Source of the DNA: Balneolaceae bacterium
GTDB taxonomy: Bacteria; Bacteroidota; Rhodothermia; Balneolales; Balneolaceae
Length of the DNA: 41,176 nucleotides
Assembly: GCA_007134085.1 (NCBI GenBank)
Contig: SLLL01000047.1
Location: 1-41,176 of the forward strand
Reading direction: 5' to 3'
The notes beneath the pieces were generated by a model that did not search any database, had not been told where the DNA came from, and saw nothing but the letters and a program-made list of their open reading frames with translations. Below, one piece after another: positions 1 through 41,176 of this stretch. The translations under genes and the position numbers were made by a program. Within the stretch, counting starts at the first letter, position 1. Each line of letters opens with the position of its first letter.

Positions 1-830
1 AGGTTCAGTTTATGCACAAGCCAACGGAGCTCTGTTTCTTCTTCAATGCTCAAAATATGATCTTCAAAAGCCTGCTCAAGTGCCTGTGAAAGTATCGCCC
101 GTTTAATCTGATTTTTAACATCTGAAGATAGCGGAATGACTTTTTCAACCGTATTAAAAACAATGATGTGCTCTTCATCAGTTTGTTCAACAGATATCTG
201 GAGAAGAATGGTGTAGAGATCACTTAAATAGTGTTCAACGTGGTTATTTGGAGCATTTTCAGCATACTGTTCGATCTGCTCAGCATCCACAGATTTTGGT
301 GAGTGTTCGAAAAGATCAGAGGCCGCTTCAACAAGATTTTTACCCTGTTTTTCCCAGCGGTAATCCCTTATCCATAACCCCAAAACAATTGCGAGCAGAA
401 TCATCACAACTCCCCAGAGATAAATGGAGTTTAGAATAACGCCAACTGCAGCAATCACCAGTAAAAGAAGAAAGATGATTGGATGCGTAAACCAATGTCT
501 CTTTTTCTGAAGATCAGGGAAGGGGTACGACTTTAATCCGCTAAAAAGAGGTGTGAATGTTGTACCTGTATCGGTGAAAAGATCTACAGTACCATATTGA
601 TTTTGCCCTGCTTGCCGCCTCTGTGGATGTGCATCAGAAGATCTTTTTCGGGATTTAGAGCCAAGCTGCTTTCTGTAGTAAAGGCCGTGCCTGCCGCCAT
701 AAACGTACGCACCGCGCCTGTTTAGCCCCAGCCGGGCACCGGTTATCCCAACAGATACCCCGAGCCCGCCTTTTGATAAATTAAGCCGGACTGGGCCTGA
801 TCTGAACGCTTTTCTGATAAAAAATGCCAT
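1..830 (-). CDS. DUF4236 domain membrane protein, 3' end cut by window edge
   Basis: Reading the minus strand from the ATG at 830 gives an open frame of 276 codons that runs off the left edge, so the C-terminus is missing. The first ~55 residues (MAFFIRKAFRSGPVRLNLSK, then a GGLGVSVGITGARLGLN stretch and GGRHGLYYRKQ) match the DUF4236 signature, a short Gly-rich basic domain of unknown function common at the N-terminus of bacterial membrane proteins. Two hydrophobic segments follow at about residues 116-134 and 137-153, then an acidic, probably helical cytoplasmic region rich in Glu. It lies 57 bp downstream of the TonB receptor on the same strand and could be co-transcribed with it. The family assignment is recognition of the motif. 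The function is unknown. Confidence 0.8.
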   Translation of the reverse strand, partial: MAFFIRKAFRSGPVRLNLSKGGLGVSVGITGARLGLNRRGAYVYGGRHGLYYRKQLGSKSRKRSSDAHPQRRQAGQNQYGTVDLFTDTGTTFTPLFSGLKSYPFPDLQKKRHWFTHPIIFLLLLVIAAVGVILNSIYLWGVVMILLAIVLGLWIRDYRWEKQGKNLVEAASDLFEHSPKSVDAEQIEQYAENAPNNHVEHYLSDLYTILLQISVEQTDEEHIIVFNTVEKVIPLSSDVKNQIKRAILSQALEQAFEDHILSIEEETELRWLVHKLN

Positions 831-887
831 CACACAAGCTGTAAAAGTTCAGATAAATCAGCAAATAAGAATGAATTGAAGATTTGG

Positions 888-2918
888 TCAGATCGAGGCC
901 TGAATTCCGCCCATAATCCATCTGCCTGGCATGGGTGCGCCAAGAATCTCCTGGTATTGTGTATCTGTGAGGTTGATGATTCTGCTGTAGAACTGAATAC
1001 CTTCTCCAAAAGGGGATATAGAGAACCTCAGGTGTGTCATAAAATAGGATGATGGCACATTTCCATCCACAAGGGCTTCCGATTCGGGAGAGCGAACATT
1101 GTAGTTCGACTGGCTTTGAATTGCAAACAATCTCGTTCTGTAATCAACCGAAAAACTTATCTGGTGTGATGGATGGTTTGCGATATATCTCGAAACCGTT
1201 TCCTGATCACTCGTAGTTTTGATGTATGTATAACCGGTTGATGTTGAAACGGTTCGGTTTCCCGGAACCCTGAAGTTTCCATTCAAGAACATCTCTACTC
1301 CCCGAGCACTGCTTTCAGATATGTTGGATGCATAGAAATACTGTTCACCGGGTAACAGATTTGTGGCATTGCTGATTTGATCAGCATTCGTGAGTGCATA
1401 ATCAATCAGATTACTTGATGATCTGTAGAAAAAGGTGGGCGAAAAGGTGATTTGAGGCAGTGGTGACCAATCAAAACCGGCGTCAATTGTAAGTGATTTT
1501 TCAGGTTTTAGATCAGGATTGCCAATGTTCCTCAGCGGGGTAAGGTTTGGCAGGGCAGATGAGATATAGCGTTCGGTAAAATCACCCGTGCGAACTGCCT
1601 GCCCAATTGAACTTCTTAATGTAATCGTCTCAAAATTATAGGCTGCACTTAGTTGAGGTAGAAAATCGGCAGATCCGGTTGCATCGAGCTGAAGGCGCAA
1701 ACTGGATGTGATGCTCAACCCGCTGTTCCATCTCGCTGAACCAATCAGATAAAAGCCACCCATCGCCTCCTGATGGTTACCACGATCGGTACTTTCAATG
1801 CTTTTATCGAGATATTGAGCGCCTGTCATCAGGCGAAACCGGTTCAACCCGCTGCCGAGAAACCGAAATTGTGCGGGGTCAAATTCATATTGATGGGATA
1901 GGTTTAAGAACAGCAAACCGGTGGTGTGTTCATTGGCGGGGGCAACTGCGGGATTAAAATCAAAAATATCATCAACAACTCTGTAGGATGCATTAAACTC
2001 CATTCTGTGGCTGCCTCGGTTGTAATTGAGGGAGGTTAATGCCCAGCGGTTTGTGATCTCTTCCACAGATTCATCGAAAATGCTTCGCGTGTAGAAGTAA
2101 CGGGCATCAAAATCGCGGTAATCGTAACCGGCACGCGCATACCATGCCCAGTTTTCACCGAACCTGCGGGAAACAGCTGCACTTGTGTTAAACAATGAGA
2201 AGTAGCTGTTGTAGTTTTGCTGATCGGAAACTCCCTCCCTAAATCCAGGGTTGTCGAAGCGTTCACCATCAGAGCTGCTTGCCCGGATGGAGGCACTGAA
2301 CCGCCAGTCATTGGCCTGAAATTCTGCGGCACTGTCAAGCATCTGAAGCCCGTTTTGTCCGGCGCCAACATCGGTATGAGCGTAGCGCAGAAACCCGCCC
2401 TGCGTTCGCACTTCACGTTCCAGGTACATTTTGGTTTTGATGTGAACCACACCGCCTACGGCGTCGGCACCGAATGATGTGCTTGCCGGCCCTCTGATCA
2501 GCTCCACCTGCCCAATTTCAGATAGAGATACCGGAATATTCGTGTTGAAATGTGCGGTGAGTGGGTCATTGAGCGGAACATTATCCAGCATAAAAAGCAC
2601 TTGCGAAAAGGTACTGCCACGAATGCCCACATCGGCTTGTACACCAAATCCTTGCCTCGCGTTGATGTTTACACCGGGGAGAGACCGAAGCAATTCATCA
2701 ACCGAAGTAACTGCCATCGTGCGGATATCTTCTTGTGTAATGACCGATACACTCTTGCCGCTTTCTGATATGGTAGAGGTAATTCTTGATGCAGTTACCG
2801 TGATGCTGTCGAGCTCTGCACTGATCTGTGCGAGTACAGCAGGTGAAATAAAAAAAAATGTCAATAGAGTGAGGATACTTTTTTTCATCCTTCGTGGATT
2901 GTGATTGAAACGGGACAT
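888..2918 (-). CDS. TonB-dependent outer-membrane receptor
   Basis: An outer-membrane active-transport receptor that takes up a scarce ligand using TonB-ExbBD energy. The 676 residues show a signal peptide ending near ALA-30, a TonB-box-like segment (DSITVTAS, about 37-44), a plug domain at about 48-162 (EDIRTMAVTSVDELLRSLPG, then VELIRGPAS and GGVVHIKT), and a long C-terminal region of alternating beta strands ending in GRWIMGGIQASI. The size and plug sequence resemble BtuB/FepA-like receptors, but no substrate can be named and I see no cobalamin riboswitch upstream. There is no N-terminal carboxypeptidase-like or SusC extension. An alternative start at 2888 (MKKSILTL) gives a more classical signal peptide and has GAAGG directly before it, so the first ten residues are uncertain. 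DUF4236 follows on the same strand. Confidence 0.93.
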   Translation of the reverse strand: MSRFNHNPRRMKKSILTLLTFFFISPAVLAQISAELDSITVTASRITSTISESGKSVSVITQEDIRTMAVTSVDELLRSLPGVNINARQGFGVQADVGIRGSTFSQVLFMLDNVPLNDPLTAHFNTNIPVSLSEIGQVELIRGPASTSFGADAVGGVVHIKTKMYLEREVRTQGGFLRYAHTDVGAGQNGLQMLDSAAEFQANDWRFSASIRASSSDGERFDNPGFREGVSDQQNYNSYFSLFNTSAAVSRRFGENWAWYARAGYDYRDFDARYFYTRSIFDESVEEITNRWALTSLNYNRGSHRMEFNASYRVVDDIFDFNPAVAPANEHTTGLLFLNLSHQYEFDPAQFRFLGSGLNRFRLMTGAQYLDKSIESTDRGNHQEAMGGFYLIGSARWNSGLSITSSLRLQLDATGSADFLPQLSAAYNFETITLRSSIGQAVRTGDFTERYISSALPNLTPLRNIGNPDLKPEKSLTIDAGFDWSPLPQITFSPTFFYRSSSNLIDYALTNADQISNATNLLPGEQYFYASNISESSARGVEMFLNGNFRVPGNRTVSTSTGYTYIKTTSDQETVSRYIANHPSHQISFSVDYRTRLFAIQSQSNYNVRSPESEALVDGNVPSSYFMTHLRFSISPFGEGIQFYSRIINLTDTQYQEILGAPMPGRWIMGGIQASI

Positions 2919-3076
2919 TGAAATTTTCTAATCAAAGATAAGAGATCGGGGAGTCTTAATCCTGCCTGATAGGTAATCTATTGATTGAATCTGGTAGCCA
3001 CTTTTTATCTCACGCAAATCTAATGACATCAAAAATTTGCTAAAAACGAAGTAGTGATTGAATGTGTTGAGATGGC

Positions 3077-3322
3077 ATGAACAAATTAAAAAGACCGGAA
3101 ATCAGCCGTATTATTGAGATGGCTTGGGAAGACCGCACGCCGTTTGAAGCGATAGAACAGCAATTTGGGCTGGATGAGAAATCAGTAATAAAATTGATGA
3201 GAGCCGAAATGCAGCCCTCGTCTTTTAGGATGTGGAGAAAACGAATGGGCGGGCGAAAAACCAAACACCGAGATCTTCGAAAAGGTGAGATTGATCGATT
3301 TAGCAGTCCCAAGAAGTATTGA
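3077..3322 (+). CDS. DUF2805 / TIGR03643 family small protein
   Basis: An 81-residue basic protein that I recognise as the TIGR03643 (DUF2805) family. It starts with PEISRIIEMAWEDRTPFEAI, followed by a helix-turn-helix-like stretch (QQFGLDEKSVIKLMR) and a basic tail containing WRKRMGGRKTKH and a K-rich end. These proteins are short, widespread in Bacteroidota, cyanobacteria and proteobacteria, and have no assigned role. The helix-turn-helix-like pattern suggests nucleic-acid binding, but that is inference. The gene is divergent from the TonB receptor, with 158 bp between the two starts. The ATG is preceded by GAGATGGC, which is not a convincing ribosome site. The full family length is present. 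Confidence 0.82.
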   Translation: MNKLKRPEISRIIEMAWEDRTPFEAIEQQFGLDEKSVIKLMRAEMQPSSFRMWRKRMGGRKTKHRDLRKGEIDRFSSPKKY

Positions 3323-3701
3323 GCATTCGATTCTTTTCTATTTTTGGCTAAGAAACAAGTGATATTAATTTACAGTCTATATTGACTAACCGGGATTTGC
3401 GAACACACCCTCAATCCCCATTAAACAGGCTGTAAAGTATTGCCACGGAGGCGCGGAAATTCACTGAATATTCCGTGCTCATCCGTGTTTTCGTGACAAT
3501 AAAGTATGTTTTTTAATCTACGATTGTTTATTGATAAGTAGTATTTACACAGCCTACAAAGAGATGTGGTGTTACTTACTTCTGATGCTATTTTGTCGAA
3601 GTTTAAGATTTATTTGAAGCTCGAATTCGCCGTTTATCTCAAATTCACCTTATCCAAAGATTCGGTATCTTTAGCTGCATAATCTTTCAGGAAAATCATC
3701 A
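3323..3701. other. Intergenic gap with a nested palindromic repeat
   Basis: This 379-base gap between the DUF2805 gene and the ABC-F gene holds no supportable coding frame. Its middle is occupied by the inverted-repeat element at 3425-3556 listed separately. The rest is AT-rich, and the last ~60 bases presumably carry the ABC-F promoter, but I find no clear -35/-10 pair. Confidence 0.6.
3425..3556. repeat. MITE-like nested inverted repeat (TTGCCACGGA family)
   Basis: The outer arms are AGGCTGTAAA (3427-3436) and TTTACACAGCCT (3544-3555), complementary apart from a two-base insertion. Inside them, TATTGCCACGGA pairs imperfectly with TTTTCGTGACAATA. Related hairpins with ATTGCCA...TGGCAAT ends occur at 28336-28379 and 38032-38089. 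The 17-base string ATTAAACAGGCTgTAAA (3420-3436) recurs with one mismatch at 8172-8188. No coding capacity. It is probably a non-autonomous dispersed repeat, but that would need genome-wide copies to prove. Confidence 0.55.
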
Positions 3702-5597
3702 ATGACCTATCTCTCTACAGACTCTCTCTCCAAAAGTTTTGGTATTAAACCGTTATTTCAGAATATCACATTTGGTATATCCAAAGGCGAAAAAACGGCG
3801 CTGATCGCCGAAAACGGTACCGGGAAATCAACACTGCTTAAGATACTGGCAGGTAAGGAGACAACCGATTCCGGTGAAGTAATGATTAGAAATGGCATTC
3901 AAATCGGGTATTTGGCGCAGGAACCGGAACTTGATGAGAATCTCTCCATTCATCAGTTTATTTCGCAGGGTAATTCGGAAATGGGCAGAATCGTAAAAGC
4001 CTACGAAGAAGCTGCAAATGCTCAGGCTGAAAATTATAATGACGAAACAGCTGCCGCATTTGAAAAAGCAGTGGCTAAAATGGACGCTGCAGATGCCTGG
4101 GGATATGAACAGAGAATGGAGCAGATTCTTGGGGTGCTGAATATTCACAATCTCGATCAGCCAATTTCCACACTTTCCGGTGGTGAGCGGAAACGAGTAG
4201 CACTGGCTTTTGTACTACTTGATGATCCCGACCTCTTAATTCTTGATGAACCTACCAACCATTTGGATGTTGAGATGATTGAATGGCTGGAAGCCTATCT
4301 CGAAAAATCCACAACAACTCTTTTGATGGTAACACACGACAGGTATTTCCTCGACAGGGTGTGTACACACATCATTGAGATGAGCGATGGCGAGCTTTTT
4401 CATCACAAGGGCAACTACCAGTATTTTTTGGAAAAAAGGGCGGAAAGAGAAGCCATTCGGCAGACAGAACTCGCCAAAGCAGGCCAGCTTTTTAAGCAGG
4501 AGCTGGAGTGGATGCGCAGAGGCCCAAAGGCGAGGACAACAAAATCAAAAAGCCGAATCAAAGCGTTTTATGAGACGAAAAAGAAAGTTCAGGATGTAAC
4601 CCAGGATAGTGAACTTCGCCTTGAAACCTCCATGAGCCGAATGGGTAAGCAGGTCTTACAGGTAAAAAATCTGCAAAAAAGGTTTGATGATTTAGTAATA
4701 CTGGATGATTTCAGCTACTCGTTCAACCGCGGGGAGAGAATCGGAATAATCGGTAAAAACGGTGCGGGAAAAAGTACGTTTTTGAACATCCTTACAGGTG
4801 AAGAGCCTGTAGATTCTGGGGAGGTCATCACGGGAGAAACCATTGTATTTGGCCATTATCGCCAGCAAGGAATTTCCATTGATGAGGGCATGAGGGTAAT
4901 TGACATCATCAAAGAGATTGCCCTCGTTATTGAATTGGCAGACGGCAGTAAAATATCTGCATCACAATTTCTTGAGCATTTCATGTTTACCCCTGAGATG
5001 CAGTACACACCGGCAGAGAAGTTGAGCGGAGGTGAAAAAAGACGGCTCGGGTTGATGATGACCCTCATGAAAAATCCAAATTTTATGATACTGGATGAGC
5101 CTACCAACGATCTCGACCTGCTAACACTTCAAAAACTGGAAGTATTTCTTGAAGGTTTTGGGGGGTGCCTGATCATTGTATCACACGACCGTTTCTTTAT
5201 GGATAAGCTTGTTGATCACTACTTTGTGTTTGAAGGTGAGGGCAGGATACTAGATCATCACGGTACCTACACAGAATATCGAGAAATGAAAATTGAGCAG
5301 GAACAGCAGGTAAAGAGGGAGCAAAAAGCAGAGGCTACTACTTCAAAAACTAAACCTGTGGTAAATAGAGAAGAACCGACAGCAAAAAAGTTATCATTCT
5401 CGGAAAAAAAGGAGCTCTCTAAACTTGAAAAAGAGATAGCAAAGCTTGAAGAGAAGAAATCAAAAATAGAGGGTGAAATGAATAGCGGTGAACTTGGTTA
5501 TGAAACCCTTCAGGAGAAAGCCGCTGAATATCAGCAAATTGAAGATGAACTTGAAGAAGCTACACTTCGCTGGCTTGAGCTTGCAGAGAGGGAATAA
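3702..5597 (+). CDS. uup: ABC-F family ATPase, Uup type
   Basis: A soluble twin-ATPase ABC-F protein. The family acts on the ribosome or on DNA/RNA transactions rather than in transport, and the sequence has no membrane segments. ATPase 1 has Walker A AENGTGKS (36-43; the usual leading Gly is Ala), signature LSGGERKR (about 158-165) and Walker B LLILDEPTNHLD. The interdomain P-site linker holds EWMRRGPKARTTKSKSRI (about 269-286). ATPase 2 has GKNGAGKST (351-359), LSGGEKRR (about 441-448) and MILDEPTNDLD. The C-terminal ~80 residues are a charged coiled coil (KKELSKLEKEIAKLEEKKSK), which separates Uup from EttA. The 631-residue length fits Uup. It stands alone on the plus strand, with 320 bp after it. 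The exact subfamily is inferred from the coiled coil. Confidence 0.93.
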   Translation: MTYLSTDSLSKSFGIKPLFQNITFGISKGEKTALIAENGTGKSTLLKILAGKETTDSGEVMIRNGIQIGYLAQEPELDENLSIHQFISQGNSEMGRIVKAYEEAANAQAENYNDETAAAFEKAVAKMDAADAWGYEQRMEQILGVLNIHNLDQPISTLSGGERKRVALAFVLLDDPDLLILDEPTNHLDVEMIEWLEAYLEKSTTTLLMVTHDRYFLDRVCTHIIEMSDGELFHHKGNYQYFLEKRAEREAIRQTELAKAGQLFKQELEWMRRGPKARTTKSKSRIKAFYETKKKVQDVTQDSELRLETSMSRMGKQVLQVKNLQKRFDDLVILDDFSYSFNRGERIGIIGKNGAGKSTFLNILTGEEPVDSGEVITGETIVFGHYRQQGISIDEGMRVIDIIKEIALVIELADGSKISASQFLEHFMFTPEMQYTPAEKLSGGEKRRLGLMMTLMKNPNFMILDEPTNDLDLLTLQKLEVFLEGFGGCLIIVSHDRFFMDKLVDHYFVFEGEGRILDHHGTYTEYREMKIEQEQQVKREQKAEATTSKTKPVVNREEPTAKKLSFSEKKELSKLEKEIAKLEEKKSKIEGEMNSGELGYETLQEKAAEYQQIEDELEEATLRWLELAERE

Positions 5598-5917
5598 GTT
5601 ATTGGTTTTGAGCAGCTGTTAAGCCTGAATATTGCCTCTTATTAATAAGATATTAGAGGTATATAAATGCTATATATACTACTATAGAATTTGATTATAA
5701 TAACATTACTCATACATTAAAAAAGAGATTTGTTTACCTGACGTACTCTGTAGTATATTAGTAAGAGTTGCACTAGACAAAATCCCATCGCTAAGTGCAA
5801 ACCACACTCTTCTCTCAAATAAATTTCGTGATTTAATTCAGTTTTCGTGGGTATTTAAGGGTAAATTATCTCTTGAATACATTATCAAATCATACTTGCC
5901 AGAATAATTAGATCAAA
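5598..5917. other. AT-rich intergenic gap
   Basis: This 320-base AT-rich gap has no coding frame I can support. A perfect 14-base palindrome (TCTTATTAATAAGA, 5637-5650) sits within a larger imperfect hairpin with CCTCT/AGAGG arms (5635-5659), 38 bases after the ABC-F stop. It has no T-run, so it is at best a weak transcript end. The remaining bases presumably include the promoter of the following lipoprotein, which I cannot place. Confidence 0.5.
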
Positions 5918-7369
5918 ATGAGAAACTCTTTAATATTACTAACCACGTTCATCACTTTAATTCTTTTGACAGCAGGATGTGCTGCAGAAGAACACACAAT
6001 AGAAGAGCCTGTCGTCCCGGGTGTTCTTATTCCTTACGCCATCGCGGAAGATGGCGGCCCGATTTTTCCGGATGATAAACTCTTTGTGAACGACTACAGC
6101 AATCTATTACATGCAGTATTTATGATTGCCGGCAATTCAAGGCCATCAGAATATGCCGCTGAGAACTACAAACCAGAACTATATCCTGATATGATGAACC
6201 ATCGGGCGGAAGTTTGGCTCGATTTAGTGCGTGAAATCGATCTGTTTTTTCATGAGCGCGGAAAGTTTCATTCGTATCACAGTATAAGTAATGATTTTGA
6301 ATCATCAGGTGTGGCTGACCTTTCAATCTACCCACACCTTGTTTACTCCTACCATATGCATCACAGGGGAGATCGCTTTAATGACCAGATTTTGTTCGAG
6401 CGCCTGTCGCGCGAAGTATCCAATTACATGGTTAAACCGGGGCGATATCTTTTCAGAGAAGTGTTATCGGATGGTGCATTTCGTAATGAAGATGGTTCAG
6501 TGGATCACAAAAGTTTGAGCTATGGCCTTGGTGGTGTGCATGGCCATGCTTATGCCTGGATTATTTGGGCGAAGCCGGCCGGTGAAGATAATATGGGCTT
6601 AATGATGGAAGCTGCTCTTGAGGCCTGGCTCGATTACAGTATCGAAGAGATGACGGATATGTACCGATCCATCGCCGAATTTATGGATGATGCATGGGAT
6701 GATTCACTTTCTATTTACGATTTTGGTGATGGAACAACATGGAGCCTTGATGCATTCGGTGCGATGATAAGAGGTAAAAAGGCGATGTATGATATGCTCT
6801 ATATGTTTGGAGATGATGATGACCGCGATCTTGCAAGAACCATTTTTGAGCGAACAGCTGCGATGTTTGAAGCCGTAGTTGATCTTGCAAAACCGTGGGG
6901 GATGCCATCAGCCATTGAATTTACAGAAAACGGAGCGGTTGCTGCATCTGATGAAGTAGATCTGTACGACTGGTATCAGTTTTTGAATCACATTGGTGGT
7001 GGTTACTCATTTGACCGCGAGAGAGAAGCAACGGCAATGTTTATAACCAATTCGAGAGAAGAGTTGTTTGATATAGTTGGCGAGCTCTCTGATAATGCAC
7101 TTCTTGGAGCTCTTGAATATCACCTGAATTCACAAAACAGATTGGTAAGTACCGTCAGTTACAGTGATGGCTCTGTAATTGATGAAACCCTGCGGGTATC
7201 TACAGCCGGTATGTTTATCACAACAGCCGGTAATATGTACAGAAAAGGATCTGCATTCGAACGTGCTTCAAATTGGGGTGATGTTTCCGATGAGGTTGCT
7301 GAGAGAAGCCGTAAATTATACGATATTAAATTTCTTCATATAGATTTTCTCGAGAGTTTTTTAGAATAA
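5918..7369 (+). CDS. Unknown lipoprotein, probably alpha-helical toroid
   Basis: I do not recognise the family. The 483-residue product has a lipoprotein signal with lipobox LTAGC, Cys21 being the predicted lipidated residue, so it is anchored in the envelope. The mature part is acidic, rich in Trp, Tyr, Met and Asp, and reads as repeated amphipathic helices. Short conserved-looking motifs include GLGGVHGHAYAWIIWA (about 206-221), a YDFGDGTTWSLDAFGAM stretch (about 268-284), a DLYDWYQFLNHIGGGYSFDR stretch (about 351-370) and a final STAGMFITTAGNM. Helical repeats with conserved aromatic and acidic loops are typical of alpha/alpha-toroid glycosidases and lyases, but no catalytic pair is evident, so an enzyme function is only a possibility. 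It appears monocistronic. Confidence 0.75.
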   Translation: MRNSLILLTTFITLILLTAGCAAEEHTIEEPVVPGVLIPYAIAEDGGPIFPDDKLFVNDYSNLLHAVFMIAGNSRPSEYAAENYKPELYPDMMNHRAEVWLDLVREIDLFFHERGKFHSYHSISNDFESSGVADLSIYPHLVYSYHMHHRGDRFNDQILFERLSREVSNYMVKPGRYLFREVLSDGAFRNEDGSVDHKSLSYGLGGVHGHAYAWIIWAKPAGEDNMGLMMEAALEAWLDYSIEEMTDMYRSIAEFMDDAWDDSLSIYDFGDGTTWSLDAFGAMIRGKKAMYDMLYMFGDDDDRDLARTIFERTAAMFEAVVDLAKPWGMPSAIEFTENGAVAASDEVDLYDWYQFLNHIGGGYSFDREREATAMFITNSREELFDIVGELSDNALLGALEYHLNSQNRLVSTVSYSDGSVIDETLRVSTAGMFITTAGNMYRKGSAFERASNWGDVSDEVAERSRKLYDIKFLHIDFLESFLE

Positions 7370-7448
7370 GCTGATTATTATAGTTGCCAATATCACATTG
7401 GTATATTCGGTATAGTTCTATTTAACAAACCGCTTAAATAATGTCCAT

Positions 7449-7477
7449 TCAATTACTTTAAGAGAATATATAATTGA
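7449..7477 (+). promoter_or_regulatory. Inverted repeat with TATAAT before PIN toxin
   Basis: Perfect 7-base arms TCAATTA (7449-7455) and TAATTGA (7471-7477) are separated by 15 bases, so their centres are about two helical turns apart. A perfect TATAAT (7469-7474) overlaps the right arm and lies 44 bases before the ATG at 7519. The matching -35 is weak. The layout fits an autoregulatory operator for the toxin-antitoxin pair, but the region is AT-rich and chance occurrence is possible. Confidence 0.4.
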
Positions 7478-7518
7478 GGGCTAAACTTTCGATCTGTATA
7501 TGACTTGACCATGTTGAT

Positions 7519-7983
7519 ATGAAAACTTCTCGTATATATCTGGATACCTCAGTAATAGGTGGTTGCCATGATGAAGAGTTTAAAAGCTGGTCATTGGGAC
7601 TGCTTAAAGACTTTCGCATGAAAAACTATATTCCTGTTTTGTCAGAACTAACCTTTGATGAAATAAGTAAAGCGCCTGAACCAGTTCAAAAAACGCTGAA
7701 AGATATTATTGAATTTGATGCAGAGGTATTAACAATTGATGAAAATGCATTAATCTTAGCAGAACTATATTTAGAGCGAAAAATTTTAACACCGAAATTT
7801 CGCGATGATGCATTACATATTGCAATTGCTTCTCTTGCTGATGTTGATGTTTTGGTTAGTTGGAATTTTCGTCATATTGTACATTATGACAAGATCCGGC
7901 AGTTTAATGCCGTTAACATTGAAAATGGCCTGAAAACTATTTCCATCTATTCTCCTCGTGAGGTTACGAATTATGAAGAGTAA
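7519..7983 (+). CDS. PIN-domain protein, VapC-like toxin
   Basis: A 154-residue single-domain PIN protein, predicted to be a metal-dependent RNase of the VapC type. The fold's acidic metal ligands are visible: Asp9 in YLDTSV, Glu43 in LSELTFDEI, and Asp96/Asp97 in RDDALHIAIA. Beyond these lies SWNFRHIV, where Asn116 sits in the fourth conserved position. The length is normal for the family. Its last codons overlap the small downstream gene by 11 bases, giving a toxin-first order, and an inverted repeat covers a TATAAT upstream. Mg-dependent cleavage of tRNA or other RNA is known for VapC proteins, but the target here is unknown. The gene looks intact. Confidence 0.85.
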   Translation: MKTSRIYLDTSVIGGCHDEEFKSWSLGLLKDFRMKNYIPVLSELTFDEISKAPEPVQKTLKDIIEFDAEVLTIDENALILAELYLERKILTPKFRDDALHIAIASLADVDVLVSWNFRHIVHYDKIRQFNAVNIENGLKTISIYSPREVTNYEE

Positions 7984-8146
7984 AAAATTTAATACAGTTG
8001 AGGCAGTAAGAGCAATTCGTGATGAAAATTACGAAAAAACCAAAGGGTTAACTCGGGGCGAATTACTGTCTGAATATAAAAGACGAAGTAAGGAGGCGAT
8101 GAAGATAATTCAGCATTCTACAGAGATATCACGCACAGCGAATTAA
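7973..8146 (+). CDS. Probable antitoxin of the PIN toxin
   Basis: A 57-residue basic protein beginning MKSKKFNTVEAVRAIRDENY, followed by EKTKGLTRGELLSEYKRRSK. Proteins of this look (VxxxRxIRDxxYExTK...) commonly sit directly after toxin-first PIN genes in Bacteroidota-like and other genomes, so I infer it is the cognate antitoxin. No classical AbrB, RHH or Phd DNA-binding domain is obvious. I chose the ATG at 7973 because it overlaps the PIN stop and gives translational coupling. An in-frame GTG-type start at 7958 would add five residues. The function comes from context rather than from a recognised domain. Confidence 0.68.
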   Translation: MKSKKFNTVEAVRAIRDENYEKTKGLTRGELLSEYKRRSKEAMKIIQHSTEISRTAN

Positions 8147-8201
8147 CTTTTCACACTTATCCAGCATTATTATTAAACAGGCTTTAAATACCAATTAGAA
8201 T

Positions 8202-8209
8202 TATATTTG
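8202..8209 (+). promoter_or_regulatory. Bacteroidota-type -7 element before the MscS gene
   Basis: TATATTTG matches the Bacteroidota sigma -7 consensus TAnnTTTG exactly and lies 39 bases before the ATG at 8248. I see no convincing -33 TTTG at the expected distance, so this is a weak promoter call. It would place the start of transcription near 8216. Confidence 0.25.
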
Positions 8210-8247
8210 CCTCCCCTCATACATCTTTAGGCTTTTTTTAATTCAGT

Positions 8248-9510
8248 ATGATGTACGTTCTGCAAAATCAATTATTGGAAAACCTTGTTGGTTTTCTACC
8301 CCGCGAAATGCAAACTCCTTACGCACAGGAGGGTATTGCACTGGCAGTTATTTTCCTCATAAGTGGTGTGATACACCTGATAATTCGCTACTGGATTATC
8401 AAACTGCTGCACAAGCTTGATGAAAAAACCACTACCGAGTGGTATGCGGTAATATTGAAGCATAAGCTGCCACAACGTGCACTCTTCATTGTTCCGTTGC
8501 AGATTATATATAATGGGCTTGGCCTTTTCCCCGAAATGCACTCCATGCTCACGGAGTTTGTTATTCGAATTGCAGCTGCGACAATGATTTTGGTAGGAGC
8601 CAGGGTGTTCGATGCGTTTCTCTCATCAGTACATACACTCTATTTGATGAGGCCACAAGAGAATAAAACGCCAATCAAGAGTTATATACAGCTTGGTAAA
8701 GTTGTGATTTATGTGCTTGCCGGATTTTTCATCATTTCCAGCCTTGCGGATAAATCCCCTTGGTTTTTTCTGAGTGGTATTGGTGCCATTATGGCTATCA
8801 TACTACTGTTGTTCAGAGACACACTGCTTTCTCTGGTTGCAAGTGTGCAGCTTACCAATAACGACCTTATCCGCGTGGGCGACTGGATCGAGATGCCCAA
8901 CTTCGGCGCAGACGGCGATGTGATTGATATAGCCCTCAACACCGTTCGTGTTCAAAACTGGGACAAAACCATCACTGTAATTCCCACCCATAAATTTCTG
9001 GATCACAGTTTTAGAAACTGGCGGGGGATGCAGGAATCGGGCGGAAGAAGAATTATGCGCTCGCTGAATATTGATATATCCAGCATCCGGTTCTTATCGT
9101 GGAAAGAGATCGAACGGCTCAAAACATCGCAGCTCCTTCAGGATTATATCTCAAAAAAGATGGATGATGTGAACATGTACAACACCAAGCATCTTAAAGA
9201 CAGCCGCTCTACGCTAACCAATGGACGCTGGCTCACGAACATCGGTACCTTTCGCGCCTACATCATTGAATATCTGAAAAAGCACCCCCGTTCAAATAAA
9301 AACCTTCTGATGCTTGTGCGCCAGCTCGAGCCTACTGAGCGCGGGCTTCCCCTTCAGGTGTATCTTTTTACGGATACCATTGCCTGGGCAGAATACGAAG
9401 CTATTCAGGCAGATATTTTTGATCATTTAATTGCCGTGGCACCTGAATTTGGGCTGCGAATATTCCAACAACCCTCAGGGTATGATTTTCAGCGGCTCAC
9501 CGAGAAATAA
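8248..9510 (+). CDS. ybdG: Mechanosensitive channel, MscS family, YbdG-like
   Basis: An inner-membrane mechanosensitive channel that releases solutes on osmotic downshock. The 420 residues hold about five membrane helices: approximately 30-52, 75-93, 103-130, 147-167 and the pore helix region 172-200 (FLSGIGAIMAIILLLFRDTL). The MscS beta domain then follows (NNDLIRVGDWIEMPNFGADG, VRVQNWDKTITVIPTHKFLD). The segment SFRNWRGMQESGGRRIMRSL and the long C-terminal domain match E. coli YbdG (miniconductance MscM, 415 residues) better than short MscS. Ligand or osmotic sensing detail cannot be read from the sequence. It appears monocistronic, downstream of the toxin-antitoxin pair by 101 bp. Confidence 0.9.
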   Translation: MMYVLQNQLLENLVGFLPREMQTPYAQEGIALAVIFLISGVIHLIIRYWIIKLLHKLDEKTTTEWYAVILKHKLPQRALFIVPLQIIYNGLGLFPEMHSMLTEFVIRIAAATMILVGARVFDAFLSSVHTLYLMRPQENKTPIKSYIQLGKVVIYVLAGFFIISSLADKSPWFFLSGIGAIMAIILLLFRDTLLSLVASVQLTNNDLIRVGDWIEMPNFGADGDVIDIALNTVRVQNWDKTITVIPTHKFLDHSFRNWRGMQESGGRRIMRSLNIDISSIRFLSWKEIERLKTSQLLQDYISKKMDDVNMYNTKHLKDSRSTLTNGRWLTNIGTFRAYIIEYLKKHPRSNKNLLMLVRQLEPTERGLPLQVYLFTDTIAWAEYEAIQADIFDHLIAVAPEFGLRIFQQPSGYDFQRLTEK

Positions 9511-9593
9511 CTTTTGAGTTAAATTTTACCAATCAAAGTTGCAACATCGTTCACTTGTGTGCGTACATCTGTAAAGTTAGCAGCTGTTGCCGA

Positions 9594-9622
9594 TTGACAC
9601 TGCTTCATAATATTCAAATGAT
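9594..9622 (+). promoter_or_regulatory. Candidate promoter for the DUF4097-SpoIIE unit
   Basis: A perfect TTGACA (9594-9599), a 17-base spacer and AATGAT (9617-9622; four of six to TATAAT) lie upstream of the ATG at 9640, putting initiation near 9629. A housekeeping-type promoter with a very short leader is plausible. There is no experimental support. Confidence 0.4.
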
Positions 9623-9639
9623 CATCAACCAAACGGCAT

Positions 9640-10632
9640 ATGGAACATGTGAATAGCCACATCAAAAAGCTCATACAGATTTGCATAATCGCGCTTATCT
9701 TTTTCGGTAATGCTGACGCAAAACAGGCTCCGGTAAACATCATCCTGCCGGTAGCAGAGAGTACAACATCAGAACCGTACAGGTCAGAATTTTTTCAGGT
9801 TGATAGCTCACCAAACATAACCGTAAAAACCATCAACGGGAATGTAGAGGTTTTCCAAAATGCCGCAATAAACGGCGTTCAGGTTGATCTGTTTGTAGAG
9901 CGCAGTTTTTCGTTATGGTCGGGCACCAGAAATCTCGATAATTTCAGAATCATTCTTCAGAAGAGGGGGAATAATATCATTGCATCAGTTGAAGACAGAA
10001 GCCGGGGAGGTTCATCCCGAAGAGGTGGTGATATTCGGTTTAATTTTGTGGTACAGATTCCTGCTGATGCATCAACCGACCTCAGAAGTATTAATGGGAA
10101 CATTTCACTTGAAGGAGCGGATGGTAAGCACTTTCTGCAAAACCAAAATGGCGACATGGCTGTGTACGATTCCAACGGTGAGATCAGGGTGATATCCTCA
10201 ACAGGAAACTTGGATCTTCAGAATCTTTCAGGAACCATTCTGGCTAAAACAGTTACCGGAGATATCAATATTGCCAACAACGAGGGTGAGGTTAGAGTGA
10301 GGTCAACCTCCGGCAATATTTTTGTTGAAAAGCTAAGTGGCGATCTTGCAGCGGCAACTACAAGCGGCGATATCATCACAGACTTTACGGATGTAAACAG
10401 TGGAATTTATCTCGAAACAGTGAGTGGTGATGTGCACCTTGCCATTCCAAGGGATTATGGCTACAACATTATGGGAAGAGCACTTCGGTTCGATTTGGGA
10501 GGAATTCAGCAAGCATCCATTTCACGGCAGACTCAGGATCGAAATGAGCGCAATATCGTTCTTCGTGGTGGTGATATACCGGTACAGATGGCTACGGTTT
10601 CAGGTACAATCCGGGTTTCAGAAAAATATTAA
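9640..10632 (+). CDS. Secreted DUF4097 beta-strand repeat protein
   Basis: A 330-residue exported protein with a signal peptide (basic start with HIKK, hydrophobic IQICIIALIFFGN, cleavage after ADA near residue 27). The mature protein is a ladder of short beta repeats typical of the DUF4097 (adhesin-like) family: TINGNVEVFQ, SINGNISLEG, SSTGNLDLQNL, TVTGDINIANN, STSGNIFVEKL, TTSGDIITDF and TVSGDVHLAIP, each about 20 residues apart and rich in Gly-Asp/Asn. This predicts a beta-solenoid in the periplasm or on the surface. DUF4097 proteins are often next to regulators, and here the 7TM SpoIIE phosphatase starts 11 bp after the stop, so co-transcription is likely. The biochemical role is unknown. 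Confidence 0.83.
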   Translation: MEHVNSHIKKLIQICIIALIFFGNADAKQAPVNIILPVAESTTSEPYRSEFFQVDSSPNITVKTINGNVEVFQNAAINGVQVDLFVERSFSLWSGTRNLDNFRIILQKRGNNIIASVEDRSRGGSSRRGGDIRFNFVVQIPADASTDLRSINGNISLEGADGKHFLQNQNGDMAVYDSNGEIRVISSTGNLDLQNLSGTILAKTVTGDINIANNEGEVRVRSTSGNIFVEKLSGDLAAATTSGDIITDFTDVNSGIYLETVSGDVHLAIPRDYGYNIMGRALRFDLGGIQQASISRQTQDRNERNIVLRGGDIPVQMATVSGTIRVSEKY

Positions 10633-10643
10633 AAGGCACATTT

Positions 10644-12746
10644 GTGAGCGGATACTCTCGAATCGTATTTATCGGGGTTATACTAATGTTGTTTGCCGGA
10701 AAACTGGCAGCTCAGGATTCGTTTTTCCAATCATCAGATGCACTTGAAGTTATCTCGCCTGATGCCATGCTGAACGAAGAGAGCATCATATTTATACAGG
10801 ATCGATGGAGATTTATGGCAGGGGATGATCCCGAACGTGCCTTGCAAGAATATGATGACAGCGGTTGGATAACCATTAGCACCAATTTGATTGAGGCAGA
10901 CCTGAGCTTTTTAGACTTTGAGGGGATAGGATGGTTCAGAAAAGATTTTCAGGTTGCTGAAGAGCTTTCAGGGAAGCCGATTGCCCTCATTGTTGACCGG
11001 CATCTGGGTGCGTCTGAGATCTATTTGAATGGTGAAAAAATCTACGAACTTGGCGTGTTTTCTGTTGATCCCGCCGATGTGAAAAGCTACAACAGCAACA
11101 TGCCTGTCCCCATTGTGTTCAACGGGGATGAAATCCAAACCATGGCTGTGCGGTTCATCAATCCGGATTATGCCCTAACAGGGCGGCTTATGGGTTATAA
11201 CGGCTTCCGCTTTTTGCTGGGAGACTGGTCGGTACACCAGCACCGAAATATCAACTATCTCGCGAACTGGACAAGTAGCAACATGTTCTATATTGGGTTG
11301 TTGATGGCATTCTCTTTAATTCATCTGCTTCTTTTTCTTTTCTATCCCGGCGAAAAGCGAAATCTTTACTTTGCCATTTTTGTGGCTCTCCTCGGCATAT
11401 TCAGCTATCTGTACTACCGGGCTGAACTGGTTGATAATACTATGGAGACGCTCTTTTTTATCCGTTCGCTGGTGGTGAGTGAAGTTCTTGTACTCACATT
11501 TGCTGTACGCTTTACCCACAGTATCGATAGAATGTTCAACTCCGTCTATTCCAACTCGCTTGTTCTGTTTGGGATTGTGGTGAGCCTGTTGATATGGAAT
11601 TTCCCTGAACAGCTTGTATGGCTTAGAGAGCTTGCTGTACTCGTTTTTGTGGTTGAGATTCTCCGCTCTCTTTTGGTCATGTTTTACAAAAACAGGGAGG
11701 ATGCATGGGTTCTTGGAACCGGGCTGCTCATTTTCATTGGGGCAATTATCTATGCAGTTCTGATCAATTTTAATTTTTTGTCGGGCAGTATTCAGTTGGC
11801 AAACATGGCGGGCTCGGGTGCGCTGGTTTTATCGATGTCGATATTTTTGTCGAGGAATGTAGCACAAACACAAAAGAATCTTCAGGCTAAGCTGACTGAG
11901 GTGAAAATCTTATCAGACAAAACAATTGAACAGGAGAGGCTATCAAAAGAGAGAGAAATTGAGAAAAGACTACTGCAGGCAGAAAACGATAGAAAAACCA
12001 ATGAACTTGATGAAGCCCGTGCTCTTCAGCTATCTATGCTGCCCAAAGAGATGCCAAAACTTCCGGGTATTGATATTGCGGTGTACATGAAAACTGCCAC
12101 TGAGGTGGGCGGTGATTACTACGATTACAGTGTTGATACGGACGGAAGCCTTGTTCTCGCTCTGGGTGATGCAACCGGGCACGGAATGAAAGCTGGGATT
12201 ATGGTTGCAGCAGCCAAGAGTTATTTCCATTCACTGGTGCATCAAAGTGATGGCAGTACTTTACTGAAACGCATGTCGAAAGGGTTGTATAACATGAATA
12301 TGCGCATGATGTTTATGGGTATGATGATTGCCCAAATTAGTGGTAACCGGCTCAATATTGCCACAGCCGGGATGCCGCCAGCCCTGCTTTATCGATCAAA
12401 CAGAAAATCCGTCGAAAAAATCACACTAAAGGGTTTACCACTTGGCAGCAGTGTGAATTTTCCCTATAAAAACGTACAGACAGAACTTGGCAGCGGAGAC
12501 ATCTTACTGATGATGAGCGACGGGCTTCCCGAACTTTTCAATCAAAACCGGGAAATGCTCGGTGAAAAGCCAATTGAAGATGTTTTACTGAAATCGGCAG
12601 GTTTATGCGCTGAGAAAATTATAGATGAGCTGAAGGAGTTAATTCATTCATGGTCGCCCGCAACAGACCCGGAAGATGATGTAACACTGCTTGCTATTAA
12701 ATTTGAAAACCCGGTAAACGGGAAAAAATATAGCTCACAACTGTAA
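10644..12746 (+). CDS. 7TM sensor with SpoIIE/RsbU-type PP2C phosphatase domain
   Basis: A 700-residue inner-membrane signalling protein that would dephosphorylate a serine or threonine on a partner-switch protein (an RsbV-like anti-sigma antagonist). It starts at GTG 10644, and a signal peptide ends at LAAQ (about 24). A periplasmic galactose-binding-like jelly-roll domain of the 7TMR-DISM type covers about 45-200 (GWFRKDF, YLNGEKIYELG). Seven hydrophobic helices run from about 214 to 403, and a coiled coil from 405 to 460. The SpoIIE domain follows (LQLSMLPKEMPKLPGIDIAV, GGDYYDY, LALGDATGHGMKAG, TAGMPPALLYR, MMSDGLPELF, DDVTLL). The metal-binding acidic residues, including Asp491, Asp509 and the final DD, are all present, so it should be active. 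No cognate RsbV/RsbW is in the window. Confidence 0.9.
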   Translation: MSGYSRIVFIGVILMLFAGKLAAQDSFFQSSDALEVISPDAMLNEESIIFIQDRWRFMAGDDPERALQEYDDSGWITISTNLIEADLSFLDFEGIGWFRKDFQVAEELSGKPIALIVDRHLGASEIYLNGEKIYELGVFSVDPADVKSYNSNMPVPIVFNGDEIQTMAVRFINPDYALTGRLMGYNGFRFLLGDWSVHQHRNINYLANWTSSNMFYIGLLMAFSLIHLLLFLFYPGEKRNLYFAIFVALLGIFSYLYYRAELVDNTMETLFFIRSLVVSEVLVLTFAVRFTHSIDRMFNSVYSNSLVLFGIVVSLLIWNFPEQLVWLRELAVLVFVVEILRSLLVMFYKNREDAWVLGTGLLIFIGAIIYAVLINFNFLSGSIQLANMAGSGALVLSMSIFLSRNVAQTQKNLQAKLTEVKILSDKTIEQERLSKEREIEKRLLQAENDRKTNELDEARALQLSMLPKEMPKLPGIDIAVYMKTATEVGGDYYDYSVDTDGSLVLALGDATGHGMKAGIMVAAAKSYFHSLVHQSDGSTLLKRMSKGLYNMNMRMMFMGMMIAQISGNRLNIATAGMPPALLYRSNRKSVEKITLKGLPLGSSVNFPYKNVQTELGSGDILLMMSDGLPELFNQNREMLGEKPIEDVLLKSAGLCAEKIIDELKELIHSWSPATDPEDDVTLLAIKFENPVNGKKYSSQL

Positions 12747-12789
12747 CTGTTTTGGTAATGATTCGTACTCATAAAAAAACTCTGTATCT

Positions 12790-14214
12790 ATGCGAAAGTC
12801 TATACTGTTTATAATTCTGCTATTCTTATTTCCACTGTTTGTAATAGCCCAGCAAGCAGATGATGAAGACCCTTTTAAGCGCGACCCTATCTTTTCAAAA
12901 TCAATACCGGAATTGCTTGGAATTTCTGAGACAGAAGAAGAAACACAACCCGGTGTGACCGAAACCACCGAGTTCAACAGGGCAGTTAGGAGGCTTTCCG
13001 TAACCGGAATGGATTTAGGAGGCAGTTTCGATGCAGGGCCTTACTTCAGTAACGCACTCTATAGCCAATACCCAAATCTGTCAAATCTTCACTTTAACAG
13101 GGTAAATGGCCTCTTTTTTGGTATTAAGGAAGAGAGAATGCAGTGGCACAGAAGAAGCTCATTTTTGAATATTCCACAAGTTAACCTGCATGGAATGATA
13201 GGTTACGGAACAGCATCAAAACGATGGGATTATTCCATTGGCCTGGAAAAATTGATTGGCAGCCGAAATCGCTTCATGGTGGGATTTGAGTTTCATAACG
13301 CTACAGCCACAGATGATTTTCAAAGAGTTGGCCTCTCAGAAACATCACTCACTTCCTTTCTGGCTAGTTATGATTTTCTTGATTATTACCAGATGGAAGG
13401 GTTCGGTATTTATACAGCAATTCGTTCAAACCGATGGCTTGAAGGAGCATTTTCATTCAACCGTTCAACGTTTTCATCGCTCGAACAAAGAACGAGCTAC
13501 AGTTTGTTTGGCTACTCTTCTACCTACAGGCCAAATCCGGCTATAGATCTGTTCTCTGATGAAATAGATCTCGATATCTATAGCATTTCGCTTTCACTCA
13601 ACCCGAGAAGAACACTTATTACAAACCAATTTACTGCTACAGGTACAATAATTGCAGAACTTGCGGATAACGGAGCCAGTGATGAAAATTATCGGTTTAA
13701 TCGATACAGGGCAGAAACTTCACTCTTTTACAATTTTGAACCCGGTTCTGTGCTGCGATGGAGATTACAGGGTGGTTTGATTACAGGTGATGTACCCGAT
13801 TTTAAGAACTTCTATCTGGGCGGTATCGGGACATTGAGAGGATCTCCCTATAAGTATTTTGCGGGAAATCGTATGCTTCTTAGTAACCTTGAGGTGCAAT
13901 TTGGAAGGCCATCAAACAGAATGGGAGAGTGGATACGAGACTATAATCTGCACATTTTGCTTTTTCTTGATAGTGGGTGGACAACCGGAAGAAATATACA
14001 TACAGGGCCGATTTTCTTTTGGTCAGGCCTTGATCCTGACAATGGCCTCAGAAACAGAACAAAAGGGAGTTTTAGGGACTTCAGTTTTTCTGGCTTTCAA
14101 CACGATGCAGGAGTAGGGTTGGGTAGCGGAATTTTCCGGCTTGAGCTCGCCTGGCCGCTTAAAACATTTGATTCTTCGCCAACTCTTTGGCTGCGTTTGA
14201 ACCCAACATTTTGA
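12790..14214 (+). CDS. Outer-membrane beta-barrel, Omp85/D15-like C-terminal domain
   Basis: A 474-residue exported protein with signal peptide MRKSILFIILLFLFPLFVIA. The mature part has a short acidic N-terminus (DEDPFKRDPIF) and then alternating aromatic beta strands. The C-terminal third carries bacterial surface-antigen (D15) features: YLGGIGTLRGSPYKYFAGNR, NLEVQFG, LDSGW, GVGLGSGIFRLELAWPL, and a terminal Phe in LRLNPTF, which is the usual BAM recognition end. No POTRA repeats are visible, so it is not BamA or TamA. It more resembles the barrel-only Omp85 relatives of Bacteroidota. It is 43 bp after the phosphatase gene and followed by a terminator. The role is unknown: possibly envelope assembly or a stress-regulated porin. 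Confidence 0.78.
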   Translation: MRKSILFIILLFLFPLFVIAQQADDEDPFKRDPIFSKSIPELLGISETEEETQPGVTETTEFNRAVRRLSVTGMDLGGSFDAGPYFSNALYSQYPNLSNLHFNRVNGLFFGIKEERMQWHRRSSFLNIPQVNLHGMIGYGTASKRWDYSIGLEKLIGSRNRFMVGFEFHNATATDDFQRVGLSETSLTSFLASYDFLDYYQMEGFGIYTAIRSNRWLEGAFSFNRSTFSSLEQRTSYSLFGYSSTYRPNPAIDLFSDEIDLDIYSISLSLNPRRTLITNQFTATGTIIAELADNGASDENYRFNRYRAETSLFYNFEPGSVLRWRLQGGLITGDVPDFKNFYLGGIGTLRGSPYKYFAGNRMLLSNLEVQFGRPSNRMGEWIRDYNLHILLFLDSGWTTGRNIHTGPIFFWSGLDPDNGLRNRTKGSFRDFSFSGFQHDAGVGLGSGIFRLELAWPLKTFDSSPTLWLRLNPTF

Positions 14215-14236
14215 TCAGCTGTACCCTAAATAAAAA

Positions 14237-14273
14237 AGTCCCAGGCCGATCAAAGCCTGAGACTGTTCTTTAG
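14237..14273 (+). terminator. Rho-independent terminator after the barrel gene
   Basis: Arms AGTCCCAGGC (14237-14246) and GCCTGAGACT (14255-14264) pair at 9 of 10 positions around an 8-base loop, followed by GTTCTTT. It lies 23 bases after the stop at 14214 and separates the DUF4097-SpoIIE-barrel group from mltG. Confidence 0.75.
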
Positions 14274-14478
14274 GGCATTTGGTACCTTTCGGTTACTAAA
14301 ATTCATATCTGTATAATATACGAAAAGTTGTGAAATTTGTTGCGCACCAATGAGTAAATAAGAGACACTAAGCGTAAAAATACGTTAATAGTTCTATGCA
14401 TAACGAATCAATAGAGATCTGCTCTTTGTTGTGATAATCTCTTATCTTGACCATTCTGTTTTCAACAAATTGCTTGAT

Positions 14479-15543
14479 ATGCATCACTTTTCGTTACGTG
14501 AGTTACTATATCTCACGCTACTGTTCGGGTTCATTTTTTTTCTTGTGTTTATCTCTCGATATACAAGGCTGCACGGTGAAAATGCCATCATTGCTGAAGC
14601 GCCTGTTGAAGTGTTACTGTATGAACGAACCGATATTGAAGGCCTTGCTGATGCACTTGATGAAATAGAAGTGTCATTCGACAGAGGACAATTGATTTGG
14701 GCAGGAAATATATTGGGGTGGAGGTCTTTCAGGCCGGGCAGGTACGAAATCAATGAAAACAGATCGTTTAGCGATTTTTTATCAGTTGTGGCTCGTGGCA
14801 TGCAGGATCCCGCAAGGGTTACCATTCTACCTGGAACAGATGTAGCCAGGTTATCCCGAAACCTCGGAAATCAGATGCGAGCAGATAGCACTGACTTTCA
14901 CAATATCTTTACAGACAGCTCAACTGTGGCACTGGAATTTGAACTGACAGGAGAGGAGCTTTTCGCAAGAATGCTGCCAAACACATACGAAGTATTCTGG
15001 ACGGCCTCAGCCGATGGATTGGTTCGCAGAGTGTTGCGGGAGTTCGACCGGCTTGTGATTCAGCGATACCAGGCTGAGTTTGAAACTAATAGCCTATCTT
15101 TGAATGAAGTATTGATACTTGCCTCAATTGTAGAGTGGGAGGCCCGTTTCAGTGACGAAAAACCTCGCATAAGCGGCCTTTACCTGAATCGGCTCAACCG
15201 AAACATGATGTTGCAGGCCGATCCAACTGTGGCGTACGCTCTTGGCGAACGAAGAAGATTACTTTTTGAAGATTACAGGTTTGAACATCCATACAATACC
15301 TATTTGATACAAGGCCTGCCTCCCGGGCCGATTACCAATCCGGATTTATCTTCCATTCTATCCGTTTTACATCCCGAAGAACACGACTACCTCTTTATGG
15401 TTGCAACACCGGAGGGGACACACCATTTCTCACGTACATTTCAAGAGCACCGTGAAGCAAGTGAGGTTTGGCGGCGCTGGATTCGTGAGCAGCACAGAAT
15501 CCGCGATGAGAGGGAAAGGGCTAATACAGAGGCAGGAAATTAG
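14479..15543 (+). CDS. mltG: Endolytic murein transglycosylase MltG
   Basis: MltG (YceG family) cleaves nascent peptidoglycan strands and terminates glycan polymerisation at the inner-membrane outer face. From the ATG at 14479 the protein has a short N-terminus, one membrane helix (LLYLTLLFGFIFFLVFISRY), a LysM-like subdomain (PGRYEINENRSFSDFLSVVA), and the catalytic domain with LASIVEWEARFSDEKPRISG. The first Glu of VEWEA is the catalytic acid (Glu235 counting from an upstream in-frame GTG at 14431). LQADPTVAYALG and NTYLIQGLPPGPITNP complete the family motifs. I prefer 14479 because it leaves a compact cytoplasmic end. GTG 14431 adds 16 residues. It is convergent with an LpoA-like gene. Confidence 0.92.
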   Translation: MHHFSLRELLYLTLLFGFIFFLVFISRYTRLHGENAIIAEAPVEVLLYERTDIEGLADALDEIEVSFDRGQLIWAGNILGWRSFRPGRYEINENRSFSDFLSVVARGMQDPARVTILPGTDVARLSRNLGNQMRADSTDFHNIFTDSSTVALEFELTGEELFARMLPNTYEVFWTASADGLVRRVLREFDRLVIQRYQAEFETNSLSLNEVLILASIVEWEARFSDEKPRISGLYLNRLNRNMMLQADPTVAYALGERRRLLFEDYRFEHPYNTYLIQGLPPGPITNPDLSSILSVLHPEEHDYLFMVATPEGTHHFSRTFQEHREASEVWRRWIREQHRIRDERERANTEAGN

Positions 15544-15578
15544 TTTTCGTAAGGTTTAGATAATTGATGTTACTAATA

Positions 15579-15730
15579 CGTCAATTCGAGCGCAATTCCG
15601 ACGCTTTTCAGGAGGAATGAAGACGAGAATTTTTTATATGTATCTGAATCATCATCAACACAAACATCTCATCTTCATTAGGCACTTCAGAAAAACTGCG
15701 CTGGAATAGCTCATAGCGCTCGATTTGACG
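15579..15730. repeat. 152-bp imperfect long inverted repeat between convergent genes
   Basis: CGTCAATTCGAGCGC (15579-15593) and GCGCTCGATTTGACG (15716-15730) are inverted copies matching at 14 of 15 positions. Further in, ATTCC (15595-15599) pairs with GGAAT, and AATGAAGACGAGA (15616-15628) pairs with TCTCATCTTCATT (15667-15679) at 12 of 13. The element fills almost the whole gap between mltG and the next convergent gene. Its ends and structure resemble a MITE or a large palindromic intergenic repeat, and as RNA it would fold into a long hairpin. No coding capacity. Confidence 0.7.
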
Positions 15731-15769
15731 ATATTAAATCGTTTTTCAAACCACAATCAATCCAGCACT

Positions 15770-17503
15770 CTACTGCTCAACATCTATCGGTTCAGCAACC
15801 CGCTGGCGCGCTCTTTCTGTAAGTTTTTGAATGAATACGTGTTGATTCACTTTTTCACCGTCAAAATGGATACGCATATTCAACCCTTCAAACTTCGGCA
15901 GAGATTTCAAAGCCCGTGAAGTATATTCGGGATTTCCGGCTGTTTCGAGGCTCAGAAAAAGATAAGAGGCAGCATCATAGCCAATCATAGCAAAACGGTC
16001 GGGCGGCAGCCCAAATCTGTTTTCGAAATCCTCAGAAAAAAACTGATAACTGTTTCGTTCAGAAAAGGGTGAAAACGCCTGAGAATAGTAAATCTCGAAA
16101 AAACGCTGTTGAAAGTTTGTTACGGTTGCATTTTCCCATGTTTCCATTCCAAGGATAACAAGGTTGTTTCTCATGCTTTCAAGATCGTTGAGCAAAAGGT
16201 TCATCATGGTCACGGAAGCCTGCCCTGAAAATGGAGCATAAATGGCTTCAGATGGAAGATAGCCAAGAGAGTCTGCAAGTTCTTCGTCCATGGTAAATAC
16301 TTCCGTAAATTCGGTGATATCATACCCACGAACGGCAAAGTTCTCCTCAATAAAATATGTTATGTTTGCACCCAGATGCTCAGCTTCATCCCGGAAGGCA
16401 ATTGCGGCCGGCCTGCCCGGATCATCTTCTTCAATCATAATGGCAATTTCCTGAAGGCCAAGCTGCTCTACGGCATAGCGAGCCATCATTTTTCCATGAA
16501 TTCTGAAAGTAGGATTTATCTGAAATGTAGAATCAAAAGCTCTGTTTAAATTGTCAGAGTTAGCAAGAGGAGGTAGCATGGGTATGTTCAGCTCATCTGC
16601 AACGGAAGCCATCCTTAAAGCCGGTTCAGAAAATAACGGGCCCATTACCGCGTCTATTCGCTTGGATTCGTAGAGGTTTCTGAAAGCAGCCGCAGATGAA
16701 TCGGGGTTTTCGTGCGAATTTTTGAAAACGAGCTGTACTTTTTGGTCGGTATTTCTGCTGTTAAATTCGTCGGCAGCCACCAGCATTCCAAAATAAAGAT
16801 TTCTTGGAATGGTAAAGTCGGGGTCGTTCTCATCAAACGTTGGTAAAATTACTCCAACATTATACATCTTACCTATTGGTGCTTCAGGGAATGCATGAAC
16901 AAATGTTTGGATAGGTGATGTGGTTTCCAGTTCGTTCTCAATGCGTTCAAGAATGGCTGCATTTGTTGTTAACCGCCTGAACTGTTGAACAAGATCATCG
17001 AATCGGCCCGGCTGTAAATAGGACCGTGAGCGGCTCACCAAATCAAACCGAATGTTTGAATTTTCGAGTTGTTGCAGTGTTTCAAATCGCTCTCGTTCAC
17101 TCAGATAGTTTAGGATATCAACGTAAAATCTGCGGGCATCCTGCCGTAAACCGGAGAGGTTGTTGCTTTGAACGGTTTGGTAGAGGTATGAGAGGCTGGA
17201 TGCATAATTCTTTAACTCAAAGTGGGAAAGAGCTAATGAATAGAGCGCTTCTTCCTGAATAGCTCCGTTTCTGCTTTCCGCAGCACGATAAAAATACTCG
17301 TTGGCTGATTTGTACTCGGAGAGTGCAAGAAGAGTTTTGCCTGTAAACAATAGTGACCTGTCGTCGTCAAACTGAGTGAAAATCTCCAGGGCTTGCTCAA
17401 ATTGCTCATCATTGTAGAGATTTACGGCATCATTAAAATTTTGAGCACCAACAGCTGCAGCTGCAAAAAGTGGCAGTAGTAAAACGAGCAGAATCTGTTT
17501 CAT
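15770..17503 (-). CDS. TPR plus type I periplasmic-binding-fold protein, LpoA-like
   Basis: A 577-residue exported protein. Signal peptide MKQILLVLLLPLFAAAAVGA has no lipobox Cys, so it is probably a soluble periplasmic protein. Residues about 23-205 are TPR-like helical repeats (AVNLYNDEQFEQALEIF, ALSHFELKNYASSLSYLYQT). Residues about 213-565 form a branched-chain-amino-acid-type substrate-binding fold (YNVGVILPTF, YFGMLVAADEFNSRN, DAVMGPLFSEPALRMASVAD, DRFAMIGYDAASYLFLSLE). This TPR-then-PBP order is that of LpoA, the outer-membrane activator of penicillin-binding protein 1A, although LpoA is a lipoprotein. No ABC permease is adjacent. It lies 59 bp after guaA and is convergent with mltG. 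Either a cell-wall regulator or an orphan binding protein is possible. Confidence 0.8.
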   Translation of the reverse strand: MKQILLVLLLPLFAAAAVGAQNFNDAVNLYNDEQFEQALEIFTQFDDDRSLLFTGKTLLALSEYKSANEYFYRAAESRNGAIQEEALYSLALSHFELKNYASSLSYLYQTVQSNNLSGLRQDARRFYVDILNYLSERERFETLQQLENSNIRFDLVSRSRSYLQPGRFDDLVQQFRRLTTNAAILERIENELETTSPIQTFVHAFPEAPIGKMYNVGVILPTFDENDPDFTIPRNLYFGMLVAADEFNSRNTDQKVQLVFKNSHENPDSSAAAFRNLYESKRIDAVMGPLFSEPALRMASVADELNIPMLPPLANSDNLNRAFDSTFQINPTFRIHGKMMARYAVEQLGLQEIAIMIEEDDPGRPAAIAFRDEAEHLGANITYFIEENFAVRGYDITEFTEVFTMDEELADSLGYLPSEAIYAPFSGQASVTMMNLLLNDLESMRNNLVILGMETWENATVTNFQQRFFEIYYSQAFSPFSERNSYQFFSEDFENRFGLPPDRFAMIGYDAASYLFLSLETAGNPEYTSRALKSLPKFEGLNMRIHFDGEKVNQHVFIQKLTERARQRVAEPIDVEQ

Positions 17504-17562
17504 AATGTTAGAAAAGAGTGATTTACAACTGGTATAGACAAACGGCTGATGTTAGTTCCCTA

Positions 17563-19113
17563 TTACTCCCATTCAATGGTTGCAGGTGGTTTTGAGCTTA
17601 CATCATAAACTACACGGTTTACACCACGCACTTCATTGATGATGCGGTTGCTAACCTCAGCAAGAAAATCGTACGGCAAGTGTGCCCAATCGGCTGTCAT
17701 TCCATCAACACTGGTTACTGCCCGCAACGCCACTGTATATTCGTATGTTCGTTCATCACCCATAACACCTACTGATTGAACAGGCAGCAGAACGGCAAGT
17801 GCCTGCCAAACTTTATCGTACAGCCCGTGATCCCTTAGTGATTGAATAAAGATTGCATCGGCTTCTCTCAACAGATCGAGTTTGGATCTGCTCAGCCCAC
17901 CCAAAACGCGGATACCCATACCTGGCCCGGGAAAAGGGTGCCTGCCGATAAAATTTTCTGGTATGCCAAGTTCCCTTCCAACCCTGCGCACTTCATCTTT
18001 GAAAAGTTCCCGAACCGGTTCAAGCAGTTTGAGGTTCATTTTTTCCGGAAGCCCGCCTACATTGTGATGCGATTTAATTGTTGCTGACGGCCCTTTGAAT
18101 GAAACACTTTCAATTACATCTGGGTATAGGGTTCCCTGAGCCAGGTATTTAAACCCTTTTTTGTTTGATACGGCCTCATCAAACACATCGATAAAGGTAT
18201 TGCCAATAATTTTCCGTTTCTCTTCGGGATCTGAAACCCCCTCAAGGTTATCTAGGAAAAGATCGGATGCATCAACACCTTCCACCGGTAGTTTAAGATG
18301 TTTTTTGTACGTATCGAGCACTTCGGTGTACTCATTTTTTCTGAGAAGGCCGTTATCCACAAAAATGCATAGAAGCTGATCTCCTATGGCTTTGTGAATA
18401 AGTGTTGCAACTACCGTGGAATCAACCCCGCCTGAGAGGCCGCAAATAACTTTGTCATCACCCACTTTTTGGCGGATTGCTTCAATTTCAGTTTCAACAA
18501 ATGAAGCTGGTGTCCATGTACCGGCACAACCGGAGATATTAATTACAAAGTTTTTGAGTATTTCGCCTCCCTCATCTGTGTGAACCACTTCCGGGTGGAA
18601 CTGGACACCAAAAATGGGTTTCTGCTCATGGCGTACAGCAGCTACCGGTGCGTTTGAAGTATGCGCAATTGTTTGATATGGTTGGGGCAACTGTTTGATA
18701 TGATCGCCGTGGCTCATCCATACCACTGTGTTATCAGAAATATTCTTAAACAGATCGGAATGGTCATCAATAATGAGTTTTGCCCTGCCAAACTCCCGCT
18801 TTTCAGCCTTTGCAACAGACCCTCTTGAAATGGTGTGAGCAAGTGATTGCAGGCCATAACAAATGCCCAAAACCGGCAAATCCAGATTCAGATAATCCAG
18901 ATTCAGTTCCGGTGCGTCATCATCATAAACGCTCTTCGGCCCACCCGAAAGAATAATCCCATTTGGTGGTGAATCTGAGAAAGTATCTACAGGGGTGTTG
19001 TATGGATGGATTTCGCAGTAAACGTTGAGCTCCCGAACCCGCCGGGCAATTAGCTGTGTATATTGAGACCCAAAATCAAGAATGAGAATCCACTCATCGT
19101 GATGAGTTTGCAT
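17563..19113 (-). CDS. guaA: GMP synthase (glutamine-hydrolysing)
   Basis: Converts XMP, ATP and glutamine to GMP in the cytoplasm, the last step of guanine nucleotide synthesis. The 516 residues match the full family length. The N-terminal class I glutamine amidotransferase has GICYGLQ with nucleophile Cys85, and His173/Glu175 in [10 protein letters not shown]. The ATP pyrophosphatase domain has the PP-loop [12 protein letters not shown] (Ser-Gly-Gly at 227-229) and the dimerisation domain ends with the usual [14 protein letters not shown]. The sequences [16 protein letters not shown] and [12 protein letters not shown] are also typical. It is separated from the upstream gcvH group by a terminator and precedes the TPR/PBP gene by 59 bp. 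I expect it to be active. Confidence 0.98.
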
Positions 19114-19170
19114 AACGTGCGTTTATTTGATGTATGCCGATATGTTTAAAAACCGGCTGATTGATGAGAA

Positions 19171-19205
19171 TAAAAAAGAATCTCCCGATAATTATTCGGG
19201 AGATC
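19171..19205 (-). terminator. Rho-independent terminator of the efp-accBC-gcvH group
   Basis: Perfect arms ATCTCCCGA (19180-19188) and TCGGGAGAT (19196-19204) enclose a 7-base loop. Read on the minus strand, the hairpin is followed by TCTTTTTTA. It lies 39 bases after the gcvH stop and 57 bases before the guaA start, so it ends the gcvH transcript and isolates guaA. Confidence 0.9.
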
Positions 19206-19242
19206 AGAAAAAAAGTATAAACCTTGGTGCTAAAATCTAATC

Positions 19243-19623
19243 TCAGTTTACCAGTTCCTGATATGCATCAACTGAAAGCAGAGATTCCAGCTGAGCTGAA
19301 TCGCTACATTTAATTTTAACCATCCAGCCGTCTCCATACGGATCATTATTTACGAGCTCAGGATCGTCTTCCAGCAGCTCGTTTATTTCAACAATCTCTC
19401 CGCTAACAGGGCTAAAAAGTTCTGAAACTGTTTTTACAGCTTCAACAGTGCCGAAAACATCATCCTGTTCAAATTCTGAACCTTCTGGTTCAAGCTCAAC
19501 AAAAACAATATCACCAAGTTCGCCTTGAGCAAAATCAGTGATGCCCACGGTTACGGTACCGTCGCCATTATCACGAACCCATTCGTGCTCTTTGGTGTAT
19601 TTTAAATCGTCGGGTAAATTCAT
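19243..19623 (-). CDS. gcvH: Glycine cleavage system H protein
   Basis: The lipoylated carrier of the glycine cleavage complex, shuttling the aminomethyl group from GcvP to GcvT. In many bacteria it is also a source of lipoyl groups. The 126-residue sequence begins MNLPDDLKYTKEHEWVRDNG and carries the lipoyl site in VEAVKTVSELFSPVSGEI, where Lys64 is the modified residue. The C-terminus (NNDPYGDGWMVKIK) is canonical. No gcvT or gcvP is in the window. It is instead seven bases downstream of accC, so it is transcribed with the biotin carboxylase genes and ends at the terminator above. The length and motifs are normal. Confidence 0.97.
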   Translation of the reverse strand: MNLPDDLKYTKEHEWVRDNGDGTVTVGITDFAQGELGDIVFVELEPEGSEFEQDDVFGTVEAVKTVSELFSPVSGEIVEINELLEDDPELVNNDPYGDGWMVKIKCSDSAQLESLLSVDAYQELVN

Positions 19624-19630
19624 AAATAGG

Positions 19631-20986
19631 TTATTCGCTTAATTCTGGATTGTATTTAAATGATGTTTCAAGATACTGCGTGTTAAACTCGCCTTTTAGA
19701 AAGCCAGGATCGTTCATAAGCTGCTGATGGTAAGGAATGGACGTTTTTATTCCTTCAATCACAAACTCTTCAAGCGCACGCTTCATCCGTTGGATAGCCT
19801 CCTCACGGGTTGGTGCGCTGACAATTAGTTTGGCAATCATTGAGTCGTAATTTGGCGGAATGGTATAACCTGAATAGGCATGAGTATCAACGCGTACACT
19901 TCGCCCACCGGGAATATTAAATGTGGTAATTTTACCTGCTGAAGGGCGGAAATTTTTTGCCGGATCTTCTGCATTGATTCTGCACTCAATGGCATGTCCG
20001 CGCATTTTCAATGGTTTAGTACTGATTTTTCCACCAGATGCTGCAATAATCTGCTCTTTTACAAGATCGCTGAATGTAATCTCCTCAGTTACAGGATGTT
20101 CTACCTGAATACGGGTGTTCATCTCCATAAAATAGAAGTTGAGATCTTTATCAACGATGAACTCCACAGTTCCGGCACCTTCGTAATTGATTGCCTTACC
20201 TGCGTTTATTGCTGCAGTTCCCATCTTTTCCCGAACTTCGGGCGTCATTACCGGTGATGGAGCTTCTTCTAGAATTTTTTGATGGCGCCTTTGCAATGAG
20301 CATTCACGTTCGCCAAGGTGAACAATATTACCGTGTTGGTCACCCATAATCTGAATCTCGATATGGCGCGGGTTTACAATAAACTTCTCGATGTAAACAC
20401 CAGGATTACCAAAGGCAGCCTCGGCTTCGTTTTTACAAGTGTTGTAAGCATTTTTGAACTCTTCCTCCTTGTGCACAACACGCATGCCTCGGCCGCCACC
20501 TCCGGCGGTAGCCTTAATAATAACCGGGTAGCCTATACCGTCAGCTACTTTTTTTGCTTCTTCCATTGTGTCAATTATTCCGTCAGATCCCGGAACAACG
20601 GGCACATTATTCTTGATCATGGTGGCCTTTGCAGTAGCTTTATCGCCCATTGTGCTGATCATCTCAGGTGATGGCCCAATAAATTTCAGGTCGTGTTCGC
20701 CGCATATTCGGCTAAACTCAGCATTTTCGGCCAGAAAACCATAGCCGGGGTGGATAGCTTCAGCATTGGTTATTTCTGCAGCGGCAAGTATTGACGGAAT
20801 TTTCAAGTAACTGTCTTTACTTGCAGGCGGGCCAATACATACTGCTTCATCCGCAAACTTTACGTGAAGGCTATTTTCATCGGCTGTTGAATAAACAGCA
20901 ACCGTTTTTATACCCATCTCTTTGCAGGTTCGTATAACCCTCAAAGCGATTTCACCTCTGTTTGCAATCAATATTTTCTTAAACAT
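19631..20986 (-). CDS. accC: Acetyl-CoA carboxylase biotin carboxylase subunit
   Basis: Carboxylates the biotin of AccB using ATP and bicarbonate, the first half of the committed step of fatty-acid synthesis. The 451 residues equal the standard length. They start [20 protein letters not shown] and contain the ATP-grasp glycine loop ([13 protein letters not shown]), [20 protein letters not shown] and the metal and bicarbonate site in [14 protein letters not shown]. The gene is nine bases after accB and seven before gcvH, forming a tight operon. AccA and AccD, the transferase subunits, are not in this window. There is no sign of a fused BCCP domain, so this is the dissociated bacterial type. 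Confidence 0.97.
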
Positions 20987-20995
20987 AAACGGATG

Positions 20996-21466
20996 TTAGT
21001 CTTTTTTGATGATAAAGAGAGGCTGGTCGAATTCTACGGGGGATGCATTACTAACAAGAATTTTTTCTACCGTACCTGAGAATTCAGCTTCAATTTCATT
21101 CATAATTTTCATCGCTTCGATGATGCAGAGAGTCTGTCCGCTTTCAACACGCTGGCCAACAGTAACAAATGGGTCAGAGTCGGGTGACGCTGCTTCATAG
21201 AACGTACCAACTATTGGAGATTTTACTACATCGCCGGCAGGCTTTGGTTCTGATTTAGCCGCCTCAGGTTTTACTTCAGATACTGCAGGCTGAGCAGGTG
21301 CAGGTGCAGCCGCAGCCTGAGGTACTGTTGCCTGATAATGTACGGGAGCAGAAGCGTCTGATTGCTTTTTCACTTTGATTTTGAAATCTCCCTCTTCGAT
21401 GGATACTTCATTTACATCGCTTTCAGAAATGAGGTCTAAAATATTTTTGATCAGTTTTAAGTCCAT
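20996..21466 (-). CDS. accB: Biotin carboxyl carrier protein of acetyl-CoA carboxylase
   Basis: The 156-residue carrier moves carboxybiotin between AccC and the carboxyltransferase. It has the usual N-terminal segment (MDLKLIKNILDLISESDVNE), an Ala/Pro-rich flexible linker (about 48-80) and a biotinyl domain with GTFYEAASPDSDPFVTVG and the thumb region. The biotin site is EAMKIMNE, with Lys120 as the biotinylated residue. It lies directly upstream of accC in the operon. Biotin attachment would need BirA, which is not seen here. No departures from the family. Confidence 0.96.
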   Translation of the reverse strand: MDLKLIKNILDLISESDVNEVSIEEGDFKIKVKKQSDASAPVHYQATVPQAAAAPAPAQPAVSEVKPEAAKSEPKPAGDVVKSPIVGTFYEAASPDSDPFVTVGQRVESGQTLCIIEAMKIMNEIEAEFSGTVEKILVSNASPVEFDQPLFIIKKD

Positions 21467-21528
21467 TGTAAAAAAGTTGGTTAATTAGTGTTTCTCATCA
21501 AATTGATGGCAGTAACTTGTTGGGCAAC

Positions 21529-22101
21529 TTATGATTTTACCCGTTCAAGGTAATTGCCGGTGCGGGTATCAACACGAATTTTTTCACCCTGATTAATAAA
21601 TAACGGCACTTGTACTACAGCACCACCCAAAATAGTAGCCGGCTTGCTGCCGCCCTGTGCAGTATCGCCCCGGACACCGGGATCTGTTTGGATAATTTCT
21701 GTTTCAATCTGATCAGGTGGTTCAGCGTACAAAATCTTCTCGTTTTCAACATCTACCACAAGTGTACAAACAAGCCCATCAGTAACATACTGCGCTTTTT
21801 CAACCCGTGAGCGTTCAAGTGGTATCTGTTCGTAGGTTTGCTGGTTCATAAAGAAGAACATATCTCCGTCAGAGTAGAGAAACTGGTAAGGCTGACGCTC
21901 AACGCGTACAGACTCCATGTTCTCACCGGAGCGGTAGGTTTTATCAATATTTTTTCCATTCTCAACACCGCGAAGTTTGGTGCGGACAAACGCCGGGCCC
22001 TTCCCCGGTTTTACATGCTGGAACTCAATGATAGTGTAGATTTCGCCATCAAGAATAATGTTGAGGCCATTACGAAAATCGGATGTGCTAATTTTTGCCA
22101 T
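21529..22101 (-). CDS. efp: Translation elongation factor P
   Basis: EF-P binds between the P and E sites and relieves ribosomes stalled at polyproline. The 190-residue sequence is full length with three OB-like domains. The modification loop reads HVKPGKGPAF, with Lys34 in the position that other bacteria beta-lysylate (EpmA/EpmB) or otherwise modify. The modifying enzyme is not in the window. DPGVRGDTAQGGSKPA in domain III and VDTRTGNYLERVKS at the end are typical. It is 62 bp upstream of accB on the same strand, so it could be the first gene of the efp-accB-accC-gcvH operon, an arrangement also seen in other bacteria. Confidence 0.97.
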   Translation of the reverse strand: MAKISTSDFRNGLNIILDGEIYTIIEFQHVKPGKGPAFVRTKLRGVENGKNIDKTYRSGENMESVRVERQPYQFLYSDGDMFFFMNQQTYEQIPLERSRVEKAQYVTDGLVCTLVVDVENEKILYAEPPDQIETEIIQTDPGVRGDTAQGGSKPATILGGAVVQVPLFINQGEKIRVDTRTGNYLERVKS

Positions 22102-22191
22102 ATTCTGTTTCGTTCAAATTATATCAAAATACTGCTGCTGTTACTGTTTAACAACCGCAGGCTAAAAGATACCGAATTTATAAATTTCTGT

Positions 22192-23544
22192 TTAACTGAA
22201 GATTGTTCGAATAAGTATGATGGCGATGATTATTGGGCAGATGTACTTTATGAAAATTGGCCATAAAGGTATAAGCCTTGAATTTTTTATATCCTTAAAG
22301 CCGTTTTTCATCTCATCAACGGCGCTCTGTGTTTTCCAGAAATATCCAATGAAGATGCAAATCAGCAAACCACCAAGTGGCAGGCCAATAACACTAAAGA
22401 TATAGTCAATATGCCCGATTAAATCCGTATTAAATGAAATAATCATCGAAAGAGCCAGTACAAAAAGCCCAACATAAAGGGCAGCTTTTTTTCTTTTTAC
22501 ACCATGCTCGTCAATCACATAGGCAGTGGGCACTTCAAGCAGTGAGATGGTAGATGTAAGTGCCGCAAGGCTCAAGAGGAAAAAGAATGAAACACCTACA
22601 ATCAACCCGAGTACACCGCCGATTTGAGCAAAAAGCTCCGGCAAAATTTGGAAGATTAGTGCAGGGCCGGCGAGGAAACTTCCGTCTGCATCATAAATTT
22701 GTACACCTTGTGCTTGCGCAAGGAAAATGGTAGGCATAATTAGTAAACCCGCAAGGAAGGCAATTCCAACATCCGCGAGAGTTACGTAACCAGCGGCTTC
22801 AACAATATTCTCTTTTTTACTTAGATAAGAACCATAAGTAATTAATGCCCCCATACCGAGCGATAAAGAAAAGAAAGCCTGGCCAAGTGCAGCGAGCACC
22901 AGATTGGGAGTTATCATGCTGAAATCGGGCATCAAGTAGACGCGAAGCCCCTCGCTTGCTCCTGGTTGAAATACTACAAACAGTGTCATTACTACCAGAA
23001 TGAGTATAAGCAGTGGCATCATCAGTTTGGTTGCTTTCTCAATTCCATCACTTACACCGCCTCGTATTATTCCGATGGTTAGCGCCATAAAGAGCAGGGC
23101 AAAAATGGCATTAACATATCCATTGTCAAAATCAGCCAGAGTCGATGCTGCACCATCCATACCGGCAAAAGTGAATATTTCTACAAATACATGGCTGAAT
23201 GTCCATCCGGCAATGATTGTGTAAAAACTGAGAATCATCACACCACAAAGAACCCCCCAAACACCTACTAAAGGGAAAAACTTATTGTTTGACAACGCCC
23301 TGAAGGCACCAACCGGATTTTTCTTGGAACTGCGCCCTATGGATAGTTCGGCTATCATTACCGGAAGCCCGATGAGAAGCACACAAATTAAATAGACGAT
23401 AAGAAAAGCAGCACCGCCGTTTGATGCGGTTTCTGTTGGGAACCGCCAAATATTGCCAAGGCCAACAGCGGAGCCGGCTGCTGCCAAAATAAATCCAAGT
23501 TTTGAGTTCCAGGTGCCCCGCGAGGTAGAAGGATTCGTTGCCAA
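22192..23544 (-). CDS. Sodium-dependent transporter, NSS/SNF family
   Basis: A secondary transporter of the neurotransmitter:sodium symporter family, moving an amino acid or related solute with Na+ across the inner membrane. Residues 8-50 carry the hallmark TM1: WNSKLGFILAAAGSAVGLGN then IWRFPTETASNGGAAF, where AVGLGNIWRFP is the unwound substrate and sodium site. About 11-12 hydrophobic helices follow, including FFSLSLGMGALITYGSYL in the TM6 region. The 450-residue length fits bacterial LeuT and MhsT relatives, many of which have 11 helices. The substrate is unknown. It lies 50 bp after the GH13 gene and 90 bp before efp on the same strand. Confidence 0.93.
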   Translation of the reverse strand: MATNPSTSRGTWNSKLGFILAAAGSAVGLGNIWRFPTETASNGGAAFLIVYLICVLLIGLPVMIAELSIGRSSKKNPVGAFRALSNNKFFPLVGVWGVLCGVMILSFYTIIAGWTFSHVFVEIFTFAGMDGAASTLADFDNGYVNAIFALLFMALTIGIIRGGVSDGIEKATKLMMPLLILILVVMTLFVVFQPGASEGLRVYLMPDFSMITPNLVLAALGQAFFSLSLGMGALITYGSYLSKKENIVEAAGYVTLADVGIAFLAGLLIMPTIFLAQAQGVQIYDADGSFLAGPALIFQILPELFAQIGGVLGLIVGVSFFFLLSLAALTSTISLLEVPTAYVIDEHGVKRKKAALYVGLFVLALSMIISFNTDLIGHIDYIFSVIGLPLGGLLICIFIGYFWKTQSAVDEMKNGFKDIKNSRLIPLWPIFIKYICPIIIAIILIRTIFS

Positions 23545-23594
23545 ATTGAACAGGATTTTGAGTTAAAAAATTACACTAAAATATTCTGTGAAAA

Positions 23595-25586
23595 CTAATG
23601 TCGCAACTTTCTTAGTAATATTCCGCCTTGTGATGGAATATTGATGGTGCCGCTTACTATCTCAATGGTTTGTGTTGTAGCAATTTTATTGTTTGCAATA
23701 ACCTCCCAGATACCTGCAGGCAGCTTTTGTTCATTGTGCTGAAATGCATTCCCGTTCAGGATAACAAAATAATCGTACATATCGCCGGTGGATTTTCCTG
23801 TGATGTAGAAACTTAGTAGTAATGGGTCGCCAAAATAGTCGAAGCAAATTTCTCCGGGTTCACATTTTCTGAGTGCAGGCGATGTTTTTCTGATGTTGAT
23901 GAGGCCTCGATAATATTCAAAAAGATCTCTGTTTGCTTTGAGATCGTCGAAATTTAGCCAATTGGTAGTGTTATTTTTTTGATAACTGTTATGATCCATT
24001 TTGCCTTCGTCGGGATCGCCATGCGGGGATTTGGCAATCACTTTTGTACGGGCAAATTCCTGTCCGGCATTGATCATAGTGATACCCTGAGCCGTGAAAA
24101 GACAGATTGCTGCAAACTTACAAAGCTTTAATTGGATATTGTTAAGCTTTACATGCTTATCCCTGTCGGCTACAGGCTGGTCGTGCTGTTCAGGGTTCAG
24201 CCCAATCCGGATAAAATCTGCCAGCGTATAGCCGTCATGGCTCTCAAGATAGTTTACACTGTGATCTGATGAATTATACAAACCACCTTCACCGTGATTG
24301 AGTGTGCCCTTATAAACATTTTCGAGCCGATGCCTGCGTGTTTCGTGCTGCCATTCCGAAAATATAAAGCCACGGTCGTGCAGCGGATCTGCCCCTTTTA
24401 TGCTATTTCTGATACGGTCGTTCCAGGAAGCCCAGCCATGATCAGAAAATGTATGTGGAGAGTAATAACCTCCCCACGGCTCAGCAATCAGCACGGCTTT
24501 CGGATATTTTTTGTGAATTGCTTTCTTTATTTCATTCCACGTTTTTTTGTCGAGCAGGGCTGCGAGGTCAAACCGGAAACCGTCAACTTTATACTCTTCC
24601 ATCCAGTAAAGAAGAGAGTCGATAATCATTTTTCTGGCAACAGGATTTTCAGATCGAAACTCATTCCCTGTACCGCTGCGGTTCATTAATCTCCCTTTTT
24701 CATCTTTGCGCAGATACACGTCTGGCATTAAATGGGTAAGGGGATTCATATCAAAAAGGGAGGTGTGATTGTACACTACATCCATCAAAACGGTTATTCC
24801 CTCTCTGTGTAGCTCTTTTACAACGTTTTTTAATTCGTTTACTACTGCTGTGGTTTTGCCGGAATGCCTGTTGCTGTAGTCTGAAGCATACCAACTTTCC
24901 GGTGCGAAGAAGAAGGAGGTCATGTAACCCCAGTAATTAGTAGCATACACATTCCATGTGTTGTGGAAGCCTTCCGGTGTAATCGCACCATAGGGAGGTT
25001 CTACCGGAGAAAATTTTTGCAGAGGAAGAAACTCAATACAATTAACCCCGAGCTTTTTAAGGTGGTTAAGCCCACCGGTTTGATTGCGGTCAATAAATTT
25101 TTGATAACACGCCTGCCCCGATGCGCCTGATGTTCTGTGCGCGCACATATCTTTCAGATGTGTTTCATAGACTACAAGATCGCGCGGATCATTGGGGAAT
25201 TGGTGGCCAATATCTTCCCAGTCGTAATCATGTTCAAAAATGTAACTGCGTGCTTCTTGCCTGTAGGTGTTTTTAACGGTTACATGCTTGCTGTATGGGT
25301 CAGCAAAAATTTCGTCGATATAGGGGGTGTCGGGCTTGTCTTTGTCATCAAAAGAGACCTTATAACCATACCACTTACCCTCAAGGTTTTCACTTATGGA
25401 AAGTTGCCAGTAGCCATTATCATCTTTATTCATCTCAACATGGCGCCCGGTTTCTATGTCGTAATCATCAAAAATTACACAATGCACAGCCCGTGCTTTT
25501 GGGCAATAGAATCGAAAATGTGTGGAGCTCTCCGTAAGGCTGCAACCCAATGGAATTTCTTTAACTGCTTGTTTCATTTTATACAT
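23595..25586 (-). CDS. GH13 glycogen/starch debranching enzyme (isoamylase/pullulanase type)
   Basis: A 663-residue alpha-glucan hydrolase of the GH13 debranching group, splitting alpha-1,6 branches in glycogen or starch-like glucans. An N-terminal CBM48-like domain (about 12-110, HFRFYCPKARAVHCVIF) precedes the barrel. Conserved regions are DVVYNHT (269-275), GFRFDLAALLD with nucleophile Asp340, LIAEPWG with acid/base Glu369, and YLESHDGYTL with His450-Asp451. NYWGYMTSFFFAPE (217-230) has the NYWGYMT form usual in isoamylases, where type I pullulanases have YNWGYDP. There is no signal peptide, so it is likely intracellular. The ATG overlaps the metG stop (TGATG), implying coupling. A second ATG nine bases on is possible. 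Confidence 0.9.
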   Translation of the reverse strand: MYKMKQAVKEIPLGCSLTESSTHFRFYCPKARAVHCVIFDDYDIETGRHVEMNKDDNGYWQLSISENLEGKWYGYKVSFDDKDKPDTPYIDEIFADPYSKHVTVKNTYRQEARSYIFEHDYDWEDIGHQFPNDPRDLVVYETHLKDMCAHRTSGASGQACYQKFIDRNQTGGLNHLKKLGVNCIEFLPLQKFSPVEPPYGAITPEGFHNTWNVYATNYWGYMTSFFFAPESWYASDYSNRHSGKTTAVVNELKNVVKELHREGITVLMDVVYNHTSLFDMNPLTHLMPDVYLRKDEKGRLMNRSGTGNEFRSENPVARKMIIDSLLYWMEEYKVDGFRFDLAALLDKKTWNEIKKAIHKKYPKAVLIAEPWGGYYSPHTFSDHGWASWNDRIRNSIKGADPLHDRGFIFSEWQHETRRHRLENVYKGTLNHGEGGLYNSSDHSVNYLESHDGYTLADFIRIGLNPEQHDQPVADRDKHVKLNNIQLKLCKFAAICLFTAQGITMINAGQEFARTKVIAKSPHGDPDEGKMDHNSYQKNNTTNWLNFDDLKANRDLFEYYRGLINIRKTSPALRKCEPGEICFDYFGDPLLLSFYITGKSTGDMYDYFVILNGNAFQHNEQKLPAGIWEVIANNKIATTQTIEIVSGTINIPSQGGILLRKLRH

Positions 25587-27613
25587 CAGGTTATTGGGCT
25601 GCCGGGTTCTGCAGATGTTTCCACAAATTTGAATACCCCGTCTTCATCTTCTGCCATCAGAATCATGCCGTTACTTTCAATGCCCATCATTTTCTTTGGA
25701 GCAAGATTTGCCACCACACAAACACGTTGCCCCGGTAAATCTTCGGGAGAAAACGATTCTGCAATACCGGAGAGTATGGTGCGCTTTTCAAAACCAAGGT
25801 CAACAACAATATTTAGCAGTTTTTTTGATTTTTTGATCTTTTCGGCTGATACAATTACCCCTGCTCTGAGATCCAAAGCTGCAAAATTTCCAAAATCGGA
25901 TACTTTCTTGAGCGGCTCGTAAACCTTGCCACCACTTTGAGAAGCCTCTTTCTGCTTAAGTTTTTCTACTTGTTCATCAACAACTGAATCTTCAATTTTT
26001 GCAAAGAGAATCTCACCTTCGCCAATTACCTGTCCGGCAGCAACAAGATGATCATTAACATTTTCCCAATCGGTTAAATCGGGTACGCCAAGCTGGTTTC
26101 GAAGGATACTCATTTTACCCGGAAGCACAGGCTGAAACATCACCGATAGTGCTGCAGAAATTTGAAGGCAAACATAAAGTGTGTTGCCACATGCCTCAGG
26201 ATTCTCTTTTCTGGTTTTCCACGGTTCAGTTTCGGTGAAGTAACGGTTGCCTATCCTTGCGAGATGCATAGTTTCACTGATCGCCTCACGGAACTTAAAC
26301 GTGTTGTACGCCTCTTCAATTTTTTTCTTCTGAACAGTGATCTCTTTCAGTGCTGCGAGGTCAGTTTCGGTAGGGTTACTAAGTGTGGGCACAACACCAT
26401 CAAAAAAGCGATGTGTAAAACTTGTAGTTCTGAATACAAAGTTTCCGAGAATGTCGGCCAGTTCGCTGTTTACACGGCTCTGGAAATCTTTCCAGGAGAA
26501 ATCAGAGTCTTTCGCTTCAGGCAGGGTAGTTCCAAGAACGTATCGCAAAAGATCGGGTTCAAAATCATCCAGATATTCATGCAGCCAAACGGCCCAGCCT
26601 TTAGAAGTAGAAAGTTTTCTGCTTTCAAGGTTTAAAAATTCATTTGCTGGCACATTTTCGGGCAGAATATAATCGCCGTGCTGTTTCAGTGTGGCAGGGA
26701 ACATGATGCAGTGAAACACGATGTTATCTTTCCCGATAAAGTGGATGAGGCTGGTATCTTCATCCTGCCACCAACGTTTCCATTCGTCGGCATTTCCCCG
26801 CAGTTCTGCCCACTCTTTTGTAGCAGAGATGTAGCCAATGGGTGCATCAAACCAGACATAAAGAACTTTTCCATCGTTATCGGGCAGGGGCACGGGTACG
26901 CCCCAGGTGAGGTCGCGTGTTACGGCACGATCACCAAGGCCGGCATCGAGCCAGCTTTTGCACTGCCCCAACACATTGGCTTTCCAATTTTGGCGGGAAT
27001 CGATCCACTCTTCAAGCCAGGGCTGGAAATCGCCAAGAGGTATGAACCAGTGTTCCGTCTCTTTTATGATGGGCTTATTGCCTGTAATGGCGCTTACGGG
27101 GTCAATCAAATCGGTTGGAGAGAGTGAGGTACCGCATTTTTCGCACTGATCACCGTATGCTTCGGTGTGGCTGCAACTCGGGCAGGCCCCCTTCACATAT
27201 CGGTCGGGCAGAAACATATTTGCTTCTTCATCATAAAGCTGTTCCTGCGTTCTCTTCGTGAAAACGCCCTGCTCATGCAGCTTCAGAAAAATTTCCTGAG
27301 ATGTTTTTTTGTGTGTTTCGGAACTGGTTCGTCCATAATAATCAAAAGCAATTCCAAAACGCCCGAACACCTCTTTGTTCGCAAAATGATAGCGGTCAAC
27401 AATTTCCTGCGGGGTTACACCCTCTTTTTCGGCAGCAATGGTAATGGGAACTCCGTGCTCATCAGATCCGCAAATATGAATGATATCTTTGCCGTTGAGT
27501 CTCTGAAATCTTGTGTAGAGATCGGCCGGTAGATAAGCACCTGCAAGATGGCCAAGATGAATTGGCCCGTTTGCGTAAGGAAGGGCAGAAGTAACTAAAA
27601 TACGTTTCGCCAT
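25586..27613 (-). CDS. metG: Methionyl-tRNA synthetase
   Basis: Charges tRNA-Met with methionine. The 675-residue protein has the HIGH motif variant PYANGPIHLGHLAG (12-25), a zinc knuckle with cysteines 144, 147, 157 and 160 (ACPSC ... CEKC), and the KMSKS loop as KLSTSKG (333-339). The anticodon-binding helical domain follows. The C-terminal ~105 residues (about 572 on, FGNFAALDLRAGVIVSAEKI, GQRVCVVANLAP) form the OB-fold tRNA-binding domain that dimerises the long form. Length and motifs are complete. Its stop overlaps the start of the GH13 gene on the same strand, an unusual partner. It is 97 bp downstream of the SpoU methyltransferase gene. Confidence 0.98.
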   Translation of the reverse strand: MAKRILVTSALPYANGPIHLGHLAGAYLPADLYTRFQRLNGKDIIHICGSDEHGVPITIAAEKEGVTPQEIVDRYHFANKEVFGRFGIAFDYYGRTSSETHKKTSQEIFLKLHEQGVFTKRTQEQLYDEEANMFLPDRYVKGACPSCSHTEAYGDQCEKCGTSLSPTDLIDPVSAITGNKPIIKETEHWFIPLGDFQPWLEEWIDSRQNWKANVLGQCKSWLDAGLGDRAVTRDLTWGVPVPLPDNDGKVLYVWFDAPIGYISATKEWAELRGNADEWKRWWQDEDTSLIHFIGKDNIVFHCIMFPATLKQHGDYILPENVPANEFLNLESRKLSTSKGWAVWLHEYLDDFEPDLLRYVLGTTLPEAKDSDFSWKDFQSRVNSELADILGNFVFRTTSFTHRFFDGVVPTLSNPTETDLAALKEITVQKKKIEEAYNTFKFREAISETMHLARIGNRYFTETEPWKTRKENPEACGNTLYVCLQISAALSVMFQPVLPGKMSILRNQLGVPDLTDWENVNDHLVAAGQVIGEGEILFAKIEDSVVDEQVEKLKQKEASQSGGKVYEPLKKVSDFGNFAALDLRAGVIVSAEKIKKSKKLLNIVVDLGFEKRTILSGIAESFSPEDLPGQRVCVVANLAPKKMMGIESNGMILMAEDEDGVFKFVETSAEPGSPIT

Positions 27614-27710
27614 AAGTAGCTGTGTAACTGCTTTAAAAATGCCTGCTGAGAATTTTCTTAAGCCCGAAAATTACCAATTAAGCAGACAACATGCAGAATG
27701 AGTTTCTTAA

Positions 27711-28238
27711 TCATTCAGTTTTTAATTTCTCATAGAAGGCGTAGAGGGCAACTCCGGCAGCAACGGATACATTCAGTGAGTGTTTCATTCCAAATTGAGG
27801 AATTTCCACGCAGGCATCTGCATGGGTGAGGAGCTCAGTATCAACACCCGTTACTTCGTTTCCAAGAATAAGGCAGGTTGGTTTTGAAGAAGCCTGGTAA
27901 TCATGAAGCGGAATACTTGAATCTGTTTGCTCAAGTGCAACGATGGTATAGCCGCTTTCTTTCAATTGATTGACGGCAGAGGAAATATTATCAATTTGTT
28001 TCCAGGCTACGTGATCTTCTGCCCCTATGGCAGTTTTTGTGATTTCCGGCCTTGGCGGTATTGGTGTGTACCCGGACAGCCACAGCTCATGCACCCCAAA
28101 AGCATCACAGCTACGAAAAGCAGAGCCCACATTGTGCATGCTTCGGATGTTGTGCATCCAAAGGATAAAATTGTGTTTAAGAGGTGCTGCCCGCTGCTGA
28201 TTACGCTGAAGGATCTGTTTTGTGGTTAGCTTTCTCAA
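27711..28238 (-). CDS. SpoU/TrmH-family RNA 2'-O-methyltransferase
   Basis: A 175-residue SPOUT-fold enzyme that methylates a ribose 2'-OH of tRNA or rRNA using S-adenosylmethionine. The three family motifs are present: HNIRSMHNVGSAFRSCDAFG (motif 1), LILGNEVTGVD (motif 2) and EIPQFGMKHSLNVSVAAGVA (motif 3, knotted SAM site). It has no N-terminal L7Ae-like substrate domain, so it is of the short TrmH/TrmL type, and the target nucleotide cannot be told. The start is TTG at 28238. The resulting N-terminus MRKLTTKQIL is what Bacteroidota homologues usually show, so I keep it. It heads the long minus-strand block with metG next. Confidence 0.88.
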   Translation of the reverse strand: MRKLTTKQILQRNQQRAAPLKHNFILWMHNIRSMHNVGSAFRSCDAFGVHELWLSGYTPIPPRPEITKTAIGAEDHVAWKQIDNISSAVNQLKESGYTIVALEQTDSSIPLHDYQASSKPTCLILGNEVTGVDTELLTHADACVEIPQFGMKHSLNVSVAAGVALYAFYEKLKTE

Positions 28239-28335
28239 TGGGTTGAAATAAATTTTAAGTAATTAAATAACTATAGTTTAAATTAAAGAAACCACATTAT
28301 ATTTTGAACGTCATTTCCTTAAGTGGCTTTGAAGA

Positions 28336-28379
28336 ATTGCCATGGAAACACGGTGTATCGCAGAAATTTACGTGGCAAT
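28336..28379. repeat. ATTGCCA...TGGCAAT palindromic repeat
   Basis: Perfect 7-base arms ATTGCCA (28336-28342) and TGGCAAT (28373-28379) enclose 30 bases that include ACACGG and CAGAAATTTAC. The ends and internal words resemble the elements at 3425-3556 and 38032-38089, suggesting one dispersed family. Confidence 0.5.
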
Positions 28380-28466
28380 CCAAAAAATATGTTTTCGAAA
28401 ATAGAGATTAATGCACAACTTCTGAACCGGTAACTGAACGAAGTATCTGTTTAACAAATAATGAAC

Positions 28467-28552
28467 CTTCAAGCGTGCGAAAGCTCCTTGAAGCGTTCTT
28501 TTACGACGAAGTGACGTTTGCCCCAACGGGATGCCATTGACAAAGGTCACTT
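28467..28552. repeat. Tandem hairpins upstream of cstA
   Basis: Two adjacent dyads. CTTCAAG (28467-28473) pairs perfectly with CTTGAAG (28487-28493). AAGTGACGTTTG (28509-28520) pairs with CAAAGGTCACTT (28541-28552) at 11 of 12 positions around a 20-base loop. Neither is followed by a T-run on the plus strand. They could be an intergenic repeat unit or a structured leader. Confidence 0.45.
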
Positions 28553-28629
28553 TTAACATGTTATTGACATACCAGACGAATACTTGTGTTCAACATGAAA
28601 CATAACCCAAGTGTTTAAAAGATCTTCTT

Positions 28630-30252
28630 ATGAACCTAATTCTGCTTCTTGCTATTTCCGGTACCCTATTTGTGTTGGCATATCGATTTTATGGCCGCTT
28701 CATTGCCGATAAGCTCAAAATTGATGATGATAACATTACACCTGCCCACACTGAAAAAGATGGCGTAGATTATGTGCCAAGTAAAACGCCGATGGTGCTT
28801 GGCCATCATTTTGCGTCCATTGCAGGAGCAGGGCCTATCGTTGGGCCAATCATTGCCGTGGCTTTTGGCTGGATACCGGCCGTTTTGTGGATCATTATCG
28901 GTGGAATTTTTTTCGGAGCTGTTCACGATCTTACCTCGCTTACCGCCTCACTGCGGCACAAAGGAAAATCGATAGGAGAGCTGATAGAGCGCTATATAGG
29001 GGCTTTTGGAAAAAAGCTGTTCATTATTTTTGCCTTTGCCACGCTCATCCTCATCATTGCTGTGTTTATGGATATTGTAGCCCGTACCTTTGTTAGCGTT
29101 CCTGCGGCAGCTTCGGCATCGGTTGGGTTTATCATTCTGGCCCTTATCTTTGGAGCAATTTTCCGTACAGGCAAGGTGCCTTTCTGGCTGCTTACTGTGG
29201 TTGGTGTTGCCATAATGTACGCTATGATTTACGGTGGGGAACTGCTGCCGTTTGAACTTGGCTACTGGTTCTGGATTACGATACTTCTCGCCTACATCTT
29301 TTTTGCAGCTGTGAGCCCTGTGCAAGTATTACTACAGCCGCGTGATTACTTGAACTCATATCTGTTATATGGCATGATTTTGTTTGGAGTTATCGGCGTG
29401 ATTGTAGCCAATCCAACAGCCCAAATGGGCAATGAGATCCATTTTTATGCCGAAGGGTTAGGTTTTCTTTTCCCGGTACTGTTTGTGACCATTGCCTGTG
29501 GAGCCATCTCCGGCTTCCACTCGCTGGTGGCATCGGGTACCACGTCGAAGCAGATCAATAAGGAGACGGATGCAAAAACCATCGGTTTTGGCGGCATGTT
29601 GATTGAATCGCTGCTGGCTATTCTGGCTGTGGGTGCTGTGATGGTACTCTCGCGTGACCAATATATGGCCAGCCTTGCTGATTTGGGTCCGGTAACACTC
29701 TTCTCTCAGGGGCTTGGCGGATTCATTTCATCCATCGGTATTCCTGAATCTCTTGCCATTTCATTTGTTGCACTAACAGTCTCGGCTTTTGCCCTTACCA
29801 CACTCGATACCTGTACACGCCTGGCCCGATTCACCTTTAAAGAGTATTTTGAAAAAGAAGAGACGCGGGTTCATGTTGTATCTGAAAACCGTTTTATAAG
29901 TACAGCCATTGTTGGCGTATTGAGCACGGCTTTGTTGTTAACCGGCCAATTTCAGGAGTTGTGGCCCATTTTTGGTTCAGCAAACCAGCTTCTCGCTGCA
30001 CTCGCTTTGCTGGCTGTATCAGTATGGCTCATCAAAACCGATGTAAATCCTATATTTACGCTGCTGCCAATGACATTCATGTTTGCAGTAACATTAGCTT
30101 CGCTGCTCTTTTTTGTGTGGAATAACATTACATCACACAGCTATGTTTTGGCTGCATTGGCACTTGCGCTTTTTGTTCTTGCTATTGTACTGATAAACTT
30201 TGCACGAAAAAGCCTTAGAGAGTATAATCTGTTTGGTGGAAAAAGGGTTTAG
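28630..30252 (+). CDS. cstA: Carbon starvation protein CstA family transporter
   Basis: An integral inner-membrane transporter of the CstA family, which imports pyruvate and/or peptides when carbon is short. The 540 residues hold about 14-16 hydrophobic segments. Family motifs include HHFASIAGAGPIVGPIIAVA, VHDLTSLTASLRHKGKSIGE, ACGAISGFHSLVASGTTSKQ, ALTTLDTCTRLARFTF and FGSANQLLAALALLAVSVW. E. coli CstA is ~700 residues. This shorter form lacks part of the C-terminal region but ends naturally in charged residues (LREYNLFGGKRV), as in many Bacteroidota and Firmicutes homologues. It stands alone on the plus strand, before an agarase-like gene 186 bp downstream. Confidence 0.94.
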   Translation: MNLILLLAISGTLFVLAYRFYGRFIADKLKIDDDNITPAHTEKDGVDYVPSKTPMVLGHHFASIAGAGPIVGPIIAVAFGWIPAVLWIIIGGIFFGAVHDLTSLTASLRHKGKSIGELIERYIGAFGKKLFIIFAFATLILIIAVFMDIVARTFVSVPAAASASVGFIILALIFGAIFRTGKVPFWLLTVVGVAIMYAMIYGGELLPFELGYWFWITILLAYIFFAAVSPVQVLLQPRDYLNSYLLYGMILFGVIGVIVANPTAQMGNEIHFYAEGLGFLFPVLFVTIACGAISGFHSLVASGTTSKQINKETDAKTIGFGGMLIESLLAILAVGAVMVLSRDQYMASLADLGPVTLFSQGLGGFISSIGIPESLAISFVALTVSAFALTTLDTCTRLARFTFKEYFEKEETRVHVVSENRFISTAIVGVLSTALLLTGQFQELWPIFGSANQLLAALALLAVSVWLIKTDVNPIFTLLPMTFMFAVTLASLLFFVWNNITSHSYVLAALALALFVLAIVLINFARKSLREYNLFGGKRV

Positions 30253-30438
30253 TGCTTCGATTGCCAAGTGCTGACGGTGGTGTATATTACTGAAGTCAAA
30301 ATCGAACAAATTGATCTGCTAAAGATGAGGAGATTTTCGATTTGTCCCGCCTGAGGTTTATGCTCATCAGCTAATTCAAGGTTGATCATCATATACCAAT
30401 AATTTCATGTATTTTACAGAGTGAATTCAAAAAATGTT

Positions 30439-32385
30439 ATGATGAGCTACCTACAGCATTACCCAGTTTTACTAATTATCTCTGCTCTGCTCTTCGTTAG
30501 CGCATGCCAACAGCAAGATTACTATACCATTCACTTCAACAGCGAACACGAGGTATCGGGACAGATGCTTGCGCTTGAAGATATTACACCAGGCCTGCCT
30601 TCTGATTGGGATGACTACAATTATGTGGTATTTGAGTTTATGATTACTACACCACAGCGTTTTAATGTTGGTTTTACTACAGATGATGGTTACAACGAGT
30701 TACGGGTGATGAGCTACGTGCCCAACGGATGGAACCGCCTTGCCATACCCCTTCGTTTTTATCGTGAACCGCCGGCAGCTTGGCACGATCTCGCAGGAAT
30801 GTACAATCAGCCCCGCCACACAGGCTGGGTAAATCTTGGTGGCGGTGAGAGAGGCCCGCTGAAAGGTGTAGATTCTATCGGTGTTCGCATGCGGGTGCCG
30901 ATTGGAGATCATAAGTTTAAAATTCGATCTGTTTCACTACACACAGAAGACCCCGGGGATGAATATTTGGAAGTTGAACCTGCCGTGGATGAATTTGGAC
31001 AGTGGAATATGGGTGACTGGGACGGCAAAATCTATTCACTTGAACAGCTGAGAGAGGAGTGGGAGGCGGAAGACAAACTGCCTGTTGATACAGAGCAGTA
31101 CAATTACTCGAAATATGGCGGATACCTAAATGCACGGATTGATGAGGGTACCGGCTTTTTCAGAACCGAAAAAATTGATGGCAGATGGTGGTTTGTAGAC
31201 CCAGAGGGTTACCTGTTTCTTTCTCATGGGGTAAATGTTGTGCAAATTGGTGGAGGTGGAAATGCAGTAAGAATTGATCACAGGCCTAACCTCTGGCAAG
31301 AGCTGCCTCCTGAGGGTAAAGGTTTTGATCCCACACAACCCGACAGGGCATCCTTTGGTGTCTGGAACCTTCATCGCCGCTACGGAGAGAATTACAGGGA
31401 AAAAGCGATCGACAATATTTTTAACCGGATGAATCGGTGGGGTTTGAATACTATCGCAAATTGGTCGAGTGATGAGGTTCGTTTGCAAAACAGAATTCCG
31501 TTTATGACTCAGCTTGGCGGGCTTGGAATAGATGGCAGCCTGATGGGCCTGGCGGATGTATATACTCCCGGTTTCGCTGAGCAAATTGATTCGGCCGTTC
31601 AGCAATCAACCGAACGCTATCGGGATAATCCCTGGCTAATAGGGTACTTCACCGGCAATGAACCGGCATGGCAGGGGATAGAGTTGCGTGTGATAGATCT
31701 GATTCTGAATGAAAGTGACGATCGGCCGATCAAACAGGAGCTGCTAAGCTATCTTGCAGAAGAAGATACACCAGAACGGCGGGTTGCCTTTGTTCATAAC
31801 ACATTCAGAATTTTCATCGAAACAGTTGATGAAGCCTTGAAGCGGCACAGCCCCGGGCACTTAAATCTGGGGATCAGATTTGGAGGCGGCGCTCAGGATG
31901 AAGTGCTCGAAATATGCAAAGGAGTGTTCGATGTTTTCAGTTTCAACTCCTATTCGCTTGCACCATCGCATGAATTGATGGATCACTTTATGGAGATTAC
32001 CGAAATGCCGCTGATGATTGGTGAATACCATTTTGGAACGGTAGATCGGGGGATGTCGCAATCTCTCTGGCAGGTTGATACCCAGGAAGATCGCGGAATT
32101 GCCTACCGTCACTATACCGAAACAGCCTATTCTCATCCCGGTTTAATTGGCACATCCTACTTTCAATGGCCCGATCAGGATTTAACCGGCCGTGCCTATG
32201 ATGGCGAAAATCTAAATTGTGGTTTGATTGATGTTACAGATCGTCCATATCCTCATCTTGTGAATGCAATTTCTGAAACTTCAAAACGGCTGTATCAGGT
32301 TCACTCCGGCCAAATCGATCCATTTGAGCAGGTTTTAGAACGAGCCCGGGGTTATGAACATATTCCGGATTTGTGGAATGAATAA
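30439..32385 (+). CDS. Agarase-like (GH50/GH-A type) glycoside hydrolase lipoprotein
   Basis: An envelope-anchored polysaccharide hydrolase. A lipoprotein signal (MMSYLQHYPVLLIISALLFV then SAC) puts the lipidated Cys 23 residues from the ATG at 30439. Counting from an upstream in-frame GTG at 30421, it is Cys29. An N-terminal beta-sandwich-like region spans ~40-175. The catalytic barrel begins with DGRWWFVDPEGYLFLSHGVN. The putative acid/base is Glu414 in YFTGNEPAWQ and the nucleophile Glu535 in MIGEYHFGTVDRGMSQ (GTG numbering). This spacing and the GEYHFG motif resemble GH50 beta-agarases, but the true substrate could be another galactan or a related glycan. It sits between cstA and the alkaline phosphatase, all plus strand. 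Confidence 0.78.
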   Translation: MMSYLQHYPVLLIISALLFVSACQQQDYYTIHFNSEHEVSGQMLALEDITPGLPSDWDDYNYVVFEFMITTPQRFNVGFTTDDGYNELRVMSYVPNGWNRLAIPLRFYREPPAAWHDLAGMYNQPRHTGWVNLGGGERGPLKGVDSIGVRMRVPIGDHKFKIRSVSLHTEDPGDEYLEVEPAVDEFGQWNMGDWDGKIYSLEQLREEWEAEDKLPVDTEQYNYSKYGGYLNARIDEGTGFFRTEKIDGRWWFVDPEGYLFLSHGVNVVQIGGGGNAVRIDHRPNLWQELPPEGKGFDPTQPDRASFGVWNLHRRYGENYREKAIDNIFNRMNRWGLNTIANWSSDEVRLQNRIPFMTQLGGLGIDGSLMGLADVYTPGFAEQIDSAVQQSTERYRDNPWLIGYFTGNEPAWQGIELRVIDLILNESDDRPIKQELLSYLAEEDTPERRVAFVHNTFRIFIETVDEALKRHSPGHLNLGIRFGGGAQDEVLEICKGVFDVFSFNSYSLAPSHELMDHFMEITEMPLMIGEYHFGTVDRGMSQSLWQVDTQEDRGIAYRHYTETAYSHPGLIGTSYFQWPDQDLTGRAYDGENLNCGLIDVTDRPYPHLVNAISETSKRLYQVHSGQIDPFEQVLERARGYEHIPDLWNE

Positions 32386-32405
32386 TCCGTTTTATGGGCG
32401 GTAGT

Positions 32406-32430
32406 TTGCTTAAACATTTTCGATAAGCAA
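32406..32430 (+). terminator. Weak hairpin after the agarase-like gene
   Basis: Perfect arms TTGCTTA (32406-32412) and TAAGCAA (32424-32430) with an 11-base loop lie 21 bases after the stop. There is no T-run, so intrinsic termination is doubtful. Confidence 0.3.
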
Positions 32431-32543
32431 TTGTGGTATAAAGCCAAAGTGTCAAAACAATAACAAAACTTTAACATTTCATTAGTTCTTGCAATGTTAT
32501 TTTAAGATCAACAGTAACTTAACTTTAGTAAACGTATCGTACT

Positions 32544-33962
32544 ATGAGCCAACCAACTCGTCGTGATTTTCTCAAAACAGGAGCACTTTCAACTTTTTTA
32601 CTTGGATCAGGCATAGCCCTTGCCGGTGGCTGCAGTGCCATTCAAAACAGAGGTAAAACCAGGAATGTAATTTTTATGGTGAGTGACGGCATGAGTGCCG
32701 GAACACTGCAGATGGCTGATACTTATCTCCGCCGCCAGCATGGCCGCCCATCCAACTGGATCAGGCTGCTTGAAGAAAACGTGTTTCGACGCGGCCTGAT
32801 GGATATGGCATCAGCTGACAGAATTGTAACCGACTCAGCTGCTGCATCTGCATCGTGGGGTTGTGGCCACAGGGTGAATAATGGCGCTCTTAATATCGGG
32901 CCGGATGAAACACACCATAAACCTTTGTTACCGATTTTCAGGGATGCAGGCAAACGAACAGGTTTGGTAACCACAACTGAAATCACCCACGCTACCCCAG
33001 CAGGTTTTGCCGTAAACGTGGAGAGCCGCGGTATGGGTGAAGAAATTGCTGCACAATACTATGATCGTAAAGTTGATATTTTACTGGGGGGAGGCAATCA
33101 ACATTTTGATGCTGAACGAAGAAGTGATGAACGCAATCTGTACGCTAATTTTCAGGAAGCAGGATATCATGTAGCAAAAACTAAAGATGAGATGCTTGCG
33201 GGAGCTCAGGAGTCCCACATTCTTGGTGTATTTACTAACGGGCATCTGCCATATACGCTCGATCATCTACATTCTGATGAGTTGCTTGCAAATGTGCCAA
33301 CACTTGCTGAGATGACAGACCTTGCCATTAATAACCTATCTCAAAGTTCAAACGGTTTCATTCTGCAAGTTGAAGGAGGAAGGGTAGATCACGCTGCGCA
33401 CAGCAACGATGTTGGCGGATTAATCTTTGATCAGGTTGCATTTGATGATGCCATCGGAGTAGTGATGGAGTTTGCAGCTAATCGTGATGACACTCTGGTT
33501 ATCGTTACCACCGATCATGGAAATGCAAATCCCGGCTATAACAGTTCTCCGGATGAACACTTCGATTCAATTGCTGATTTTAGGCAAACATCTAACTGGA
33601 TTCGACGAGGGCTCAACGCCGATAGTAGTATAAGCGAAATTCAGGAGCGTGTAGAGTACGCTACCGGTTACGAATTTAGCAGGGAAGAAGCCGAAATGTA
33701 CCGGCTGGCAGAACGAGGAGAGTTCCGGGCTGCGTACAGCAGAATGAACAGCGCATCCGCAGTAATGGGACAGTTATTAGCGAACCACTGTCATGTGAAT
33801 TGGGTGGGCGGTTCTCACACTGCTGATTATGTGGAGCTGGCATCGTTTGGCCCCGGCAGCGAGGCAATTAACGGTTTCGTTAGAAACACGCAGCTTTTTG
33901 ATGTGATTACTGAAGCTTCTGAGGTTACAGAGTACATTATTGATGAGGAAGCAGTTGCCTGA
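32544..33962 (+). CDS. Alkaline phosphatase, Tat-exported lipoprotein
   Basis: A PhoA-family phosphomonoesterase that releases phosphate from organic esters outside the inner membrane. The N-terminus has a twin-arginine signal (PTRRDFLKTGALSTFLLGSG) followed by a lipobox ending at Cys30, so it should be exported folded by Tat and lipidated. Metal and catalytic motifs are VIFMVSDGMSAG (Asp48), the phosphoserine loop VTDSAAASASWG (Ser98), VEGGRVDHAAHSNDVGG, IVTTDHGNANPG and GGSHTADYVEL, which supply the two zinc sites and the magnesium site. The 472-residue length is normal. It is followed by a strong terminator. I cannot identify a Pho box with confidence. Confidence 0.94.
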   Translation: MSQPTRRDFLKTGALSTFLLGSGIALAGGCSAIQNRGKTRNVIFMVSDGMSAGTLQMADTYLRRQHGRPSNWIRLLEENVFRRGLMDMASADRIVTDSAAASASWGCGHRVNNGALNIGPDETHHKPLLPIFRDAGKRTGLVTTTEITHATPAGFAVNVESRGMGEEIAAQYYDRKVDILLGGGNQHFDAERRSDERNLYANFQEAGYHVAKTKDEMLAGAQESHILGVFTNGHLPYTLDHLHSDELLANVPTLAEMTDLAINNLSQSSNGFILQVEGGRVDHAAHSNDVGGLIFDQVAFDDAIGVVMEFAANRDDTLVIVTTDHGNANPGYNSSPDEHFDSIADFRQTSNWIRRGLNADSSISEIQERVEYATGYEFSREEAEMYRLAERGEFRAAYSRMNSASAVMGQLLANHCHVNWVGGSHTADYVELASFGPGSEAINGFVRNTQLFDVITEASEVTEYIIDEEAVA

Positions 33963-33985
33963 TTGTTGAAGATAAGTTTACAATT

Positions 33986-34020
33986 AAAAATCCCGTAGCG
34001 AGAGCTTACGGGATTTTTTT
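33986..34020 (+). terminator. Strong bidirectional Rho-independent terminator
   Basis: AAAAATCCCGTA (33986-33997) pairs with TACGGGATTTTT (34007-34018), closed by an AGC/GCT inner stem, and a run of T follows. The A-run on the other side gives the minus strand a T-run too, so it can end both the alkaline phosphatase transcript and the minus-strand pseudogene that converges on it. Confidence 0.92.
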
Positions 34021-34088
34021 TAGATATCATTCAGTAAGAAACTGGACTTTAATTTCTTGTACACGTTCAAAACAAATCTCATTTTATA

Positions 34089-34832
34089 TTAGGGAATGTA
34101 GTAGACGAAACTGATCAAACTTTCCGGTGGATAAAAATCATCGATTTCCTCAATACTGTTGAAAGGAAAATTCAAAATGGTACCATCGGGAAAACTTATA
34201 AAAATCTCCTCACTACCATCAAAATCTTCCATTAATCTGATCAGGGAGTTTTTTACAGTTTTGCTCATAATAAGAGTTACACGCGCCTCAGTGTTGTAAT
34301 ATCCGGTATCTGACCCTTCGCTCGCATTTGCTTCAATTAAAGTTCCATCTATTCTGTACTCAGCCGGAATTATTTGAGGCCAGCTTGCAATTTCGGATTT
34401 TAGATCAAGGAAACCTGTTTGCAGCGCTATCGTTTCAAAATCGGTTATGTCAATAAGCTTATTGCTTGCAAGGGTCAATATGCTATTTGTTTCAGGAAGG
34501 TCTATCATTAAAAATGTTAGTCCATCCATTGTATAAAATTCGGCTGCTTTACCGTCTATGTGTAAAGCAGGTTCATGTATGCTTTTATTGTCGCGATATT
34601 CAATTTTAATAATGAAGAGATCATTTCCGTTGAGGTAAATGGCAAGGTATTCTCCCTCATATTCGTTGTCTTCGAACTCTGTTATCCTGTCGAAATGAGG
34701 TATGTTGAGTTTATTAACATGCTCCTGAAAAACCTCAAATTAGAAAAAGGGTTTTTGGAGTAAATCATACTGTGCTTGAACTGAAGCACTAAGCATTAAA
34801 ACGATTATACATGTGCTGATTATTTTTTTCAT
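34089..34832 (-). pseudogene. Secreted protein gene interrupted by one in-frame stop
   Basis: From an ATG at 34832 the minus strand encodes a signal peptide (MKKIISTCIIVLMLSASVQA then QYDLLQKPFF). It then meets TAA at codon 31 (34742-34740). The same frame continues open for 216 codons to the stop at 34089, giving 248 codons in all with just this one interruption. The downstream part is acidic and beta-rich (EFEDNEYEGEYLAIYLNGND, ALHIDGKAAEFYTMDGLTFL, EEIFISFPDGTILNFPFNSI). The first internal ATG, at 34529, would lose the signal peptide, so a working secreted product is unlikely unless the stop is read through. A sequencing error is possible. I recognise no family. It follows the OmpA-domain gene by 166 bp. 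Confidence 0.8.
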
Positions 34833-34998
34833 GATTTTCAACGTATTTAAAGTGTAAAAATATGGAGTAGTTGGCTTTATCAAACATTTCCTACTACGTC
34901 TCTGAATTTCTATTTAGCTGGGTTAAGCCCTCGCAAATAATAATCGGATTCATTTTGACTGATTCTGCAACCTTAGTAAAGTAAAATCAATTAAATGC

Positions 34999-36714
34999 TT
35001 ATTGTATAGTAATCCCATCAGGTATCAGAAAATGCTCTGCTGGTATGCTGATGTTTTCTTTCAAATCAATCATTTCATAAAGTGAGTTATGGGTTTGCAC
35101 CCTTAGAGGCAGCCCTTTGTAATACCAGGTTTTTCTTTCATCCTCTCCTGCACCCTCCAAAAATACAAGGCACTTGTAGCCTGAAACGGTTTCTCTACCC
35201 ACGAACTTTCCGCCTCTGCCTTCAATCAATTTCTGAAATGTGCCTTCATCGTAGTTTTTCACATTTTCGAAATTCTCAATATCTGTTCTGCTTCTTATCT
35301 TTTTTCGGGCACTATTTTCCTGGAAGTTGATGTCATACTTCTCTTCACCATCTAAGATTTCCATGAACTTTGATGGAAATGACTCCCCCCGGGAATTAAT
35401 CACAAGGAAGTTGGTTTCAGCGGCCATTTTTTCAGCTGCAATATCGTGCCAGATAGTTGTGTTGATTTCGTATTTAATATCGCCCTGATCAATCGTTCCA
35501 AACATTTTTAAGAAGTATGATGTAAGGCCACTTGTTCCGGCTTGAGCTTCTTTTAGATTGTCATCAACATTTTGAATGTTTTCAAAGACTTCAGATTTTT
35601 CAATCTCTTCTAAACCTTCATCAATCTTTACAAATTCAACTCTTCGGTTTTGTGCTTTTCCTTCTGGAGTTGCGTTGTCTGCAACCGGTACTGTCTGTCC
35701 GTATCCCACGGATACAAGCCGGTTAGGTGAAATGCCCATATTAATCATTTCATGAACCACAGCATTAGCTCTTGCTTCGGATAGAGTTTGGTTCAAAGTT
35801 TCGCTGCCGTCACTATCGGTATGGCCTTCTACACTGAAGTGCAATTCCGGAATTTGCTGCATCAGCTTTACCACTTCATTGATTATTCCAAAACTTTCAG
35901 GCCGTAAAGTGGCTTTATTAACATCAAAGCGAATACCTGTGGTAACAATTCGCCCGTCGGTAACCAACCTGTCATAAAGCGGAACTGCCCCTTTTGCTAC
36001 GCGTATGTTCTTTATATAGCCTAAATGGCCACCATTTGGGTTGTGGTATGCGAATGTTAACCCAAGCGGATTATAATCCATATTGGGAATGTTTAGCACT
36101 CTCATCTCATCAATGTACACTTTAAGGGTTCCTGTGTTAAAAGAGATGGATATACGCCTCCAGCCAGGCTCAGAGTTAGCATTGTCATCACTCAGGCTTA
36201 TCCCAAACCCCGGATAATGATTGGTGATGGATCCAAATTTTACAGAGTTTTGGGTTATAGTAACCCTGTCCACTCTATTATTACTCCCCGGATTTGCACT
36301 CCTGTTTAATCGCCTCTGGTTTTTACCATCATAGAATAATATCCGGTAGATTCGATTATGCGTTTCGAAGTAGGCATCAAATTCAACCGTAAATTCATCG
36401 GGCAGATAATCTTCATCACTATTTGCCATCAATGGCACGATACCGCCATCACTATTACTATTAGTTCTGATGAACATGATTACATTTTCACCATCCAAAA
36501 CGGCATTTTCTACACTACCATTAGCTAAATCCCATTTGCTTGGGAATGCTCCATTACGTTCGCCTTGCTGATTATCTTCGAAAATAATTTCATCACCGGA
36601 AATAAAATCAAAGTTAGACCAGTCGAGATTTGATTGCTGCTGAGCGATTACCCCATTCATAAAAATCAGGAAAACCACCAGAGAGAGCATCAAACCTAAT
36701 CTTGATATCTTCAT
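34999..36714 (-). CDS. OmpA-domain protein with N-terminal LamG-like and C-terminal extra domains
   Basis: A 571-residue exported protein with signal peptide ending at VIAQ (about 25). Residues ~40-240 form a beta-sandwich resembling a LamG/concanavalin-like domain (FTVEFDAYFETHNRIYRILF, LKVYIDEMRVLNIP, GYIKNIRVAKGA). Residues ~255-365 are an OmpA peptidoglycan-binding domain (GIRFDVNKATLRPES, VEGHTDSDGSETLNQTLSEA, NRLVSVGYGQ, AQNRRVEF). Residues ~395-571 form a further domain (KYEINTTIWHDIAAEKMAAE, WYYKGLPLRVQTHN, PAEHFLIPDGITIQ) that loosely resembles DUF4412-type domains. It should bind the cell wall from the periplasm or outer membrane. OmpA usually ends such proteins, so the C-terminal extension is unusual. 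It has a structured leader. Confidence 0.85.
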   Translation of the reverse strand: MKISRLGLMLSLVVFLIFMNGVIAQQQSNLDWSNFDFISGDEIIFEDNQQGERNGAFPSKWDLANGSVENAVLDGENVIMFIRTNSNSDGGIVPLMANSDEDYLPDEFTVEFDAYFETHNRIYRILFYDGKNQRRLNRSANPGSNNRVDRVTITQNSVKFGSITNHYPGFGISLSDDNANSEPGWRRISISFNTGTLKVYIDEMRVLNIPNMDYNPLGLTFAYHNPNGGHLGYIKNIRVAKGAVPLYDRLVTDGRIVTTGIRFDVNKATLRPESFGIINEVVKLMQQIPELHFSVEGHTDSDGSETLNQTLSEARANAVVHEMINMGISPNRLVSVGYGQTVPVADNATPEGKAQNRRVEFVKIDEGLEEIEKSEVFENIQNVDDNLKEAQAGTSGLTSYFLKMFGTIDQGDIKYEINTTIWHDIAAEKMAAETNFLVINSRGESFPSKFMEILDGEEKYDINFQENSARKKIRSRTDIENFENVKNYDEGTFQKLIEGRGGKFVGRETVSGYKCLVFLEGAGEDERKTWYYKGLPLRVQTHNSLYEMIDLKENISIPAEHFLIPDGITIQ

Positions 36715-36804
36715 AGTTTCTCACCTTTGTTGCCGGGTTCTTTCTACCCGGTATTTGATCCTTACTCTTTTCGCACTCCGCACGGGTTTTTAGGTTAGCC
36801 CCGT
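36715..36804 (-). promoter_or_regulatory. Structured 5' leader of the OmpA-domain gene
   Basis: Between the start at 36714 and about 36804 lie two hairpins. CCGGGT (36733-36738) and ACCCGG (36746-36751) pair perfectly, with the AAAGGTGAG ribosome-site-like motif immediately before the ATG. ACGGG (36782-36786) pairs with CCCGT (36800-36804). The joint could influence translation. It does not match any riboswitch I know, including c-di-GMP-I, for which the conserved core is missing. Confidence 0.4.
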
Positions 36805-36897
36805 TAAAAAATAACCTCTCTATTTACTGACAACCTTAATATAACATAGTCTTATAACCGAAATATATATCAAAGAGCGATAATATTTCCATTTTTT

Positions 36898-36960
36898 ACA
36901 CAAAACTTGAAAGATTAAGATTCTAAGTTTTTTGTGTGAAATTTAGCGGCACACTATAAT
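36898..36960 (+). promoter_or_regulatory. Promoter with overlapping dyad for the threonine dehydratase gene
   Basis: TTGTGT (36932-36937), a 17-base spacer and a perfect TATAAT (36955-36960) form a sigma-70-type promoter 50 bases before the ATG at 37011. The -35 lies inside the right arm of an imperfect inverted repeat: ACACAAAACTT (36898-36908) against AAGTTTTTTGTGT (36925-36937). A regulator binding the dyad would cover the -35. Confidence 0.5.
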
Positions 36961-37010
36961 CACAGATGGTTACTTTAAGAGAAAAACTTCAGTAAAACAG
37001 ATTCACAGCT

Positions 37011-37961
37011 ATGCAGCCAATCCCAACCTTTACCAATGTTATCGAAGGGGCAGAACGAATTAAACCATTCGCAAAACGTACCCCTGTACTTCAGTCCGCA
37101 TGGTTCAATAAACAAACCGGCGCGGAGCTATTTTTTAAGTGCGAAAATTTTCAAAAAGTAGGGGCTTTCAAATTCAGAGGTGCTTGTAATGCCATCAATA
37201 AACTGCCGGCTTCTGAAGGGGAAAAGGGGATAGTAACACACTCATCAGGTAACCACGCGCAAGCAGTAGCACTTGCGGCAAAGCTGAACGGATACAAAGC
37301 CACCATCATAATGCCTGAAAATGCACCTAAAGTGAAAGTGGATGCTGTGAAGGGCTACGGAGCTGAGATCGTTTTTTGTGAATCAACCATTGACGCGCGC
37401 GAAGAGACAGCTCAACAAATTATTCAGAAAACCGGCGCAACGTTTATCCATCCCTACAATCACCCCGATGTGATTGCAGGTCAGGGCACGGCAGCGAAAG
37501 AGCTGCTTGAAGAGGTTCCTGAACTGGATGCCATCATAACACCGGTTGGCGGTGGCGGACTGATGAGCGGTACATTGATTGCGGCAAAAGCGATGAAACC
37601 GGGTATTAAAGTTTTTGGTGCTGAGCCGGAACTGGCTGATGATGCATACCGGTCACTGCAAACGGGCAAAATTGAACCTGTGCTCCGTACTGATACTATC
37701 GCTGATGGATTACGGACTTCACTTGGTGAGCTGACATTCCGGATTATCCAATCGCACATTGATGATTTGGTTACAGTTTCTGAGGAGTCCATCATCCGTG
37801 ATATGCGAAATGTGTGGGAGAGGATGAAGATCATCATTGAACCATCCTGTGCAGTTCCGGTAGCTGCGGTGATGGATAGAAAAATTCAGGTTGAAGGGAT
37901 GAAGGTGGGTATCATCATAACCGGCGGCAATGTGGATTTAGAGAAACTGCCTTGGATCTAA
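37011..37961 (+). CDS. Threonine dehydratase / serine racemase-type PLP enzyme
   Basis: A 316-residue fold-type II PLP enzyme that deaminates threonine or serine to 2-oxobutyrate or pyruvate, or racemises serine. The PLP lysine is Lys54 in VGAFKFRGACN. SSGNHAQAVALAAKLNGYKA is the substrate and phosphate loop, PVGGGGLMSGTLIAAKA is the PLP phosphate-binding glycine turn, and GNVDLEKLPWI ends the protein. It has no C-terminal ACT domain, so it lacks the isoleucine feedback control of biosynthetic IlvA and belongs with the catabolic TdcB, serine racemase and hydroxyaspartate ammonia-lyase group. Which activity dominates is not readable here. It is the sole gene behind the promoter at 36898-36960. 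Confidence 0.9.
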   Translation: MQPIPTFTNVIEGAERIKPFAKRTPVLQSAWFNKQTGAELFFKCENFQKVGAFKFRGACNAINKLPASEGEKGIVTHSSGNHAQAVALAAKLNGYKATIIMPENAPKVKVDAVKGYGAEIVFCESTIDAREETAQQIIQKTGATFIHPYNHPDVIAGQGTAAKELLEEVPELDAIITPVGGGGLMSGTLIAAKAMKPGIKVFGAEPELADDAYRSLQTGKIEPVLRTDTIADGLRTSLGELTFRIIQSHIDDLVTVSEESIIRDMRNVWERMKIIIEPSCAVPVAAVMDRKIQVEGMKVGIIITGGNVDLEKLPWI

Positions 37962-38031
37962 AGCAGGACTAGATTTTTGGGTAAAACCTTTTGTTGATCG
38001 ATAATGTGTCTTTCATTGAGAAAATATCAAA

Positions 38032-38089
38032 TGCCACAGAATCTCAGAGAATCACTGAAATCTCTGTGTTATTCAGTGATTCAGTGGCA
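38032..38089. repeat. Palindromic repeat with GCCAC...GTGGC ends
   Basis: The outer arms TGCCAC (38032-38037) and GTGGCA (38084-38089) pair perfectly. Inside them AATCACTGAA (38050-38059) pairs perfectly with TTCAGTGATT (38072-38081). The element lies between the dehydratase stop and the PqaA start and resembles those at 3425-3556 and 28336-28379. No T-run follows. Confidence 0.6.
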
Positions 38090-38188
38090 AATCTAAAATA
38101 GCTCAGAGTTTTTGATCGATATCGTTGTCAATTTGAATGATCATTTGTATATATGCAGTGCCCATAATTTATAACCAGCTGCTTACAA

Positions 38189-39607
38189 ATGAGATACAAC
38201 CATTCCCTTTTAGTTTTTGCCCTGATTTTTCTCTTTTCCTGTAAAACAGAAACTGTAGAAATTCACCCCTTTGAAGCCTACCTCGCCGAGGTTGATCCGG
38301 TTTTTGAATATGAACTCTCCAACACCATAGATGGCGATGGCTACACCGCTTTTGTTATCCGGATGGTATCGCAGGAGTGGCTCACCGAAGATATTGTCAA
38401 TGAAACGAAATGGTGGCACTGGCTCACCGTTGTAGTGCCGAATGAGGTAGATCACGAAGCAGGATTTTTATGGATTGGCGGTGGCACAAACTACACCGAA
38501 ATACCTGAATCCGTAAATCCCATGTTGCTGCACGCTGCATTAACTACAAACTCCATCACCGCTGATCTGCACAATGTACCATTCCAGCCCATTGCTTTTT
38601 TGAATGATGACCGCCTCGAACAGCGCTACGAAGATGACCTTATCGCCTACGGTTGGCGGAAATTTATGGAGGGCGGTGCCGAGGATGATGACGCTGAATG
38701 GCTTGCCCGTTTCCCGATGACAACCGCTGCTGTTCGTGCGATGGATACCATCACTGATTTTATCTTTAAAGAGTACGCCCATGTTGTGGATAGTTTTGTA
38801 GTAGGAGGCGCATCAAAACGAGGGTGGACAACCTGGACAACCGCAATTTTCGATGACCGGGTAATAGCCCTAACACCGGTAGTGATTGACCTTCTGAATG
38901 TAATACCATCTTTTCAGCATCACTGGCAATCGTTAGGAGAGTGGTCGCCCGCTATACGTGAGTATGAAAATGAGCGAATTATGGACTGGATGTATTCTGC
39001 GGAGTTTGCCCGCATGCTCGAGCTTGTGGATCCCTATTCCTATCTCGATCGCCTCACAATGCCAAAATTTATAGTAAATGCGGCGAGTGATGAATTTTTC
39101 CTGCCCGATTCCTGGCAGTTTTATTGGGGTGATCTGCAGGGTGATAACTATCTGCGCTATGTTCCAAACAGTGGCCACTCCACCAGCGATACCGATATTG
39201 GTTACAGCATTGCAGCGTTTCATTATTCCATTCTAAACAGAGTAGAGATGCCTCAATTTCAATGGAGTACAACTGAAAATGGGTTTGAGATTCAGCTTGA
39301 CCCTGAAAACCTGCCTGACCAACTTCTTTTGTGGAATGCACATAACCCCGAAGCCCGCGATTTTCGTCTCTACGTGATTGATCGAATATGGATATCCCAG
39401 GACCTTGAGATCCCGGAAAACGGAAGGGTTACTATCGATCTTGACATCCCCGATTCAGGATTCTCAGCCTGGTTTGCTGAAGCCACGTTTAACGCTTCAT
39501 CACCGAACCCCTTCAAACAGACAACAGGGGTATTGATTACACCTGATGAGTATCCTTTTGAGGCATTCAGCCCGGAAGATCCTTTGGGTACCACTATGGA
39601 AGACTAA
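38189..39607 (+). CDS. PhoPQ-activated pathogenicity-related (PqaA) family lipoprotein
   Basis: A 472-residue lipoprotein with lipobox LFSC (Cys18). I assign it to the PhoPQ-regulated PqaA family (PF10142), alpha/beta-hydrolase-like proteins of unknown substrate. Supporting segments are YELSNTIDGDGYTAFVIRMV, TKWWHWLTVVVP, WIGGGTNYTEIP, and VDSFVVGGASKRGWTTWTTA followed by AIFDDRVIALTPVVIDLLN. Ser209 in GGASKRG is the likely nucleophile, with Asp301 or Asp307 (AASDEFFLPDS) and His330 (PNSGHST) as the rest of the triad. The PhoPQ control comes from Salmonella and need not apply here. No PhoPQ-type box was identified. It is probably periplasmic or surface exposed. Confidence 0.85.
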   Translation: MRYNHSLLVFALIFLFSCKTETVEIHPFEAYLAEVDPVFEYELSNTIDGDGYTAFVIRMVSQEWLTEDIVNETKWWHWLTVVVPNEVDHEAGFLWIGGGTNYTEIPESVNPMLLHAALTTNSITADLHNVPFQPIAFLNDDRLEQRYEDDLIAYGWRKFMEGGAEDDDAEWLARFPMTTAAVRAMDTITDFIFKEYAHVVDSFVVGGASKRGWTTWTTAIFDDRVIALTPVVIDLLNVIPSFQHHWQSLGEWSPAIREYENERIMDWMYSAEFARMLELVDPYSYLDRLTMPKFIVNAASDEFFLPDSWQFYWGDLQGDNYLRYVPNSGHSTSDTDIGYSIAAFHYSILNRVEMPQFQWSTTENGFEIQLDPENLPDQLLLWNAHNPEARDFRLYVIDRIWISQDLEIPENGRVTIDLDIPDSGFSAWFAEATFNASSPNPFKQTTGVLITPDEYPFEAFSPEDPLGTTMED

Positions 39608-39697
39608 ATCCATTTCGGGTGAGGTTTATCTAGTACCTGGGTTTGAGGATTGAATGTTATTTGATTAGAAATTTGCACGTTAAGTATCTTCTTTTCA

Positions 39698-39741
39698 GCG
39701 TACCAAATTATTTTGAAATTGATACGCCAATGACGTAATAT
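39698..39741 (+). promoter_or_regulatory. Operator-promoter overlap before the HigB-type toxin
   Basis: A 30-base dyad (39698-39727) has 12-base arms, GCGTACCAAATT and AAATTGATACGC, complementary at 10 of 12 positions. It overlaps a promoter with TTGAAA (39713-39718; five of six), a 17-base spacer and TAATAT (39736-39741; four of six), 23 bases from its end to the ATG at 39764. The -35 sits in the dyad, so the antitoxin or toxin-antitoxin complex binding there would block transcription. Confidence 0.65.
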
Positions 39742-39763
39742 CTATCAGGATCAATCGTTTGCA

Positions 39764-40075
39764 ATGTACTTTGTTGAGACCTCAATTTTTACAAAGAGAA
39801 TCCATCAATTACTCTCGAATGAAGAGTATAGGATGTTACAAATGAAACTGGTAATAAATCCTGATGCAGGAAATGTTATTAAACAAAGTGGAGGTTTAAG
39901 AAAATTACGTTGGGCTGGATCTGGCAGAGGTAAGCGTGGTGGAATTCGTGTCATCTATTTTTATTACACCAATCCTGACAGCATTTTTCTGTTGTATGTG
40001 TACCCCAAAAATGAAACCGAAGATTTGACTTCAAAACAAATCAAATTTCTGAAATCACTAATTGAAGAGGACTAA
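39764..40075 (+). CDS. HigB/RelE-superfamily toxin
   Basis: A 103-residue basic protein of the RelE/HigB-2 toxin group, predicted to cleave mRNA in translating ribosomes. Recognisable features are the INPDAGNVIKQSGGLRKLRW segment with RGKRGGIRVIYFYY in the central strands, and the LLYVYPKNETEDLT end, all typical of HigB-2/NadS-associated toxins. The Arg and Lys residues around 46-62 are the likely RNA-contacting set. It is full length, toxin first, with the antitoxin ATG one base after its TAA. The operator-promoter in front shows autoregulation. Growth arrest in the absence of the antitoxin is expected from the family, not shown here. Confidence 0.87.
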   Translation: MYFVETSIFTKRIHQLLSNEEYRMLQMKLVINPDAGNVIKQSGGLRKLRWAGSGRGKRGGIRVIYFYYTNPDSIFLLYVYPKNETEDLTSKQIKFLKSLIEED

Positions 40076-40076
40076 A

Positions 40077-40364
40077 ATGAAAGAAGAATTTTTTAACGAG
40101 CTTGTAGAAAGTATAAAGGAGGCAAAAGCAATACGAAGAGGAGAAAAAAAGCCATCTAAAGTTATTCGTATTGAGGATCCCAAAGTGGCAGAGATACGCA
40201 AAAAGCACAAATTAAATCAGGTAGAATTTGCGGCTTTACTCGGTATTAGTGTGGGTACATTGAGAAACTGGGAACAAGGGCGCCGAAAACCTCAAGGGCC
40301 AGCAAAAGTTTTACTCAAAATTGCAGAAAAGAAGCCAAAGGCTATACTTGAATCTTTAACCTAA
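40077..40364 (+). CDS. NadS/HigA-type helix-turn-helix antitoxin
   Basis: A 95-residue Xre-family DNA-binding protein. The N-terminal MKEEFFNELVESIKEAKAIR contacts the toxin. RRGEKKPSKVIRIEDPKV leads into a helix-turn-helix (EIRKKHKLNQVEFAALLGIS, then VGTLRNWEQGRRKPQGPAKV), which matches NadS-type antitoxins of HigB-2-like toxins. It is expected to neutralise the toxin and repress its own operon at the dyad at 39698-39727. I chose the ATG at 40077, one base past the toxin stop, with AGAGGA as a ribosome-binding site. A TTG start at 40062 would add five residues and overlap the toxin. Confidence 0.88.
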   Translation: MKEEFFNELVESIKEAKAIRRGEKKPSKVIRIEDPKVAEIRKKHKLNQVEFAALLGISVGTLRNWEQGRRKPQGPAKVLLKIAEKKPKAILESLT

Positions 40365-40704
40365 TATCTGTGTACAAATGAGAAGGGCATTATACAGGCG
40401 AGTTAGCGTTAGTAGCTATACCTTTTTTTTACCGCCTTGTTGTTTAGCCGCTAAACCGGTTACTATCCTAAAATGACAATGAGAAAATTGTAATTCTATT
40501 TGTAAATATTTAACTCTTCGTGCCCAGAGTACACTAAGTCCGGCAGCTTCCAACAAACCGGACTTATTCATTTCAGATATTTAATCCGAATAAAGGCCAA
40601 AACATAAAAAAGTTCTACAGATCTCATTTACAGTTGTGCATCAATGATAATACCCTCATTTTATCATCCTCATAGAAACAACTTTTCTAAATCTCCACAT
40701 TTTT
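40365..40704. other. Intergenic gap with several small hairpins
   Basis: The 340 bases between the antitoxin and the last gene have no supportable coding frame. A T8 run at 40423-40430 follows a weak TAGC/GCTA stem and might end the toxin-antitoxin transcript. A perfect short palindrome GTTTAGC/GCTAAAC spans 40442-40456. A dyad ATGATAA/TTATCAT (40644-40667) lies 37 bases before the final ATG and could be an operator. The strong hairpin at 40535-40566 is listed separately. Confidence 0.5.
40535..40566 (+). terminator. Perfect 9-bp hairpin, possible terminator
   Basis: TAAGTCCGG (40535-40543) pairs perfectly with CCGGACTTA (40558-40566) across a 14-base loop. The following TTCATTTC is only mildly T-rich and the gene upstream ended 170 bases earlier, so a terminator is only one option. 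Confidence 0.35.
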
Positions 40705-41176
40705 ATGATGAATCAACAAAGCAGTAATGCATTGAAGGGCTTAACCTTGCCTCTCTTTTTACTATCACTCTTAATGTTTATCGGGTGCGATCAGCCGGAA
40801 ATGGATGCCGGTTTAACGTACACCATCCCCGAACAGCCTGAACTGCCAACAGGGTACAATCCCAAGCCGGGCTGGGCAACAAGTGAGTTTGCCGTAGCAG
40901 CAGCCAATCCGCTTGCCACGGATGCGGGGTATCAAATCATAAGAGCGGGAGGTTCTGCTATTGATGCAGCTATTGCCGTTCAGCTTGTGCTCTCGCTGGT
41001 TGAGCCACAGTCGAGCGGAATTGGTGGAGGCGCATTTATTCTTGCATGGGATGGAGAGGAGGTTCATGCTTACAACGGACGCGAAACCGCACCCGCAGCA
41101 GCTGATGAAAATCTCTTTCTCGATGAAAATGGTGAACCCCTACCATACGCGAGTGCGGTTAGAAGCGGCTTATCTG
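40705..41176 (+). CDS. ggt: Gamma-glutamyltransferase lipoprotein, 3' end cut by window edge
   Basis: The plus strand is open from ATG 40705 (or 40708) to the right edge, about 157 codons. A lipoprotein signal (LPLFLLSLLMFIGC) gives a lipidated Cys about 32 residues in. The mature part begins with a linker, then ATSEFAVAAANPLATDAGYQ, IIRAGGSAIDAAIAVQLVLS, LVEPQSSGIGGGAFILAWDG and YNGRETAPAAADENLF. This is the N-terminal (large subunit) signature of gamma-glutamyltranspeptidases, which hydrolyse glutathione and gamma-glutamyl peptides in the periplasm. The catalytic Thr that becomes the small-subunit N-terminus lies beyond the window, so activity cannot be judged. It is likely outer-membrane or periplasmic because of the lipobox. 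Confidence 0.9.
   Translation, partial: MMNQQSSNALKGLTLPLFLLSLLMFIGCDQPEMDAGLTYTIPEQPELPTGYNPKPGWATSEFAVAAANPLATDAGYQIIRAGGSAIDAAIAVQLVLSLVEPQSSGIGGGAFILAWDGEEVHAYNGRETAPAAADENLFLDENGEPLPYASAVRSGLS

Follow-up and report, generated by a model that had tools for sequence, protein, structure and literature searches.

The interrupted gene and its surroundings

The window, i.e., the whole stretch of DNA analyzed here (41,176 nucleotides of contig SLLL01000047.1, Balneolaceae bacterium assembly GCA_007134085.1), carries on its reverse strand, from 34832 to 34089, a frame of 248 codons in which the sole internal stop is a TAA at codon 31 (34742-34740). Its translation reads MKKIISTCIIVLMLSASVQAQYDLLQKPFF, then the stop, then FEVFQ...YYIP and the terminal stop, with zero frameshift across the 248 codons. 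Codons 1-30 (34743-34832, reverse strand) are predicted to encode a signal peptide of about 21 residues (ending in SVQAQ), the cleavage site of which was placed by eye, together with the first residues of the mature protein. The 216 codons past the stop (34089-34739, reverse strand) stay open to a proper TAA. Since an open run of this length has a chance of only about 1.5e-7 given the base composition, and since a full-length orthologue exists in another species (see below), the 248-codon frame is a genuine coding frame. The first-pass annotation had described a secreted-protein frame broken by a single TAA, free of frameshifts and open again for 216 codons, and both the translation and the orthologue agree with that description. 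It had also held that a scan for ATG alone would miss the signal peptide; the only open reading frame that a scan for ATG, GTG, and TTG returns at the locus is indeed the one at 34089-34529 (reverse strand), which comprises the C-terminal 146 amino acids and lacks the N-terminal part of the protein. Read in frame, the sequence from the stop down to codon 102 (position 34529) contains no ATG, GTG, or TTG.

Regarding the surroundings, a hairpin followed by a T run, resembling a terminator, lies downstream of the gene (33991-34003, reverse strand). The upstream neighbor on the same strand (34999-36714) encodes an OmpA-family protein of 571 amino acids. About 124 residues of this neighbor, roughly residues 132-255 between its N-terminal domain and its OmpA domain, have no equivalent in its orthologue from the related species described below. 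Farther away in the window, two adjacent overlapping open reading frames (39764-40364) look, by eye and from their translations, like a RelE/HigB-type toxin paired with a helix-turn-helix antitoxin.

An intact orthologue in a second species

Apart from the window's own copy, the 59 genomes searched gave a single match, which comes from a congeneric species (G017; Balneolaceae MAG CSSed10_244R1, contig PWLN01000443.1). In this genome the frame is open across the position of the TAA and extends over 303 amino acids from its first possible start. The ATG at which the signal peptide begins in the window is kept, and, counted from this ATG, both genes measure 744 bases and align free of gaps. The two genes are thus alike in their start, their length of 248 codons, their signal peptide, and the OmpA-family gene found upstream on the same strand at both loci, and downstream of the stop their products share 72% identity across the full 216 residues. 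They differ in that the window has TAA at codon 31 where the orthologue has TCA, an ordinary serine codon, and in that the genes downstream are not the same. The first-pass annotation had proposed searching relatives for an intact homologue and for the codon replacing TAA, and had named as evidence against its reading any relative whose protein starts downstream of the stop and has no counterpart of the leader; the intact, syntenic orthologue with its TCA answers the former, and its homologous leader speaks against the latter. As the leader is homologous, begins at the same ATG, and aligns free of gaps, the alignment indicates that the 30 codons belong to the protein.

Beyond this orthologue, no further relatives were found in the genus, family, or order, no paralogue in the genome itself, and no copies in viral contigs or plasmids; weak hits within the family, at E 0.009-0.3, were rejected as chance-level. 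An evenly drawn sample of the phylum returned only the window's own copy; the genome holding the orthologue gave no row there and had seemingly not been drawn. The gene after the nearest long OmpA-family relative in the genus codes, as judged by eye, for a secreted protein other than this one. Profile and sequence comparisons with Pfam, NCBIfam, PHROGs, and PDB gave no significant match to a protein family, and a structure model built from the two sequences was too poor for use (mean pLDDT 45). The gene product is a small, lineage-restricted protein, predicted to be periplasmic or extracellular, whose known occurrence appears confined to two species of a single genus. In its intact form it most likely has a role in the cell envelope, as suggested by the signal peptide and the adjoining OmpA-family gene.

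Selection on the frame and age of the stop

After the stop, the window and the orthologue differ at 47, 25, and 116 first, second, and third codon positions, respectively, with pS 0.79, at which synonymous sites are saturated, and pN 0.16. These values, a sign of strong purifying selection, are comparable to those of the intact OmpA-family neighbor (pS 0.71, pN 0.19), which argues that the frame was under ordinary purifying selection at the protein level until very recently. The signal peptide diverges faster at the protein level, as is usual, and residues 22-30 are constrained again.

How long the frame could have remained open under neutrality was estimated by simulation. With 0.05, 0.1, 0.2, and 0.3 substitutions per site, the probability of acquiring no further stop was 0.33, 0.12, 0.02, and 0.005, respectively, and it was lower still when indels were counted at an assumed 0.1 indel per substitution. 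By this simulation, a long period of neutral drift past the stop cannot have taken place. With approximately 76 of the 247 codons of the orthologue lying one change away from a stop, a single nonsense change is in itself unremarkable. That the frame is both intact and constrained implies that the stop is young relative to the split of the two species, or is absent from the organism, or is ineffective.

Genetic code and alternative explanations

The genome contains prfB (RF2), found above its cut-off, and a second release-factor gene scoring below the prfB cut-off, which is probably prfA (RF1). None of the 28 tRNA genes found in the genome, which is about 91% complete, has an anticodon reading UAA or any other stop, and most genes in the window terminate with TAA. 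An alternative code in which UAA is a sense codon was rejected on these three grounds, and the decoding genes point to the ordinary code.

It could be argued that the gene truly starts downstream of the stop and that the frame of the leader is a coincidence, as the open reading frame returned from 34529 might suggest. The leader of the orthologue, which can be aligned free of gaps from the start across the signal peptide and codon 31, speaks decisively against this reading, as do the conserved residues that precede codon 102 and the lack of any ATG, GTG, or TTG between the stop and 34529; this is the least probable of the explanations considered. Scarcely more credible is an old pseudogene in decay: one nonsense codon is present, but the 248 codons contain no additional stop or indel despite the saturated synonymous divergence, and pN is as low as in the intact neighbor.

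Somewhat less improbable, yet still very unlikely, is that the stop is real and is nevertheless translated, through low-level readthrough or through a hop from the phenylalanine codon TTC before it to the phenylalanine codon TTT after it, so that the full secreted protein is made. A bypassed stop would likewise be expected to leave an intact and constrained frame downstream, and phenylalanine codons do lie on both sides. The orthologue, however, has the same flanking codons around its serine codon, so that these codons do not set the stop apart and are no sign of adaptation to bypassing. No UAA-suppressor tRNA was found among the 28 tRNAs, the 63 nucleotides beginning at the stop are no more stably folded than shuffled sequences (z -0.8) and give no sign of a stimulatory structure, and a literature search on bacterial UAA readthrough yielded nothing bearing on the locus. 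Of the bacterial stops, TAA is generally the most reliable. Programmed readthrough or bypassing is further disfavored by the lack of conservation of the stop, the single relative having TCA. The narrower proposal that the TAA is real and fixed, and is bypassed by readthrough or a hop to give a low level of secreted protein, is more doubtful again, about on a par with the decaying pseudogene.

A probable recent nonsense mutation or base error

Very probably, the TAA either arose very recently through a nonsense change of a single base or stems from an error in the sequence or consensus of the MAG. Under this explanation, one nonsense substitution, at a serine codon that closely follows the signal peptide, would interrupt the gene of a secreted protein, having arisen very recently in the strain or being a base error in the consensus. 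Of the three origins proposed in the first-pass annotation, mutation and sequencing error are both favored by the intact orthologue with TCA at the site, and a stop-codon event found no supporting evidence. Serine was presumably the ancestral state at codon 31, judging from the single relative. If the TAA is real, translation would end after 30 codons; as no ATG, GTG, or TTG occurs before codon 102, the most that could then be produced is a C-terminal fragment devoid of the signal peptide, and the strain would have lost the protein. Loss of function and recency of the stop would both follow from these comparisons.

The gene shows two features of a recent nonsense pseudogene, namely an intact homologue without the stop and an undecayed downstream frame. 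It is like recent nonsense pseudogenes of bacteria in its single premature stop, its otherwise intact frame, and its intact homologue, and differs from them in nothing, the base itself being putative. The importance of the case lies mainly in annotation, as gene callers will give a truncated protein of 146 amino acids without signal peptide instead of the secreted protein of 248 codons.
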